Positions 1 through 64,000 of a stretch of 64,000 bases of DNA are shown here, one piece after another; within the stretch, counting starts at the first letter, position 1, and each line of letters starts with the position of its first letter. The DNA is taken from positions 682,001 through 746,000 of the forward strand of contig JAFKLS010000016.1 of NCBI GenBank assembly GCA_017304675.1, given 5' to 3'. Both the position numbers and the translations under genes were made by a program. The stretch is from Sphingobacteriia bacterium. GTDB taxonomy: Bacteria > Bacteroidota > Bacteroidia > Chitinophagales > Chitinophagaceae. The notes beneath the pieces are model-generated. The model saw only the letters and a list, made by a program, of their open reading frames with translations. It was not told the origin of the DNA and searched no databases.

Positions 1-1
1 A

Positions 2-85
2 ACCATAATAGATATGTTCTTTATCCCTTTTCTGGATAAAACATTGCACGATTACGTGAGTAAAACAGAAGTAGTTGAGGTGTGA
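2..85 (+). CDS. C-terminal end of an unidentified protein (cut by window start)
   Basis: An open frame enters from the left edge and ends at a TGA at 83-85. The last residues read DMFFIPFLDKTLHDYV followed by SKTEVVEV. It is too short to assign to a family. It is called only because the frame is open from the edge and its composition is protein-like; it could be chance. The next 75 bases are AT-rich repeat-like sequence (forms of AATTCATAACTCATAAT) before the end of the acetyltransferase gene on the other strand. Confidence 0.35.
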   Translation, partial: TIIDMFFIPFLDKTLHDYVSKTEVVEV

Positions 86-159
86 TAAATGTTGAATGAT
101 AAATTATGAATTTACTTGTATGAACTCATCACTCAGTTCTCTCATTCCTAATTCATAAC

Positions 160-621
160 TCATAATCCGGAAAGACTGCCAAAGCTTTTTCTCATTAAAA
201 TTTCGTCAAACCCATTCACAATAAAATCTTTTAAAATACCCACTTCTTCATAACCTAATCTTTTATATAGTTTTTGCGCCTGGTGGTTGAAAAGGGAAAC
301 ACAAATAAAAATATTGGGGGAAGTTCTCAGAATTTTCTCTTCTGCAAAACCAATAAGCTGGGAGCCTATGCCTTTGTCTCTTGCATTCTCGGCTACAGCC
401 ACGGTTTGAATATAACCTTTAAATGTGCCTTGCATTTGTAAGATGATAAATCCTAACAGTACTCCTTTTTCTTTTGCCACAAACACTTCTCTGAAATTAC
501 CCTCAAAAGCCTGCAAACACTGCTCATAATTGCGTTTTAACGTAATCCAGGGATCGGTATTTGCCATGATGGCTGCACATTCTTTAAAATCATTAGTATT
601 TGTAGACTGTGTTATTTCCAT
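160..621 (-). CDS. GNAT family N-acetyltransferase
   Basis: A 153-residue protein with the acetyl-CoA binding loop of the GNAT fold: VAENARDKGIGSQLIGFAEE contains the R-x-x-G-x-G pyrophosphate loop at about residues 81-86, followed by the helix that packs on CoA. The C-terminal LYKRLGYEEVG is the usual last strand-helix region of the family. It should transfer an acetyl group from acetyl-CoA to an amine, in the cytoplasm; the substrate cannot be read from sequence. The ATG at 619-621 is the natural start. The gene stands alone, divergent from the Hsp70 gene, with about 115 bases between the two starts. Confidence 0.8.
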   Translation of the reverse strand: MEITQSTNTNDFKECAAIMANTDPWITLKRNYEQCLQAFEGNFREVFVAKEKGVLLGFIILQMQGTFKGYIQTVAVAENARDKGIGSQLIGFAEEKILRTSPNIFICVSLFNHQAQKLYKRLGYEEVGILKDFIVNGFDEILMRKSFGSLSGL

Positions 622-691
622 GATTAAAAGTATTTAAATCTGCCTTAATGGCTAATTTCCTCTTTCGCAATTCATATAAAATTCAATTATC

Positions 692-699
692 TATTTTTG
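692..699 (+). promoter_or_regulatory. Candidate -7 box for the HscA-like gene
   Basis: TATTTTTG matches the Bacteroidota -7 consensus TAnnTTTG and lies 38 bases before the GTG start at 738. A convincing -33 TTTG is not seen at the usual spacing (TTTCG at 663-667 is somewhat far). Confidence 0.4.
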
Positions 700-737
700 C
701 TGTCTTTAATTTTTCATTTTAATATCTTATTTCAAAC

Positions 738-2594
738 GTGGCAAAGATTGGCATTAACATAGCAACAGGAAGTTTACAACAATCTGAAATGATTGTGGGA
801 ATTGATCTTGGAACTACCAATAGTCTTGTAGCAATTATTCATCCTGAATCTAAAAAACCGATAGCCCTAAAAGAACACGATAGTAGCAGCCTCGTGCCCA
901 GCGTGGTACATTTTGATGCTTTGGAAAATGCTATTGTTGGAGAGCTGGCCAAAACTTTTTTGGAAACAGACCCTGCCAATACTATTTTCTCTGCTAAACG
1001 ATTAATGGGTAAGAGTTATAACGATATTAAACAAAACGCTTCCTTTTTCACTTATAAAGTAATTGATAATAACGATGATAGTTTGGTGAAAGTACAGGTG
1101 GGGCAACAGTTCTATTCTCCAATAGACCTGTCTTCTTTTATTCTGAAAGAATTGAAATCAAGAGCTGAACACATTTTAAAAACGCCGGTAACCAAAGCTG
1201 TTATTACCGTGCCCGCTTATTTTAATGATGCCCAGCGGCAGGCAACAAGAGATGCCGGAAAACTTGCCGGTTTGGATGTATTACGTATTGTGAATGAACC
1301 AACCGCCGCAGCCCTGGCTTATGGCCTCGGCTTGGAAAAAGATGCAGATAAAACCATTGCCGTATACGATTTGGGAGGAGGAACTTTTGATATTTCTATT
1401 CTGAAAATAACCAATGGCATTTTTGAAGTGCTGAGTACAAATGGCGACACATACCTGGGTGGGGATGATTTTGACAGGGCTATTGTAAAATATTGGATGA
1501 ACGAAATTGGCATGGCCGATACCGACTTGCAAGCAAGCAAAGAATTGTCGCAAGGCTTAAGGCTGCGGGCAGAAGAAGCAAAAAAACACCTGAGTATCCA
1601 TGATGTGTTTTCTGTTGATTTTAACGGAGATAAACTTTCTATTACAAAAAACACTTTCGAAGAGCTTATTCAGCCCTTTATTGAAAAAACACTTAAATGC
1701 TGCGTCAACGCCTTACAAGATGCAGGACTGAAAGCAACGGATATAGAAACAGTAGTAATGGTAGGTGGTAGTACAAGGGTACCTGCAGTAAAGAATGCAG
1801 TGAGCAGTTTGTTCAATCAACCGGTGCATGACGAAGTAAACCCGGATGAGGTTGTGGCTTTAGGAGCAGCTGTGCAGGCAGATATTTTGGCAGGTAACAA
1901 TAAAGAATTTTTATTGCTAGATATAACACCATTAAGCCTTGGCATTGAAACAATGGGTGGATTAATGGATGTATTGATTCCCAGGAACTCAAAAATACCC
2001 ACTAAAGTGGGAAGGCAATATACTACTCAAAAAGATGGGCAGAGCGGTATGCGCATTGCTGTATACCAGGGAGAACGTGATCTTGTAAAAGATAACCGAA
2101 AACTGGCAGAATTTAACTTAAGCGGTATTCCGGGTATGCCTGCCGGGCTACCCAAAGTAGAAGTGAGTTTTTTAATTAATGCCGATGGCATTCTTATGGT
2201 AACAGCGAAAGAATTGAGAAGCGGGATAGAACAGAGTATTGAAGTAAAACCACAATACGGGTTAACAGATGCAGAAGTAGAAAGAATGTTGCTGGAAAGT
2301 ATTACCCATGCCAAAGATGACATTGCTATCAGGGCATTGGTAGAAGCAAGAACCGAAGGAGAACAGATCCTGGATGTAACTGAAAAATTTCTTGTAAAGA
2401 ATGGTTCTTTGGTAACAAAAGAAGAAATGATGGCCACCGCACAAGCCATGCAGGCTTTACAGCTGGCATTAACCATGGATAATAAAAATCTTATTCAAAC
2501 TAAAATAGAAGAACTAAACGAAATTACCCGCCCTTTTGCAGAACGTGCTATGGATGCTGCGGTAGGCGAGGCATTAAAAGGGAAAAATATTTAG
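738..2594 (+). CDS. hscA: Hsp70-family chaperone, HscA-like
   Basis: A 618-residue Hsp70. The actin-like ATPase half carries [13 protein letters not shown] near residue 20 (phosphate 1 loop), [33 protein letters not shown] and [13 protein letters not shown]. The substrate-binding half starts near residue 395 with [17 protein letters not shown]. It is shorter than DnaK (about 638) and lacks DnaK's acidic EEVD-like tail region, as expected for HscA, which helps transfer Fe-S clusters from the scaffold IscU. The start is a GTG; the N-terminal INIATGSLQ agrees with what I remember of Bacteroidota HscA proteins, so I keep it over the ATG at 789. No isc or hscB gene is visible nearby, so the Fe-S role rests on family resemblance. 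It converges on ribE with overlapping stop codons. Confidence 0.8.
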
Positions 2595-3184
2595 CTGCTT
2601 TTTAATTCCTGTATTCTGGCAATATATTTACCCACAACATCGAATTCTATATTAACCATTGATCCTGGGTTTACCGTGCGAATATTGGTATGCTCAAAAG
2701 TGTAAGGTATAACAGCTATGGTAAATCTGTCTTTCGAAACATTAAAACAGGTTAAGCTGATTCCGTTTACACAAACAGAACCTTTTTCAATTACCAATGA
2801 AGCAAATTCCCCGGGAAATTGAAAAACAAACTCCCAACTTCCATTCAATACTTTTTTTTCTATACAAATAGCAGTACAATCTACATGCCCTTGTACAATA
2901 TGGCCATCTAATCGTCCATTTATAAGCATACACCTTTCCAAATTAATGGCGTCACCTGGTTGTAGCAGGCCCAAATTGGTTTTTTTTAGTGTTTCTTCAA
3001 TTGCCGTTACGGTATGGGTATTCTGCTGAATACTTTCTACTGTAAGGCAAACTCCGTTGTGGGAGAGACTTTGATCTATTTTAAGCGATGTTCCGATAGT
3101 AGATTGAATGGTAAATGTTTTATTGCTGCCATTTTCCGTAATATGTGTGCAAACGCCCTGTGTTTCAATAATGCCTGTGAACAT
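2591..3184 (-). CDS. ribE: Riboflavin synthase alpha chain
   Basis: A 197-residue protein made of two similar lumazine-binding halves. The first begins [10 protein letters not shown], the hallmark N-terminus; the second begins near residue 98 with [19 protein letters not shown] and GISLTCFNV are the matching strand motifs of the two halves. It converts two 6,7-dimethyl-8-ribityllumazine molecules into riboflavin in the cytoplasm. The open frame continues upstream to 3265, but the start is placed at the ATG at 3182-3184 because all family members begin with this MFTGIIE motif. The stop codon overlaps the hscA stop. No FMN riboswitch is seen upstream. Confidence 0.92.
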
Positions 3185-3225
3185 GGGGCAAATTTGCAAT
3201 TGTTTTTTTAGTTTTTTATATTTCA

Positions 3226-3257
3226 TTTTGAAATTTTCTTTAACTATCCTATTTTTG
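3226..3257 (+). promoter_or_regulatory. Promoter of rpsU
   Basis: TTTTG at 3226-3230 and TATTTTTG at 3250-3257, separated by 19 bases, match the Bacteroidota sigma-ABfr pattern (TTTG at -33, TAnnTTTG at -7). The rpsU start codon follows 35 bases after the -7 box. Confidence 0.6.
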
Positions 3258-3274
3258 CACCCCATTTAATCATT

Positions 3275-3283
3275 AAAGGAGGT
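3275..3283 (+). promoter_or_regulatory. Unusually strong Shine-Dalgarno of rpsU
   Basis: AAAGGAGGT lies 9 bases before the ATG at 3293. Nearly all other starts in this window lack such a sequence, as is normal for Bacteroidota. This site probably matters for regulation of S21 (see findings). Confidence 0.8.
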
Positions 3284-3292
3284 ATAAAAGTT

Positions 3293-3490
3293 ATGCTTAT
3301 CATTGATTCAAAAGATTGCGAAAACATCGACAAAGCGCTGAAAAAGTATAAGAAGAAGTTCGAGAAAAGCAAGGTATTGCTACAATTAAGGGAACGTCAA
3401 ACTTACACTAAGCCTTCAGTTAAGCGTCGTGGAGAAGTTTTAAAGGCAATCTACAAGCAACAATTGGCAAGTGGAAAAATAGAGGGGTAA
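3293..3490 (+). CDS. rpsU: Small ribosomal subunit protein bS21
   Basis: A 65-residue, very basic protein with the S21 fold: N-terminal MLIIDSKDCENIDKALKKYK, the KKKFEKSKVLLQLRERQTY helix, then a basic tail with KPSVKRRGEVLKA. Length and motif order match bS21 exactly. In Bacteroidota ribosomes bS21, with bS6 and bS18, sequesters the anti-Shine-Dalgarno end of 16S rRNA. The gene has its own promoter, a strong Shine-Dalgarno, and a terminator just after the stop. It is therefore a single-gene unit. Confidence 0.95.
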   Translation: MLIIDSKDCENIDKALKKYKKKFEKSKVLLQLRERQTYTKPSVKRRGEVLKAIYKQQLASGKIEG

Positions 3491-3518
3491 GCAGCATTTA
3501 TACCCATTATTATATTTA

Positions 3519-3552
3519 AGTAGCCTGAGGTTTAACTTTAGGCTACTTTTTT
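3519..3552 (+). terminator. Terminator of rpsU
   Basis: AGTAGCCT (3519-3526) pairs with AGGCTACT (3540-3547), followed by a run of T to 3551. The T run ends directly at the ATG of the Xer recombinase gene (3553). Confidence 0.85.
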
Positions 3553-4455
3553 ATGCGCTCTAATGAAACATACCCGCTTTTAGGTAAATTTTTAAATTAC
3601 CTGCAGTTTGAGCGCCGGTATTCCCAGCATACACTCATATCGTATGAAACAGATTTAGAGCAATTCTTCAATTTCTTAATGGCGCAATTCGATGCTCCTG
3701 ATGTACAAGCAATTAGTTCTGCAATGATCAGAAGCTGGCTGGCTGATCTAAAATCGAAAGACCTTTCTGCAAAATCCATCAACAGAAAAATATCGGCATT
3801 GAAGTCTTTTTTTAAATACCAGGTTAAAACGGGGGCATTGCAAAAAACACCAATGACCGTGATTGTTTCGCCTAAAACGAACAAAAGGCTGCCTTCTTTC
3901 GTGGAAGAAAAGCATATAGGGTTATTATTAAACGATGTTGAGTTTTCTGATGACTGGAGCGGAAAAACACAAAAACTTGCCTTGCAGGTATTTTATGCAA
4001 CCGGCATGCGTTTAAGTGAGTTGATTGGGTTAAAGGAAAACCAGGTTGATGAAGCCAATTTGCATATTAAAGTGTTAGGAAAGGGGAATAAGGAACGTAT
4101 TATTCCTGTACCTATAGAGCTGGTGCAGGCAATAAAAAATTACCTTCGGGAAAAGAAAGAACAAATTACCGCAACCTGTGGCAACGTGTTTGTTACAGAG
4201 AAAGGAGCGCCGCTTAAGCCCCGTTATGTATATGCTTTTGTAAAACAAAAATTATCCGCAGTAACTACTGTGCAAAAGAAAAGCCCGCATGTGCTCAGGC
4301 ATAGCTTTGCCACACATTTAATGAATAACGGAGCCGATTTAAATGCTGTGAAAGAATTACTTGGGCATAGCAGCCTGGCAGCAACACAAGTGTATACACA
4401 TAACTCAATAGAAAAACTTAAAGAAGTATTTAAGAAAGCACACCCTAAAGCATAA
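3553..4455 (+). CDS. xerD: Tyrosine recombinase of the XerC/XerD family
   Basis: A 300-residue tyrosine recombinase. Residues 1-95 form the SAM-like core-binding domain (FLNYLQFERRYSQHTLISYE). The catalytic domain shows all active-site residues: Arg in ATGMRLSELIGL, Lys in GKGNKERIIP, His and Arg in HVLRHSFATHL, His in LLGHSSLAATQ and the Tyr nucleophile in QVYTH. Length and lack of extra domains fit the chromosome-dimer resolvase that acts at dif with FtsK, rather than a phage integrase. XerC and XerD cannot be told apart safely here. The ATG sits at the end of the rpsU terminator T run, which leaves no room for its own promoter, so it is probably expressed by read-through. Confidence 0.85.
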   Translation: MRSNETYPLLGKFLNYLQFERRYSQHTLISYETDLEQFFNFLMAQFDAPDVQAISSAMIRSWLADLKSKDLSAKSINRKISALKSFFKYQVKTGALQKTPMTVIVSPKTNKRLPSFVEEKHIGLLLNDVEFSDDWSGKTQKLALQVFYATGMRLSELIGLKENQVDEANLHIKVLGKGNKERIIPVPIELVQAIKNYLREKKEQITATCGNVFVTEKGAPLKPRYVYAFVKQKLSAVTTVQKKSPHVLRHSFATHLMNNGADLNAVKELLGHSSLAATQVYTHNSIEKLKEVFKKAHPKA

Positions 4456-4592
4456 AATTTTCTAAAAAAATGAGCTAATTATTTTCTTTTCATTGCCTAA
4501 TTATTTAAATTTATATCCCTGCTTAAGTTGAAAAACAGGTAAAAGTTCTTTTAAATATTTTTATTGTTTCACTTTTAAAAACGTGAGTTGCT

Positions 4593-4892
4593 ATGAACGT
4601 ACAAATTCAAACAGTGCACTTTAATGCGGATTTAAAATTGGTAGATTATGTAACCCGCAAAGTTGAAAAGTTAAACACCTTTCACGATCGGATCATCAAG
4701 GTGGATGTTTTCCTCAAATTAGACAATGTGGTACACACGATTAAAGATAAAATTGTTGAAATAAGGGTACATGTTCCAAAGCATGAGTTTTTTGTAAAGG
4801 CCTCTTCCAAATCATTCGAAGAATCTTTTGATACAGCAATGGAATCAATTGTTTCTCAAATAAAACGAAAAAAAGAAAAATTAGCAGCTTAA
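4593..4892 (+). CDS. hpf: Ribosome hibernation promoting factor (HPF/RaiA family)
   Basis: A 99-residue protein of the short S30AE type. It starts MNVQIQTVHFNADLKLVDYV, typical of the first beta strand and helix, and contains VFLKLDN and KIVEIRVHVPKHEFFVKASS in the second half. It binds between the mRNA and tRNA tunnels of the 30S subunit and inactivates ribosomes in slow growth. It lacks the C-terminal dimerisation domain of long HPF. The gene stands alone after xerD with 137 bases in between and ends at a strong terminator. Confidence 0.88.
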   Translation: MNVQIQTVHFNADLKLVDYVTRKVEKLNTFHDRIIKVDVFLKLDNVVHTIKDKIVEIRVHVPKHEFFVKASSKSFEESFDTAMESIVSQIKRKKEKLAA

Positions 4893-4899
4893 TTACCAA

Positions 4900-4928
4900 A
4901 GTCTCGCCATTACAGCGAGACTTTTTTA
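4900..4928 (+). terminator. Terminator of hpf
   Basis: AGTCTCGC, a 7-base loop (CATTACA) and GCGAGACT are followed by six T. This is a strong intrinsic terminator 8 bases after the stop codon. Confidence 0.9.
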
Positions 4929-5219
4929 TTTACTTCCCTTAAGGCATATGTTGTTGAAAGCCTTATGTTTATTGGCTTTTAATATATTCCAAATAAAGTA
5001 TTCCCATGCCGTTGAAAATCTTTTCAAAAATTTCTTTTAAAGAATTTTGTTGAAATCAGTTTTCCATTACCTTTGCCATCCCGAAAAAATAAAGTAGTTC
5101 TTTCAGGTAATTTTAAAAGAATAAAAACTAATAGGTTCTTTCTGCAAAAAGTCATTCTTTTGCATGCTTTCAAGAAAGAAAATAAATAAGAGTGTTTGTT
5201 CTTTAAATGAAGAAAACAG
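4929..5219. other. Intergenic region with the tRNA operon promoter
   Basis: No gene is seen between the hpf terminator and the first tRNA. The part up to about 5040 is AT-rich without clear structure; a promoter (separate entry) lies at 5045-5075, leaving a leader of about 140 bases before the first tRNA. Confidence 0.6.
5045..5075 (+). promoter_or_regulatory. Promoter of the tRNA-tuf operon
   Basis: TTTTG at 5045-5049 and TACCTTTG at 5068-5075, 18 bases apart, are close to the consensus -33 and -7 elements of Bacteroidota. It is the best promoter match upstream of the four tRNAs. Confidence 0.65.
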
Positions 5220-5292
5220 GCCACTTTAGCTCAGCTGGTAGAGCAGCTGATTTGTAATCAGCAGGTCGTTGGTTCGAGTCCGACAAGTGGCT
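5220..5292 (+). tRNA. tRNA-Thr (TGT)
   Basis: GCCACTT at the 5' end pairs with AAGTGGC at 5285-5291, with discriminator T. The anticodon loop TTTGTAA gives anticodon TGT. D-loop (TAGCTCAGCTGGTAGAGC) and T-loop (GGTTCGAGTCC) are standard. The 3' CCA is not encoded. Confidence 0.97.
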
Positions 5293-5329
5293 CACTGATT
5301 TTCGTTTTGAAATAAAAATCAAAACAATA

Positions 5330-5412
5330 GGGCAGTTTCCAGAGCGGCCAAATGGGGCGGACTGTAAATCCGCTGTCTTTCGACTTCGGTGGTTCGAATC
5401 CACCACTGCCCA
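5330..5412 (+). tRNA. tRNA-Tyr (GTA)
   Basis: Acceptor GGGCAGT pairs with ACTGCCC at 5405-5411; discriminator A. The anticodon loop contains CTGTAAA, anticodon GTA. A long variable arm (class II tRNA) accounts for the 83-base length. CCA is not encoded. Confidence 0.96.
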
Positions 5413-5457
5413 CGGTTCTTTGAATTTTAAATTTGAGACTCAAATTTGAAATTTTTT

Positions 5458-5530
5458 GCGGGAGTAGCTCATTTGGTAGAGCGATAGCCTTCCAAGCTAT
5501 AGGTGGCGAGTTCGAGCCTCGTCTCCCGCT
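5458..5530 (+). tRNA. tRNA-Gly (TCC)
   Basis: Acceptor GCGGGAG pairs with CTCCCGC at 5523-5529; discriminator T. The anticodon loop CTTCCAA gives TCC. CCA is not encoded. Confidence 0.97.
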
Positions 5531-5618
5531 CTTTTAAGTTTGTAGTTTAGCGTTTGGGGTTCGTGGTATTATCAGCCGCAACTGCAAACGGGCAACTGAT
5601 AACTACTAACTGAGTAAT

Positions 5619-5690
<72 letters not shown>

Positions 5691-5700
5691 CAGGAAGTTT

Positions 5701-5738
5701 AAACTATGGTCTATGGACAATGCTCTATGGACTGAATT
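5701..5738. repeat. ATGGACAATGG-type intergenic repeat
   Basis: The stretch between tRNA-Thr and tuf contains CTATGGTCTATGGACAATG and CTCTATGGAC. The same word family occurs inside ubiD at about 11336-11362. It is a short repeat common in intergenic DNA of Bacteroidota, by memory rather than by search. Confidence 0.5.
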
Positions 5739-5763
5739 ATAAAAACAACAAAAACAAATAAAG

Positions 5764-6951
5764 ATGTCTAAAGAGACCTTTAAGAGGGAGAAACCTCACG
5801 TAAACGTTGGTACCATTGGCCACGTTGACCATGGTAAAACAACATTAACAGCCGCTATAACCACAATTCTTTCACAAAGAGGTTTGGCACAAGCTAAAAA
5901 ATACGATGAGATTGATGGTGCACCTGAAGAAAAAGAACGTGGTATCACTATCAATACAGCTCACGTAGAATACCAAACTGCAAATCGTCACTATGCGCAC
6001 GTTGACTGTCCTGGTCACGCTGACTATGTGAAAAATATGATTACCGGTGCCGCTCAGATGGATGGCGCCATTCTTGTAGTTGCAGCTACAGATGGTCCTA
6101 TGCCTCAAACAAAAGAACACATCTTATTGGCTCGCCAGGTAGGTGTTCCCCGTATTGTTGTTTTCATGAATAAAGTAGACTTAGTTGACGATCCTGAATT
6201 GTTAGATTTAGTGGAAATGGAAGTTCGTGAATTATTATCTTCATACGGTTTTGATGGTGATAACACTCCAATCATCAAAGGTTCTGCTACAGGAGCTTTG
6301 GCTGGTGAAGAAAAATGGGTAAAATGTATTGATGAGTTAATGGAAGCAGTAGATACTTACATTCCTTTACCTCCTCGCCCGGTAGATCAACCATTCCTGA
6401 TGTCTGTTGAAGACGTATTCTCTATCACTGGTCGTGGTACTGTTGCTACAGGCCGTATTGAAAGAGGTCGCGTTAAAGTGGGTGAAGCTGTAGAAATCGT
6501 TGGTTTAATGGATGCCCCTCTTAACTCAACTGTAACAGGCGTTGAGATGTTCAAAAAATTATTGGATCAAGGTGAAGCTGGAGATAACGCTGGTTTATTA
6601 TTACGTGGTATTGAGAAAAAAGATATCCGTCGTGGTATGGTTATCGTTGCTCCTAAATCTATCACTCCACATACAGAATTTAAAGGTGAGGTGTACGTAT
6701 TAAGCAAAGAAGAAGGTGGTCGTCACACTCCATTCTTCAACAAATACCGCCCTCAATTCTATTTCCGTACTACAGACGTAACTGGTGAAGTTACTTTACC
6801 TGAAGGTACTGAAATGGTGATGCCTGGCGATAACATCAACTTAACTGTTAAATTGATTGCCCCAATTGCGATGGAAAAAGGTTTGAAATTCGCGATTCGT
6901 GAAGGTGGTCGTACAGTAGGTGCTGGTCAGGTTACTGATATCTTAAAATAA
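5764..6951 (+). CDS. tuf: Elongation factor Tu
   Basis: A 395-residue EF-Tu. The G domain shows [10 protein letters not shown] (P-loop, residues 19-28), [12 protein letters not shown] (switch II), and NKVDLVDD (base recognition). The second and third beta-barrel domains follow, ending in [15 protein letters not shown]. It delivers aminoacyl-tRNA to the ribosome with GTP. It lies directly behind four tRNAs and before tRNA-Trp-secE-nusG, the conserved Bacteroidota order. Codon use is strongly biased towards a few codons, as expected of a highly expressed gene. Confidence 0.98.
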
Positions 6952-6971
6952 GCTTTGAGCGAAAGCTTTTA
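6950..6971 (+). terminator. Possible weak terminator after tuf
   Basis: AAGCTTT, a 5-base loop and AAAGCTTTT start within the last codons of tuf. The T run is short, so termination may be partial. It is followed by a separate promoter for tRNA-Trp. Confidence 0.4.
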
Positions 6972-6992
6972 GCTTTAAGCAAATGTTTTACC

Positions 6993-7000
6993 TACATTTG
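6993..7000 (+). promoter_or_regulatory. -7 box of the tRNA-Trp-secE-nusG unit
   Basis: TACATTTG fits TAnnTTTG perfectly. A TTTA at 6974-6977 is the nearest -33-like element. Transcription would start near 7007, just before an inverted repeat (7013-7044). Confidence 0.5.
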
Positions 7001-7012
7001 CACACATATTCT

Positions 7013-7044
7013 AAAAGCTGTTCCGGTAAAACGGAATAGCTTTT
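7013..7044 (+). other. Inverted repeat between promoter and tRNA-Trp
   Basis: AAAAGCTGTTCCG (7013-7025) pairs with CGGAATAGCTTTT (7032-7044) around a 6-base loop. It lies between the -7 box at 6993-7000 and tRNA-Trp, so it would form at the very 5' end of the transcript. It resembles a terminator hairpin, but only four T follow. Confidence 0.5.
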
Positions 7045-7052
7045 AGCTTTCT

Positions 7053-7123
7053 ACGGGCATAGTTCAATGGTAGAATAGCGGTCTCCAAAACCGTTGATCA
7101 GGGTTCGAATCCTTGTGCCCGTG
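7053..7123 (+). tRNA. tRNA-Trp (CCA)
   Basis: Acceptor ACGGGCA pairs with TGCCCGT at 7116-7122; discriminator G. The anticodon loop CTCCAAA gives CCA. It lies upstream of secE as in many Bacteroidota and other bacteria. Confidence 0.96.
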
Positions 7124-7210
7124 CCAATTAGGTGATAATGCGTTTTGGGCATAAATGTTTAGATTGTCTTAAGCATTTAAAGTGGCCCGAAACCTTAAAC
7201 AAAAAAGAAG

Positions 7211-7405
7211 ATGAACAAAATCTCTGCCTATTTTAAAGACAGCTATCACGAGTTGGTAGAAAAAGTAAGCTGGCCTACCTGGTTGCAATTGCAGCAAAGC
7301 ACTGTAATTGTATTGGTAGCCACCGCTATTATTACAGCATTGGTTTGGGTAATGGATTTCAGCAGCAACCAGGTACTGAAATTAATCTATTCATTATTTA
7401 AGTAA
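7211..7405 (+). CDS. secE: Preprotein translocase subunit SecE
   Basis: A 64-residue single-span SecE. An amphipathic helix with the conserved ELVEKVSWPTW (residues 14-24) is followed by the transmembrane segment TVIVLVATAIITALVWVMDF (residues 31-50). SecE clamps SecY in the protein-conducting channel of the inner membrane. It lies 8 bases before nusG and after tRNA-Trp, the standard context. Confidence 0.95.
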   Translation: MNKISAYFKDSYHELVEKVSWPTWLQLQQSTVIVLVATAIITALVWVMDFSSNQVLKLIYSLFK

Positions 7406-7413
7406 GTTGTTTT

Positions 7414-7995
7414 ATGTCTGAAGAAGTTGCTCAACAAAAAGAATCTAAATGGTATGTGCTCCGTGTGGTTAGTGGGAAGGAGCGCAGTGTAAAAGAATAT
7501 TTGGATAAAGACATAGCCAGAAGCGGATGGACAGAAATTATTAAGCAGGTATTTCTTCCAATGGAAAAAGTATATAAAGTGCAGAATGGTAAAAAAGTGA
7601 TGCGCGAAAAAAACTATTTCCCGGGTTACGTAATGCTTGAAGTGGCTGATGGAAAATTAACTGATGATATTATTCAGCACATCAGTAATATTTCTAACAT
7701 TATGCACTTTTTAACCGATGGTAAAGGTTCTAAAGGCAATATTATTTCCCTGCGTAAAAGCGAGGTGAATAAAATGTTAGGTAAGGTTGATGAGATGAAT
7801 GATCAGGGTATGACCATGAGCGAACCTTTCATTGTTGGTGAAACAATTAAGATTATTGAAGGGCCATTTAATGACTTTAACGGAGTGATTGAAGAAGTGA
7901 ATGATGAGAAGAAAAAATTGAAAGTAACAGTAAAGATATTTGGTCGTTCTACTCCTGTTGAATTAAATTATATGCAGGTTGAAAAATTAAGCTAA
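7414..7995 (+). CDS. nusG: Transcription termination/antitermination factor NusG
   Basis: A 193-residue NusG. The N-terminal NGN domain runs from KWYVLRVVSGKERSVKEYL to about residue 120, with PMEKVYKVQNGKK and KNYFPGYVMLEV. The C-terminal KOW domain is VGETIKIIEGPFNDFNGVIE (from about residue 138). It binds RNA polymerase beta-prime and couples transcription to Rho or to the ribosome. It normally precedes rplK, rplA, rplJ, rplL, rpoB and rpoC; here a terminator and an unrelated minus-strand gene follow. Confidence 0.97.
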   Translation: MSEEVAQQKESKWYVLRVVSGKERSVKEYLDKDIARSGWTEIIKQVFLPMEKVYKVQNGKKVMREKNYFPGYVMLEVADGKLTDDIIQHISNISNIMHFLTDGKGSKGNIISLRKSEVNKMLGKVDEMNDQGMTMSEPFIVGETIKIIEGPFNDFNGVIEEVNDEKKKLKVTVKIFGRSTPVELNYMQVEKLS

Positions 7996-8023
7996 TACAA
8001 AAGATAAAGATCTTATAAAAATT

Positions 8024-8050
8024 AAAGCTCCCAATTTGGGAGCTTTTTTA
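8024..8050 (+). terminator. Terminator after nusG
   Basis: AAAGCTCCCAA pairs with TTGGGAGCTTT almost without a loop gap, followed by T residues. It closes the secE-nusG unit and shows that the ribosomal protein/rpoBC genes are not simply displaced a few bases downstream. Confidence 0.9.
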
Positions 8051-8059
8051 TTAAGCTAT

Positions 8060-8440
8060 TTATTTCTTCTTTAATTTCTTCAACTCACTTTTTTCTTTAT
8101 TCTCTTTTATCCTGAATTGAATTATTTTTTTAATTAATGCTACTGGCAAAGTGTTGCTTATAGGAAACTGAACGGCGCCTTTAGAAGTTGTATATGCGGC
8201 CAACTCTTTTTCAAAATGTTTAATGCCCGATGCCGTTGGATATAAACCAATATGGCTGGTATGTGCAGCAAAATATACCAACATGCCATTATATTTATAG
8301 GCGGGCATATTGTAGCTGATTACTTCCAATGCATCGGGTGCAGTTTTTAAAACAATCTCTCTTAGCTGTTTTAAGAGTTGCTGGTGTTGTGCAGGAAAAC
8401 CAGCAATGTACTCATCAACATTTTTTACTGCCTTTTGCAT
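8060..8440 (-). CDS. DUF1801 / YdhG-like protein
   Basis: A 126-residue protein with the DUF1801 pattern: VDEYIAGFPAQHQQLLKQLR at the N-terminus, then ISYNMPAYKYNGMLVYFAAH and HIGLYPTASGIKHFEKELAA, and a lysine-rich tail. The function of the family is unknown; it has a YdhG-like fold. It lies 2 bases after the stop of the M20 peptidase gene and is surely co-transcribed with it, although no functional link is known. Confidence 0.75.
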   Translation of the reverse strand: MQKAVKNVDEYIAGFPAQHQQLLKQLREIVLKTAPDALEVISYNMPAYKYNGMLVYFAAHTSHIGLYPTASGIKHFEKELAAYTTSKGAVQFPISNTLPVALIKKIIQFRIKENKEKSELKKLKKK

Positions 8441-8442
8441 AA

Positions 8443-9729
8443 CTATTTTTTCAGTTTGGCATAATCAAAAACAATTTGGCAAAAAGCTTTTACACCAATA
8501 TCCAATTTACTGTCATCAATATAAAAATCTGGGGTATGGTGTGGTGCAGCTTTTTTAGGGTCTTGTCCTTTAGGCATACCGCCTAAAAAGAAAAAGAATG
8601 CAGGTGCTTTTTCACCGTAGAAAGAAAAATCTTCTGCTCCTGTAGTCCAATCAGTTTCTTTTACAAAATCTTTGCCTGCGGCTGTTTGCAAAGATGGTAA
8701 CATTAGTTTTACCAGGTCGGGATTATTGTACGTTACCAGTGTTTTTGTATCAATGATTACTTCTGCGGTTGCTCCGCTGGCTTCTGCAATTTTTTGAGCA
8801 GTGATCTTCATTTTTTCGTGTACATCCTGCTGCATTTTACTATCCAATGTTCTGATAGTTCCCTGCATAGTCAGTTCTTCCGGAATAATATTAGAACGTA
8901 CACCCGCATTAATAACACCCACGGAAATCACTACCGGCGCTTTGGTTAACTCTTCCTGCCTGCTAACAATTGTTTGAAATCCCTGTATAATCTGTGATGC
9001 TACTACAACAGGATCTATACCACTCCATGGTTGCGAACCATGTGTTTGCTTTCCTTTTACTTTCACAACAAACCAATCACTTGAAGCCATTGTGGAGCCA
9101 GATTTATATTTGATATTGCCTATTTCTGTTTGAGAATTGATGTGTAACCCGAATACTGCATCTACTTTAGGATTATCCATACACCCTTCCTTTATCATTA
9201 AAGGAGCACCTCCTTCTTCGTTGCCGGGAGGGCCTTCCTCTGCCGGTTGAAATAAGAATACAACTGTGCCCGGAACGTCTTTTTTCATTTTACTCAATAC
9301 TTCTGCGGTACCCATCAAAATAGCAACATGGCTATCATGGCCGCAGGCATGCATAACACCAACTTGTTGCCCGTTATATTCACTTTTAACCTTAGAGGCA
9401 AACGGAATATCTACCCGTTCCGTTACAGGTAAGGCATCCATATCGGCCCTCAATGCAACAACAGGCCCCGGTTTGCCACCTTTTAAAATACCAACTACCG
9501 CTGTTTTGGCCATTAACCTTGTTTCAATGCCCAGGCTTTTTAAATGGGCTTCAATCTTTTTTTGCGTGTTGAATTCGCGATTTCCCAGTTCAGGGTGTTC
9601 ATGTAAATCTCTGCGCCATGCAATTACTTTGCTATTCACATCGGTTACCAATTGCTCGTAATTGCCGGGTAAGGTTTGCGCTGAGGCAAAAGAGCATAAC
9701 CCTAAAAATGCGATGAAAAATTTTCTCAT
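8443..9729 (-). CDS. Secreted M20 family metallo-amidohydrolase
   Basis: A 428-residue protein with a signal peptide (RKFFIAFLGLCSFASAQ, cut near residue 18). It is an M20D-type amidohydrolase: LRADMDALPV, MHACGHDSHVAIL and FQPAEEGPPG carry the metal-binding Cys/His/Glu residues, and SGIDPVVVASQIIQ begins the dimerisation domain near residue 200. PHHTPDFYIDD near the C-terminus supplies the last His. Members hydrolyse N-acyl amino acids or hippurate-like amides. The export signal suggests it acts in the periplasm on peptides or conjugates from outside. It is the first gene of a two-gene operon with the DUF1801 protein. Confidence 0.85.
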   Translation of the reverse strand: MRKFFIAFLGLCSFASAQTLPGNYEQLVTDVNSKVIAWRRDLHEHPELGNREFNTQKKIEAHLKSLGIETRLMAKTAVVGILKGGKPGPVVALRADMDALPVTERVDIPFASKVKSEYNGQQVGVMHACGHDSHVAILMGTAEVLSKMKKDVPGTVVFLFQPAEEGPPGNEEGGAPLMIKEGCMDNPKVDAVFGLHINSQTEIGNIKYKSGSTMASSDWFVVKVKGKQTHGSQPWSGIDPVVVASQIIQGFQTIVSRQEELTKAPVVISVGVINAGVRSNIIPEELTMQGTIRTLDSKMQQDVHEKMKITAQKIAEASGATAEVIIDTKTLVTYNNPDLVKLMLPSLQTAAGKDFVKETDWTTGAEDFSFYGEKAPAFFFFLGGMPKGQDPKKAAPHHTPDFYIDDSKLDIGVKAFCQIVFDYAKLKK

Positions 9730-9858
9730 GTTTTAATTGGTTTGCTGTTATAAATAGGATTCTTAAATGTATAAATAAAGATTGATTGTTGATTGAATTT
9801 GTTTTGAATTTACCTTCATGCTCCCTAAACATTTTTACACACTTAATGTTATTGATGC

Positions 9859-11682
9859 ATGCATTACGCTTCTTTAGAACAATGTTTGATTGATCTTGAA
9901 AAGAACAATCATTTGGTGAGAATAAAAGAAGAGGTTGATCCCGATCTGGAAATGGCTGCCATTCATTTGCGTGTGCATGAAGCACAGGGGCCTGCATTAT
10001 TGTTTGAAAATGTGAAAGGCTCAAATTTTAGAGCAGCTTCAAATATTTTCGGAACCATTGAAAGAAGCAAATTCATTTTCCGAACAACATTTGCATTGGT
10101 TCAACAATTAATAGAATTAAAGAACAATCCACTCGAAGCGATCAAACATCCTATCAAAAACTTTCAAACCAGTGTTGCAGCTTTCAAAGCATTGCCTTTA
10201 AAAAATCCAAGCAATAAACCTATACTTCATCAACAAATTCAAATTCAGGATTTACCGTTAATTAAACATTGGCCCAAAGATGGAGGTGCATTTGTTACAC
10301 TTCCGCAAGTGTATACAGAAGATATAGAAGCTCCCGGAATTATGAAAAGTAACCTGGGTATGTATCGCATTCAATTAAGCGGAAATGATTATGAGTTAAA
10401 TAAAGAAATTGGTTTGCATTATCAATTGCATAGGGGTATTGGTGTTCATCAGTCAAAAGCAAATAAAAAAGGGTTGCCTTTGAAAGTAAGTTGTTTTGTT
10501 GGCGGGCCGCCCAGTCATACTGTTTCAGCGGTAATGCCATTGCCGGAAGGAATCAGTGAAATGACCTTTGCAGGAGTGTTGGGTGGAAGAAGATTCAGGT
10601 ATTTTTATGAAGATGATTTTTGTATTAGTGCAGATGCAGATTTTGTGATAACAGGAGAAGTATATCCGAATGAAAATAAACCCGAGGGCCCATTTGGCGA
10701 TCATTTGGGTTATTATAGTTTGCAACACGATTTTCCTCTGATGAAAGTGCATAAAGTATATGCAAGGAAAAACGCAATCTGGCCATTCACAGTTGTTGGA
10801 AGACCGCCGCAAGAAGATACAAGCTTTGGTAGTTTGATTCATGAACTTACAGGTAATGCCATTCCGCAAGAAATTCCCGGATTGAAAGAAGTACATGCTG
10901 TAGATGCAGCAGGTGTGCACCCTTTATTATTTGCAATTGGAAGCGAGCGTTACACACCCTACATGCAAACAAAACAACCTGCAGAAATTTTAACAATAGC
11001 AAATCATGTTTTGGGAACCGGACAATTAAGTCTTGCAAAATTTTTATTCATCGCTGCAGATGAAACGAATCAATTATCTACACATCATGTGAAAGAATAT
11101 TTGCAATATATATTTGAAAGAATTGATTGGAAACGTGATGTTCATTTTTACACCAACACAACTATTGATACACTCGATTATTCTGGAACAGGTTTGAATA
11201 GTGGAAGTAAAGTTGTATTAGCAGCTTATGGTGAAAAGAAAAGAGAATTGTGTACAGAAGTTCCGCAATGTTTGAAAGAATTGGGCAATGCACAATTATG
11301 TATGCCGGGAGTGGTAGCAATACAATCAATGGACAATGGAAAATGGACAATGGGTAACATAAATCATTTGCTTGAACAACTATCAATTGTAAATTATCAA
11401 TTGTCAACTGTTGCTATGATTGTTGTTTGCGATGATGCCAATTTTACATCTGCAACTTTAAATAATTATCTATGGGTTACCTATACTCGTAGTAACCCAA
11501 GTCATGATATTTATGGTGTGAATGAATTCGTTGAACATAAACATTGGGGTTGTAATGGTCCGCTTGTAATTGATGCAAGCATAAAACCACATCATGCACC
11601 GGTATTAGAAAAAGATCCTTCAGTAGAAAAAAGAATAAATAAACTCTTTGAAAAGGGTGGAAGCTTGTACGGCATTATTTGA
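9859..11682 (+). CDS. UbiD family decarboxylase (prenyl-FMN dependent)
   Basis: A 607-residue UbiD-family protein. Recognisable parts are EEVDPDLEMAAIHLRVHEAQ near the start, the GDHLGYYSL segment (Glu-Arg/Asp active-site region follows EGPFGDHLG), and TVVGRPPQEDTSFG. UbiD enzymes remove or add a carboxyl group on aromatic or unsaturated acids using prenylated FMN made by UbiX. In Bacteroidota this long form is usually annotated as a menaquinone-pathway decarboxylase, but that is not proven here and no men or ubiX gene is near. Residues about 493-519 are encoded by an intergenic-type repeat (11327-11410) and look like an insertion into the protein. Confidence 0.8.
   Translation: MHYASLEQCLIDLEKNNHLVRIKEEVDPDLEMAAIHLRVHEAQGPALLFENVKGSNFRAASNIFGTIERSKFIFRTTFALVQQLIELKNNPLEAIKHPIKNFQTSVAAFKALPLKNPSNKPILHQQIQIQDLPLIKHWPKDGGAFVTLPQVYTEDIEAPGIMKSNLGMYRIQLSGNDYELNKEIGLHYQLHRGIGVHQSKANKKGLPLKVSCFVGGPPSHTVSAVMPLPEGISEMTFAGVLGGRRFRYFYEDDFCISADADFVITGEVYPNENKPEGPFGDHLGYYSLQHDFPLMKVHKVYARKNAIWPFTVVGRPPQEDTSFGSLIHELTGNAIPQEIPGLKEVHAVDAAGVHPLLFAIGSERYTPYMQTKQPAEILTIANHVLGTGQLSLAKFLFIAADETNQLSTHHVKEYLQYIFERIDWKRDVHFYTNTTIDTLDYSGTGLNSGSKVVLAAYGEKKRELCTEVPQCLKELGNAQLCMPGVVAIQSMDNGKWTMGNINHLLEQLSIVNYQLSTVAMIVVCDDANFTSATLNNYLWVTYTRSNPSHDIYGVNEFVEHKHWGCNGPLVIDASIKPHHAPVLEKDPSVEKRINKLFEKGGSLYGII
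11327..11410. repeat. Intergenic-type repeats inside the ubiD coding sequence
   Basis: The stretch has ATGGACAATGG, then AAAATGGACAATGGG, and after a spacer ATCAATTGTAAATTATCAATT, a partly self-complementary run. Such words belong to AT-rich intergenic repeats of Bacteroidota, and related words occur in front of tuf (5701-5738). Here the frame stays open through them. Confidence 0.6.
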
Positions 11683-12132
11683 TTATAATTTTTTTTCAAA
11701 ACAAATGCTATTCTCTACTCCGATATATTGTCCGTAATTGGGAATAATATGGTAACTATTTTTTTGATAGAGTTGAATAGCCTCCGGTTGATTCTTTCCT
11801 GTTTCAAGTACACATGTATGAAAACCCAATTCTTTTGCCCATTGCTCCAATCCTTTCAAAATAGTTGAAGCGTAACCTTTATTTCTGTGTGAAGGCAATA
11901 CGAACATGCGTTTTACTTCCATTGAGTTTTCATTGAATGATTTAATGGCGCCACATGCAACGGCAATATTGTTTTCATAACCAACCAGTACATGTTTAAG
12001 CATATTGGTTTTATTGAACTGTGCATAGAAAGCATGCTCATCGCCATCTCGTATTGCTAAATCAGCATCTAAAAGTTTTACCAATTCAATAAAATTTTTG
12101 TTAGTAGAATCTGTTCTTACAAGTTGAAACAT
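11683..12132 (-). CDS. GNAT family N-acetyltransferase
   Basis: A 149-residue GNAT protein. The CoA loop is in MFVLPSHRNKGYASTILKGL (R-x-x-G-x-A, about residues 81-90), preceded by CGAIKSFNENSMEVKR. A helix with LGFHTCVLETGKNQPEAIQLY and a C-terminal NSYHIIPNYGQY follow, as in small-molecule acetyltransferases. Substrate unknown. It converges on ubiD; the stop codons are adjacent. Confidence 0.8.
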   Translation of the reverse strand: MFQLVRTDSTNKNFIELVKLLDADLAIRDGDEHAFYAQFNKTNMLKHVLVGYENNIAVACGAIKSFNENSMEVKRMFVLPSHRNKGYASTILKGLEQWAKELGFHTCVLETGKNQPEAIQLYQKNSYHIIPNYGQYIGVENSICFEKKL

Positions 12133-12160
12133 GAATAGTTGGTTTGAGTAAATCTACAAA

Positions 12161-12188
12161 ATAAAAAAGCAAGCATTGCTGCTTGCTA
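12161..12188 (-). terminator. Terminator of gltBD
   Basis: On the minus strand AGCAAGCA and TGCTTGCT pair around a short loop and are followed by six T. It lies 24 bases after the gltD stop codon. Confidence 0.8.
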
Positions 12189-12211
12189 ATATTGGCTCCT
12201 GATATTGGATT

Positions 12212-13726
12212 TTAAATTTCTTCCAACAATTCGTGCATTAATGAATCATCTTTTGTTTCCAATAAAGAATGTCCCATTAAAAACTCATCAACTTTTCTTG
12301 CACATTCTCTGCCTTCACTGATGGCCCATACCACAAGGCTTTGACCTCTTCTCATATCACCTGCTGTAAATACTTTTGAGATATTTGTTTTATAACTTTT
12401 CTCTGCAGCTTTTACGTTTCCTCTTTCATCCAATTCAACACCCAATTCTTCCAATAAACCCTTGTGTTGTGGATGAACAAAGCCCATTGCCAACAATGCT
12501 AACTCACAAGGAATTTCTCTTTCACTTCCTGCTCTCTCCACAAAATTTGCAGGCTTGCCATCTTCTGTAATTTTCCATTCAAGATCAACGATTTTCAAGG
12601 CTTTTAAATTTCCGTTTCCGTCACCGATAAATTCTTTCGTTGCAATAGCCCAATGCCTGTCTGCACCTTCTTCATGCGATGAAGTTGTTTTTAAGATCAT
12701 CGGATACGTTGGCCAAGGCATGAATGGCGTTCTTGATGAAGATGGTTTCGGCATCAACTCAAATTGTGTAACGGATGCGGCACCGTGACGGTTAGATGTT
12801 CCAACACAATCACTTCCTGTATCACCACCGCCAATCACCACCACATTTTTACCTGTCGCTTTTAATTCGGCAGCCAAAATATTACTCTCAACATCTGCAT
12901 GTGCCAAGAAATCTTTTCCTGCAACACGTTTGTTGTTTTGTTTTAAAAATTCCATTGCATAATAAACACCATTCAATTCTCTTCCCGGAATTTTCAAATC
13001 ACGGGGAACAGTTGAACCGCCTGCTAACACAATGGCATTGAATTCTCTCAACAAATCATTAATGCTAATATTCACGCCAACATTTGCATGGCATTTGAAA
13101 GTGATGCCTTCTTCTTTCATCACATCAATTCTTCTATCGATTACCCATTTTTCCAATTTGAAATCAGGAATGCCGTAACGCAACAAACCACCCGGTTGCT
13201 CATCTCTTTCAAAAACAGTTACCGTATGTCCTGCATAATTCAATTGTGCAGCAGCAGCCAAGCCTGATGGGCCGCTGCCAACAACTGCTACCTTCTTTCC
13301 TGTGCGGATATTTGGTTTGCGAGGTTTTACAAAACCTTTATCGAATGCAATTTCAATAATGTGTTTTTCAATTTCTTCAATATTCACCGGCGGTTGATTA
13401 ATGCCTAACACACATGCACTTTCGCATGGAGCAGGACAAATTCTTCCTGTAAATTCCGGGAAATTATTGGTGGATGTAAGAATGCTGTATGCTTCTTCCC
13501 AATTACCATCGTACACTGCATCGTTGAATTCAGGAATTACATTTCCTAAAGGACAACCACTGTGACAAAATGGTACACCGCAGTTCATGCAACGAGCTGC
13601 CTGTTGGTTTAACTTTTCTTCCGTGAATGGTTGAACAAATTCTTTATAATGTTGAACACGTTCTTCAACTTTTGCTTTAGAAGGTGCTTCTCTTGTAAAT
13701 TCTAAAAATCCGGTTGGCTTACCCAT
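12212..13726 (-). CDS. gltD: Glutamate synthase small (beta) subunit
   Basis: A 504-residue NADPH-dependent subunit. The N-terminal part holds cysteines for two [4Fe-4S] clusters: CMNCGVPFCHSGCPLGNVIP and GRICPAPCESACVLG. An FAD-binding motif VVGSGPSGLAAAAQLNYAG follows near residue 150 and an NADPH-binding motif VIGGGDTGSDCVG near residue 300. A third FAD contact, VFTAGDMRRGQSLVVWAISE, lies near the C-terminus. It takes electrons from NADPH and passes them to GltB. It is 43 bases downstream of gltB, in one operon. Confidence 0.96.
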   Translation of the reverse strand: MGKPTGFLEFTREAPSKAKVEERVQHYKEFVQPFTEEKLNQQAARCMNCGVPFCHSGCPLGNVIPEFNDAVYDGNWEEAYSILTSTNNFPEFTGRICPAPCESACVLGINQPPVNIEEIEKHIIEIAFDKGFVKPRKPNIRTGKKVAVVGSGPSGLAAAAQLNYAGHTVTVFERDEQPGGLLRYGIPDFKLEKWVIDRRIDVMKEEGITFKCHANVGVNISINDLLREFNAIVLAGGSTVPRDLKIPGRELNGVYYAMEFLKQNNKRVAGKDFLAHADVESNILAAELKATGKNVVVIGGGDTGSDCVGTSNRHGAASVTQFELMPKPSSSRTPFMPWPTYPMILKTTSSHEEGADRHWAIATKEFIGDGNGNLKALKIVDLEWKITEDGKPANFVERAGSEREIPCELALLAMGFVHPQHKGLLEELGVELDERGNVKAAEKSYKTNISKVFTAGDMRRGQSLVVWAISEGRECARKVDEFLMGHSLLETKDDSLMHELLEEI

Positions 13727-13737
13727 ATGCGTTATAA

Positions 13738-13765
13738 GTTATAGGTTATGAGTTATAAGTAGAAC
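13738..13765. repeat. TTATAAGTTATAGGTTATGAG-type intergenic repeat
   Basis: The gap between gltB and gltD is made of tandem variants of TTATAAGTTATAGG. Related forms (AACTCATAAT, AACTTATAATTC) occur at about 150-167 and 29040-29060. Confidence 0.55.
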
Positions 13766-13769
13766 AATT

Positions 13770-16700
13770 TTAGTTTTTGACCTTTGACTTTTGATTTTTG
13801 CTTTGTAATACTTTCTTGTAATCTCTCGGGAACACTTTCACAAAGTTTTTGAGTTGATTTTGCAAATCGCTCAACACAAATTTTGCAACTGTACTTCCTG
13901 TGTTTTGATAATGTTTGTCAATCATTGATCTTAATTCTTCAACATCATCATCACTTACTTCATCTAAGTCAACCATTTCTTTATTACAGTTGTTTGCAAA
14001 ATTTCCGTGAACATCGTACACGTAAGCAATACCGCCGCTCATGCCTGCTGCAAAGTTTCTTCCTGTTGATCCAAGAATAACAACTCTACCACCAGTCATG
14101 TATTCGCATCCATGATCACCAACACCTTCTACAACTGTGCTCACACCTGAGTTACGCACAGCAAAACGTTCGCCTGCTTTACCTCTAATAAATGCTTCAC
14201 CACTTGTTGCTCCGTAAAATGCTACGTTTCCGACAATGATGTTTTCTTCAGCAACAAGAGTTGATTCTTTATGCGGATATACAATCAATCTTCCGCCACT
14301 TAAACCTTTACCGAAATAATCGTTTGCATCTCCTTCCAATTCCAAACAAATTCCTTTATTGTTGAATGCACCAAAACTTTGTCCGGCTGTTCCTTTGAAT
14401 TTGAAATGAATGGTATCAGTTGGTAAACCTTCGCTTCTGTAAATCTTCGTTAATTCATGCGATAAAATTGTTCCAACAGTTCTGTCTGTATTTACAATAT
14501 TGAATGCTGCTTTTACTTTTTCTCCTTTTTCCAAAGCAGGTTTCGCTGCTGCAACTAATTTCCAATCTAACACATTTACTAAACCATGATCTTGTTCTTC
14601 TTGTTTGTATAAACCAACATATTCAGATAATGGTTCTTTGTACAACAATGCTGAAATATCGAGTTTAGCATATTTCCAATGAGTGATGTTTTCTCTCACT
14701 TGAAGATTATCTACTTGCCCGATCATTTCATTTACTGATTTGAAACCAAGCTCAGCCATAATCTCTCTTAATTCCTGTGTAATGAACTTGAAGAAATTTA
14801 CCACATGATCAGGATCACCGGTAAAGCGCTTTCTTAATTCGGGATCTTGTGTTGCAACACCAACAGGACAAGTGTTCAGATGACATTTACGCATCATGAT
14901 ACAACCTTCAACAATCAAAGCTGCAGTGACAATGCCCCATTCTTCAGCACCTAATAAAGCTGCAATAGCAATGTCTCTTCCCGTACGCATTTGTCCGTCT
15001 GCCTGCACAACAACTCTGCTTCTTAATTTATTTTTTACAAGTGTTTGATGTGTTTCTGCCAAACCTAATTCCCATGGCAAACCTGTGTGTTTGATAGAAG
15101 AAATAGGAGAAGCACCTGTACCGCCATCGTGACCTGCGATCAATACTACATCTGCTTTTGCTTTGGTAACACCTGCAGCAATTGTACCAACACCTGCTTT
15201 AGAAACCAGCTTAACATTGATTCTTGCATGACGATTTGCATTCTTCAAATCGTAGATCAATTGTGCAAGATCTTCGATTGAATAAATATCGTGATGCGGC
15301 GGAGGAGAAATTAAACCAACACCCGGAGTTGAGTGACGAACTTTTCCAATCCAATCATCAACTTTATGCCCGGGCAATTGTCCGCCTTCACCCGGTTTAG
15401 CACCTTGTGCCATTTTAATTTGCAATTCGTCTGCTTCGGTTAAGTATAAACTTGTTACACCAAAACGTGCAGAAGCAACTTGTTTGATAGCACTTCTCAT
15501 GCTATCGCCATTCGCTAATTTTTCATAACGAATTTCATCTTCACCACCTTCACCTGTATTGCTTTTTCCACCCAAACGATTCATCGCAATAGCAAGCGTA
15601 CTATGTGCTTCGTGAGAAATAGAACCAAAGCTCATGGCTCCGGTAGCAAAGCGTTTATAAATATTTTCTGCGGGCTCAACTTCATCAATAGAAATTGATT
15701 GACGAGTACGTTTGAATTCTAACAAGCTTCTTAACGTACAAGCTTTTTCATTTTGATCGTTGATGACCTTAGAATATTTTTTGAAAGTGTGGTAATCATT
15801 CATCTTTGTTGAATATTGCAACAAGTGAATGGATTGTGGATTCATTAAATGGAATTCGCCTTTGCGTTTCCATTGATAAATGCCACCAACACCCAATCTA
15901 TCTACAGGAATATCTTTTCTGCTGAAAGAGAATTGATGTTTTGCTAAAGCTTCTTTCGCAATTTCATCTAAGCCCATTCCTTCAATACGAGAAGTGGCAC
16001 CGGTGAAATATTTATCTACAACAGATTTATTCAATCCTAGTATTTCAAATATCTGTGCACCCTGATAAGATTGTAAAGTAGAGATTCCCATTTTAGAGAA
16101 CACTTTCAACAATCCATCACACACAGCTTTTACATAGTTTTTCTTTAATTGTTCAGGATCTAAATCTGTTTGCATTTTGCCACTCAACTTCATATCCCTG
16201 ATCGTTGATAATGCGAGATATGGATTGATAGCCGTTGCACCGAATCCAATTAAACAGGCAAAGTGATGTACTTCCCAAACATCTCCAGCTTCAATGATAA
16301 TACCTACTTGTCCGCGATAACCTTTTCTGATCAAATGATGATGCACTGCAGAACAAGCCAACAAAGACGGAATAGGAGCGTGTTCGCTATCAATAGCACG
16401 ATCTGTTAAGATGATTACTTCAAATCCATCTTCCACTGCATCAACTGCATAACGGCATAATCTGTCTAAACCTTTTTGTAAAGAACCGGGTTTGCCATCT
16501 GCTCTGAAATAGGATTGTAATGTTTTTGCTTGAAAGATTCCGGTATCAATACTTCTGATCTTTTCCAATTCATGATTATTCAGAATCGGATGTTTCAATG
16601 CTACGCTATGACAATCGAGAGGATCTTCAATTAATAAATTTCCATTGTTACCTGCGAATGTTGCCAAGCTCATGACCAATCTTTCTCTGATAGGATCGAT

Positions 16701-18287
16701 AGGCGGATTGGTAACCTGAGCAAATAATTGTTTGAAGTAAGAAGATAAATGTTGAGGTTGATCGCTCAACACCGCAAGTGGTGTATCTGTTCCCATTGAA
16801 CCGATCGGTTCTTTACCATCAATGGCCATTGGCGCAATAATTGTTTCCAGATCTTCTGTAGAATAACCAAATGCTTTTTGATATTTAAAAACCTGCTCAT
16901 GTTCCAAATGCGTGAACATCACTCTCGGTTCAGGTAATTCTTCCAAACGAATTTTATATTTATTCAACCATTCGCCGTAAGGTTTTTGTGAGCAGATATT
17001 ATTTTTCAATTCATCATCACTGATAATTCTTCCTTGCTCCATATCAACAACAAACATCTTGCCCGGTTGCAATCTTCCTTTTTCAATTACGGTTGAAGGA
17101 TCAACAGGCAACACACCTGTTTCGCTTGCCATGATAACTCTATCATCACTTGTAACACAATAACGAGAAGGACGCAACCCGTTTCTATCTAATGTTGCAC
17201 CAATCATTCTTCCATCTGTGAATGAAATAGAAGCGGGGCCATCCCAAGGTTCCATGAATGCTGCGTGGAATTCATAGAATGCTTTTTTCACAGGATCCAT
17301 ATCATCATTGCCATCCCAAGCTTCCGGAATCAACATCATCATTACATGCGGTAAACTTCTTCCACAAAGTGTAAGCAATTCAATCATGTTATCTAAACAA
17401 GCACTATCACTTTGCCCTTCAAAAATGATCGGCAACAACATATCCATTTCTTCTTTGCTGAAGTATGGAGAGGTGAAACCTTTCTCGCTTGTTTTTAACC
17501 AGTTTAAATTTCCTTGCAAAGTATTGATCTCACCGTTGTGTGCAATGTAGCGGAATGGTTGCGCTAATTTCCATGAAGGAAAAGTATTGGTTGCAAAACG
17601 AGAATGCACTAAACCAAATGCACTGACCAATCTTTTATTTTGTAGATCAGGGAAATAATTTCTTACTTGATTGGAAGTAAGCTGGCCTTTATATACAACT
17701 GTTTTATACGATAACGAAGCAACATAAAACCCGATGCCATCTTTTTTAACGGTGTTATTGATTGTATGAGAAGCATAGTTTCTCAACACGAATAATTTTC
17801 TTTCAAAATCATCAGGATTGTTGATGTGATCCGGACAAGCAATAAATACTTGTTCCATTTCCGGTTCAACACTCAATGCAGTTGGGCCAATATCAGAAGG
17901 GTTTACAGGCACCTTTCGGTAAGTAAGAATTTCTAATCCTAACTTTTCTGCTGAACGATTAAAAATATCTCTGCACTCTTCTTTCAATCTTATTTCTTTC
18001 GGGAAGAATAAAACGCCTACACCGTACTTTCCATAAGATGGAAGATGTACGCCAAGTTTAACACATTCATCAAAAAAGAATTCATGCGGCGTTTGAATCA
18101 TAATACCTGCGCCATCGCCGGTATTATCCTCACAGCCGCAGGCGCCTCTGTGTTCCATATTCTCTAACACAGTTAAGGCATCAGAGATATTTTGATGAGA
18201 TTTGTTGCCTTTGATGCTTGCTACAAAACCAATACCGCATGCATCATGCTCGAAGGCTGGGTTGTACAATCCTTTGTTGCTTGCCAT
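13770..18287 (-). CDS. gltB: Glutamate synthase large (alpha) subunit
   Basis: A 1505-residue GltB. The start is placed at the ATG at 18285-18287, so that the class II glutaminase nucleophile is Cys17 in HDACGIGFVASIKG, after a short propeptide; the open frame reaches 18335 but lacks support. The order is glutaminase, central domain, FMN-binding synthase domain with KPGEGGQLPGHKV, then the [3Fe-4S] ligands in CIMMRKCHLNTCPVG, and a C-terminal beta-helix rich in Gly. It makes two glutamates from glutamine and 2-oxoglutarate. The last about 10 residues (SKNQKSKVKN) are encoded by an intergenic repeat of the form CTTTGACTTTTGATTTTTGC, so the C-terminus seems to run into repeat DNA. Confidence 0.96.
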   Translation of the reverse strand: MASNKGLYNPAFEHDACGIGFVASIKGNKSHQNISDALTVLENMEHRGACGCEDNTGDGAGIMIQTPHEFFFDECVKLGVHLPSYGKYGVGVLFFPKEIRLKEECRDIFNRSAEKLGLEILTYRKVPVNPSDIGPTALSVEPEMEQVFIACPDHINNPDDFERKLFVLRNYASHTINNTVKKDGIGFYVASLSYKTVVYKGQLTSNQVRNYFPDLQNKRLVSAFGLVHSRFATNTFPSWKLAQPFRYIAHNGEINTLQGNLNWLKTSEKGFTSPYFSKEEMDMLLPIIFEGQSDSACLDNMIELLTLCGRSLPHVMMMLIPEAWDGNDDMDPVKKAFYEFHAAFMEPWDGPASISFTDGRMIGATLDRNGLRPSRYCVTSDDRVIMASETGVLPVDPSTVIEKGRLQPGKMFVVDMEQGRIISDDELKNNICSQKPYGEWLNKYKIRLEELPEPRVMFTHLEHEQVFKYQKAFGYSTEDLETIIAPMAIDGKEPIGSMGTDTPLAVLSDQPQHLSSYFKQLFAQVTNPPIDPIRERLVMSLATFAGNNGNLLIEDPLDCHSVALKHPILNNHELEKIRSIDTGIFQAKTLQSYFRADGKPGSLQKGLDRLCRYAVDAVEDGFEVIILTDRAIDSEHAPIPSLLACSAVHHHLIRKGYRGQVGIIIEAGDVWEVHHFACLIGFGATAINPYLALSTIRDMKLSGKMQTDLDPEQLKKNYVKAVCDGLLKVFSKMGISTLQSYQGAQIFEILGLNKSVVDKYFTGATSRIEGMGLDEIAKEALAKHQFSFSRKDIPVDRLGVGGIYQWKRKGEFHLMNPQSIHLLQYSTKMNDYHTFKKYSKVINDQNEKACTLRSLLEFKRTRQSISIDEVEPAENIYKRFATGAMSFGSISHEAHSTLAIAMNRLGGKSNTGEGGEDEIRYEKLANGDSMRSAIKQVASARFGVTSLYLTEADELQIKMAQGAKPGEGGQLPGHKVDDWIGKVRHSTPGVGLISPPPHHDIYSIEDLAQLIYDLKNANRHARINVKLVSKAGVGTIAAGVTKAKADVVLIAGHDGGTGASPISSIKHTGLPWELGLAETHQTLVKNKLRSRVVVQADGQMRTGRDIAIAALLGAEEWGIVTAALIVEGCIMMRKCHLNTCPVGVATQDPELRKRFTGDPDHVVNFFKFITQELREIMAELGFKSVNEMIGQVDNLQVRENITHWKYAKLDISALLYKEPLSEYVGLYKQEEQDHGLVNVLDWKLVAAAKPALEKGEKVKAAFNIVNTDRTVGTILSHELTKIYRSEGLPTDTIHFKFKGTAGQSFGAFNNKGICLELEGDANDYFGKGLSGGRLIVYPHKESTLVAEENIIVGNVAFYGATSGEAFIRGKAGERFAVRNSGVSTVVEGVGDHGCEYMTGGRVVILGSTGRNFAAGMSGGIAYVYDVHGNFANNCNKEMVDLDEVSDDDVEELRSMIDKHYQNTGSTVAKFVLSDLQNQLKNFVKVFPRDYKKVLQSKNQKSKVKN

Positions 18288-18458
18288 AATTGAATAAAAA
18301 TTAATACAGTTACTCTCCGTGTGTTGAGCAAGCAATCGCTATAAAAATAATCAATTTATACCGACGCTTCAGTTGTTAGTGTTGTATTTTTCTCAGGATA
18401 TTGGATGTTGCGTTAACCTTATTGTATTTATGCAGGCTAATGCGTGTTCGTTATACTA

Positions 18459-19751
18459 TCAGATCAGGTAGCCAAAAAGTTTATCATCTTTGTTAATCTC
18501 AGAATAGTCTATGCCTCTTTCTTTCATTCGGTTTATTAAATGTTCATAATCAGCTTTGCTTTGTAATTCAATACCTACTAAAGCCGGCCCACTTTCCTTA
18601 TTCGTTTTTTGCATGTACTCGAATAAGGTAATATCATCTGTTGGCCCTAAAACATTGTTCAGAAAATCTCTCAATGCTCCCGGTCTTTGTACAAAGCGAA
18701 CAAGGAAATAATGTTTCAAACCTTCGTATTGCAAGCTTCGTTCTTTTATCTCCGGCATTCTGTCAATATCGTTGTTGCTTCCGCTAACTACGCAAACAAT
18801 AGTTTTGCCTTTTATCTGTTTTGCATAATCATCCAATGCTGCAATGCTTAATGCACCTGCAGGTTCTACAACAATGGCATCCTCATTATAAAGTTTAAGT
18901 ATGGTGCTGCAAATTTTTCCTTCTGCAACTAAATGCATATCTGTTAAAACATCTTTACAAATGCTAAATGTTAGGTCACCAATTCTTTTAACAGCAGCTC
19001 CATCCACAAACTTGTCTATTGAATCTAACGTAACCGGATGACCTGCTTTCAATGCTTCTGACATGGAAGGAGCGCCTTCCGGTTCTAAGCCAATGATTTT
19101 TGTTTGAGGTGAAAATGTTTTGAAATAAGTTCCCACGCCGGAAGCCAATCCGCCACCGCCAACCGGAACAAAAACATAATCTATGTTAGAGAGTTCATCT
19201 AGAATTTCAACAGCAACTGTTGCCTGTCCTTCAATAATTCTGTAATCATCAAAAGGAGGGATGAACACCCTGTTATTTTCTTCTGTGAATTGTTTTGCTG
19301 CAACAGCACAATCATCAAACGTATCACCAACCAATTTCACTTCAATAAAATCTTCACCAAACATTTTTGTTTGATTGATCTTTTGTTTTGGAGTAACGCT
19401 TGGCATAAATACAACACCATGCACACCTAATTTTCTACAACTATATGCAAAACCTTGTGCATGATTACCGGCACTTGCACAAACAACACCACGTTGTAAT
19501 TGTTCAGCAGGTAAAGAACTCATCATGTTGTAAGCTCCCCTTAATTTATAAGAGCGAACAATTTGTAAATCTTCACGTTTTACATAAACATTGCATTGGT
19601 ATTTTTTCGAAAGACCGATATTGAATTGAAGTGGTGTTTTGGTAACCACTTTTTTCAATCGTTCAGCAGCAGCATTGAAGTTGAATACCCCCCCGCCCCT
19701 AAAGGGGGGGCTGGCATTTTCTTGTTGTATGGGAGTGTTTTGTTCTAACAT
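18459..19751 (-). CDS. ilvA: Threonine dehydratase (threonine ammonia-lyase), biosynthetic
   Basis: A 430-residue PLP enzyme. The catalytic Lys is in VRSYKLRGAYNMM; CASAGNHAQGFAYSC and VPVGGGGLASGVGTYF form the cofactor phosphate pocket. A single ACT-like regulatory domain, KHYFLVRFVQRPGALRDFL, starts near residue 346. It deaminates threonine to 2-oxobutyrate, the first step to isoleucine, and is usually inhibited by isoleucine through that domain. It is the last gene of the ilv operon, 36 bases after ilvC. Residues about 13-20 (SPPFRGGG) are encoded by a G/C-rich palindromic repeat, which lengthens the N-terminus. Confidence 0.95.
   Translation of the reverse strand: MLEQNTPIQQENASPPFRGGGVFNFNAAAERLKKVVTKTPLQFNIGLSKKYQCNVYVKREDLQIVRSYKLRGAYNMMSSLPAEQLQRGVVCASAGNHAQGFAYSCRKLGVHGVVFMPSVTPKQKINQTKMFGEDFIEVKLVGDTFDDCAVAAKQFTEENNRVFIPPFDDYRIIEGQATVAVEILDELSNIDYVFVPVGGGGLASGVGTYFKTFSPQTKIIGLEPEGAPSMSEALKAGHPVTLDSIDKFVDGAAVKRIGDLTFSICKDVLTDMHLVAEGKICSTILKLYNEDAIVVEPAGALSIAALDDYAKQIKGKTIVCVVSGSNNDIDRMPEIKERSLQYEGLKHYFLVRFVQRPGALRDFLNNVLGPTDDITLFEYMQKTNKESGPALVGIELQSKADYEHLINRMKERGIDYSEINKDDKLFGYLI
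19688..19710. repeat. CCCCTnAAGGGG palindromic repeat, copy 1 (inside ilvA)
   Basis: CCCCCCCGCCCCTAAAGGGG followed by more G. It is the first of six copies in 19.7-28.3 kb and is translated within the N-terminus of IlvA. Confidence 0.75.
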
Positions 19752-19787
19752 AAGTTTAAATAAGTCTGATGTTTATTGCATCACTAT

Positions 19788-21281
19788 TTATTCCCCTTTA
19801 GGGGTTAGGGGGATTGCTTTCATTGCTGTCATAGCACTTCTTAAAACAGTTCCAACTTTTTCCACCGGATGATTACGAAGTAGTTTATTCACTTCGATCA
19901 ATGATCTGTTATCAACGCCGTTATCTTTTCCTTCGTTGAAATTTTTGCCGATAACATCTGTTCCCACTGTTTTCATAAATTCTGCCAACATTGGTTTTGC
20001 TGCATGATCAAATAAATAACAACCGTATTCGGCAGTATCAGAAATTACACGATTCATTTCATACAATTTTTTTCTTGCGATTGTGTTTGCAATCAATGGT
20101 GTTTCGTGTAAAGATTCATAGTAAGCACTCTCTGCTTTAATACCTGCCTGTACCATGGTTTCAAAAGCTAATTCAACACCGGCTCTAACAAAAGCAACCA
20201 TCAACAAACCATTATCAAAAAACTCCTGTTCAGAAATTTTTGCAGCAGTTGGAGCCGTTTTTTCAAATGCAGTTTCTCCTGTTGCTTTACGCCATGTCAA
20301 TAAATTTTTATCATCGTTTGCCCAATCTTCCATCATGGTTTTAGAGAACTCACCGCTCATGATATCATCCTGATGTTTTTGGAATAACGGGCGAAGAATA
20401 TTTTTCAATTCAGTTGATAATTCAAATGCTTTCAATTTAGCAGGATTAGAAAGCCTGTCCATCATTGCAGTAACACCACCATGTTTTAAGGCTTCTGTAA
20501 TAACTTCCCAACCATATTGAATTAATTTAGCAGCATAGCCTGCATCAATTCCATTGGCAACCATTTTATCGAAACATAAAATAGAACCTGTTTGCAACAC
20601 ACCACATAAAATGGTTTGTTCACCCATTAAATCAGATTTTACTTCAGCAACAAAAGAAGAACGAAGCACACCGGCTCTGTGTCCGCCAGTTGCAGCAGCA
20701 TACGCTTTTGCTTGTGCCAAACCTTTTCCTTCAGGATCGTTTTCAGGATGCACTGCAATTAAAGTTGGTACACCAAAACCTCTTTTATATTCTTCTCGAA
20801 CTTCCGTACCCGGACATTTTGGTGCCACCATGATTACCGTAATATCTTTTCTGATCTGTGTTCCTTCCTCAACAATATTGAAACCATGAGAATAAGAAAG
20901 AGTAGAACCTTTTTTCATCAATGGCATGATGGCTTTGATAACAGATGTATGTTGTTTATCCGGAGTTAAATTCAATACTAAATCTGCTGAAGGAATTAAT
21001 TCTTCATATGTTCCAACTGCAAAACCATTTTCAGTAGCATTTTTCCACGAAGCACGTTTTTCTTCAATAGCTTCTTTACGTAAAGCATATGAAATATCCA
21101 AACCGGAATCTCTCATGTTCAAACCCTGATTCAAACCTTGTGCACCACAACCAACAATCACAATTTTCTTTTCTTTTAAAACAGATACACCGTCTGCAAA
21201 TTCACTGCGATCCATGAATTCACAAACACCTAATTGGTTTAATTGTTCTCTTAGCGGTAATGAGTTGAAATAATTTGCCAT
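19788..21281 (-). CDS. ilvC: Ketol-acid reductoisomerase, class II (long form)
   Basis: A 497-residue enzyme of the long class. The nucleotide-binding loop is [19 protein letters not shown] near residue 42. Duplicated C-terminal helical domains explain the length compared with the 330-residue class I enzyme. It isomerises and reduces 2-acetolactate or 2-aceto-2-hydroxybutyrate with NADPH and Mg, in the valine/leucine and isoleucine branches. It lies between ilvN and ilvA. The last residues, PLTPKGE, come from a palindromic repeat that also supplies the stop-codon region, so the native C-terminus was probably a little different. Confidence 0.96.
19791..19815. repeat. CCCCTnAAGGGG palindromic repeat, copy 2 (end of ilvC)
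   Basis: TTCCCCTTTAGGGGTTAGGG followed by GG, in the opposite orientation to copy 1. It encodes the C-terminal PLTPKGE of IlvC. Confidence 0.75.
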
Positions 21282-21300
21282 TGTTTTATTTTGTTATGTT

Positions 21301-21320
21301 ACCCCCATCCCTGAAGGGGT
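21301..21320. repeat. CCCCTnAAGGGG palindromic repeat, copy 3 (ilvN-ilvC gap)
   Basis: ACCCCCATCCCTGAAGGGGT, orientation as copies 1 and 5. It lies between ilvN and ilvC. Confidence 0.7.
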
Positions 21321-21345
21321 TAAAAAAATTTTAATAAATAATAAT

Positions 21346-21370
21346 AGCTCCCCTTTAGGGGTTGGGAGCT
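21346..21370. repeat. CCCCTnAAGGGG palindromic repeat, copy 4 (end of ilvN)
   Basis: AGCTCCCCTTTAGGGGTTGG followed by GAGCT; the outer AGCTCCC and GGGAGCT are also complementary. It ends one base before the ilvN stop codon. Orientation as copies 2 and 6. Confidence 0.7.
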
Positions 21371-21958
21371 TTACATGCTGAAAACTTCTTCCTGCTGATT
21401 TAAGAATTCGTTTTCTATTAATTCTTCAGGCGGTTGAGCATTTTCAAATTCTTTTAATTTTTCGTGGAAACCTTTACTGTTTTTAATAATGGCTACCCTT
21501 GCACTTCTTACAAACTCGATCAATCCATAAGGTTCTAAAATTTTTACAAGCTTATCGGTTTCCTCTCTGTGACCTGTTACCTGAAACACTGTATAATCTT
21601 TTCTGATCACAACTGTGTTCGCTCCATATTCACGAAGTAATCTTTCAACTTTTACTTCTGTTGCAATAATATCTGTCGGTACTTTGTACATAGCCATTTC
21701 CTGCCAAACAATTTCTTCATTTGTGTTGTAATAAGCTTTTAACACTTCTACTTGCTTTTCAATTTGCCTGCACAATTTTCTAACAACATCTTCTGTTTCT
21801 TCAATTACAATTGTGAAGCGATGAACGCTATCTACTTCAGTAGGAGAAGTGTTTAAACTTTCAATATTGATTTTTCTTCTGGAGAAGATGATGGCAATAC
21901 GATTCAACAAACCAATTTGGTTTTCGGTATAAACAGTGATGGTATATTCTTGTTTCAT
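21371..21958 (-). CDS. ilvN: Acetolactate synthase small (regulatory) subunit
   Basis: A 195-residue protein. An N-terminal ACT domain reads YTITVYTENQIGLLNRIAII and contains SRRKINIESLNTSPTE. A second ACT-like domain begins near residue 95 (IATEVKVERLLREYGANTVV). It binds the IlvB catalytic subunit, activates it, and confers feedback inhibition by valine. It lies 13 bases after ilvB. It is somewhat longer than the E. coli IlvH (163 residues) because of a C-terminal tail of about 25 residues. Confidence 0.93.
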   Translation of the reverse strand: MKQEYTITVYTENQIGLLNRIAIIFSRRKINIESLNTSPTEVDSVHRFTIVIEETEDVVRKLCRQIEKQVEVLKAYYNTNEEIVWQEMAMYKVPTDIIATEVKVERLLREYGANTVVIRKDYTVFQVTGHREETDKLVKILEPYGLIEFVRSARVAIIKNSKGFHEKLKEFENAQPPEELIENEFLNQQEEVFSM

Positions 21959-21971
21959 AATTTTTCTTCTT

Positions 21972-23723
21972 TTAAATCTGTTCTTTACTTAAAACAATTT
22001 CAGCAACGCCTCTTCCTTGCGGAACCATTGGGAATACATTATCTTCTTTACCCACATTCACTTCTAACAAGTAAGAGCCTTTGTGTTGCAACATGGTTTG
22101 TAATGCCGTTTTTATTTCTTCTCTCTTTGAAATGCTTTGACCATCTATGCCGTAGGCTTTTGCCAATTGAACAAAATCTGGACTTTCAATATCAACGAAT
22201 GAATATCTTTTATCGTGAAATAATTGTTGCCATTGACGAACCATTCCTAAGAAATGATTATTCAGAATTAAAATTTTTACATCAACTTCTGTTTGCATGA
22301 TAGTGCCTAATTCCTGACAAGTCATTTGAAAGCCACCATCACCAATTACTGCAACAACGGTTCTGCTCAATGCACCAAATTTTGCACCTATGGCAGCAGG
22401 CAAAGCAAAGCCCATAGTTCCTGCACCTCCGGAAGTGATATTGCTTTTTGATTGATTGAATTTTGAATAACGGCAAGCCACCATTTGATGCTGACCAACA
22501 TCTGTTACAATAATTGCATCGCCATTGGTTAATTCGTTGAGTACATTGATCACTTCACCCATGGTAAGTTCTTCAGTTGTTGGATGAAGCTCTTTATGGA
22601 TACAAACTTTTTCTTCTTCTTTCTTAAACTCATTGAATCTTTCTAACCAGGCAGGATAACATTTTTGTTGAACCAATTCTGTTAGCATGGGTAATGTTTC
22701 TTTACAATCGCCCCAAACAGGAACAGTTGTTTTTACATTTTTATCGATCTCAGCAGGATCAATATCTAAATGAATCACTTTTGCCTGCTTCGCATATTTA
22801 TCTAATCTTCCTGTTACACGATCATCGAAACGCATACCCACTGCAATCAATACATCGCACTCATTCGTTAAAACATTCGGGCCATAATTTCCATGCATTC
22901 CCAACATGCCAACATACAACGGATGTTCTGTTGGCAATGCACTTAATCCTAATAAAGTACTTGCAGAGGGTATTCCTGCTTTTTCAATAAATGTTTTGAA
23001 TTCTTTTTCTGCTTTGCCAAGAATAACACCCTGACCAAATAATACAAACGGTTTTTCTGCTTCATTAATAAGCTTTGCAGCTTCTTCAACATATTCTTTA
23101 CGAACGATTGGTTTTGGACGATAACTTCTGATATGATCACATTTTTTATATCCTTCGTAATCGAACTTTTGAAGTTGTGCGTTTTTAGTGATATCGATTA
23201 AAACGGGGCCGGGTCTTCCTGTTCCTGCAATGTAAAATGCTTTCGCTAGTACATGCGGAATTTCGTTAGCATCTGTTACCTGATAATTCCATTTTGTTAC
23301 GGGTGTAGTGATATTTACAACATCAACTTCCTGAAAAGCATCCGTTCCTAACAAATGCGCAAACACTTGTCCGGTAATGCATACAAGAGGGGTGGAGTCT
23401 ATAATTGCATCGGCCAAACCTGTTACAAGATTGGTGGCACCGGGACCACTGGTTGCAAATGCAACACCCACTTTTCCACTGCTTCTTGCATAACCTTGTG
23501 CAGCATGAATACCACCTTGTTCGTGACGAACAAGAATATGTTTTAGTTGTTGATGGTAATCGTATAACGCATCATAAATAGGCATGATGGCACCACCGGG
23601 ATAGCCAAAGACCGTATCAACTCCTTCAGCGACCAATGCTTCCATCACTGCTTGTGATCCGCTGATTTCTGTCGTTTGTTTTACTGTCTTTTTTTCTTTT
23701 GTTAATGCTAGTGTTTCCATCAT
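21972..23723 (-). CDS. ilvB: Acetolactate synthase large (catalytic) subunit
   Basis: A 583-residue thiamine-diphosphate enzyme. The catalytic Glu is in VRHEQGGIHAAQGYAR; ATSGPGATNLVTGLADA belongs to the same N-terminal domain. The ThDP-Mg motif GDGGFQMTCQELGTI with downstream NNHFLGMVRQWQ lies near residue 455-485. It condenses two pyruvates, or pyruvate with 2-oxobutyrate, to acetohydroxy acids. The start may be either of two adjacent ATGs (23723 or 23720). It is the second gene of the ilv operon, 70 bases after ilvD. Confidence 0.96.
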   Translation of the reverse strand: MMETLALTKEKKTVKQTTEISGSQAVMEALVAEGVDTVFGYPGGAIMPIYDALYDYHQQLKHILVRHEQGGIHAAQGYARSSGKVGVAFATSGPGATNLVTGLADAIIDSTPLVCITGQVFAHLLGTDAFQEVDVVNITTPVTKWNYQVTDANEIPHVLAKAFYIAGTGRPGPVLIDITKNAQLQKFDYEGYKKCDHIRSYRPKPIVRKEYVEEAAKLINEAEKPFVLFGQGVILGKAEKEFKTFIEKAGIPSASTLLGLSALPTEHPLYVGMLGMHGNYGPNVLTNECDVLIAVGMRFDDRVTGRLDKYAKQAKVIHLDIDPAEIDKNVKTTVPVWGDCKETLPMLTELVQQKCYPAWLERFNEFKKEEEKVCIHKELHPTTEELTMGEVINVLNELTNGDAIIVTDVGQHQMVACRYSKFNQSKSNITSGGAGTMGFALPAAIGAKFGALSRTVVAVIGDGGFQMTCQELGTIMQTEVDVKILILNNHFLGMVRQWQQLFHDKRYSFVDIESPDFVQLAKAYGIDGQSISKREEIKTALQTMLQHKGSYLLEVNVGKEDNVFPMVPQGRGVAEIVLSKEQI

Positions 23724-23793
23724 TTTATATTTAGAGTGTTGTATGTTAAATGAATTCCTATTATTAATTTTTCATTCTTAATTATTAATTGCT

Positions 23794-25476
23794 TTAGTCT
23801 TCATCAGTTACACATCCTTCTGCTGCTGTTTTCACATGCTTTGCATATTTATATAAAACACCTTTCGTTGCTTTTAATGCAGGTTGTTTCCAATTGGCTC
23901 TTCGTTGTGCAATGACTTCATCACTTACTTTTAAAGTGATGGTATTATTCACAGCATCAATCTCAATAATGTCATTGTCTTCCACCAATCCGATCAACCC
24001 ACCACTGTATGATTCAGGCGTAATATGTCCCACAACAAAACCGTGTGTGCCGCCACTGAATCTTCCGTCAGTGATCAATGCAACAGATTTACCTAAACCT
24101 GTTCCCATAATGGCTGAAGTTGGTTTCAACATTTCAGGCATTCCCGGAGCACCTTTCGGTCCTTCATTTTTAATTACCACAACATCACCTTTTTGTACAC
24201 GGCCATTTGAAATTCCTGCTATCAGATCAAACTCTCCATCAAACACTCTTGCCGGTCCTTCAAAACGTTCACCTTCTTTACCGCTGATCTTTGCAACACT
24301 TCCCCCTTCAGCAAGATTGCCGTATAAGATTTGTAAGTGACCGGTTTTTTTCAATGGCTTTTCAAGCGGATAAATAATGTCTTGTGATTCAAAATCGAGA
24401 TCAGGAATACTTTCTAAATTTTCAGCAATTGTTTTTCCGGTAACCGTTAAACAATTGTCATTGATCAAACCTTTCTTCCATAAATATTTCATCACTGCAG
24501 GTAAGCCGCCTTTTTCGTGAAGATCTTGCATTAAATATTTTCCACTTGGTTTAAAATCTGCAAGTACCGGAACACGATCACTTACTTTTTGAAAATCATC
24601 TTGCGTAAGATTGATGCCTGCTGTACGAGCCATTGCAATAATGTGCAATACAGCATTCGTGCTTCCACCTAAAACCATAATGATCGTCATCGCATTTTCA
24701 AATGCTTCACGGGTCATGATGTCTAAAGGCTTGATATCTTTTTCAAGCAATAAGCGAATTGCTTTTCCTGCAGCCAAACATTCATTTTGTTTTTCCTCAC
24801 TCAATGCAGGATTACTGGAAGAGTAGGGAAGACTCATGCCCAATGCTTCAATTGCAGAAGCCATTGTATTTGCAGTGTACATACCACCGCATGCACCTGC
24901 ACCCGGACAACTATGTTTCACTACTTCTTTAAAATCTTCAGGAGTAATGGTGCCTGCGATTTTTTTACCCAATGCTTCAAATGCAGAAATAATATTTAAG
25001 TCTTCACCTTTATAATGTCCCGGTGCAATGGTTCCGCCATACACCATGATCGATGGTCTGTTCAAACGAGCCATTGCAATAATACTGCCCGGCATATTTT
25101 TATCACAACCCGGTAAAGCAATAATGCCATCATAATATTGCGCACCACAAACCGCTTCAATAGAATCTGCAATAATATCTCTACTCACAAGTGAATAACG
25201 CATGCCTAAAGTACCATTACTCATTCCATCACTCACACCAATGGTATTAAAGATCAAGCCAACAAGATCATTATCCCAAACACCTTTTTTCACAGTTTTC
25301 GCAAGATCATTCAAATGCATGTTGCAAGGATTACCATCGTAACCCATACTCACAATTCCTACCTGTGCTTTTGCCAGATCTGCTTCTGTTAATCCTAATG
25401 CGTACAACTGTGCCTGTGCTGCAGGTTGTGTTTCGTCCTGTGTAAGTGTTTTACTGTATTTATTGATTACGCTCAT
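23794..25476 (-). CDS. ilvD: Dihydroxy-acid dehydratase
   Basis: A 560-residue Fe-S dehydratase. Cluster and Mg ligands are seen in [27 protein letters not shown] and [19 protein letters not shown]. The C-terminal half holds [17 protein letters not shown], typical of the IlvD/Edd fold. It dehydrates dihydroxy acids to the 2-keto acids of valine and isoleucine. It is the first structural gene of the ilv operon; its transcript begins with an Ile/Val leader peptide and an attenuator terminator (separate entries). Confidence 0.96.
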
Positions 25477-25495
25477 TTCCGTTTTGTTGGTTTAA

Positions 25496-25529
25496 AAACA
25501 AAAAACCCGCCTCTTTGCGGAGGCGGGTT
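25496..25529 (-). terminator. Attenuator terminator of the ilv operon
   Basis: On the minus strand AACCCGCCTC (from 25529) pairs with GAGGCGGGTT around a 6-base loop and is followed by T-rich sequence (TTTTTTGTTTTT). It lies between the leader peptide stop and the ilvD start, 20 bases upstream of ilvD, so it can only act on the ilv operon itself. Confidence 0.9.
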
Positions 25530-25550
25530 CTGTTATGTTGTAGTTTCTTT

Positions 25551-25652
25551 TTACATAAAGTTTTCACCTCCGTGCAGTGCAGGAATAATAATGACAACCA
25601 CCACAATAATAATTGTGTTGATAATAGTTGTATTTAATTTTCCTTTTTGCAT
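25551..25652 (-). CDS. ilvL: ilv leader peptide, 33 residues, Ile/Val-rich
   Basis: A short ORF starting at ATG 25650-25652 and ending in TAA at 25551-25553. Residues 14-23 are IIIVVVVIII, and Ile10 and Ile11 precede them; in all 8 Ile, 4 Val, 3 Thr and 2 Leu in 33 residues. The end of the frame (codons 28-30, GGA GGT G) is complementary to CGCCTCC in the 5' arm of the terminator at 25496-25529, giving a simple choice between antiterminator and terminator. Low charged tRNA-Ile or tRNA-Val would stall the ribosome upstream and free that segment. The composition, position and complementarity are seen in sequence; the control mechanism is inferred from known attenuators. Confidence 0.85.
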   Translation of the reverse strand: MQKGKLNTTIINTIIIVVVVIIIPALHGGENFM

Positions 25653-25787
25653 TGAAGTGCTAATTGTATTTCAAATATAGCACTTATGATTTTTCTGCAA
25701 AGAACTTTTTTTGAATGCTAAAGGCAGAATGCTAAAAGCTGAAAGCAATTTTGTTTCGCATTCGGTTTTATGCGTTTAGCATGTTGC

Positions 25788-26906
25788 TTAAATAATGGTT
25801 GATTTTCTCAACTCAATATTTTCCTGATTGATCTCTTGTGGATTGATGTTATTCAAAACATAATCGCTTACCAATTCACCAATGGTTGATGTGAAATAGA
25901 AATTGATCGGATCGATATCTTTTGTAACGAACTTATTTTCTAAAGTCCAGTTGATTGCTTGTCTAACTAATCTTGCTTCATCATGTAAATTCAAATAATC
26001 CAAAAGCATGGCAGCAGATAAAATAGAACCTGTTGGATTGGCGATATCTTTTCCTGCAGCTTGAGGATAAGAACCATGAATGGGTTCAAACAATGCAGTG
26101 CAAACACCATAAGATGCGGAAGGCAACATACCCAATGAACCGCTTAATACGCTTGCTTCATCGCTGATGATGTCACCAAACATATTTTCAGTTAATACAA
26201 CATCAAATTGTTTTGGATTGATGATGATCTGCATCGCTGCATTATCAACGAACATGAAATCAACTTCCACATCAGGAAATTTCGGAGCCATTTCTTTTAC
26301 CACTTTTCTCCATAGTCTCGATGTTTCCAACACATTGGCTTTATCAACCAAGGTTAATTTTTTTCTGCGTTGTTGTGCATTTTTAAAAGCTACTTCAGCA
26401 ATGCGTTCAATTTCTTTCACATTGTAAGTACACTCATCCAATGCTTGTGTACCGTCTTCGCTCAATTCTTTTTTACCGAAATAAATTCCGCCTGTCAATT
26501 CGCGGAAGATCACAAAATCAACATTCTCTAATTGACTTTCTTTTAGTGGAGATAAATGTTGTAAAGTTGTGTAAGTAGTGATCGGACGAATATTCGCAAA
26601 CAACTGCAAAGATTTTCTCAACTTCAATAAGCCTTGTTCCGGTCTAACTTTAGCAGTTGGATCATTATCATATTTAGGATCGCCGATAGCGCCGAATAAA
26701 ATAGCATCGCTATTCAAACAAATTTCAATGGTTTCATCGGGTAATGGATTTCCTGTTGCATCAATGGCACAAGCACCCATCATGCAATAAGTGTAATTGA
26801 ATTCGTGATTGAATTTTTGTGCAATAGCATTCAAAACACGAATAGATTGTGCCGTTACTTCCGGACCAATACCGTCACCATTTATAACTGCAATATTCTT
26901 TTTCAT
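25788..26906 (-). CDS. leuB: 3-isopropylmalate dehydrogenase
   Basis: A 372-residue beta-decarboxylating dehydrogenase. It opens NIAVINGDGIGPEVTAQSIR and carries RELTGGIYFG (substrate loop), VDKANVLETSRLWR, and ENMFGDIISDEASVLSGSLG with the metal-binding Asp residues, then FEPIHGSYPQAAGKDIANP. It oxidises 3-isopropylmalate with NAD to 2-ketoisocaproate. Its ATG overlaps the leuD stop codon by one base, so the two are translationally coupled. It is the last gene of leuACDB; the ilv leader begins 135 bases later. Confidence 0.96.
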   Translation of the reverse strand: MKKNIAVINGDGIGPEVTAQSIRVLNAIAQKFNHEFNYTYCMMGACAIDATGNPLPDETIEICLNSDAILFGAIGDPKYDNDPTAKVRPEQGLLKLRKSLQLFANIRPITTYTTLQHLSPLKESQLENVDFVIFRELTGGIYFGKKELSEDGTQALDECTYNVKEIERIAEVAFKNAQQRRKKLTLVDKANVLETSRLWRKVVKEMAPKFPDVEVDFMFVDNAAMQIIINPKQFDVVLTENMFGDIISDEASVLSGSLGMLPSASYGVCTALFEPIHGSYPQAAGKDIANPTGSILSAAMLLDYLNLHDEARLVRQAINWTLENKFVTKDIDPINFYFTSTIGELVSDYVLNNINPQEINQENIELRKSTII

Positions 26907-27511
26907 TAGATTGTTTTTTCAAATTGTTCAATATCAGATTGGATGCTTAATAGATAATCGATATCATCGTAACCATTTAACAAGCATGTTTTTTTATAAT
27001 TGTTGATCTCAAAACTTTCACCCCCAACCCCTGAAGGGGAGTTAGATAAAAGTTTTATGGTTTGTTGTTCAAGATTAATTTCTAATTCTGTTTTAGAATC
27101 AGCTTCAACTGCTGTAAATATTTTTTGTAGGAAATTTTCGCTAACAATAACCGGCAACAGAAAATTATTCAAGGCATTATTCTTAAAAATATCTGCGAAG
27201 AAGCTGCTCACCACAACATCAAATCCATAATCTTTAATAGCCCAGGCAGCATGTTCACGGGAAGAACCACAGCCGAAGTTTTTTCCGGCTACTAAAATTT
27301 TTCCTGCATAAGTTGGATTATTTAAAACGAAATCTTTTTTTGGAGTTGATTCATCGTCATTTTCAAAACGCCAGTCGCGAAACAAATTTTTTCCGAAACC
27401 ATCTCTGCTCGTTGCTTTTAAAAAGCGTGCAGGAATGATCTGATCCGTATCTACATTCTCAGCATGTAGTGGAACGATAGAACTTTTAATGATATTGATT
27501 GATTTACTCAT
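26906..27511 (-). CDS. leuD: 3-isopropylmalate dehydratase small subunit
   Basis: A 201-residue swivel domain protein. Typical motifs are [13 protein letters not shown] near the start and [20 protein letters not shown]. With LeuC it isomerises 2- to 3-isopropylmalate. The start is set at the ATG at 27509-27511 ([15 protein letters not shown]) because the upstream part of the frame falls in the intergenic gap. Residues about 157-165 (NSPSGVGGE) are encoded by a palindromic repeat in a place where the family has a loop, so the protein is a little longer than usual there. Confidence 0.94.
27020..27047. repeat. CCCCTnAAGGGG palindromic repeat, copy 5 (inside leuD)
   Basis: CACCCCCAACCCCTGAAGGG followed by GAGTTAGA. 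It is translated in LeuD as NSPSGVGGE. Confidence 0.75.
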
Positions 27512-27578
27512 TTTAAAATTGGTATTTGGGTTATGGTTCATAGATCATGGCGGTTAAGTTTTACTATGAACTAATTTC

Positions 27579-28979
27579 CTAATTCAAGAACTCTCTCACA
27601 TCACTTACTTTTCCGGTGATGGCAGCAACAGCTGCAGAAAGCGGACTGGCCAAAAATGTTCTTGCATTCGGACCTTGTCTTCCTTCAAAATTTCTATTGC
27701 TTGTTGAAATACAATATTTACCCGCCGGAATTTTATCTTCATTCATTCCCAAACAAGCGCTGCAACCCGGTTGTCGAAGCATGAATCCGGCTTCTTCCAA
27801 AACTTTATCAATGCCTTCCTGTTTTGCTTGCGCTTCTACTTGCTTACTTCCGGGAACAATCCATACTTCAACATCTTGTGCTTTCTTTTTTCCTTTTACA
27901 AAAGAGGCAACCATTCTTAAATCTTCAATTCTGCTATTGGTGCAACTGCCAATGAAAACATAATCCACTTTTTTGCCTTTGATATTTTCGCCGGGTTGTA
28001 ATCCCATATAGTGAAGCGATTTTTCAAAAGATGTTTTTTCTTTCGCATCTACTTCATTCAAAGAAGGAATATGCTGACTAACACCAATGCCCATTCCCGG
28101 ATTGGTTCCGTAAGTGATCATTGGTTCTATATCTTCTGCCTTGATGAAAATTTCTGAATCGAATGTTGCATCGGCATCGCTGTATAATGTTTTCCAATAT
28201 GTCAAATTGGTTTCCCATAATTCCCCTTTAGGGGCTAGGGGTCTTCCTTTGATATAATTGAATGTTGTTTCATCCGGAGCAATCAATCCGCATCTTGCAC
28301 CCATTTCAATACTCATATTGCAGATGGTCATTCTTGCTTCCATGCTTAAAGAACGAATAGCACTTCCGGCAAATTCTACAGCATAACCCGTGGCGCCGCT
28401 GGCAGATATTTTTGAAATGATGTATAAAATAATATCTTTTGAAACAACACCCTTATTCAAAACACCATCTACATGAATGCGCATCAATTTTGGTTTGCTT
28501 TGCATTAAGCATTGTGTTGCTAAAACCATTTCTACTTCACTGGTACCAATTCCGAAAGCGATGGAACCGAAAGCACCGTGCGTAGAAGTGTGGCTATCTC
28601 CGCAAACGTAAGTTTTACCGGGTTGGGTAATTCCCAGTTCCGGACCAATTACGTGAACAATTCCCTGGTAAGGATGCCCCAAACCATATAATTCGATGCC
28701 ATGCTCGGCACAGTTTTTAATTAACGCCTCAACCTGTAATCTTGATAATTCTTCTTTAATAGGAAGGTGCTGATTTAAAGTTGGAACATTATGGTCGGCT
28801 GTTGCTACTACTTGGTGTGGACGGAAAACTTTGATACCTCTTTTGTTCAATCCTGCAAAAGCCTGCGGACTGGTTACTTCGTGAATGAAATGTGTGTCTA
28901 TATAAAAAACAGATGGTCCGCCTTCAATTTGCTTCACCACATGTTTTTCCCAGATCTTATCGAATAATGTTTTAGACAT
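27579..28979 (-). CDS. leuC: 3-isopropylmalate dehydratase large subunit
   Basis: A 466-residue aconitase-type enzyme. Cluster ligands are in [13 protein letters not shown] and [37 protein letters not shown] and [15 protein letters not shown] are substrate/cluster-side motifs. It forms the heterodimer with LeuD. It lies about 80 bases after leuA and 67 bases before leuD. Residues about 247-253 (PLAPKGE) are encoded by a palindromic repeat; homologues have a loop at this point, so activity is probably retained. Confidence 0.95.
28221..28243. repeat. CCCCTnAAGGGG palindromic repeat, copy 6 (inside leuC)
   Basis: TTCCCCTTTAGGGGCTAGGG followed by GTC. It is translated in LeuC as PLAPKGE, the same frame and peptide type as at the end of IlvC. 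Confidence 0.75.
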
Positions 28980-29061
28980 TAATGTTTACAGTTTAAGTTT
29001 GATGTTTAAGGTTTGATAAATTATTTATTTATAATTCATCATTCATAACTTATAATTCAAT

Positions 29062-30225
29062 TTACGCTTCTACTAAATGTTGTTGCGCCAATTCTTTTAA
29101 GTCAGCATCCTGTACTTCTTTTTTGTGATCTGCTACCTGAAGGAATTTTTCATACAATGCATCTACATCGTTGCGGTTGAAATCATAACCAAGGTTTTTC
29201 AAACGGAAGGCAAGTGCGCTTCTGCCACTTCTTGCCGTTAAAACAATTTTAGAAGTATCTGCTCCTACATCTACAGGATCGATAATCTCATAGGTGATGG
29301 CACTCTTTAAAAATCCATCTTGATGAATACCGGAAGAATGACTGAAAGCGTTTGCTCCAACAATGGCTTTATTCGGCTGAACCGGCATTCTCATGGTATC
29401 GCTTACCAAACGGCTCATTGGATTCAACATTTTAGAGTTAACTTTTGTATAAAAGCCTAACTCTTGCTCGTGTTGCTTTAAAACCATCACTACTTCTTCC
29501 AAAGAAGTATTGCCCGCTCTTTCTCCCAGGCCATTAATGGTACATTCTATTTGTCTCGCACCATTGATAACGCCTTCAATAGAGTTGGCGGTAGCCAAAC
29601 CCAAATCGTTATGGCAGTGGCAGGATAAAATAGCTTTATCAATATTGGGAACATTGTTAATTAAAAATTTCATTTTAGCTCCATATTGGCTTGGTAAACA
29701 GTATCCTGTAGTATCGGGAATATTCACAACAGTTGCTCCTGCAGCTATCACGGCTTCCACTACTTTAGCCAAATAATCATTGTCGGTTCTGCCTGCATCT
29801 TCGGCGTAAAACTCAACATCGTCTACAAAATTTTTAGCCCATTTCACACATTGTTTGGCTCTTTCCAAAATATCTTCTCTTGTAGAATTGAATTTGCCTT
29901 TGATATGAATATCAGAAGTGCCGATACCCGTATGAATTCTGGGTCTTTTGGCATACTTTAAAGCTTCGGCCGCCACTTCTATATCTTTTTGAACGGCTCG
30001 GGTTAATCCGCAAACCGTTGCATTTTTGATGATCTTGGATATTTCTTCAACAGAGGAAAAATCTCCCGGTGAGGAGATGGGGAAACCTGCTTCAATGATA
30101 TCAACGCCTAAGGTTTCTAATTGTAACGCAAGTTCTATTTTTTCAGTTGTGTTTAACTTACATCCCGGAACCTGTTCGCCATCGCGAAGTGTGGTGTCGA
30201 AAATGTAGACTTTGTTATCAGCCAT
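29062..30225 (-). CDS. leuA: 2-isopropylmalate synthase (short form)
   Basis: A 387-residue TIM-barrel condensing enzyme. The [20 protein letters not shown] motif gives the substrate and metal Asp, [18 protein letters not shown] the His-x-His metal site, and [14 protein letters not shown] the Gly-rich strand; [14 protein letters not shown] is the subdomain motif. It condenses acetyl-CoA with 2-ketoisovalerate. It is much shorter than E. coli-type LeuA (over 500 residues) and ends after the helical linker, so the C-terminal domain that binds leucine is missing. The genomic position makes LeuA the best call, but short homocitrate or citramalate synthases look similar. First gene of leuACDB. Confidence 0.88.
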
Positions 30226-30417
30226 AGTAAATAATTGATGGTTTACAAGGTGGGTTATTTATTTTTGATGGAAAGAAGCACAGCCACCTTAGCATACGAA
30301 TATATTAAGCGGTTAGCCGCCGGATTGTTCAAATATTGCCGGATTTTACGAAGCATAAAGCGGGTGAAATTCACTGAAAATGAGGCTGAATAAGGGTTTA
30401 AACCATTTTAAATTACG

Positions 30418-31980
30418 ATGCCTAACAGAACCACAGATATATTGTTTCAATTAATCAAATCGCTCGATAAGGGAGAAAAAAGGAATTTTAAGTTGTATGC
30501 AACACGAAATGCCGGTGGAGAAGACCTTAAAATAATACAGTTGTTTGATGCTTTGGATAAAATGGAAGTTTACGATGAGGCCCTTCTGTTGCAAAAAAAC
30601 AAAAGCATTAAAAAGCAACAGCTTTCTAATATGAAAGCTCATTTATACAAACAAATATTGAGCAGCCTGAGGCTGATTGAAGATGGAAATATTGATATTC
30701 AGTTGCATGAGCAATTAGATTTTGCCCGTATTTTATACAATAAAGGTTTGTATCTGCAGAGTTTGAAAGTATTAGACAAATTGAAAGAAACCGCCCGTAA
30801 GCACCAACAGATTACCTACCAGTTGCAGGCAGTTATTTTTGAAAAAAAGATTGAAGCCATGCATATTACCCGTAGTATGGAAAACAGGGCAGAGGCTTTA
30901 AGTACCGAATCTAACGATATTAACCACAATCTTTTTTTAATAGGAAGGCTTTCTAACCTGGCCCTTGAAATGTATAGCTGGTATATTAAACATGGCCATG
31001 CCCGGGATAGAAGGGATGTAGATGCCGTTAAAGCCTTTTTTGAAATCCATTTGCCGGAATATAATAACCGGAAACTGGGCTTTTACGAAAAACTCTATTT
31101 ATATCAGTCTTATTGTTGGTACGGTTTCATTTTGCAGGACCTGCTTATGTATTACCGGTACACCCAAAAATGGGTAGACCTGTTTGAGGCTGTTCCTGAA
31201 ATGAAAAAAATTGAATCGGGGCAATATATTAGGGGGTTACACAATCTTATCAGTGCTCATTTTAACCTGAACAATGCACAGAAGTTCATGGAAGCGCTGG
31301 GTGTTTTTGAACAATTTGCTGTTTCGGAAGAAGGTAATTCTAGTACCAATGTACGTATTCAAACTTTTGTGTACTTAAGTATTGCCCGAATTAATGAACA
31401 TTTTTTAAAAGGCTCATTTACAGATGGTTTAAAACTTATTCCTGAAATAAAAGAAAAACTAAAAGAATACGAATTACACCTGGATAAACATAGGGTGCTG
31501 GTTTTTTATTACAGAATTGCCTGCTTGTATTTTGGGAGTGGCGACAGTGAAACCGCAATTGACTATTTGAACAAGATCATTAACTGGAAAATGAGCTTAA
31601 GAACAGATCTTCAATGTTATGCCCGTTTATTGCATTTAATAGCTCATTATGAGCTTGGTAATTATCAATTACTGGAATATTTAATTAAGTCTGTTTACCG
31701 CTTTATGGCTAAAATGAACAACCTAAGTACGGTAGAAGAAGAAGTGTTTAAATTCATCAGAAAATCATTCTCTTTATCTCCAGATAAACTGATACCTGCT
31801 TTTAAAAGATTGAGGGACAAACTATTGACTTTGCAGGGTAATCCTTTGGAAAGCCGCTCGTTCATGTATCTTGATATTGTTGGTTGGTTGGAAAGCAAAA
31901 TTGAAGGTGTGCCTGTTCAGGAAATAAGAAGAAGAAATTACCTGCAGAATAAAAGAAAGCAAACGGATGAAACGCTTTAA
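30418..31980 (+). CDS. Conserved all-helical protein with TPR-like repeats
   Basis: A 520-residue protein without signal peptide or membrane segment. It is almost entirely helical, and stretches such as FARILYNKGLYLQSLKVLDK and YYRIACLYFGSGDSETAIDY have the A-x-x-L-x-x-x-G spacing of TPR hairpins. The N-terminus reads RTTDILFQLIKSLDKGEKRN. I do not recognise a named family and see no catalytic motif. It is probably a cytoplasmic scaffold or binding protein. It stands between the divergent leu operon and rpoC. Confidence 0.7.
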   Translation: MPNRTTDILFQLIKSLDKGEKRNFKLYATRNAGGEDLKIIQLFDALDKMEVYDEALLLQKNKSIKKQQLSNMKAHLYKQILSSLRLIEDGNIDIQLHEQLDFARILYNKGLYLQSLKVLDKLKETARKHQQITYQLQAVIFEKKIEAMHITRSMENRAEALSTESNDINHNLFLIGRLSNLALEMYSWYIKHGHARDRRDVDAVKAFFEIHLPEYNNRKLGFYEKLYLYQSYCWYGFILQDLLMYYRYTQKWVDLFEAVPEMKKIESGQYIRGLHNLISAHFNLNNAQKFMEALGVFEQFAVSEEGNSSTNVRIQTFVYLSIARINEHFLKGSFTDGLKLIPEIKEKLKEYELHLDKHRVLVFYYRIACLYFGSGDSETAIDYLNKIINWKMSLRTDLQCYARLLHLIAHYELGNYQLLEYLIKSVYRFMAKMNNLSTVEEEVFKFIRKSFSLSPDKLIPAFKRLRDKLLTLQGNPLESRSFMYLDIVGWLESKIEGVPVQEIRRRNYLQNKRKQTDETL

Positions 31981-32011
31981 AATTCCATTTTTTCAATTCA
32001 AAATCTATTAT

Positions 32012-32019
32012 TACCTTCG
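32012..32019 (+). promoter_or_regulatory. -7 box of an rpoC-specific promoter
   Basis: TACCTTCG, followed by CCGCC, resembles the common Bacteroidota -7 box TAnnTTTG with one mismatch. It predicts a 5' untranslated region of about 165 bases in front of rpoC. The -33 element is not clear (TTTTTTC near 31988-31994). Confidence 0.45.
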
Positions 32020-32190
32020 CCGCCTTAACATTTTGGAGTATTGTATCCCTTTTATTTTACTGTTTAGGTTAGACTGCAACTTGTCTCGGTAAACCATATT
32101 GCCGGGATTGCACAAGTATGTTTGCTATGGAAGCCGGATAAGTGAATAAATGTTTGTGATGCTACTTCATTTAAAAACTTTTAACAGGAT

Positions 32191-35100
32191 ATGGCCATTA
32201 AAAGAGACAATAACCGCACAAAGCCCACATTCTCAAAAATCACCATTAGCCTTGCTTCTCCAGACTCAATTTTAGAGAGAAGCTTTGGTGAAGTTCTGAA
32301 ACCGGAAACCATTAACTATCGTACGTACAAACCGGAAAGAGATGGTTTGTTCTGTGAAAGAATTTTTGGCCCGGTTAAAGACTATGAATGTGCTTGCGGT
32401 AAATACAAAAGAATCCGCTATAAGGGCATTGTGTGCGACCGTTGCGGTGTAGAAGTTACAGAAAAGAAAGTTCGTAGAGAAAGAATGGGCCACATTAAAT
32501 TGGTGGTTCCTGTAGTACATATCTGGTACTTCAAATCACTACCCAACAAAATCGGTTATTTATTAGGTGTAAGTTCTAAGAAATTAGAAAGCATTGTTTA
32601 TTATGAAAGATATGTAGTTATTCAGGGAGGTGTAAAAGAAAGTTTGGGAACAGGCGACCTGTTAACTGAAGAAGAATACTTAGATATATTAGATAACTTA
32701 CCAAAAGACAATCAGTACTTGCCAGATGAAGATCCCCAGAAATTCATTGCCAAAATGGGTGCTGAGGCCATTCATGATTTATTGGCAAGATTGGATTTGG
32801 ATGAATTGAGTTATCAATTGCGTAATGCAGCAGCAACAGAAACCTCTCAACAACGTAAAGCAGATGCTTTAAAACGTTTGAGTGTTGTGGAAGCTTTCCG
32901 TGATGCAAGTACAAGAATTACTAACCGTCCTGAATGGATGGTAATGCAATACATTCCTGTTATTCCACCGGAATTGCGTCCGTTGGTTCCATTGGATGGT
33001 GGTCGTTTCGCATCTTCAGATCTGAACGATTTATACCGTCGTGTAATTATCCGTAACAACCGTTTGAAAAGATTATTAGAGATCAAAGCTCCTGAAGTAA
33101 TCTTACGTAACGAAAAACGTATGTTGCAGGAAGCGATCGATTCATTATTCGATAACTCCCGTAAATCAAATGCCGTTAAAGCGGAAGGCGGACGTGCTTT
33201 GAAATCTTTAAGTGATGTATTGAAAGGTAAACAAGGACGTTTTCGTCAAAACTTATTGGGTAAACGTGTTGACTACTCCGGTCGTTCTGTAATCGTTGTA
33301 GGCCCTGAGTTGAAAATGCATGAGTGCGGATTACCGAAAGATATGGCGGCTGAATTGTTCAAACCATTTATCATCCGTAAATTAATTGAAAGAGGTATCG
33401 TTAAAACAGTAAAATCTGCTAAGAAATTGGTAGACAGAAAAGAAGCTGTTGTTTGGGATATCTTAGAAAATATTTTAAAAGGTCATCCTGTAATGTTAAA
33501 CCGTGCCCCAACATTGCACCGTTTATCCATTCAGGCGTTCCAGCCAAGATTGGTGGAAGGAAAGGCCATTCAATTGCACCCGTTGGTTACCTCAGCGTTT
33601 AACGCCGATTTCGATGGTGACCAGATGGCGGTTCACGTTCCGTTGAGCAGTGCAGCGGTGTTGGAAGCTCAACTATTAATGTTGTCTTCTCACAACATCC
33701 TGAACCCCCAGAACGGTACACCAATTACCCTTCCTTCACAAGACATGGTGTTGGGCTTGTATTATATTACGAAAGGAAAGAAAACAACTGCTACTGAAAC
33801 CATCAGAGGTGAAGGGAAAGCATTTTACAGCCTGGAAGAAGTAATCATTGCTTACAATGAGAATATTGTTGATCTGCATGCCAACATTAAAGTGAAAGCC
33901 AATGTTCGTGAGAATGGCCAGTTAGTAAAAAAATTGATTGATACTACTGTTGGTAGGGTACTATTCAATCAGCATGTTCCTGAAGAAGTTGGTTTTGTAA
34001 ATGCACTATTAACTAAAAAGAACTTAAGGGAGATTATTGGGGATATTATTAAAATTACCAATGTACCTAAAACAGCTAAGTTCCTGGATGATATTAAAAC
34101 ACTTGGTTTCAGAATGGCCTTCAGAGGCGGTCTTTCATTCAGTGTGAACGATCTGATCGTTCCTGAAGTAAGAAATGAGTTGTTAGAAAATGCTAAAGCA
34201 GAAGTTGAAGAAGTTTGGGATAGTTATAATATGGGATTGATTACCAATAACGAACGTTATAACCAGGTGATTGATATTTGGGGCAGAGTGGATATGCGTA
34301 TCACTGAAACTTTGATCCGTGAAATGGCAACCGATAAACAGGGTTTCAATTCTGTTTACATGATGCTTGATTCTGGAGCCCGTGGTTCTAAAACACAGGT
34401 AAAACAGTTAGTGGGTATCAGGGGATTGATGGCTAAACCAAGAAAGAGCGGAAGCACAGGTAGCGAGGTAATTGAAAACCCGATCCTTTCTAACTTTAAA
34501 GGCGGATTGAACGTATTAGATTATTTCATCTCTACACACGGTGCCCGTAAAGGTTTGGCGGATACTGCCTTGAAAACAGCCGATGCCGGTTACTTAACCC
34601 GTCGTCTGGTAGATGTGGCACAAGATGTTGTGATTACTGAAGAAGATTGCGGCACATTACGCGGTATTGCTACCACTGCATTGAAAGACAATGAAGATAT
34701 TATAGAACCATTGTCTGACAGGATTGAAGGCCGTACTTCATTGCACGATGTGTACAACCCGGTAAATGACGAACTTATTATTAAAGCCGGTGAAGAGATA
34801 TCTTCTGAAGTTGCTAAAAAAATTGAAGAAGCGGGTGTAGAAACCGTTGAAATCCGTTCGGTACTTACCTGCGAAAGCAAACGCGGCGTATGTGTAAAAT
34901 GTTATGGTAAAAACCTGGCAACAGGATACCTTACACAACGTGGTGATGCCGTTGGTATCATTGCAGCACAATCTATCGGTGAGCCTGGTACACAGTTAAC
35001 CTTGCGTACCTTCCACGTGGGTGGTGTTGCCGGCAGTGCAAGTATTGAAAGTGGGTTACAAGCTAAATTCGAAGGCACAGTTCAGTTCGATGGTTTAAGA

Positions 35101-36477
35101 ACAGTTGCTTCCACTAATAACGAAGGTGAAAAAGTACAGATCGTTATCGGGCGTACAGGAGAAGTGAGGATCATGGATGTGAAAAACGATCGCTTACTCA
35201 TTACAAACAACGTTCCTTACGGATCTACTTTACTGGTGAAAGACGGCCAACAGGTTAAGAAAGGAGATATGATTTGCACCTGGGATCCGTTCAATAACGT
35301 GATTGTTGCAGAACAAAATGGTTCTATCAAGTTTGAAAGTGTGATTGATGGCATCACTTTCCGTGAAGAGGCTGATGATCAAACAGGCCACCGTGAGAAA
35401 GTGGTTATCGAAACAAAAGATAAGACTAAAATACCAACAGTTATTGTTGAAGGTAAAGAAGCAAAAAGCTATAACCTGCCAGTAGGCTCTCATATTGTGG
35501 TAGAAGAAGGTGAAGACGTAAAAGCCGGGCAGGTATTGGTTAAAATCCCACGTATATTAGGTAAACTAAGAGATATTACCGGAGGTCTTCCTCGTGTAAC
35601 TGAGTTGTTTGAAGCAAGAAACCCGGGTAATCCTGCTATTGTTTGCGAAATTGATGGTGTGGTTGCTTTTGGTAATGTAAAACGTGGTAACAGGGAAATC
35701 ATTGTTGAAGCAAAAGACGGTATGGTTAAGAAATATCTCGTACCATTAACCCGACAAATTTTGGTTCAGGATGGAGACTTTGTAAAAGCAGGTGCTGCAT
35801 TATCCGATGGGCAAATTGCTCCCGCAGACATCCTGGCAATTAAAGGGCCATTTGCTGTTCAGGAATATGTGGTGAATGAAATTCAGGAAGTATATCGTTT
35901 GCAAGGTGTAAAAATCAACGATAAACATATTGAAGTAATCGTTCGCCAAATGATGAAGAAAGTAGAGATCGTAGATGCTGGTGATACTAAATTCCTGGAA
36001 GAAGATTTAGAAGACAGGTTCGACTTTATTGAAGAGAACGATAGAATATTCGATAAGAAAGTGGTAACCGAATCAGGTGAAAGTACTAAAATGAGAGCCG
36101 GACAAATTGTAACGGTTCGTGAATTAAGAGAAGAAAACTCTATTCTGAGAAGAGCCGACAAAAAACTGGTAGAAGTGCGTGATGCAAAACCTGCAACTGC
36201 CCAGCCGGTATTGTTGGGTATTACCAAAGCTTCATTGGGTGTACAAAGCTGGATCAGTGCCGCATCGTTCCAGGAAACAACAAAAGTGTTGAGCCAGGCG
36301 GCCATCAATGGTAAAACAGATGGTATGTTGGGATTGAAAGAAAATGTTATCACAGGTCATTTAATTCCTGCAGGTACAGGGCTACGTGATTTTGAAAACA
36401 TGATTGTTGGCAGCAAAGAAGAGTATGAAGTATTGGCTACCACACGCGAAGCCATGAGCTTTGATGAAGATGAATAA
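32191..36477 (+). CDS. rpoC: RNA polymerase subunit beta-prime
   Basis: A 1428-residue beta-prime subunit. The N-terminal zinc ribbon has [13 protein letters not shown] and [12 protein letters not shown] (residues about 69-95). The catalytic Mg loop [12 protein letters not shown] starts near residue 471. A second zinc site, [19 protein letters not shown], lies near residue 894, followed by the bridge/trigger region ([19 protein letters not shown]). The C-terminal conserved end is [13 protein letters not shown]. All key residues are present. rpoB, which almost always precedes rpoC, is not here; the neighbour is an unrelated helical protein, and a promoter-like site lies upstream. Confidence 0.98.
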
Positions 36478-36506
36478 TTTCAAATTCAACAATTAACAAC
36501 TAAATA

Positions 36507-36539
36507 AAAGTAGGAAGCATAAGTGCTTCCTACTTTTTT
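36507..36539 (+). terminator. Terminator of rpoC
   Basis: AAAGTAGGAAGCA pairs with TGCTTCCTACTTT around a short loop, followed by six T, 30 bases after the stop codon. Confidence 0.92.
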
Positions 36540-36614
36540 GTAATAGGCAGACACTTTTTTCTCAGAATGTTTTTGGCAATATATCTTTAACACTTTCGTT
36601 TTTGAAATTGATTT

Positions 36615-36622
36615 TACATTTG
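36615..36622 (+). promoter_or_regulatory. -7 box for the OmpH-like gene
   Basis: TACATTTG, a perfect TAnnTTTG match, lies 22 bases before the ATG at 36645. Confidence 0.5.
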
Positions 36623-36644
36623 AAAAATTAAATCCCCATTGTTA

Positions 36645-37229
36645 ATGAAAAATTTTACACTTGGTTTAAATGTGGTTTTGTTGATTGCTGTAGGTATTTT
36701 ATTTTATTGGCATTTTAGTGCGTTAAAAACAATTTCTTCAGCTCCTGCGCCTTCATCGGCTTCGCAGGGAACTACAAGAATTGCTTATTTTGAAATGGAT
36801 TCTGTACAAAGCCAGTTTGAGTATTATAAAGAAATAAGAAACGGATTATTGGCAAAAGATCAAAATATGAGCAGGGAATTATCTCAGATGGAGAACAGTT
36901 TTGGAAAAAAATACCAGGACTTGCAAAGAACAGCTCAAACATTAAGCCAGCCTGAATTAGCCAGCCGCCAGCAGGAACTTGTAGAAATGGATAAAAACCT
37001 GAAAAGTAAAAGGCAAATGATGGAGCAGGAACTTTCTGAAGAAAGCACCCGCAAATTGCAAGACATTAAAAAGAAAATTGAAGATTATTTGAAAGACTAT
37101 AATAAACAAAAAGGGTATTCCTATATTATTTCCAACTCGGCAGATCTTATTTATTATAAAGATTCGGCCAATAATATAACCAATGATCTTATTAAAGGAT
37201 TGAACGAATTATATAAGAAGAAAAAATAG
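36645..37229 (+). CDS. OmpH/Skp-family periplasmic chaperone-like protein
   Basis: A 194-residue protein with an N-terminal membrane/signal segment (LGLNVVLLIAVGILFYWHF), a Ser/Ala/Pro linker, and a long charged coiled coil (about residues 55-160, with LLAKDQNMSRELSQMENSFG and MEQELSEESTRKLQDIKKKI). The end SYIISNSADLIYYKDSANNI is the typical C-terminal beta motif of OmpH/Skp. Skp binds unfolded outer-membrane proteins in the periplasm. The ATG at 36645 is preferred over an in-frame TTG at 36639. It may stay anchored in the inner membrane, as no clear signal peptidase site is seen. Confidence 0.82.
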   Translation: MKNFTLGLNVVLLIAVGILFYWHFSALKTISSAPAPSSASQGTTRIAYFEMDSVQSQFEYYKEIRNGLLAKDQNMSRELSQMENSFGKKYQDLQRTAQTLSQPELASRQQELVEMDKNLKSKRQMMEQELSEESTRKLQDIKKKIEDYLKDYNKQKGYSYIISNSADLIYYKDSANNITNDLIKGLNELYKKKK

Positions 37230-37256
37230 TTATTTCGTTTTTTATATTATCTTACC

Positions 37257-37279
37257 ATCCCGCTTATTGCGGGATTTTT
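37257..37279 (+). terminator. Terminator after the OmpH-like gene
   Basis: ATCCCGC, loop TTATT, GCGGGAT, then five T. Confidence 0.88.
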
Positions 37280-37304
37280 GTTTGCCCAAACCTAATTACT
37301 ATTT

Positions 37305-38717
37305 ATGAGTGAAAACAATCCTTCTTTCAAGCCAACCTTAGGTCTCTTCGATGCCACCATGATTGTTGCCGGTAGTATGATTGGCTCTGGTATTTTTATT
37401 GTTAGTGCCGATATAACAAGAAATGTTGGCAGTACGGGCTGGTTGATTGTTGTTTGGCTGATAACAGGTTTTATGACACTAACTGCGGCGTTAAGCTATG
37501 GCGAGCTAAGTGCTATGTTTCCTAAAGCAGGCGGCCAATACGTTTATTTGAAAGAGGCCTTTAATCCTTTAACGGGCTTTTTATACGGGTGGAGTTTTTT
37601 TGCAGTGATACAAACTGCCACCATTGCTGCTGTAGGTGTGGCATTTGCTAAATTCACGGCTTATATTTTCCCCTCACTGGGAGAAAACAGCATTTTATTT
37701 TCTATCGGTAACCTGCACATATCCAAAGCGCAGATACTTGCTGTAGTATTAATATTATTCCTCACATATGTAAATACTAAAGGAATACAGGGAGGTAAAA
37801 TTATTCAAACAACTTTTACATCAGCAAAGCTATTGAGCTTATTTGGACTAATCATTTTCGGCTTCCTGCTGGCAGCAAAGTCTGAAGTATGGCATGCCAA
37901 CTGGAAAGATGCGTTTGCTATGAAATCATGGTATCCTGAAAATAAATCGTGGACGGAAGTGGTAGGTTTGGGTATAGTAGGCGCTGTTGCAGCCAGTATG
38001 GTAGGCTCTATTTTTAGCAGCGATGCCTGGAACAATGTAACTTTTATTGCCGGTGAAATTAAAAATCCTCAACGCAATATTGGGCTTAGTCTATTTCTGG
38101 GAACATTGATTGTAACCGTGATCTATGTATCAACCAATTTAATGTATGTTTCTGTACTGCCATTAGAAAAAATAGCCTTTGCTGAAAACGACAGGGTAGC
38201 AGTGGTGGCTTCGCACGAAATATTTGGTAGCGCAGGAGCTATTGTAATTGCAGTAATGATTATGGTATCTACTTTCGGATGCAATAATGGTCTTATCTTG
38301 GCCGGGGCGAGGGTTTATAATACTATGGCTAAAGATGGGTTATTTTTTAAGCCTGCAGCCAAACTGAACAAAAATGCCGTGCCTGAATGGGCATTATGGG
38401 CGCAAAGTGTTTTAGCATCTGTTCTATGCTTCAGCGGCCATTATGGTGATTTATTGGATATGATCTCTTTTGTTGTAGTACTATTTTATGCTATCACCAT
38501 TCTGGGAATTTTCAGATTAAGAAAAACAAAGCCAGATATTCCCAGGCCTTACAAAGCATTTTTATACCCGGTATTGCCGGCACTGTATATTTTATTGGCC
38601 CTTATATTTTGCGTATTCCTCATTCAAATGAAACCTGTATATGCAGGAATTGGCTTAGGAATTGTTTTAATTGGCATACCATTATATTATCTTGCAGGCC
38701 GAAGTAAAGAGATATAG
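37305..38717 (+). CDS. APC superfamily amino acid permease
   Basis: A 470-residue integral membrane protein with about 12 hydrophobic segments. The first, TMIVAGSMIGSGIFIVSADI, has the G-S/T-G unwound helix motif that binds the amino acid backbone; FPKAGGQYVYLKEAFNPLTG is the second family motif. It should import or exchange amino acids across the inner membrane; it resembles LAT/YjeM-type transporters, but substrate cannot be told. It lies 5 bases before the PfkB-family kinase gene, so the two are co-transcribed. Confidence 0.88.
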   Translation: MSENNPSFKPTLGLFDATMIVAGSMIGSGIFIVSADITRNVGSTGWLIVVWLITGFMTLTAALSYGELSAMFPKAGGQYVYLKEAFNPLTGFLYGWSFFAVIQTATIAAVGVAFAKFTAYIFPSLGENSILFSIGNLHISKAQILAVVLILFLTYVNTKGIQGGKIIQTTFTSAKLLSLFGLIIFGFLLAAKSEVWHANWKDAFAMKSWYPENKSWTEVVGLGIVGAVAASMVGSIFSSDAWNNVTFIAGEIKNPQRNIGLSLFLGTLIVTVIYVSTNLMYVSVLPLEKIAFAENDRVAVVASHEIFGSAGAIVIAVMIMVSTFGCNNGLILAGARVYNTMAKDGLFFKPAAKLNKNAVPEWALWAQSVLASVLCFSGHYGDLLDMISFVVVLFYAITILGIFRLRKTKPDIPRPYKAFLYPVLPALYILLALIFCVFLIQMKPVYAGIGLGIVLIGIPLYYLAGRSKEI

Positions 38718-38722
38718 TAACT

Positions 38723-39709
38723 ATGAATCTGAACAAATTATTTTCGGAGTTTTATAATATTAAAGTTGCAGTAATTGGCGATGTAATGCTGGACACTTAT
38801 TGGTGGGGGCATGTAGAACGTATTTCTCCTGAGGCACCTGTGCCGATAGTGGCACTTGATAAAAAAGAATTGAGAATAGGCGGAGCTGGTAATGTGGCTC
38901 TCAATCTGGTTGCATTGGGCGCCCAAACAACCATTCTGTCTGCAATAGGTAATGATGAAGATGGTAGCACACTGCAAAAACTTTTTCAGGAAAACAATAT
39001 TCGTACAGAGTACCTGCTTTGCTCAAATAAAAGGATCACTACCAATAAAACAAGGATCATAAGCCGTAACCAGCAAATGATGAGGCTTGATGCTGAGACA
39101 ACTTCTGATATTAAAGCGGAAGAAGAAAATGCATTGATTGAATTGTTTGAAAAATATATTATTGAAGAAAAACCGCAGCTTGTAATATTCGAAGATTATA
39201 ATAAAGGTGTTCTTACCGAACGCATCATTGATCGGTTTATTCAGTTATGTAAAAATCACCAGGTGATTACAACCGTAGACCCGAAAAAAAAGAATTTTTT
39301 TGCTTACAAAGGAGTAGATATTTTCAAACCAAACCTTAAAGAAGTTAAAGAGGGATTGAATATTTTTCTTGATGTTATTAACGAGCATACGTTAACCGAA
39401 GTACATAAGGCATTGTTTGAAAAGATGAATCATGCCATTTCATTAATCACTCTATCTGAATATGGCGTATTCTATAATTCATCTGAAACAAAAAAAATTA
39501 TCCCTACGCATATCAGGAACATAGCAGATGTAAGCGGGGCAGGAGATACTGTTATTGCAGTTGCTTCTTTGGTATATGCAGTTACAAAAGATATTCATAT
39601 GGCTGCTGAAATTGCCAATATTGCCGGTGGATTGGTTTGCGAAGAAGTAGGAACAGCAGCAATTAATAAAACAAAGCTATTGGAAGAGTGTACCATACTG
39701 CTTGCTTAA
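38723..39709 (+). CDS. rfaE1: PfkB-family sugar kinase, RfaE/HldE kinase-domain type
   Basis: A 328-residue ribokinase-like protein. VAVIGDVMLDTYWWGHVERI and SPEAPVPIVALDK are typical of the heptose-phosphate kinase domain of HldE (RfaE domain I). GGAGNVALNLVALGA is PfkB signature 1 and DVSGAGDTVIAVASLVYA is signature 2, with the catalytic Asp in GAGD. It should phosphorylate D-glycero-D-manno-heptose 7-phosphate for LPS core or another glycan. The cytidylyltransferase domain of HldE is not fused and no other heptose gene is near, so a different sugar is possible. Confidence 0.82.
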   Translation: MNLNKLFSEFYNIKVAVIGDVMLDTYWWGHVERISPEAPVPIVALDKKELRIGGAGNVALNLVALGAQTTILSAIGNDEDGSTLQKLFQENNIRTEYLLCSNKRITTNKTRIISRNQQMMRLDAETTSDIKAEEENALIELFEKYIIEEKPQLVIFEDYNKGVLTERIIDRFIQLCKNHQVITTVDPKKKNFFAYKGVDIFKPNLKEVKEGLNIFLDVINEHTLTEVHKALFEKMNHAISLITLSEYGVFYNSSETKKIIPTHIRNIADVSGAGDTVIAVASLVYAVTKDIHMAAEIANIAGGLVCEEVGTAAINKTKLLEECTILLA

Positions 39710-39742
39710 AAAAAATCCCTGCTTTAAGCAGGGATTTTTTTT
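39708..39742. terminator. Bidirectional terminator
   Basis: AAAAAAAATCCCTGC, loop TTTAA, GCAGGGATTTTTTTT. It is symmetrical and serves both the kinase gene and the convergent lipoprotein gene. Confidence 0.93.
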
Positions 39743-39744
39743 AA

Positions 39745-40059
39745 TTATTTTTTCAATTCGGCTTTAGCAATCATGTCTTTCGGAGTTTTTAAGAACTCTT
39801 CCTTACATTCTTTAGAACAGAAGCCATATAATTTGTTATCGTAACGTAATGTATCATTAATGCCGGCAGCAACAGGCATACCGCAGGCCGGGTCTTTCAT
39901 GTTATCTACAATCCTGGCATCAATAGTTGCCGGCAGTTCCGTCTCCATTTTCGTACTATCCTGTTTGGCAGGCTTAGGCTCTTCCTTTGTTTGGCCATTA
40001 TTACAGGCTGTTACTACTAAAGTAATTGCAGCAGCTGCAAAGAATGATTTATAATTCAT
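39745..40059 (-). CDS. YHS-domain lipoprotein
   Basis: A 104-residue protein. The ATG at 40057-40059 gives a lipoprotein signal with lipobox TLVVTAC (Cys at about residue 19). A charged linker rich in Lys/Glu/Pro follows. The C-terminal part, DPACGMPVAAGINDTLRYDN with YGFCSKECKEEFLKTP, is a YHS domain, a small treble-clef-like fold with metal-binding cysteines (CxxxP, CxxxC). It is found in copper and other heavy-metal proteins. A role in periplasmic metal handling is likely but not proven; no copper gene is near. Confidence 0.8.
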   Translation of the reverse strand: MNYKSFFAAAAITLVVTACNNGQTKEEPKPAKQDSTKMETELPATIDARIVDNMKDPACGMPVAAGINDTLRYDNKLYGFCSKECKEEFLKTPKDMIAKAELKK

Positions 40060-40247
40060 AAAGCAAAATTTGCCCAAAAATAATTGTTTAAAGGTTTATT
40101 TGTGTTAACAAAAAAGCAAAAACGTATAAAAATAGGAATTGTGTTATTGTAAGTAGACGTGATTGCTTCTTGTACGAATAATGATAATTTAATCGTGTAA
40201 ATGAGCTACTGATTAAAGATTAAATATGTTGCTTCAGCTTGGTTCAA

Positions 40248-41882
40248 TTATTCTATCTTATCAGCATATTTCCTTGTTTTTCTAAACTTGGGTAATATGC
40301 CACAGGTTTCCAAAGGATGAAGCCAGTTATAACCTGCTTCATTGGCTGTATATTCGGCCAGTTCTTTTGCATAAGGTGTTGCTTGTTCTTTTATATAAGA
40401 AATACCACCTGCCCGGCAAAAATCAGGCATGATAAACACTCTTAATGCACTGGCGGCAGGTGCCGCATGATAATAGAAATACGATTCCCAATAACTTTTA
40501 GGGTTACCGTTTGCAATAGATTTTATCCATGTAATCTTGCCATCGAGAGCAGCTTTTTGCGTATCATAAATATCTCTGGCAACAAGCGACAATTCGTCGA
40601 CGGCTTTTTTTAACGCTGCTTCATCACCCAGTTTTTTGAGGGCAAGAAAATATTGAACAATGTTCCTGTTTGTGATCCGCGGATCTTTTTTCAGTATCTG
40701 GTATTCATTTGCAAGTGATGGCTTTATTTCTTCAATAAACTTTCGGGCATTGGGCGAACGATTCACATACAATTCAAATAAGGTATTCATGTTAAATAAT
40801 GCCGAGTCATGATGCTGTTTCCGATATACATCATTCAGAAAATGAATGTTCGCTTCCACCATTGCATAGCCTTCAGGCGAGTTATCATAATTCCATTGCC
40901 ATTGTCCGTCGGTAGATTTAAGCAATTCTTCAATAATGGCATAACGGGCAGTGTACGATTGAGCGGAATTACAATAATATTCAAGATATTGCTGGCTGCG
41001 TTCAATATTACCGGTATAAAAATAACTGATGGCGATTTGGGCGGCGAATTTATCAATGCTATTGATTAGCGGAGTATAAAACTGCATTACTTTTTCCATA
41101 GCCAGCTTGGCATCGGCAAGTTTCCCAATGTTGGCCAGTAGTTCAACAAAATATAGATCAGCACGAAAACGATTTTCAAGCGTATAATTATCAAAATCTT
41201 TTTGATTGATGCCGTTTTGAATATCATAAAAGAAGTAATTCTCTGTGCCAAAAGATTGCACCATTTCCGGATTAGGCCTTTGCAACTGATTATCTCTAAG
41301 CTGCCAAAGATTATACTTCATTAAGGCGGGTTTATATTGATGTTGCTTTACATCGCAAAGAAATTCATAATAATACTGTGTTCTCCATAACATCCAGGTT
41401 TGTTTGAGCATGTTAATACCAGCCGAAGATGATTGAGGGTAAACTGAACCGGCACGCTCCAGAAATTGTGAAGCTTCCACAATATTTCCGGTTTCAAAAC
41501 TAATAACAGCATTGTTCAAATATTGTTTGTATGATGCCACCGCTGTATTTGTTTCTGTTTCTATTTCCCGTTGGCTTTGCAATATTTTATTGATATCTAC
41601 TTCATAATGAAATCTTGACTTTTTTGTATAATCTGCTGTTGAACTACTATAAGAAACAGCAGCCGAAGATGCGTTAGAACTAACCGAAGAAGCAGTTGAA
41701 TTATTTGAGGCAGAGGGGAGACGGTTAAATTCTAAATTATATGTTTTGCTCCATACCGGGGCAACATAAGGGCCACCCCAAGTATTGGGCCCTGTTTTAT
41801 ACATTGTATAAGATTGCGAACTGGCTGTAATGCCAGCAAAGCTGATAGCTGCAAGAAGAAAGGTTTTGAAAATATTTTCCAT
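40248..41882 (-). CDS. Secreted protein of unknown function, Ser-rich N-terminus, helical C-terminus
   Basis: A 544-residue protein with a signal peptide (NIFKTFLLAAISFAGITASS). Residues about 55-85 are a Ser/Ala/Asn low-complexity run (STASSVSSNASSAAVSYSSS). The rest is helical and TPR-like, for example AVISFETGNIVEASQFLERA and QIAISYFYTGNIERSQQYLE. I do not recognise a family. It stands alone and is probably periplasmic or surface-attached. Confidence 0.7.
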   Translation of the reverse strand: MENIFKTFLLAAISFAGITASSQSYTMYKTGPNTWGGPYVAPVWSKTYNLEFNRLPSASNNSTASSVSSNASSAAVSYSSSTADYTKKSRFHYEVDINKILQSQREIETETNTAVASYKQYLNNAVISFETGNIVEASQFLERAGSVYPQSSSAGINMLKQTWMLWRTQYYYEFLCDVKQHQYKPALMKYNLWQLRDNQLQRPNPEMVQSFGTENYFFYDIQNGINQKDFDNYTLENRFRADLYFVELLANIGKLADAKLAMEKVMQFYTPLINSIDKFAAQIAISYFYTGNIERSQQYLEYYCNSAQSYTARYAIIEELLKSTDGQWQWNYDNSPEGYAMVEANIHFLNDVYRKQHHDSALFNMNTLFELYVNRSPNARKFIEEIKPSLANEYQILKKDPRITNRNIVQYFLALKKLGDEAALKKAVDELSLVARDIYDTQKAALDGKITWIKSIANGNPKSYWESYFYYHAAPAASALRVFIMPDFCRAGGISYIKEQATPYAKELAEYTANEAGYNWLHPLETCGILPKFRKTRKYADKIE

Positions 41883-42238
41883 ATAAATTGATAGCTGGGT
41901 TAACGAATAACTATTTGTATGTTATTAAATTGGATTGTTATGTTTTGGATTGATTGAAAGCTTTTAATTGAAAGATAAGTCATAAGAACTAAAAATTGAA
42001 TAAATAAATTATTGCATTAATTAATTCTTACTCCTGTTAAAGAGATATAAATCTTGTCAATTAATTATCAGCTAAGTGTTAGACTGATCATTGATGTTGT
42101 ACGATATGTAACTTTCAGCTTTTGTGTTTAACTTCAACAACATATTTTCAAATGGTTTTTATCATCGTAAATGATCAGTAAAATTTCCCCAGTCCAATGA
42201 GTCTCGGCTATAAGCAACAATTTTTAAATAACTATATA
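41883..42238. other. Intergenic region without a recognised feature
   Basis: AT-rich DNA between divergent genes. It should contain both promoters, but no clear TAnnTTTG/TTTG pair stands out. An in-frame ATG at 42197 could extend the downstream gene into this region. Confidence 0.5.
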
Positions 42239-42811
42239 ATGGACCAACTTCTATTGAAAATAAAAAACTGCAAAGAATGTAAACCATATCTTAAAGATGG
42301 TGTACATCCTATTATTGCTGCAAGTTCAAAAAGCAAACTGGTTATCATCGGGCAAGCACCTGGCCGAGTTGTTCATCATACAGGTATTCCCTGGAACGAC
42401 AAAAGTGGAGATAACCTGCGCAACTGGTTAGGCATAGATAAACCAACATTTTACAATACAGACATCATTGCTTTAATGCCAATGGGTTTTTGTTATCCGG
42501 GCAGTGGCAAAACAGGGGACCTGCCTCCACGACCAGAGTGTGCTCCTTTATGGCACAATAAACTATTGACGTTAATGCCTGATGCAAAACTTATTCTGTT
42601 AATAGGGCAATATGCGCAAGCGTATTATTTAGGTAATACAATTAAAAGTAGTTTAACCGAGACAGTTCATCATTATAAATCTTACTTACCCAAATACTTT
42701 CCTTTACCGCATCCTTCACCAAGAAACAATATTTGGCAAGCAAAAAACGAGTGGTTTGCACAGGACGTTTTGCCTGAGTTAAAAAAACAAATCAACCATA
42801 TTCTAAATTAA
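42239..42811 (+). CDS. Uracil-DNA-glycosylase superfamily protein
   Basis: A 190-residue protein of the UDG fold. LVIIGQAPGRVVHHTGIPWN is motif A (GQAPG with the residues that activate water), followed by DKSGDNLRNWLG; FPLPHPSPRNNIW is motif B with the His-Pro-Ser base loop. LILLIGQYAQAYYLG is the central strand. Superfamily members remove uracil or related bases from DNA. The N-terminal Cys pair in KNCKECKPYL resembles the Fe-S type, but the other cysteines of family 4 are not evident. The start may also be the ATG at 42197. Confidence 0.8.
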   Translation: MDQLLLKIKNCKECKPYLKDGVHPIIAASSKSKLVIIGQAPGRVVHHTGIPWNDKSGDNLRNWLGIDKPTFYNTDIIALMPMGFCYPGSGKTGDLPPRPECAPLWHNKLLTLMPDAKLILLIGQYAQAYYLGNTIKSSLTETVHHYKSYLPKYFPLPHPSPRNNIWQAKNEWFAQDVLPELKKQINHILN

Positions 42812-42942
42812 CAATATCAACAATAAAACTACTACTAAGCGGTGTTGAGATAACTATTTACGGTGCGAAAGGCTTTTTCATACACCTGTCCTGCAATGAC
42901 GTTATCATTATTTTCATTTTTGTGTAAACTGGCTGAAGATGC

Positions 42943-43539
42943 TTAAAGCCTAACGCCGTACTTATCTATAATACCATTTAAAAGATCGAACCGATAATGG
43001 ATATCATATTTATGCTCCAGCTTTATTATTGCTGCAGGGCCGGGCCTCTTGCCGTTTTCAAACATTGTAGCGAGTTCCTGCATATAGGCTGCATGCTGGC
43101 CGGGTAAGGAAAGGTCAATTGTTTTTGCCGGTATTTTCCCGCTGTTCCAAAACGTATGTACCACACCTTTGGGCCGCAAATGCCAGCCGCCTGCTTTTAC
43201 CTCGGTTACGGTATCTCCGGTAAGAATGGTTACTGTTCCTTCCAGCACGCGGCAGAATTCATCTGTTTTTACATGATAATGCGGTGGTGCGCCCAGTTCG
43301 CCCGGCTGTATCACTGATTCCCAAACACCCAGCACGCCGCCGGTGTCTTTACTTTCAAATTTGAACACAATTTCCATCTCACCTACCTTACCCTTTTTGC
43401 CCATACCGGCGGGGATATGAATCATTGAAGCAGGCGGATCTTGTTGTTTAGATGAACCGGTGAAGGGAAGCGCAATAGAGCCGATAGAAAGCATTGCCAG
43501 TCTGCGCATGATCTCCCGGCGGTGGATAGTTGATTGCAT
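42943..43539 (-). CDS. Secreted cupin-domain protein
   Basis: A 198-residue protein. The N-terminus has RREIMRRLAMLSIGSIALPF, a signal-like segment with an arginine pair suggestive of Tat export. The cupin barrel shows PPHYHVKTDEFCRVLEGTVT (H-x-H-x4-E) and, 35 residues on, GVVHTFWN with the third His. So the metal site looks complete. The reaction is unknown; many such proteins are dioxygenases or isomerases. It is downstream of an AraC regulator in the same direction, 61 bases apart. Confidence 0.78.
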   Translation of the reverse strand: MQSTIHRREIMRRLAMLSIGSIALPFTGSSKQQDPPASMIHIPAGMGKKGKVGEMEIVFKFESKDTGGVLGVWESVIQPGELGAPPHYHVKTDEFCRVLEGTVTILTGDTVTEVKAGGWHLRPKGVVHTFWNSGKIPAKTIDLSLPGQHAAYMQELATMFENGKRPGPAAIIKLEHKYDIHYRFDLLNGIIDKYGVRL

Positions 43540-43600
43540 AAAAAAGATTTGCAGTCGAAACTATTGCGGTGAGCTGCAAATAAATAGTATAAATGCGACA

Positions 43601-44428
43601 TTAATGCCTGATGCTCGCTTGCAGCCGAAGCGGGGTGGCCCGGAGCGCTGCTTCAATCGTCAAAGGATTGGCACCGGCAAATTCTTTAAAATCACGGATC
43701 AGGTGCATCTGATCGAAATAGCCTGTATGGTAAGCGATCTTCGTCCAACTGATGGCTTCATTCGTTTCTCTTAAACGATAGGCACGTGAGAACCGTACAA
43801 GGCGTGCAAAGAATTTGGGAGGAAGACCAATGCGTTGGTGAGATAACCTCTCAAACTGCCGCAGGCTAAGACAGCTTACAGACGCAGCCTGTTCGATGGT
43901 TAGCAAGCCACCGGATTGCATCAATTTCTGTATCGCATGATCAAACGGAAGTAACGCTTTTGCATTGGATAATTTTGTGAAAAGAAAATTTTCCACGATT
44001 TGTTTTATATCTACCCAGTTTTCCGTGTATTGTAACTGTTCACGTAAAAGATTGATATTATTGCCCATCAGGATATCAGTTTCCGGGTCGAGATCCAGTA
44101 GACGATTCATGGGAACACCTAATATCCTGTACAATCCTCCGGGCCGGAAGATGATTCCCACCATTCTGTGCATCTTTCCCATCTGCAAACTCACTTTCGT
44201 ACTTTGAGGGCCTACAATAATGCTGCCCGGCTTCTTTACAAACCCTTCACCTTCTTTTTTCTGTGTATGGATCGGATCGTTCAGATAAAAATAAATGTAT
44301 TGCTCCGGTGTAGGCGGGAATGGGCATACCACTTCTGCCGGTACTTCCCGCAGGTCAACGTTTGCCACCAGGATACCTTTCAAAAGGTCACCGAGTGCCG
44401 GATGAGGTAAAAAAAATTGGTACTGCAC
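43601..44428 (-). CDS. AraC-family transcription regulator with DUF6597-like N-terminus
   Basis: A 275-residue regulator. The N-terminal half (FFLPHPALGDLLKGILVANV, then GPQSTKVSLQMGKMHRMVGI) resembles the sensor domain commonly called DUF6597. The C-terminal 100 residues have two HTH motifs: TIEQAASVSCLSLRQFERLS and SWTKIAYHTGYFDQMHLIRD, the latter followed by FKEFAGANPLTI, typical of AraC. Its likely target is the cupin gene behind it, by position. Confidence 0.85.
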   Translation of the reverse strand: MQYQFFLPHPALGDLLKGILVANVDLREVPAEVVCPFPPTPEQYIYFYLNDPIHTQKKEGEGFVKKPGSIIVGPQSTKVSLQMGKMHRMVGIIFRPGGLYRILGVPMNRLLDLDPETDILMGNNINLLREQLQYTENWVDIKQIVENFLFTKLSNAKALLPFDHAIQKLMQSGGLLTIEQAASVSCLSLRQFERLSHQRIGLPPKFFARLVRFSRAYRLRETNEAISWTKIAYHTGYFDQMHLIRDFKEFAGANPLTIEAALRATPLRLQASIRH

Positions 44429-44695
44429 ATTTGGTTTTGTAGAAAGATACTTAAAACTATAGATACTCCGAAGGGTAACAAAACCTTTAGTATACCATTC
44501 TTTTGTGATAGCTTGTTAGTATTTGGCTGCTAACCGTATTGCTTATTTTACATAAAATGATTTTTCTATGGTAAAGTTTATTTTATGCAGGAAGGGGCAC
44601 AGTCCTAAGTTGATTATTTAAATTGAAGCGCTCATGCATCTGCCTTTTCAGGCAGAGATGTTCAGATAATTATTTACCTTAGTTAATAAGTAAAT

Positions 44696-45010
44696 ATGAA
44701 ATTAGAAGAACTAACATTAAACAATAACCTCGAACTACACCGACTGGAATTGCAGGTGGACGAAAATATTGCTTTCATTGAATACAAGATTTCGCATGAC
44801 CTGCTTTTTCTGATACATACGGAAGTGCCGGCCTCTCTTCAGGGGAAAGGTATAGCCGGTATTATAGTTAGAAAAGCGCTGGAATATGCCAAAGAAAATA
44901 ATTACAAAATAGTTCCAATATGTTCTTTTGTTCAGAGCTATTTGGAGAAACACCAAGAGTGGCGCGAACTTGTTGCACCCAACGCAGAGAGGTTCTTACA
45001 CAAAAAATAA
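44696..45010 (+). CDS. Small GNAT-like acetyltransferase (YidJ/YjdJ type)
   Basis: A 104-residue protein of the short GNAT type. HTEVPASLQGKGIAGIIVRK contains the G-K-G-I-A CoA loop, and the C-terminus NNYKIVPICSFVQSYLEKH is characteristic of this subfamily. It lacks the N-terminal half of full-length GNATs. Function unknown. It is 6 bases upstream of the pirin gene and forms an operon with it. Confidence 0.8.
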   Translation: MKLEELTLNNNLELHRLELQVDENIAFIEYKISHDLLFLIHTEVPASLQGKGIAGIIVRKALEYAKENNYKIVPICSFVQSYLEKHQEWRELVAPNAERFLHKK

Positions 45011-45016
45011 AATGCT

Positions 45017-45931
45017 ATGCTCGATATAGTCATTGAAGCTCGGGATGCAGCGATCAGCGCATCTATGAAGGTAAAACGTATTCTTCCTTTTCGCCTTCGC
45101 AGAATGGTAGGGCCATTCATCTTCATGGATCATGCAGGGCCGGTAACAGATATTCCAAGCAACCCCTCCACGCTCGATGTGCTGCCACACCCTCATATAG
45201 GGCTTTCTACTGTTAGTTATCTGTTCGGAGGACAAGTAACACATCGTGATAGTCTCGGGGTGGAGCAGATCATTCTACCTGGCGAAGTAAACTGGATGAC
45301 GGCAGGCCGTGGTATTGCCCATTCAGAAAGGTTTGAAGACCCTTCGGCTTTAACAGGTGGGCTTGAGATGATACAGACATGGGTGGCGCTCCCAGAGAAA
45401 GATGAGGAAGCGGCTCCTGCTTTTAATAATTACAAACCTGCAGAACTGCCAATATTTACCGATAAGGGAGTTTGGATGCGCTTAATTGCAGGTGATGCCT
45501 ACGGATTGAGAAATGATGTAAAAATAAAATCTCCCTTGTTTTACCTGCATGTGGTATTGGAATCGGGCGCAAGATTCGGCCTGCCAAAAGAACATTCAGA
45601 GAGAGGTTTTTATATTGTAAAAGGAAGTATTGAAATAACGGGAAACATATATCATGCAGGACAAATGCTTGTGTTTACCCCTAGTGTTGACCCTTTAATT
45701 GTTGCTAAAGAAAGTACTACATTAATGCTATTAGGTGGAGAACCTTTAGGAGAGCGCTTTATCTGGTGGAATTTTGTTTCCAGCCGGAAAGAACGTATTG
45801 AACAGGCTAAAGAAGATTGGAAACAAGGAAGGATTATACTGCCGCCAAATGATAATAGAGAATTTGTACCATTACCTGACGATAAATCGAAACCTGCAGG
45901 AGGAACTCCAAAACCTGAACCACTTTCATAA
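45017..45931 (+). CDS. Pirin family protein
   Basis: A 304-residue bicupin. The first cupin shows LPHPHIGLSTVSYLFGGQVT with the metal-binding His pair, then HRDSLGVEQIILPGEVNWMT and GRGIAHSERFE, all classical pirin motifs. The second cupin begins near residue 180 (LFYLHVVLESGARFGLPKEH). Bacterial pirins include quercetin 2,3-dioxygenases and stress-linked redox proteins. The C-terminal tail (PLPDDKSKPAGGTPKPEPLS) is Pro-rich and unusual. Confidence 0.9.
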   Translation: MLDIVIEARDAAISASMKVKRILPFRLRRMVGPFIFMDHAGPVTDIPSNPSTLDVLPHPHIGLSTVSYLFGGQVTHRDSLGVEQIILPGEVNWMTAGRGIAHSERFEDPSALTGGLEMIQTWVALPEKDEEAAPAFNNYKPAELPIFTDKGVWMRLIAGDAYGLRNDVKIKSPLFYLHVVLESGARFGLPKEHSERGFYIVKGSIEITGNIYHAGQMLVFTPSVDPLIVAKESTTLMLLGGEPLGERFIWWNFVSSRKERIEQAKEDWKQGRIILPPNDNREFVPLPDDKSKPAGGTPKPEPLS

Positions 45932-46492
45932 AATTCACTTACCCTGCCGTAGCTGACAGAAAACACCTTAGTCAATTCTTTTAAATTTCTGCTTGCATAA
46001 TATAAAAATTGTTGATGCTGGCGTGGAGGCTATGAATATGCTATAGCAAAAGTGATGTCAAAACTCATTGAGTATAGTGTTTGGCTGTTCTAATTAAATA
46101 ATGATGTTTCTTATTCATACAGGTTTTTGTATACTTCATTAGTATTTTCTATGCCATGAAATACAGCCGTGTTTCTATTTTTTTTACCGGAACTTGCTGC
46201 CAAAGCAGGGAGGCCGGTACAAGGTTCTCCTTATATTTATCGTACAGGCAGCGATTAGTGCGGAACAGAGCAGGCAATGGGAAAGTGATCCTGAAGTAAA
46301 AAATGGTTCAATCATTTAAGCAATCTTTTCAAGCATAAAATATTTATATCATTTATTTATTATATGTATGAGTGCTCACAAGTGCTCTCTAGTTTTTTCC
46401 ACGCAGCATTTTTATCTTGCCTACTGCTTTAAACTGGAAGGGCTGTTAAATAATTATTACCTTTCCTTAGCTTTACTGCGTATTCCCCCATT
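45932..46492. other. Long intergenic region before the ECF sigma gene
   Basis: 561 bases with no convincing gene. One plus-strand frame ends near 46319 in the words EQSRQWESDPEVKNGSII but has no good start and contains no recognisable domain. It may be a gene remnant. A -7-like TACCTTTC (46458-46465) lies 28 bases before the sigma-factor start. Confidence 0.5.
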
Positions 46493-47143
46493 ATGAAAAC
46501 CTATGCTACATATGATGATGGACACTTGCTACGCCTGCTCTCTACAGGAGATGAGGATGGCTTTGTTTCCGATGCATTATTGCTCACCCTGACTGGCAGG
46601 GGTTATGAAAAAGCGTTCTCCCTATTATTTGAACGCTACCGCGACCGCCTATATAGTTACCTTGTCAAGATTACCAAATCCAAAGAATCTTCCGAGGAGA
46701 TGGTGCTGGATGCTTTCCTGAAAATTTGGACAGCTCGGGCAGCATTACATGAAATCAATAATTTTGAAGCTTTCCTTTTCCGCGTAGCACATAACCGCGC
46801 TATTGATTTTTTGCGACAAGTGCAACGTCATCAGCACGAACAAGTAGCCATTTGGGATGCTATGCAACACTTGAAAGCTTCTATGACAGATGAATTATTG
46901 CTAAAAGCCGATACAGAAAAAATTATACAAGTTGCAGTAAAGCAACTTTCTCCACAAAGGCAAGAAGTGTTTAGACTAAGTCGTGAGGAATATCTCAACT
47001 ATGATGAAATCGCCGAACGGATGCAGCTTTCCAAACTTACCGTCCGTAACCATCTGTCTGCGGCTTTGCAATTCATCCGTACAAACCTTGATAAAGGTAC
47101 TGAATTAGCTATTTTATTAGTGCTGGTATCACCTCATCATTAA
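46493..47143 (+). CDS. ECF RNA polymerase sigma factor (FecI-like)
   Basis: A 216-residue ECF sigma factor. Region 2 is AFSLLFERYRDRLYSYLVKI with DAFLKIWTARAAL and FLFRVAHNRAIDFLRQ; region 4 near residue 150 is QRQEVFRLSREEYLNYDEIA then RMQLSKLTVRNHLSAALQFI. A short hydrophobic tail (AILLVLVSPHH) follows. It starts the ECF-FecR-SusC-SusD arrangement and should transcribe the downstream operon when the receptor signals. Confidence 0.9.
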   Translation: MKTYATYDDGHLLRLLSTGDEDGFVSDALLLTLTGRGYEKAFSLLFERYRDRLYSYLVKITKSKESSEEMVLDAFLKIWTARAALHEINNFEAFLFRVAHNRAIDFLRQVQRHQHEQVAIWDAMQHLKASMTDELLLKADTEKIIQVAVKQLSPQRQEVFRLSREEYLNYDEIAERMQLSKLTVRNHLSAALQFIRTNLDKGTELAILLVLVSPHH

Positions 47144-47201
47144 GAAATCATAAAAAAATTGTTATCTCCATTGGTACACTTCTTTCATTTCATCGTCTCT
47201 T

Positions 47202-48338
47202 ATGTATATGGAACGATTGAGGATACTTTTTAAGGCCTATTTAGATAATAGTTTAAGCGAAGCCGAGTATGCTGAGTTCTGTCAATTACTGGGGCAGGAG
47301 GATAGGATGCAAATGCTTTCACAGGAACTACAGGAACTATGGGACACTCATCCCGAATATCGGCTACCCGTGCATGAATGGGATAAGAAATTCAAAGCTC
47401 TGAAGGAGGAAAGGTTGCCTAAAGCAAAACGTACTTTTATTTGGCGTTATGTAGCAGCAGCGGCAGTTGTGCTATTGGTTGCGGGCAGCACTTATCTTTT
47501 CTTATACGAAAAGCCGGCAATTAAAGCACTTCGTCAAACACCTATTCTCCGCAATGATATAGCAGCAGGAACGAACGGTGCAATCCTAAGTTTTGCTAAC
47601 GGCAAAACCATTGTATTGGATACGGCCCGTAACGGGCAATTGATGGAGGGAGTGGTTAAAAATGGGAGTGATATTGCTGTGAAAGCTACCGCTGTTGAAT
47701 ATGCAACCCTTACTACACCTAGGGCCAAGCAGCAACAATTGATATTAGACGATGGCACCAAAGTTTGGTTGAACGCGGCATCTTCCATCCGTTTTCCTTC
47801 AGCATTTACTGGCCCAAAAAGAGTGGTAGAGATCACAGGGGAAGCTTATTTCGAGGTAGCTAAAAATCCAGCCCAACCTTTTGTTGTGAAAACGGGTGAA
47901 AGCGAGGTGGAAGTATTAGGTACGCATTTCAACGTGATGGCTTATGCTAATGAACACAGCATTCAAACCACATTACTCGAAGGTTCGGTAACATTCAGCC
48001 AGGGTAATCAAACTGTAGTGCTGAAGCCAGGGCAGCAGAGCCGTTTAAGTAAAGACGGGCAAATTAAAGTGGTGGAAGATGCAGATGTGGAACTGGCCAC
48101 CGCCTGGAAAAACGGGCAACAGCTGTTTAGGCAGGCAGATATCGCTACCATTATGCGGCAGGTGGAAAGATGGTATAATGTAGATGTGCAGTATCAAACG
48201 GCATTGCCGGCAAATACCACGTTTTCCGGGGATTTGCCGCGGAACGTGAATTTGTCGGAATTATTGAAAGTATTTGAAAGGGAACATCTTCATTTTTCGA
48301 TTGATGTGCATACCAGAAAAGTAACGGTCACCGAATAA
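47202..48338 (+). CDS. FecR-family anti-sigma factor
   Basis: A 378-residue inner-membrane regulator. A cytoplasmic N-terminal part is followed by a membrane span, YVAAAAVVLLVAGSTYLFLY (about residues 84-103), then the periplasmic FecR domain (LILDDGTKVWLNAASSIRFP and VVEITGEAYFEVAKNPAQPF), and a C-terminal DUF4974-like region ending near FEREHLHFSIDVHTRK. It relays binding by the receptor's STN domain to the sigma factor. It lies 58 bases after the sigma gene. Confidence 0.9.
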   Translation: MYMERLRILFKAYLDNSLSEAEYAEFCQLLGQEDRMQMLSQELQELWDTHPEYRLPVHEWDKKFKALKEERLPKAKRTFIWRYVAAAAVVLLVAGSTYLFLYEKPAIKALRQTPILRNDIAAGTNGAILSFANGKTIVLDTARNGQLMEGVVKNGSDIAVKATAVEYATLTTPRAKQQQLILDDGTKVWLNAASSIRFPSAFTGPKRVVEITGEAYFEVAKNPAQPFVVKTGESEVEVLGTHFNVMAYANEHSIQTTLLEGSVTFSQGNQTVVLKPGQQSRLSKDGQIKVVEDADVELATAWKNGQQLFRQADIATIMRQVERWYNVDVQYQTALPANTTFSGDLPRNVNLSELLKVFEREHLHFSIDVHTRKVTVTE

Positions 48339-48431
48339 AAACAAAACCGCTCCGAGTTGCGATCGAAGCGGCGGCGTTCGGGTACCACTAAGGATAGACA
48401 ACCCATATTGTTCACCCAAACAATCAAAGCT

Positions 48432-51400
48432 ATGCAAATTTTTGCGTATGCAAAAGTTCGTGAAGGCCAAAATCAAGCTCTTCGTGAACCCGAGCAAATT
48501 ACGGCTAACGGCAAAACCTTGCCGCGGCCATCACTTAAAACGCTGCTGATTATGAAGTTCACAGCTATCTTACTACTCGTCACTTGTTTACATGTAGGTG
48601 CAAAAAGCTATTCACAGATCAGTTTGAAAGAGCAGCATGCTCCACTGGAAAAAGTGCTGAAGGAAATCAAAAAACAAAGCGGTCTTTCGCTGGTGTATGA
48701 AGACCAGTTATTACTGAAGGCCAAACCGGTTGATATCAGTATTGCGAATGCTACTGTAGAGCAGGCACTCACCCTTATTTTCAAAGATCAACCGCTCAGT
48801 TTCGAGATCATTGCCGGAAAAATTATCCATGTAAAAGAAAAGCCTGCCAGCCCAAAGCCGGAAGCCACCGAAGCGGTGGCCCCTATTCAAAACATTGATG
48901 TACACGGACGCGTAGAGGATGAAAAGGGGGAGCCGCTCAACGGCGCTACGGTAAGAGTGAAAGGGACAGAAAAGGTTGCTGTTACAAATGCCGATGGCGT
49001 TTTCAAAATACAGGCGCATATTGGCGATGTACTAATTGTATCTTTTGTAGGTTTTGAAACAAAAGAGATTAAAGCTAGTGCAGCAAACATGAGCATTGTA
49101 CTCTCTCCATCGCAGTCTGAGTTGGATAAAATCCAAATCATTGCTTACGGTACGACAACCAAACGGTATAACATAGGCAATGTAACCACGGTAAAGGCCG
49201 ATGACATTAAAAATCAGCCGGTGGGCAATGTACTTTCAGCTCTCCAAGGTTTGGTTCCCGGGCTTGAAATTTCGAATAATTCCGGTGATCCGGGCGCAGT
49301 TGTTAATGCCAGGATTAGAGGGATCAACTCAGTATCTAATATAAGAGGTGTTTTAGTGCTGATAGACGGCGCTCCCGGAGACCTGAGCACTATTCCGCCG
49401 GCGGATATTGCTTCAATAGATGTATTAAAAGATGCTTCTGCTACAGCTATTTATGGTGCCAGAGGTTCAGATGGCGTTATTATTATTACCACAAAAAAAG
49501 GCTTGCCTGGTAGTGGAAATAAGATCAGGTTCAGTGCCTATAACAGCCTAACACAACCTACAAAAATTGCAAAGGTCTTAAATGCCGACCAATACCGTAT
49601 GATACGTAAGGAAGCATTCCGTAACGACAATCTTATTCCGAATAGCAATACTGCCCCTGACCTGTTTTTGGATAGTACCGTCAATACGGACTGGGGAAAA
49701 TCTTTATACAAGAATTCTCTGACACAAGACTATCAACTTAACTTTTCAGGTGGCAACGCTGGCGTAACCTATTATTTAAGTGGCGGATACCGCAGGGAAA
49801 ATGCAATAGTACAGGGTAATTGGTACCAGAAAAAAGCGAATGTCCGCTTAGGTATTGATGCAAAAATGTTCAGGGGTTTTACTGTGGGCGGCGGGCTTGG
49901 TTATATCAATGCCAACTCCAACCTTTACTCCGGCAGCGTAGCAGCTCCCATCTATTATGCACTGCCTATGATACCGTTCAAGGATACTTTAGGCAACAAT
50001 AATTTAGGGGTTTATTATCCTTATTTCAACCCGAACAGGTTGCTTACCAGTTATACTTTGGGTAACAATAATCAAATGCTCGGGAATGTTTATTTGAATT
50101 ACAATATCTGGGACAGACTTATACTTAGAGCAGATGTTAATTACCAGGTACTAAATGGAAAAACAACAGGGTTCAGCCCAACTACTTCTAACTTTTTCCC
50201 TTCCACGTCAACCTCCGGAACTTATGGCAATTCAAGCAGCAAAACCTTGAACTTCGAACCGCAGTTGAGTTATGACAAAAATTTTGGTGACCATTATTTA
50301 AAGTTATTGGTGGGTAGCACTTTATTGAGTACCAATACCAACGTAACAAACATTTATACATACACCCCTGTTAACGGTATAGACCAATTAAATACAGTGA
50401 CCAGTGGTACCGTTACCAGCAGGACTTATACGGAAACGCCTTATCGGTTCAATTCTATTTTCGGAAGGTTAAATTATAATTTTAAGAATAGGTATTTATT
50501 CGAAGGTGTTGTTCGCAGAGACGGCTCCTCCAGGTTTGGGCCGGATAATCAGTTCGGCAATTTCTTTTCCATAGGTGCAGGATGGTTGTTTTCAGAAGAG
50601 CCTGCGATCAAGCACTTATTCGGTAAGGATTTCTTTGGAAAACTCAGGGCAAATTATGGTACTACAGGTAATGATAACATACAGGATTTTAGATTCCTTG
50701 CAAGCAGTACAATACCAAGCAATGGTTACAATGGAAATAATACCATCTATGTAAGCAATATTGCCAATCCTGATATTCGTTGGGAACAAACAAAGAAATT
50801 GGATATAGGCCTTGACCTAAGCTTATTCCATAGCCGTCTTACGCTTTCTGCCGATTACTATAAAAACCGTACAACCAATACATTGTTCTCTCGCTCCCTG
50901 TCTTATGTAGCAGGATACAATGGCTTTACTTCGAATTTGGGGGGTATTGTAGACAATACAGGTGCAGATTTTTCACTCAACTACAAAATCATTACAGGAT
51001 CAGTATTCAAATGGACAACCCAATTCAATTTTTCTATGCAGAAAAATAAATTGGTAAGCTTGCCTGGCCTTGATAATTCCAGTGTAGGGAATCGTTATAC
51101 CTACAAAGTCGGTGAGCCGCTTGCGTTGAATTGGGGCTTCAAGTATCAAGGTGTGGACCCTGCAACCGGCTTAGCAAAATTTCAGGATGTAGATAATAAT
51201 GGTGTGATAGCCAGCTACACACCGGACTGGCAGGTGATAGGTAAAACCATCCCGGATTATTACGGCGGATGGAACAACCAAATCATTTACAAGAAATTTG
51301 ACATGCAGGTGTTTACCCAGTTTGTGGGAGGTATTACCAAATCGTATAACATATACAGTGGCATTGGCGATACTTATAATTTACCATTAAGTGCACTGGG

Positions 51401-51722
51401 CCGTTGGCAAAAGCCGGGCGATATTACTGATGTTCCAAGAGCAGCCGTTCCGGGAACTGCAGCTTTTAACATCAACAAAAACCTGAGCCAAAGTGATTTT
51501 GCTTATAGTAACGCCTCTTATATACGGGTTAAAAATATTACTCTCGGATATACCTTCTCCGGTGAAGTGCTTAAACATGCACACGTCAACAGTGTGCGGG
51601 TGTATATGACAGGCTATAACCTGTTTACTATATCGAAGTTTAAAGGTTCTGATCCTGAAAATGGTGCCAGCTTTGTACCGATGACGAGGATGTACACGCT
51701 TGGCCTGAACGTAGAATTATAA
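48432..51722 (+). CDS. SusC/RagA-family TonB-dependent receptor with STN domain
   Basis: A 1096-residue outer-membrane protein. The start is set at the ATG of MQIFAYAKVREGQ, an N-terminal stretch I recall in FecR-regulated SusC proteins; the signal segment is KFTAILLLVTCLHVGAKSYS. The order is STN domain (VLKEIKKQSGLSLVYEDQLL), carboxypeptidase-D regulatory-like domain (GRVEDEKGEPLNGATVRVKG), plug (IRGINSVSNIRGVLVLIDGA, IDVLKDASATAIYGARGSDG) and a 22-strand barrel ending MTRMYTLGLNVEL. It imports a substrate bound by the SusD partner, powered by TonB. The STN domain fits regulation through the FecR protein next door. Confidence 0.95.
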   Translation: MQIFAYAKVREGQNQALREPEQITANGKTLPRPSLKTLLIMKFTAILLLVTCLHVGAKSYSQISLKEQHAPLEKVLKEIKKQSGLSLVYEDQLLLKAKPVDISIANATVEQALTLIFKDQPLSFEIIAGKIIHVKEKPASPKPEATEAVAPIQNIDVHGRVEDEKGEPLNGATVRVKGTEKVAVTNADGVFKIQAHIGDVLIVSFVGFETKEIKASAANMSIVLSPSQSELDKIQIIAYGTTTKRYNIGNVTTVKADDIKNQPVGNVLSALQGLVPGLEISNNSGDPGAVVNARIRGINSVSNIRGVLVLIDGAPGDLSTIPPADIASIDVLKDASATAIYGARGSDGVIIITTKKGLPGSGNKIRFSAYNSLTQPTKIAKVLNADQYRMIRKEAFRNDNLIPNSNTAPDLFLDSTVNTDWGKSLYKNSLTQDYQLNFSGGNAGVTYYLSGGYRRENAIVQGNWYQKKANVRLGIDAKMFRGFTVGGGLGYINANSNLYSGSVAAPIYYALPMIPFKDTLGNNNLGVYYPYFNPNRLLTSYTLGNNNQMLGNVYLNYNIWDRLILRADVNYQVLNGKTTGFSPTTSNFFPSTSTSGTYGNSSSKTLNFEPQLSYDKNFGDHYLKLLVGSTLLSTNTNVTNIYTYTPVNGIDQLNTVTSGTVTSRTYTETPYRFNSIFGRLNYNFKNRYLFEGVVRRDGSSRFGPDNQFGNFFSIGAGWLFSEEPAIKHLFGKDFFGKLRANYGTTGNDNIQDFRFLASSTIPSNGYNGNNTIYVSNIANPDIRWEQTKKLDIGLDLSLFHSRLTLSADYYKNRTTNTLFSRSLSYVAGYNGFTSNLGGIVDNTGADFSLNYKIITGSVFKWTTQFNFSMQKNKLVSLPGLDNSSVGNRYTYKVGEPLALNWGFKYQGVDPATGLAKFQDVDNNGVIASYTPDWQVIGKTIPDYYGGWNNQIIYKKFDMQVFTQFVGGITKSYNIYSGIGDTYNLPLSALGRWQKPGDITDVPRAAVPGTAAFNINKNLSQSDFAYSNASYIRVKNITLGYTFSGEVLKHAHVNSVRVYMTGYNLFTISKFKGSDPENGASFVPMTRMYTLGLNVEL

Positions 51723-51749
51723 TTTTAAATTATTCTAAAAGATACCGTA

Positions 51750-53135
51750 ATGTTCACAAATCATAATACAAATAAAGTAAGGATATTGATAGTAACCCTT
51801 ACACTGCTGTCTGCTCTATCCTCGTGTAAAAAAAATCTACAAGTAAGCCCTGTTGGTTCTATTTCCACACAAACGGCTTATTCCAATGCAACAAATATAG
51901 AAGCCTCTGTAAATGGCATCTACTATATCCTGCAACAAAATGGTGTAATTTATAACAGCTACTATAATTCCGTATTCCCATTGTTAGATGATGAAGCAAT
52001 GACAGGCAATACGACTAACCTGCCAACGCTTCAGTTTGCTTCCAACCAACTTACTATCGATAATTCCATTGTTGCCGGGCTTTGGCAAAACAACTATCAA
52101 ACCATCTACCAGGCGAATATGCTATTGGCAAATGTACCCGGTGTAAACGGTTTAGATGGAGGAAAGAAAAATCAATGGATCGGCGAAGCACGGTTTCTAA
52201 GGGCATATTGTTATTTTATGTTGACAAGATATTTTGGTAAAGTTCCTTTAGCTACCACAACCGATTATGCAGTCAATAATTCTTTATTAAGAAAAGATAC
52301 CGCAACTGTAAATCAATTTATCATTAGCGAGTTGGAGCAGGCTGTAAAAGAACTGCCCAATGATTATGCCGCTTACAACGGTTCACGCACGCGTGCCTGC
52401 AAACAGACGGCGCAGGCTTTGCTTGCCCGAGAGTACCTTTATCAAGGCATATGGGATAAGGCGGAAGCCAATGCGACTTCCGTAATAAGCGACAACACTT
52501 TCAGTATGCCAACTTCCCTGGACAACGTGGTCGCACCTAACTCGCCTGAAAGCATCTGGGAAATTGCTTTTTCCACCTCTGTTCAAAACCAAACAGCTAC
52601 GCTTCTTGTACCTGTTTTGTCAAGCCCGGTTGTACCGGCCGTTCTTCCCAGCAATAAGCTGATACAGAGCTTTGAAGCAGGGGACTTGCGGAAGAGTAAG
52701 TATATGGCCTTTTCGCCAACACCTTCGCCCGGGTTTTATTATGTAAATAAATTCAGGGACAGGACAACTTTCTCCGACCAGCCTAAAATACTCAGGCTGT
52801 CTGAAATGTATCTTATCCGCGCCGAAGCCCGGGCGCAACAGAATAACCTGGCGGGAGCTGCGGCTGATATTAATGTCATCAGGAACAGGGCAGGGCTGCA
52901 AGGTACCCCGGCGTCTACGCAGGTACAACTATTGGCTGCCGTAATGCAGGAAAGGTTTGTTGAACTTTGCTTTGAAGGGCATCGCTGGCCTGATCTGATC
53001 CGTACCGGGCAGGCTGATGCTGTTCTAAGCATCTTTAAAGGCAGCAACTGGAAAACGACGGATCAATTATTTCCTATTCCCGGTGTTGAAATAGGGAACA
53101 ATGCAAATCTTAATCCTCAAAATCCCGGCTATTAG
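51750..53135 (+). CDS. SusD/RagB-family nutrient-binding lipoprotein
   Basis: A 461-residue surface lipoprotein. The signal ends with lipobox LLSALSSCKK. TPR-like helices in AYCYFMLTRYFGKVPLATTT, then LARARYLYQG-like LLAREYLYQGIWDKAE, and the C-terminal RLSEMYLIRAEARAQ and VMQERFVELCFEGHRWPDLI are SusD hallmarks. It caps the SusC barrel and binds the substrate. It lies 27 bases after the susC-like gene. Confidence 0.94.
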   Translation: MFTNHNTNKVRILIVTLTLLSALSSCKKNLQVSPVGSISTQTAYSNATNIEASVNGIYYILQQNGVIYNSYYNSVFPLLDDEAMTGNTTNLPTLQFASNQLTIDNSIVAGLWQNNYQTIYQANMLLANVPGVNGLDGGKKNQWIGEARFLRAYCYFMLTRYFGKVPLATTTDYAVNNSLLRKDTATVNQFIISELEQAVKELPNDYAAYNGSRTRACKQTAQALLAREYLYQGIWDKAEANATSVISDNTFSMPTSLDNVVAPNSPESIWEIAFSTSVQNQTATLLVPVLSSPVVPAVLPSNKLIQSFEAGDLRKSKYMAFSPTPSPGFYYVNKFRDRTTFSDQPKILRLSEMYLIRAEARAQQNNLAGAAADINVIRNRAGLQGTPASTQVQLLAAVMQERFVELCFEGHRWPDLIRTGQADAVLSIFKGSNWKTTDQLFPIPGVEIGNNANLNPQNPGY

Positions 53136-53177
53136 ACCGGGCATCTGATTTTAATCTTTCTTACAAACAAAAAGAAT

Positions 53178-55697
53178 ATGAAGACGTATGTTACATTGCT
53201 TGCCTTCACGGGCATGGCTATGAGTCTCTGCGCACAAAAGAATTTACCGGCTATTCCTCCTCCGCCCTCACAACGAATATCGAGTGGAGCCACTTCTGGC
53301 GGATTAAAAATAGAACACTATGATTCATTGATCACTAAAAAGGCTATTACCCGTAAAGGGCTTTTTACGGTACATCAGTTGGCTGATAAATATTATTTTG
53401 AAATACCGGATTCGCTGATGGGCAGAGAAATAATAGCCATCACGCGGTACACAAAAACGCCCGGGGGTGGAAGTATTTATGGTGGGGAATTGGTAAACCA
53501 GCAAGTGATCTATTGGGAAAAAGCGCAAGATAATAAGGTCTTTATGCGTGTTTCCTTACAAATAACTATGCCGGGAGATTCCACACAGGCGATTTACGAG
53601 GCTGTCCGCAATTCCAACTTAGACCCAATAGTTGCTTCTTTCAATATCAAAGCTTTTACACGGGATACCTCCGGCGTTGTCATTGACGTAACCGATTACT
53701 TTAAAGGAGATAACCAGATCGTTTCTTTAAAACCGTCCGACAAACAATCCTTAAAACTGACGGCACTTGCGTCCGACAGATCTTATATTGATCGTATCAC
53801 AACTTTCCCCATCAATACCGAAGTGCATACGGTTAAAACATTTGGATTTAGTGCGGCGCCAAGAACATCGATGTTCGATAATCCACTGCCATCAGCCGAA
53901 CAAACGGGATGGGTTACCTTGGAGTTGAATACATCATTCCTGTTATTACCTGCCGCCCCAATGCAAAAAAGGTATTTTGATCCTCGTGTCGGTTTTTTTG
54001 CAGACGAATATTTCCTGTACGAAGATAGTCTGCAGGGTGTTAAAAATAAATCGGTTGCTGTTCGTTGGCGTTTAGAACCTAAGCCGGAGGATATGGATAA
54101 ATTTAAACGCGGCGAATTGGTAGAGCCGCAAAAGCCTATCATTTATTATATAGATCCTGCTACACCGGTAAAATGGCGCAAATATTTAATGCAAGGTATA
54201 ACCGATTGGCAAGCTGCATTCGAGGCTGCCGGGTTTAAAAACGCTATTCTTGCTAAAGAGTGGCCGGAAGATGATTCCACTATGAGCATGGAAGATGCCC
54301 GCTATTCCGTACTGCGTTATTTTGCCTCTCCCATAAAGAATGCCTATGGCCCAAATGTGCATGATCCTCGCAGTGGCGAGATATTGGAAAGTCATATCGG
54401 GTGGTATCATAATGTAATGAAGGTTCTGCACGACTGGTATTTGGTGCAAGCGGGTGCCGTAGATCCTCGCGCCAGAAAAATGGTGTATGATGATGAACTG
54501 ATGGGGCAGTTGATCCGTTTTGTTTCTTCGCATGAGGTAGGCCACACGCTTGGGTTACGGCACAATATGGGCGCCAGCTTTGCCACACCTGTAGAGAAGC
54601 TGCGCGACAAAGCTTGGGTAGAAAAAAACGGACACACTGTTTCTATTATGGATTATGCCCGTTTTAATTATGTTGCCCAACCTGAAGATAATATTGGGCC
54701 GGCAGGGATTTATCCAAGGATCGGTGAGTATGATAAATGGGCTATTGAATGGGGTTATAAGCCCATGCCCGAAGCGCACACGCCGGAAGAAGAGGCAAGC
54801 ATGCTGATCAGAAAAACAACAGCAAGACTGGAATCCAATCCTCGGCTGTGGTTTGGTGGAGAAGGCATAATCGGCGATCCCCGCAGCAACACGGAAGATC
54901 TTGGTGACAATGCTATGAAAGCAAGTACTTACGGTATCAAAAACCTGCAGCGGATCATTAAAGGGTTGCCGGAATGGACAAAAGCCGAAGGGGACAATCA
55001 TAGTAATCTAAAAGAGATGTACGATGCGGTAGTAGAGCAGTATGTGCGGTACTGCTGGCATGTGGAAAAAAATATTGGCGGGATTTATTTCACTATTAAA
55101 GCTGACGACCAGAAAGGTAATGTGGTTCAACCGGTGCCAAGATTAATTCAAAAAGAAGCGGTGGATTATTTGAATAGGCAAGTATTCACCACACCGTTAT
55201 GGTTGATAGACAGCACCATTCTATTGAATATAGGGCAGCAATCAATGAATATTATCAAAAAAATCAGCGAAACAAATTTGGGTACTGTTCTTAGCGCCGG
55301 CTGTTTGATGAATCTGATCGCAGTATCCAATACTTCGAACGATCCGTATACTATCGAGGAGTATCTTCAAGACTTGCAAAATGGCATTTGGAAAGAATTA
55401 AACACTGCCTCGAAAATTGACATCTATCGCCGGTATCTTCAAAAGATTTACGTTAATAAAATGGCCGATTTGATCAAGCCTGCGAAACAGGATAATTTTC
55501 CTATGCCCGGAGCCGGTTTTGTTATCATACAACCGGAAGCTAAGTACAGTGATGTGCAGTCAATAGTACGTGTTTATTTGCAGCAACTTGATCGCCGGAT
55601 CAAACAGGTGCTTCCACAAATAAAAGACCCGATGACACAATACCATTTGCAGGATGTCTCTTTGAGAATAGAGAGGTCATTGAGCATTAAGGATTAG
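53178..55697 (+). CDS. Secreted zinc-dependent metalloprotease (DUF4953/DUF5117 type)
   Basis: An 839-residue protein with a signal peptide (KTYVTLLAFTGMAMSLCAQ). The N-terminal part (HQLADKYYFEIPDSLMGREI, WEKAQDNKVFMRVSLQITM) and the C-terminal part resemble DUF5117/DUF4953 proteins. Near residue 451 is HEVGHTLGLRHNMGAS, an extended HExxHxxGxxH zinc site, with the Met-turn-like SIMDYARFNYVAQPED downstream. It should cut proteins or peptides in the periplasm or at the surface. As last gene of the SusCD operon it suggests that the imported substrate is peptide-derived. Confidence 0.85.
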   Translation: MKTYVTLLAFTGMAMSLCAQKNLPAIPPPPSQRISSGATSGGLKIEHYDSLITKKAITRKGLFTVHQLADKYYFEIPDSLMGREIIAITRYTKTPGGGSIYGGELVNQQVIYWEKAQDNKVFMRVSLQITMPGDSTQAIYEAVRNSNLDPIVASFNIKAFTRDTSGVVIDVTDYFKGDNQIVSLKPSDKQSLKLTALASDRSYIDRITTFPINTEVHTVKTFGFSAAPRTSMFDNPLPSAEQTGWVTLELNTSFLLLPAAPMQKRYFDPRVGFFADEYFLYEDSLQGVKNKSVAVRWRLEPKPEDMDKFKRGELVEPQKPIIYYIDPATPVKWRKYLMQGITDWQAAFEAAGFKNAILAKEWPEDDSTMSMEDARYSVLRYFASPIKNAYGPNVHDPRSGEILESHIGWYHNVMKVLHDWYLVQAGAVDPRARKMVYDDELMGQLIRFVSSHEVGHTLGLRHNMGASFATPVEKLRDKAWVEKNGHTVSIMDYARFNYVAQPEDNIGPAGIYPRIGEYDKWAIEWGYKPMPEAHTPEEEASMLIRKTTARLESNPRLWFGGEGIIGDPRSNTEDLGDNAMKASTYGIKNLQRIIKGLPEWTKAEGDNHSNLKEMYDAVVEQYVRYCWHVEKNIGGIYFTIKADDQKGNVVQPVPRLIQKEAVDYLNRQVFTTPLWLIDSTILLNIGQQSMNIIKKISETNLGTVLSAGCLMNLIAVSNTSNDPYTIEEYLQDLQNGIWKELNTASKIDIYRRYLQKIYVNKMADLIKPAKQDNFPMPGAGFVIIQPEAKYSDVQSIVRVYLQQLDRRIKQVLPQIKDPMTQYHLQDVSLRIERSLSIKD

Positions 55698-56011
55698 TTT
55701 GTCAACAAAAAGATTGCGCTAAAATAAAACGGTTTTTCTCATGTGCTTTTAGTTAAGAAAGCTTCTTATTTTTATAAGAGGCTTTCTGAATGCCATAAAA
55801 TTTATAGTTCCTTAGTATACTTAACGGGGTATGTTTGTACCCTATATTTTACATTTACAAAGCATGCGCAAAATGATTGCCCAAATAGTAGCCAATGCCC
55901 TTGCATTTGTATTGTAGCAGGGTTTGAAATTATTAAAATTCAATAGTAAAAAGAGGAACAATTGCATTACAATCCGCTGACTTAATATTTATGCATTTGT
56001 TATATGCTGTA
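55698..56011. other. Intergenic region with one imperfect hairpin
   Basis: 314 bases without a gene between convergent units. AAGAAAGCTTCTTAT and ATAAGAGGCTTTCT (55756-55788) can pair around a short T-rich loop, but no T run follows, so termination is doubtful. The rest is AT-rich. Confidence 0.5.
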
Positions 56012-56662
56012 TTATTTCCAGAGGGTTTCAAAAAATTTTTCAAGTTTATAAGGGTCAAGTTTTTTATCAGTTCTAACGCCACTGCACAGGTCAAGCCCAA
56101 AAGGTTGAACTTGTTCTACGGCTTGTTTTACGTTATCTGCTGTAAGCCCGCCTGCAAGAAAAACAGGTACTTTTGATTGTTCAACTATTTTTTTACTGAT
56201 GCTCCAGTTGTGAACTCTTCCTGTTCCGCCAAGTTCTTTTACCGGTAAATTGGGGTTTCCGCTATCCAACAATAAAGCGTCTACGCACTCTGAAAGTTTT
56301 ACTGCTTCATCAATTGTTCTTTCATCAATAACATGAACTACTTGTACAATTTTTATTGCCGGTAATAGCTTTTTAATCATTTCATACGTTCCAACTTTCA
56401 GCTCATCAACAATTTGAATCGTGTTTGTTAAAGTTCGTTTATGGTGTTCGATAATTTGGTCTGCCGATGTTTCACTTGTTAGCATAAATGTTGCAACAGA
56501 AGGGGGTACAATTTTAGAAATTGTCAAAATAAGGTTATCAGAAATAACACCTGGTCCACTTGGCATGTTTGCAACAAGCCCTAAAGCAGATGCGCCATAA
56601 CTTACTGCCATTTTAGCTTCTTCTGTTGAACCAATACAACATATTTTTACCCTTGTCGTCAT
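56012..56662 (-). CDS. trpF: Phosphoribosylanthranilate isomerase family protein
   Basis: A 216-residue TIM-barrel protein with TrpF features: RVKICCIGSTEEAKMAVSYG at the start (normally KICG), GASALGLVANMPSGPGVIS, LLLDSGNPN with the catalytic Asp, GGTGRVHNWSI and FLAGGLTADNVKQAVEQ, and LDLCSGVRTDKKLDP. The general base Cys and acid Asp are present. It is alone, outside any trp operon, and KICCI replaces KICGI, so it may be a side-branch family member with another isomerase role. Confidence 0.75.
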   Translation of the reverse strand: MTTRVKICCIGSTEEAKMAVSYGASALGLVANMPSGPGVISDNLILTISKIVPPSVATFMLTSETSADQIIEHHKRTLTNTIQIVDELKVGTYEMIKKLLPAIKIVQVVHVIDERTIDEAVKLSECVDALLLDSGNPNLPVKELGGTGRVHNWSISKKIVEQSKVPVFLAGGLTADNVKQAVEQVQPFGLDLCSGVRTDKKLDPYKLEKFFETLWK

Positions 56663-56804
56663 TTCTATTGTCCGGTTTTATTTTGTACCCGGCTCATAAA
56701 CATGGCCTGTAATATTTTTGTTTGAGTAATACATAATCATACAGCTAATATAAAAAAGTATCACATTGTTGCTATATAATTGCTTTTATATATCGGCCCA
56801 TTGA

Positions 56805-57221
56805 TTATAAATTATCTGCGACAAATTTTCTACAATACGTTTTTATTTGCTCTCGTACCTCTCTAAATTGTAGCACAATTGCTTCCTCTGTTCCCATTGC
56901 TTTTGCCGGGTCAGGAAAATTATTATGAAGTTTTTTTGCCTGGCCGGGAAAATAAGGGCATCTTTCTTTTGCATGATCACATACGGTAATTACATAATCA
57001 AAATCAATTCCTGCATATTCTAATACATTGTTTGAAGTGAAATGCGAAATATCAATGCCATCTTCTTTCATTGTTGCGATAGCCTTTGGATTTACGCCAT
57101 GTGTCTCTACGCCGGCGCTGAATATCTCTGCTTTATCTCCTGCAAAATATTCCAAATAGCCATGTGCTATTTGACTTCTGCAACTGTTCCCTGTGCAAAG
57201 CACCAGTATTTTCTTTTTCAT
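56805..57221 (-). CDS. arsC: Arsenate reductase, low-molecular-weight phosphatase type
   Basis: A 138-residue protein. KKKILVLCTGNSCRSQIAHG is the C-x5-R phosphatase loop, followed by GYLEYFAGDKAEIFSAGVET; FDYVITVCDHAKERCPYFPG and NFPDPAKA hold the catalytic Asp and the further cysteines used in thioredoxin-linked ArsC. It reduces arsenate to arsenite. The start is at the ATG at 57219-57221, directly at the catalytic strand. It lies downstream of arsR with 201 bases in between; an arsenite exporter is not seen in this window. Confidence 0.88.
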   Translation of the reverse strand: MKKKILVLCTGNSCRSQIAHGYLEYFAGDKAEIFSAGVETHGVNPKAIATMKEDGIDISHFTSNNVLEYAGIDFDYVITVCDHAKERCPYFPGQAKKLHNNFPDPAKAMGTEEAIVLQFREVREQIKTYCRKFVADNL

Positions 57222-57388
57222 AATTAAACGAATAACCAAATAATATTGATGATACAAAATTTAGGATCAAAGCCAAATATCATTTGTAAGATCAAAACGG
57301 ATGATGTTATAATAATTGCTTTTTTATACTTGATGATCAATGTTCTCATAATAGATGGCGCTTCAGTTGACATAAACCTGATATTTTA

Positions 57389-57404
57389 ATCGTAATAAAC
57401 CGAT
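57389..57404. promoter_or_regulatory. Candidate ArsR operator in the arsR-arsC gap
   Basis: ATCGTAATAAACCGAT shares 12 of 16 positions with the palindrome at the arsR start. It lies 19 bases past the arsR stop and upstream of arsC. Confidence 0.45.
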
Positions 57405-57422
57405 ATATCAAATCAAAAAAAA

Positions 57423-57755
57423 TCAACAACACTTTGTATTAAACGGGGCCGGTTTACCTAAGAAATCTGCTATCATTTTTTTTGCTTTCATCCATTCTTT
57501 TTCATCAATACAATAACAAATGGAAACACCCTCAATTTCTCCCTTTATCAATCCCGCTTCTTTTAATTCTTTTAAGTGCTGTGAAACCGTAGATTGTGAT
57601 AAGGGTAATTCTTCCACAATATCGCCACAGATACAGGCCTGTTTCTTTAGTAACAAATTAAGTATTGCAATACGTGCAGGATGCGATAAAGCCTTTGCAT
57701 ATTTTGCTAAACTCAATTCCTTTTGCGAGTATTCAGAAACTTTACTTGCTCCCAT
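57423..57755 (-). CDS. arsR: ArsR/SmtB-family metalloregulator
   Basis: A 110-residue winged-helix repressor. [20 protein letters not shown] and [20 protein letters not shown] (recognition helix [15 protein letters not shown]) fit the ArsR family; the two cysteines in KQACICGD sit in the place of the alpha3 metal sensor (usually ELCVCDL). It should leave its operator when it binds arsenite or antimonite. Its position near arsC supports arsenic sensing. Confidence 0.88.
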
Positions 57756-57759
57756 ATTA

Positions 57760-57775
57760 ATCGCAATATTACGAT
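57760..57775. promoter_or_regulatory. Candidate ArsR operator at the arsR start
   Basis: ATCGCAATATTACGAT is a near-perfect palindrome (one mismatched pair) 5 bases upstream of the arsR start codon. Confidence 0.55.
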
Positions 57776-57853
57776 AAATATGATTTCCTTACAAATAACT
57801 TTTTTTCTTACAAAGAAATAAGGAGATTATGATAGGAATTGAATTGACCATAT

Positions 57854-58075
57854 GAGAGGTTATGTTTTCAATAAAGACTATGCCCGGTTTGGTTAGCCCC
57901 GTTATCAAACAGAAGATTATTGAAGAAACAACCTGGTATGAAATTATACACAAAACACTGCTGCAGCAATAAGAGAAACTCCACATTATAGGTACAATAT
58001 ATTTTTTGATAGGTATAAGAACAAAAAACCGTAAACTATTGTATTTTACTGGTTTCTGACGTATTTTAAAGTAAT
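57854..58075 (+). pseudogene. Decayed gene copy A, flanking repeat
   Basis: About 170-220 bases resemble 59829-60042 closely. Within it a 36-codon frame from ATG 57862 to TAA 57972 reads MPGLVSPVIKQKIIEETTWY in its middle, which looks like the C-terminus of a real protein. The upstream frame is closed by a TGA at 57853. I read it as the remnant of a gene 3' end. I do not recognise the family. Confidence 0.6.
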
Positions 58076-58265
58076 TGTCCTTTTAATTACCGATTTTAAT
58101 CCTTTCAATACAATCGCAGGTACCCTGTTGGAAAACCGTGTATCTAATTGCAGTGTGGTGTAAGTGCCAATCAATGAAAAGTGTATCAGGTTTTTAAATC
58201 GGGAAATTGTACTTCCGAAAACTAATATAAATGATCTTCATAAAATCTACCTTAAATAAATCGTT

Positions 58266-58883
58266 ATGAACAGTTTAATTATTCGCGATCCTCAAGCAGA
58301 TCACTTACTAACGCCGGCCAACTCGGTAATGACTATTATAGATTATCAGCCTGTACAGGTAAATTCAATTAATTCAATGAACAGGGCAGAACTGGTCAAT
58401 AAAATCGTAACGGCAGCCGAACTCGTAAGCGGCTTTAATATCCCGATTATAGTCTCTACTGTAAACGTTGCAACGGGAATTAATAAACCAACTATTCCCC
58501 GTCTTGCAAAAATTTTGGAGGGATTGTCCTCTCATGATAGAACAAGCATCAATGCATGGGAAGATGAAGGCTTTTATAATGCAGTAAAATCCACCGGAAG
58601 AAAGAAGATTATTATGGCAGCGTTGTGGACGGAAGCCTGCCTTACTTTCCCAACACTGGATGCTTTAAAAGAAGGATATGAAGTATATGCCCTTGTAGAT
58701 GCTGTTGGTGGCACATCTCCGCTGGCACATGAAATGGCCCTGAGGCGGATAGAACAGGCAGGTGCCGTAATGATTTCCGTGACGCAGCTGGCTTGCGAAT
58801 TGCAACGCGACTGGGCAAGGAAAGAAACCGTTGGCGTAATGGTGAATGCACTTAAACATGATGGAGCATTTTTAGAAATGTAA
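58266..58883 (+). CDS. Isochorismatase-family hydrolase (YcaC-like)
   Basis: A 205-residue cysteine hydrolase. The catalytic Asp is in VMTIIDYQPVQVNSINSM and the nucleophilic Cys in MAALWTEACLTFPTLDALKE near residue 125; GFNIPIIVSTVNVATGINKP contributes the strand between them. It resembles YcaC, whose substrate is unknown, rather than true isochorismatase. It lies 55 bases before the alpha/beta hydrolase gene, and the pair is flanked by two copies of a decayed sequence. Confidence 0.85.
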   Translation: MNSLIIRDPQADHLLTPANSVMTIIDYQPVQVNSINSMNRAELVNKIVTAAELVSGFNIPIIVSTVNVATGINKPTIPRLAKILEGLSSHDRTSINAWEDEGFYNAVKSTGRKKIIMAALWTEACLTFPTLDALKEGYEVYALVDAVGGTSPLAHEMALRRIEQAGAVMISVTQLACELQRDWARKETVGVMVNALKHDGAFLEM

Positions 58884-58938
58884 TATTCTGATAAAGACAC
58901 GTTTTTAAAAACCATTTTTTACTTATAAAAAATCTGTT

Positions 58939-59727
58939 ATGACAAAAAGAACAATAGTTTTTGTACATGGATTATGGATGCATGCCGATTCATGGCAACC
59001 CTGGATGGAATTTTTTCAACAGCATGGTTATGCTGCAGTTAACCCTCCCTGGCCGGGAGACAGTACCACGGTAGAAGATTGCCGAAAAAATCCCGGCGCT
59101 ATTGCTAACCGTGGGGTAACAGAAGTGGTTGACAGCTATGCGAAAATCATCGCTGCAATGCCTGAACCACCAATAGTTATTGGTCATTCTTTTGGTGGGC
59201 TTGTTACGCAGATATTATTGGGGCGTGGTATAGCCGCCGCCGGTATTGCGATCGACCCCGCACCAATGAAAGGAGTATGGCAATTACCATTATCAGCTCT
59301 CAAAGCATCATTACCGGTGTTAGGTAATCCATTCAACCTTAAAAAGGCAATCTCTCTTGCATTCAGTCAGTTTAAATACGCTTTTGCAAATGCAATTCCT
59401 GAAGAGGAAGCGAAAGATTTGTATAATCGGCTAACAATTCCGGCTCCAGCACGCCCTCTTTTCCAGGCGGCCATGGCCAGTTTTGCCGGTTCTGAAACAA
59501 AAGTAAATACCGGCAATAGTACAAGAGGCCCTTTACTTATTACCGCCGGTGAAAAAGATCATATTGTTCCCCCAATACTTAGCCGGGCAGCTGCAAAAAA
59601 GTACAATAAAGCTGTGGTTACCGAATTTAAATTATTTGAAAATCGTGGCCACTCACTGGCGTCAGATCACGGATGGAGGGAAATAGCAGAATACTCTTTA
59701 CAATGGTTGAACAAAAATGGGCTTTAG
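58939..59727 (+). CDS. Alpha/beta hydrolase
   Basis: A 262-residue hydrolase. VFVHGLWMHADSWQPWMEFF is the oxyanion loop, VIGHSFGGLVTQILL holds the nucleophile Ser near residue 81, and LLITAGEKDHIVPPILSRAA and FENRGHSLASDHGWREI supply the Asp and His. It has no signal peptide and should act in the cytoplasm; substrate unknown. It is co-transcribed with the isochorismatase-like gene. Confidence 0.88.
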   Translation: MTKRTIVFVHGLWMHADSWQPWMEFFQQHGYAAVNPPWPGDSTTVEDCRKNPGAIANRGVTEVVDSYAKIIAAMPEPPIVIGHSFGGLVTQILLGRGIAAAGIAIDPAPMKGVWQLPLSALKASLPVLGNPFNLKKAISLAFSQFKYAFANAIPEEEAKDLYNRLTIPAPARPLFQAAMASFAGSETKVNTGNSTRGPLLITAGEKDHIVPPILSRAAAKKYNKAVVTEFKLFENRGHSLASDHGWREIAEYSLQWLNKNGL

Positions 59728-59828
59728 TTCTGTTTGCTTTTTAAATTATCCCGATGCTGTAGATGATAAAAATTTTATAATATAAAACTTGATCGGAACC
59801 GAAGTTACTATTTGCTTATACGCTTAAA

Positions 59829-60042
59829 GAGATAGGTTATGCTTTTCAATAAAGATCTATACCCGGTTTGGTTAGTCCTGTTATCAAACAGAAAATTGTT
59901 GAATAAATACTTGGTATTAAACTATACATAAACGCTGCTGAACCAACAAGAGAAACTCAGCATTTTATGCACGATATATTTTTTTAAAGGTATAAAAATG
60001 AAAAAGCCCGTTTACGGGCTTTTGACTTATTTTAAAAAATTT
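59829..60042 (+). pseudogene. Decayed gene copy B, flanking repeat
   Basis: It matches copy A (57854-58075) in the words CCCGGTTTGGTTAG, GTTATCAAACAGAA and AAGAGAAACTC, in the same order and orientation, and keeps IPGLVSPVIKQKIVE in one frame before an early stop. Similarity continues weakly to the terminator and up to the tRNA fragment. Confidence 0.6.
60002..60023 (-). terminator. Terminator belonging to the disrupted tRNA
   Basis: AAAAGCCCG, loop TTTA, CGGGCTTTT. Read on the minus strand it follows the tRNA 3' fragment (60043-60057) at the distance expected of the native tRNA terminator. Confidence 0.75.
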
Positions 60043-60057
60043 CTGCGGACCGGACGG
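60043..60057 (-). other. tRNA 3'-end fragment, likely an attachment site remnant
   Basis: On the minus strand CCGTCCGGTCCGCAG is the end of a T-stem, the acceptor 3' strand CCGGTCC and discriminator G of a tRNA whose 5' end would be GGACCGG. This fits tRNA-Asp as I remember it in Bacteroidota. The remainder of the tRNA is missing; different DNA starts at 60058. Such a fragment is typical of integration into a tRNA 3' end, with the intact tRNA on the far side of the island. Confidence 0.6.
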
Positions 60058-60312
60058 TACCGCTGATAAATATCTTAAACGCTTGTTGTGTAAGAGTTTC
60101 GTCTGTTTAATATAGTCAAGTAACCGAGTTGGTAACCGAATGTGTTATCTTGAACAGCTTTGATAAAAAAAGAACTAAGTGCTTAGTTCAAATATAAATA
60201 AATAATGTATAAAGAAGAACAAAATAGCACATTATTTCATAATTGATTTGTGATTGATTAGTGTTATGCCAATGTTGCCTTTGCCATGCCTTTGAGTAAG
60301 CTTTGCCATACT
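60058..60312. other. Island-border DNA with small direct and inverted repeats
   Basis: No gene is seen. GTAACCGA occurs twice (about 60119-60126 and 60132-60139), and GAACTAAG-TG-CTTAGTTC (60172-60189) is an inverted repeat. These could be integrase arm sites or an operator. Confidence 0.45.
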
Positions 60313-60519
60313 TTAGTTTAGGAGAAAAGGCATTACTCTTTCTTCTTTAATTCCTGTGAATTCACAGAACTCATCTACTGTAATGAACTGACCTTTTTGT
60401 TTGTTGTATTTCTTTCTGATTTGTGCAAGCAATTTCCAAGCGGAACGTTCTTTACGTCCCGTTATATTAATAACATCTTTTGCATAAATGACTATGCGTG
60501 TTGGTACTTTTTGCTGCAT
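60313..60519 (-). CDS. Small helical, probably DNA-binding protein
   Basis: A 68-residue basic protein. RIVIYAKDVINITGRKERSA and QFITVDEFCEFTGIKEERVM each look like a helix-turn-helix half, with a basic middle (AQIRKKYNKQKG). I remember similar small proteins as multi-copy in Bacteroidota accessory DNA, but cannot give a family. A -7-like TAATTTTG at 60588-60595 on the minus strand lies 70 bases upstream. Confidence 0.65.
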   Translation of the reverse strand: MQQKVPTRIVIYAKDVINITGRKERSAWKLLAQIRKKYNKQKGQFITVDEFCEFTGIKEERVMPFLLN

Positions 60520-60661
60520 AATACTGCATTAACTGAACCGCTTCTTTTTTGCGATAATTCTTCATATTAATGTTGTAGTGATAGTTGCAAAATTATAACG
60601 ATTTAAATGTGTGATTGTTTATGTGCAACAAAAAATTTTTCATTCAAACAAAACAAACAAC

Positions 60662-61417
60662 ATGGCAAGGCAGAAAGGGATTTTAAAATTAGAAGGAACA
60701 ATCGGCAACATTACTTTTTACAAAAGTGCTGATGGTTATTTGGCCAGAGAAAAGGGTGGCATTGATGGTAACCGGATTGCTAACGATGCAGCATTTCAGC
60801 GGACAAGAGAAAACGGTGCAGAATTTGGAGCTGCAGGTATTGCGGGTAAAGTATTGCGAACAGCATTTCGTTCATTAACCATTAATGCTGCAGACAGATT
60901 AATGGTGAGCAGATTGACGAGAGAGTTTGTAAAAGTGATTCAGGAAGACCAAACCAACACTCGTGGCCAAAGAAATGTAATTGATGGCGAAGCGGCTTTA
61001 TTGCAGGGCTTTGAGTTTAACGAACAAGGTAAGTTAAGCACTACGATGTATGCACCCTATGATGTGGTGATCGATCGTGTTGCAGGAACATTGGTGGCCA
61101 CTATTCAGCCTTATGTATCTGATGTAATGATTAATGCACCGAGTGGAGCAACGCATTACAAAATTGTTGCAGCAGGAGCGGAGATTGATTTTGAAAATAA
61201 AACCTATGTTATTGACAAGAAAGAAAGTGCACAGCTGCCATGGGATTCTGCGGCTACGGCATTGCTAACACTTTCTTGTGCTGTAACAGCTGCGAGTACA
61301 CATCCGTTATTCTTCGCATTGGGTATTGAGTTTTATCAGGAAGTAAACGGTCTGAAATATCCATTAAAGAATGGAGCATTCAACTCACTTTGTTTAGTGA
61401 AAGTAGATACCCCATAA
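60662..61417 (+). CDS. DUF6266-like protein
   Basis: A 251-residue protein. The start ATG at 60662 gives MARQKGILKLEGTIGNITFY, then SADGYLAREKGGIDGNRIAN, RTRENGAEFGAAGIAGKVLR and TRGQRNVIDGEAALLQGFEF, the pattern of DUF6266 as I remember it. It has no signal peptide or membrane span; the C-terminal half is predicted mostly beta. Function unknown. It is the first plus-strand gene of the island cassette, 26 bases before the DUF5675-like gene. Confidence 0.72.
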   Translation: MARQKGILKLEGTIGNITFYKSADGYLAREKGGIDGNRIANDAAFQRTRENGAEFGAAGIAGKVLRTAFRSLTINAADRLMVSRLTREFVKVIQEDQTNTRGQRNVIDGEAALLQGFEFNEQGKLSTTMYAPYDVVIDRVAGTLVATIQPYVSDVMINAPSGATHYKIVAAGAEIDFENKTYVIDKKESAQLPWDSAATALLTLSCAVTAASTHPLFFALGIEFYQEVNGLKYPLKNGAFNSLCLVKVDTP

Positions 61418-61443
61418 GGTGATACCATTCAGTAAATTAAAAC

Positions 61444-61848
61444 ATGGAACTGGAGCTTATCAGAACATATCACCCGAAGGGAACAAACGGAGCATTGCTC
61501 TATCAAAACATGCTTGTGTGCAATACCATAGAATTGCCCTGGCATGACAATCAACAACAAATATCATGTATCCCGGAAGGAAGGTATGCACTGAGAAAAA
61601 GATACAGTGAACATTTAAAATGGCATATTGAATTGTTGGAAGTGCCAAATAGAGATTTGATATTGATTCACTCTTACAATAATGCCTTACAGGAGGCGAA
61701 AGGATGTATTGCTCCGGTTTCAGTTTTAACAGGAGAAGGAACAGGAGACTCTTCAAGAGTTGCAATGAATAAATTGAAGGCATTGGTTTATCCTTCATTA
61801 GAAAATAAACAAGCAGTATTTATCACTATTAAAAAAGCGATCATATGA
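61444..61848 (+). CDS. DUF5675-like protein
   Basis: A 134-residue protein. CNTIELPWHDNQQQISCIPE, GRYALRKRYSEHLKWHIELL and LILIHSYNNALQEAKGCIAP follow the DUF5675 pattern. The His...Gly-Cys-Ile order near residues 78-91 is similar to that around the active Cys of L,D-transpeptidases, which hints at a cell-wall activity; this is a guess. Its stop overlaps the next gene's start by 4 bases. Confidence 0.7.
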   Translation: MELELIRTYHPKGTNGALLYQNMLVCNTIELPWHDNQQQISCIPEGRYALRKRYSEHLKWHIELLEVPNRDLILIHSYNNALQEAKGCIAPVSVLTGEGTGDSSRVAMNKLKALVYPSLENKQAVFITIKKAII

Positions 61849-62081
61849 TTTTGATTCAAAGGATACAATCACCTACTCCAACATTTTTTAAGAAGCTGCG
61901 TAATATGGGGTTAGCGTTAACTGCTGTGGCCACTGTAATTGCAACAGCACCGGTGACTTTGCCTGCAGCAGTGATAACCTTTGCAGGTTATGCAGCAGTG
62001 GCAGGAGGAGTGATCAGTGCAGTGAGTCAGTTAACGACAAACAATGATCATTCAACAATACCGGGAGGAAAAGATGGATAA
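61845..62081 (+). CDS. Small membrane protein of the island cassette
   Basis: A 78-residue protein with a basic N-terminus (FFKKLRNMG) and two short hydrophobic helices (LALTAVATVIATAPVTLPAA and VITFAGYAAVAGGVISAVSQ). The tail is polar. It overlaps both neighbours by a few bases, a sign of translational coupling. No family recognised. Confidence 0.65.
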   Translation: MILIQRIQSPTPTFFKKLRNMGLALTAVATVIATAPVTLPAAVITFAGYAAVAGGVISAVSQLTTNNDHSTIPGGKDG

Positions 62082-62259
62082 TGTAACGATTAAAGCAGGA
62101 ACTACCGGAGGAACGTTGCTAGCTATTGCAGCGAATTTAAAAAGCGATGATGTAATAAAAACAATTGTACTCGGTAGTATAGGAGCAATAGTGAGTTTTT
62201 TTGTATCGCTTGCATTGAAGCTGTTGATGAAAAAGTTGAGAGAAGGAAGAAGCAAGTAG
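62074..62259 (+). CDS. Small holin-like membrane protein
   Basis: A 61-residue protein. The ATG at 62074 is preceded by GGGAGGAAAAG, a Shine-Dalgarno-like run. It has a mildly hydrophobic part (GGTLLAIAANL) and one strong span (IVLGSIGAIVSFFVSLALKL) ending in a basic tail (MKKLREGRSK), a layout shared by small holins. It overlaps the previous gene by 8 bases. Lysis function is not proven. Confidence 0.65.
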   Translation: MDNVTIKAGTTGGTLLAIAANLKSDDVIKTIVLGSIGAIVSFFVSLALKLLMKKLREGRSK

Positions 62260-62300
62260 TGAGGAGTAAATAGCAAGTAGGAGGAAGAAAAGAAAACAGG

Positions 62301-62333
62301 AAAAAGTCACCCCGAATGAGGGTGACTTTTTTA
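62301..62333. terminator. Bidirectional terminator in the island cassette
   Basis: AAAAAGTCACCC, a 7-base loop and GGGTGACTTTTTT. It ends the plus-strand genes; on the minus strand it starts at the stop codon of the DUF6943-like gene. Confidence 0.9.
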
Positions 62334-62759
62334 TTGTGCTTGATTGAAGTATGAATGAATGAGTGCTTGCTGTAGTTTTTGTGTTGTAGCAATTTGTTGA
62401 TGCAGATTTGTTTTTAACTGTTCTAATTTTGAAAGTGATTGTAAGACGGTTTGATATTTTTGCCAATGCTGCAGCATATATGGAGAAATAGAAGAAACAA
62501 CAGATTGCACACCTGCAATATTGATAAACTGAATAACAGAACCCCGATGATGTACACGAAATTTACCGGCCTGATGTAAGCCATAACACAACCAATAATA
62601 AAACTCGAAAGCCTGTTGATTGCTGCAACGAGCAACAAAACAATTAACCCAGGGATTAAAAGAAGGTTGGCCTGCATTATTGCCTTTTGATAAGATATAA
62701 AATGTGAAAGGCGGTTGAACTGCTGCAGGATGATAGCAACGAATTTGCAATGGTAACAT
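62331..62759 (-). CDS. DUF6943-like protein
   Basis: A 142-residue protein. PFTFYILSKGNNAGQPSFNP, NCFVARCSNQQAFEFYYWLC and YGLHQAGKFRVHHRGSVIQF match a Bacteroidota family I remember as DUF6943. A helical C-terminus (QSLSKLEQLKTNLHQQIATT) follows. I prefer this frame to two overlapping ones because only it shows a family pattern and a start and stop consistent with the terminator. Function unknown. Confidence 0.65.
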   Translation of the reverse strand: MLPLQIRCYHPAAVQPPFTFYILSKGNNAGQPSFNPWVNCFVARCSNQQAFEFYYWLCYGLHQAGKFRVHHRGSVIQFINIAGVQSVVSSISPYMLQHWQKYQTVLQSLSKLEQLKTNLHQQIATTQKLQQALIHSYFNQAQ

Positions 62760-64000
62760 AATACATATGCGCTGTTTTTATTAACGACACAAGATGCCAT
62801 TAGGACAGCGATAGGCAGTAACCATGCGTGTGTTGGGTATGAAAAGCAAGGTTGGTGCACAAAAAATACTACCTGTAATGAGCGATACTTTGGCGAAGCA
62901 AAAGCGAAATGAAGGGTGGAGATTTTTTTGCAAGCACTAACCAGCGAGTGAAATACAATGGAACGAAGGCCTTGCTGAATAATAGGAGCATAACTTGCCG
63001 CCTCGCTGTACGTGGTTTAAAAATTACCTCATTCAACAATTGCTTAAATTAACCTGTACTTATGTGCCTTACTTAATTGAATGAATTATATCAATCATCT
63101 GTTTAATCAATTCAAGTAAATGCACTGCAATTAATAACTTGATTTCAAGACTTAATTTTTGTTTTTGATGTTTGGGCATAATATGCTGTTTTTTCAGCAT
63201 CCTGCTCAAAGGGGAAGGCGGCTTCCCAAATCTGATCATTTGGTTTGGAATGGGAAAGGACAAGCTATGATCGGCTCTCAAGTGCCGGTTTGATGCAGTT
63301 GATTAGTGATTAAAGATGCACCGGCTAAACATGGTCAAGTGATGATAGTAGGGGGAAGTCGAGCCATGTGATCAGCAAGAAGGTAAAACAGCCCTGAGCC
63401 AAAAGAAGCAATGCCGTGCCGAAAACTTGGAGGCACTGTAGCGTAGAAGCATAGCGAGCCGTGTAGGCACAGGAGAGAGGAACGAACGGAAGTGCCATCG
63501 AGCCCCCACGTAGGGGCTGGACAGAAAAGTGCCGACTAAAAGGAGGCACGATGGACAGCTCCATAGGAGGCCGCCGAAGTACATTTCCCCAGAGGGTACG
63601 GAGGCAGCAGAACTATGCAAGTGAACCTTAGCGATGCTATGCGAAATGAGGTACGAATAAGCATTAGCAATCGCAAGGTGAAGGCAGCCGCAGTGGGGCT
63701 GACGGCGAGAAAAATTATGGGCAGCGGGTGAACTTTTATGCTACTGAGAGAATGAATTATGAGTGGAGCAAATGAAACCCAGTGAGTATCGAACGGGTGA
63801 ATGCAGCGAAACGAATAATTAATTGAATGAACGAAGTTGCATAAAAGGGCATAGTAGCTGCCGTGAGGAATGAGGAGGAACTGCAAGCAGCATGACAAAC
63901 TGCGAAGAGTAGCGGAGCACCCAAAGGGAATTGCAGGTGAGCAATACCATAGAAGTGTAATTATAAGTGTATTGCTGCTGCTGCAATGGTTTGGCGTGAT
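62760..64000. other. Long non-coding, purine-skewed, hairpin-rich region
   Basis: More than 1.2 kb without a convincing gene. From about 62880 on, and strongly from 63400, the plus strand is rich in G and A (GCGAAG, AACGAA, GAGTGGAGC words). Two 21-base hairpins of the form GTGCCGA...GGAGGCAC occur at 63416-63436 and 63529-63549, with a further GGCAC/GTGCC pair between them, AGCCCC/GGGGCT at 63501-63518, and ATGCTG/CAGCAT at 63183-63200. It could be a large structured RNA on the plus strand. The minus-strand open frames here have Ser/Leu-rich, non-protein-like composition. Confidence 0.55.

Follow-up and report, generated by a model that had tools for sequence, protein, structure and literature searches.

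The window, a stretch of 64,000 nucleotides from a Sphingobacteriia bacterium of the Chitinophagaceae, ends in one copy of a conserved family that is absent from Rfam 15 and occurs in many bacteria of one order. The family-wide unit lies on the + strand between positions 63382 (GGTAAAA) and 64036 (TTTTACC), with its last 36 nt beyond the window end; this copy measures 655 nt from one strand of the closing helix, P1, to the other. Base pairs of the unit covary across the family, and we think it probable that the family is an RNA with its own transcription unit. It is predicted to serve islands that carry the protein gene P252 in trans, either structurally or by forming the core of a particle with protein, as GOLLD and ROOL are thought to serve phages. 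The coordinates of the unit and of the genes before it are given in Table 1.

Table 1. Features of the RNA unit and of the island genes upstream (window positions)
Feature	Position	Strand	Remarks
68-aa small protein, divergent from P252	60313..60519	-	homologue in 24/36 loci
P252 gene, 251 aa (ORF start possible at 60611)	60662..61417	+	upstream partner in 30/36 distinct RNA loci
DUF5675 protein	61444..61848	+	Pfam E 3.4e-29; 8/36 loci
Small protein 1, hydrophobic by eye	61845..62081	+	11/36 loci
Small protein 2, hydrophobic by eye	62074..62259	+	10/36 loci
Terminator-like hairpin between P252 gene group and DUF6943	62300..62332		annotated on +, readable on both strands
DUF6943 protein	62331..62759	-	Pfam E 1.5e-40; 7/36 loci
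Large structured RNA unit	63382..64000 in window, true end 64036	+	24 distinct homologues, covariation
Closing helix P1, 5′ strand GGUAAAA	63382..63388	+	partner UUUUACC 64030-64036, outside window
Covarying hairpin, GTGCCGA...GGAGGCAC, first copy	63416..63436	+	double changes in 5/8 pairs
Second GTGCCGA hairpin	63529..63549	+	variable domain, alignable only partly
Purine-ladder arm, base GGCAGC...GCUGCC	63720..63862	+	helices 17-25 of predicted structure; loop table
Highly conserved 3′ domain	63861..64000, extends to 64027	+	basis of covariance model R1
Long hairpin of 3′ domain	63929..63988	+	strongest covariation

A preliminary description of this DNA had proposed a large structured RNA at 62880..64000 on the basis of repeated 21-nt hairpins. 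These hairpins are real. The motif GTGCCGA-N6-GGAGGCAC is present twice on the + strand with a spacing of 113 nt, as had been described, and its mean count in 100 shuffles was 0.00. The first copy is a helix conserved throughout the family, but the second lies in a domain that differs in length and sequence among homologues. Likewise, the RNA does run past the window end, but the proposed 5′ start was too far upstream, with most of 62880-63370 falling outside the family-wide unit. Copies with both strands of P1 span 581-806 nt by their nhmmer bounds. In a subgroup of homologues the shared sequence reaches as much as about 120 nt further upstream and also continues downstream, and thus the transcript could be longer than the unit. 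In the coordinates of this locus (L002; window position = L002 position + 61999), the gene-free stretch continues past the window to about L002:2200 and is followed by a gene for a KAP-family NTPase.

Homologues were collected with a search of relatives' DNA, a profile, and a sequence pattern, and this yielded 24 distinct copies. The region gave multi-piece matches in six relatives when 196 genomes were searched. A profile built from seven sequences additionally recovered the copy L108. The conserved pattern occurred in 25 stretches among 84,980 species genomes; nhmmer confirmed 22, all from records titled Bacteroidota or groups within it, and gave no match for the other three. Hosts include Flavisolibacter, Lacibacter, Deminuibacter, Ilyomonas, Paracnuella, and Paraflavisolibacter, as well as MAGs; Lacibacter and Ilyomonas belong to the Chitinophagaceae. 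Searches with the 3′-domain covariance model, whose counts are lower bounds owing to the stricter filters used with many genomes, gave 62 matches in a sample of the family, from 45 of 394 genomes (28 of 101 genera, maximum three per genome), matches in 21 of 396 genomes in a sample of the order, five of these outside the family, and matches in 3 of 395 genomes in a sample of the phylum, all within the family. There was no match above chance in Rfam 15 for this copy or six homologues. The searches did not show the phage setting suggested at first, with no match to the RNA in 50,697 phage records or in plasmid records and no confirmed match in viral contigs. As a separate observation, an interspersed repeat around ACAAGAGTGCGACGCAACGA, unrelated to the RNA, lies just beyond the window end at L002:2213-2282 (window 64212-64281). 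Of the 196 genomes searched 59 gave a hit, which in most of them is explained by this repeat; no copy of this repeat was found inside the window, allowing up to 3 mismatches.

For the analysis of structure we aligned 21 of the 24 copies; of the three dropped, one is truncated and two lack the 5′ half. One P1 strand is missing from three of the aligned copies (L116, L126, and L129). The predicted structure has 175 pairs. Compared with shuffles that do not preserve the relatedness among copies, and with slid partners, a control that favors a structure derived, like this one, from the alignment being tested, 93.2% of cells were paired (shuffles 85.0%, slid 29.9-48.5%) and 68 of the 175 pairs had double-sided changes (shuffle mean 38.4, slid 18-27; 0/500 shuffles), with a covariation score of 0.230 versus 0.103. 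Four of five measures were unmatched by any of the 500 shuffles, and the remaining one, the count of further pair types, was not unusual (72/500 shuffles). The fold given by the tool itself had double changes in 51 of 113 pairs. For the 3′ domain we used 53 model matches, of which 49 are distinct; here double changes occur in 29 of 40 pairs and 97.4% of cells are paired, values that are biased toward the model because these sequences were aligned to the covariance model itself. Double changes in the long hairpin of this domain affect 13 of 17 pairs in the 21 copies and all 17 in the 3′-domain set.

An energy-free scan of column pairs in 31 of the 36 loci described below returned 14 helices, nine of which, including the best five, match the predicted structure; the long hairpin tops the energy-free scan of all pairs. 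The ends of P1 also vary in a paired manner among the 21 copies, the outer pair being A-U in nine, C-G in eight, and unpaired in four, and the inner pair A-U in 11, U-A in eight, C-G in one, and unpaired in one. The search for homologues and covarying stems advised in the preliminary description thus had a strongly positive outcome, and covariation supports the large structured RNA suspected there. Extensive covarying structure, by which a large structured bacterial non-coding RNA is recognized, extends over at least 500 nt.

Helices of the 21 copies contain 122 G-U cells versus 43 A-C cells, as expected for an RNA made from the + strand, with the caveat that RNA energy rules favor G-U. Folding of the single copy gave z = -4.3 on the + strand versus -3.25 on the - strand, and one homologue gave -4.2 (20 shuffles each). 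Short helices, many with 1-3 pairs, make up the main arm and are split mostly by GA/GA or GNA/GNA loops. In these loops the outer G and A are fixed and the middle base is freer, and they may form stacked sheared G-A pairs. The distal arm is absent from this copy and present in most homologues.

We compared 36 loci with non-identical RNA copies, each oriented by the RNA. In 30 of them P252 precedes the RNA in the same orientation, at a distance of 0.5-7.4 kb. In the six loci without P252, the sequence upstream of the RNA is at least 8.9 kb long in five and just 2.2 kb in the sixth. RNA searches that were independent of P252 also recovered all loci but L166. P252 is upstream of the RNA, again on its strand, in two genomes (G162 and G194) from another family of the order as well. 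The pairing is one-sided, since among 40 further P252 loci (known holders of the RNA left out; many are short contigs) the RNA was found in four at E < 1e-5. There are 5864 homologues of P252, with up to 11 matches scored in one genome. Its predicted structure is confident, with one part made of helices and a C-terminal domain of beta strands; no convincing relative was found. The RNA had been said to follow island genes related to DUF6943 and DUF6266. It does follow island genes and the first of these assignments is correct, but P252 is not DUF6266, as there was no such Pfam match in any of 35 homologues at E 0.01. P252 itself has no Pfam match.

Other parts of the neighborhood recur as well. 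A protein of 62-68 aa is divergent to P252 in 24 of the 36 loci, and either DUF6876 (17 loci) or DUF6943 (seven loci) is encoded on the opposite strand between P252 and the RNA. P252 is preceded in nine loci (L037, L113, L121, L206, L208, L209, L212, L215, and L218) by a tRNA gene (Val, Arg, Asn, or Lys) of the same orientation, with 521-1016 nt between the end of the tRNA gene and P252. This suggests tRNA-associated integration; no direct repeat of the tRNA end of at least 11 nt was found downstream in these nine loci. Where one genome has three copies, a conserved left block is followed by variable genes and then by a conserved RNA block.

The unit would be transcribed on its own from the + strand, probably into an RNA of some 660 nt. 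Upstream of the RNA no promoter motif was enriched (TAnnTTTG in 5/36 loci versus a background of 12.8%), and no terminator was found after this copy. The terminator-like hairpin before DUF6943 would stop P252 transcripts ahead of the RNA; terminator-like sites are statistically weak, with 4 found versus 3.2 in shuffles. Such an RNA would act in trans, either structurally or at the center of a particle with protein. We infer this because no downstream gene family is conserved (none occurs in at least four of the 36 loci, one scattered case apart), because the genes between P252 and the RNA vary or lie on the opposite strand, and because the terminator-like hairpin separates the RNA from the P252 genes in this locus. 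In the model we have in mind, the highly conserved 3′ domain may bind a partner or another copy of the RNA, and the purine-ladder arm could supply a stiff rod.

An alternative, which we regard as unlikely, is that the structured RNA is itself the mobile unit, intron- or ribozyme-like and self-moving, with P252 as a frequent neighbor. The six loci without P252 and the presence of up to three copies per genome would fit this. So would the comparison of L157 with L207, which also counts for the reading that we prefer. These two share 735 nt at 92% over the RNA while their flanks differ; among matches of at least 60 nt they have one other stretch in common, of 102 nt, which follows the RNA in one locus and precedes it in the other. 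A GIY-YIG nuclease gene is also situated just upstream of the RNA in L160, and L113 and L121 have ORFs of equal length in that position. However, neither a reverse transcriptase nor a nuclease family is constant among the neighbors, Rfam has no match to introns or self-cleaving ribozymes, and no empty site was found in the few comparisons made.

It is unlikely, too, that the unit works as a structured single-stranded DNA site of the island, for example in replication origin function, packaging, or recombination, and not as an RNA. About 580-806 nt is long for a site of this kind, the excess of G-U over A-C cells argues for RNA, and the GA and GNA purine loops would be typical of RNA. These points have to be set against the result that neither a promoter nor a terminator was found, the replication-initiation-like gene downstream in this locus and in L036, the variable genes between the P252 block and the unit, and the position of islands beside tRNA genes in nine of the 36 loci, which speak for a DNA site.

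The position of the RNA downstream of P252 on the same strand in 30 loci, and the DUF6876 or DUF6943 gene that opposes it in between in 24 of the 36 loci, could also be explained by a leader, trailer, or sponge acting in cis on the P252 genes or on the next gene. We consider this quite improbable given that the distance from P252 to the RNA ranges from 0.5 to 7.4 kb with variable intervening genes, that no downstream gene is shared as described above, and that a terminator-like hairpin intervenes in this locus.

No conserved reading frame was found, which agrees with the earlier statement that the region has no credible gene. The + frames of 21 homologues each carry at least four stops (mean 12.8). 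In all 21 the - frames stay open over 116-248 aa, compared with a mean of 111 and a 95th percentile of 178 in single-base shuffles, and five of the 21 exceed the latter. These frames are broken among homologues because gaps are mostly not multiples of 3 (500 of 4033 pairwise gap runs are). The strand was also correctly described as rich in G and A, with a purine content of 61% in the homologues. A decayed protein gene or chance purine-rich spacer, for which the open - frames are the one argument, is barely credible since the gap lengths and the covarying pairs contradict it.

Group II introns are large structured RNAs in mobile DNA, and some exist without an intron-encoded reverse transcriptase; another large RNA, GOLLD, forms RNA-only nanocages. 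The new RNA is similar to group II introns in being a large structured RNA in mobile DNA. The Rfam intron models did not match this copy or six homologues, and no reverse transcriptase was found beside the RNA, the next ORF in this locus being the KAP NTPase, or among the neighbor proteins scanned. GOLLD and ROOL are large phage- and prophage-borne RNAs whose function is not known; GOLLD is often >800 nt and ornate, has a conserved 3′ and a less conserved 5′ region, and lies in accessory DNA often near tRNA genes, and ROOL is large and elaborate with no protein partner identified (PMC12286853). The new RNA resembles GOLLD in its large size and in a conserved 3′ domain versus a variable 5′ part, and it resembles ROOL in being large and elaborate. 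A single tRNA gene lies 0.5-1 kb before P252 in nine of 36 loci. It differs from GOLLD in having P252 beside it and no match in the phage records, and from ROOL in being found only in Bacteroidota, mainly in one family, and in having the purine-ladder arm. OLE is about 600 nt, multi-domain, and part of a ribonucleoprotein (PMC12286853 for part of this). The new RNA is of comparable size and also multi-domain; OLE, however, is reported mostly from Bacillota, in contrast to the Bacteroidota that carry the new RNA. The Rfam covariance models of GOLLD, ROOL, and OLE were unmatched by this copy and six homologues.

The best reading of these comparisons is that we are dealing with a new large structured non-coding RNA of genomic islands with a role like that of GOLLD and ROOL; it would be unrelated to both families because their Rfam models do not match it. 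A more specific and rather doubtful version is that this Bacteroidota RNA of about 580-800 nt uses its purine-ladder rod and highly conserved 3′ domain to build, from copies of itself or together with P252, a particle serving tRNA-flanked islands, which would have arisen independently as one more large RNA particle of the GOLLD/ROOL kind.

To our knowledge, few bacterial RNAs of such size and complexity are known, and most of them are without a function. This family would permit direct tests of the roles of giant RNAs in genomic islands outside phages and Bacillota. It occurs in cultured environmental genera (Lacibacter, Flavisolibacter, and Ilyomonas), the 62 model matches in a single family sample are available for comparison, and P252, which has thousands of homologues, is a candidate for its partner protein. 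The arm of repeated purine internal loops is unusual.

Several of the genes near the RNA show similarity to defence proteins (Avs2-like, Lit, a CBASS-type nuclease, and PifA/KAP), which is a lead only, as control neighbors score too. The KAP NTPase directly after the RNA (L002:2316-4328) has a strong PADLOC match to PifA (2.3e-58), and PDC-M04A and HEC-01-like defence genes lie downstream of another RNA copy at L117:4287-6812. The replication-initiation-like gene of this locus is on the minus strand and is split over overlapping frames (L002:7116-7724 and 7721-8110); in some relatives it encodes a single protein of 284-353 aa.
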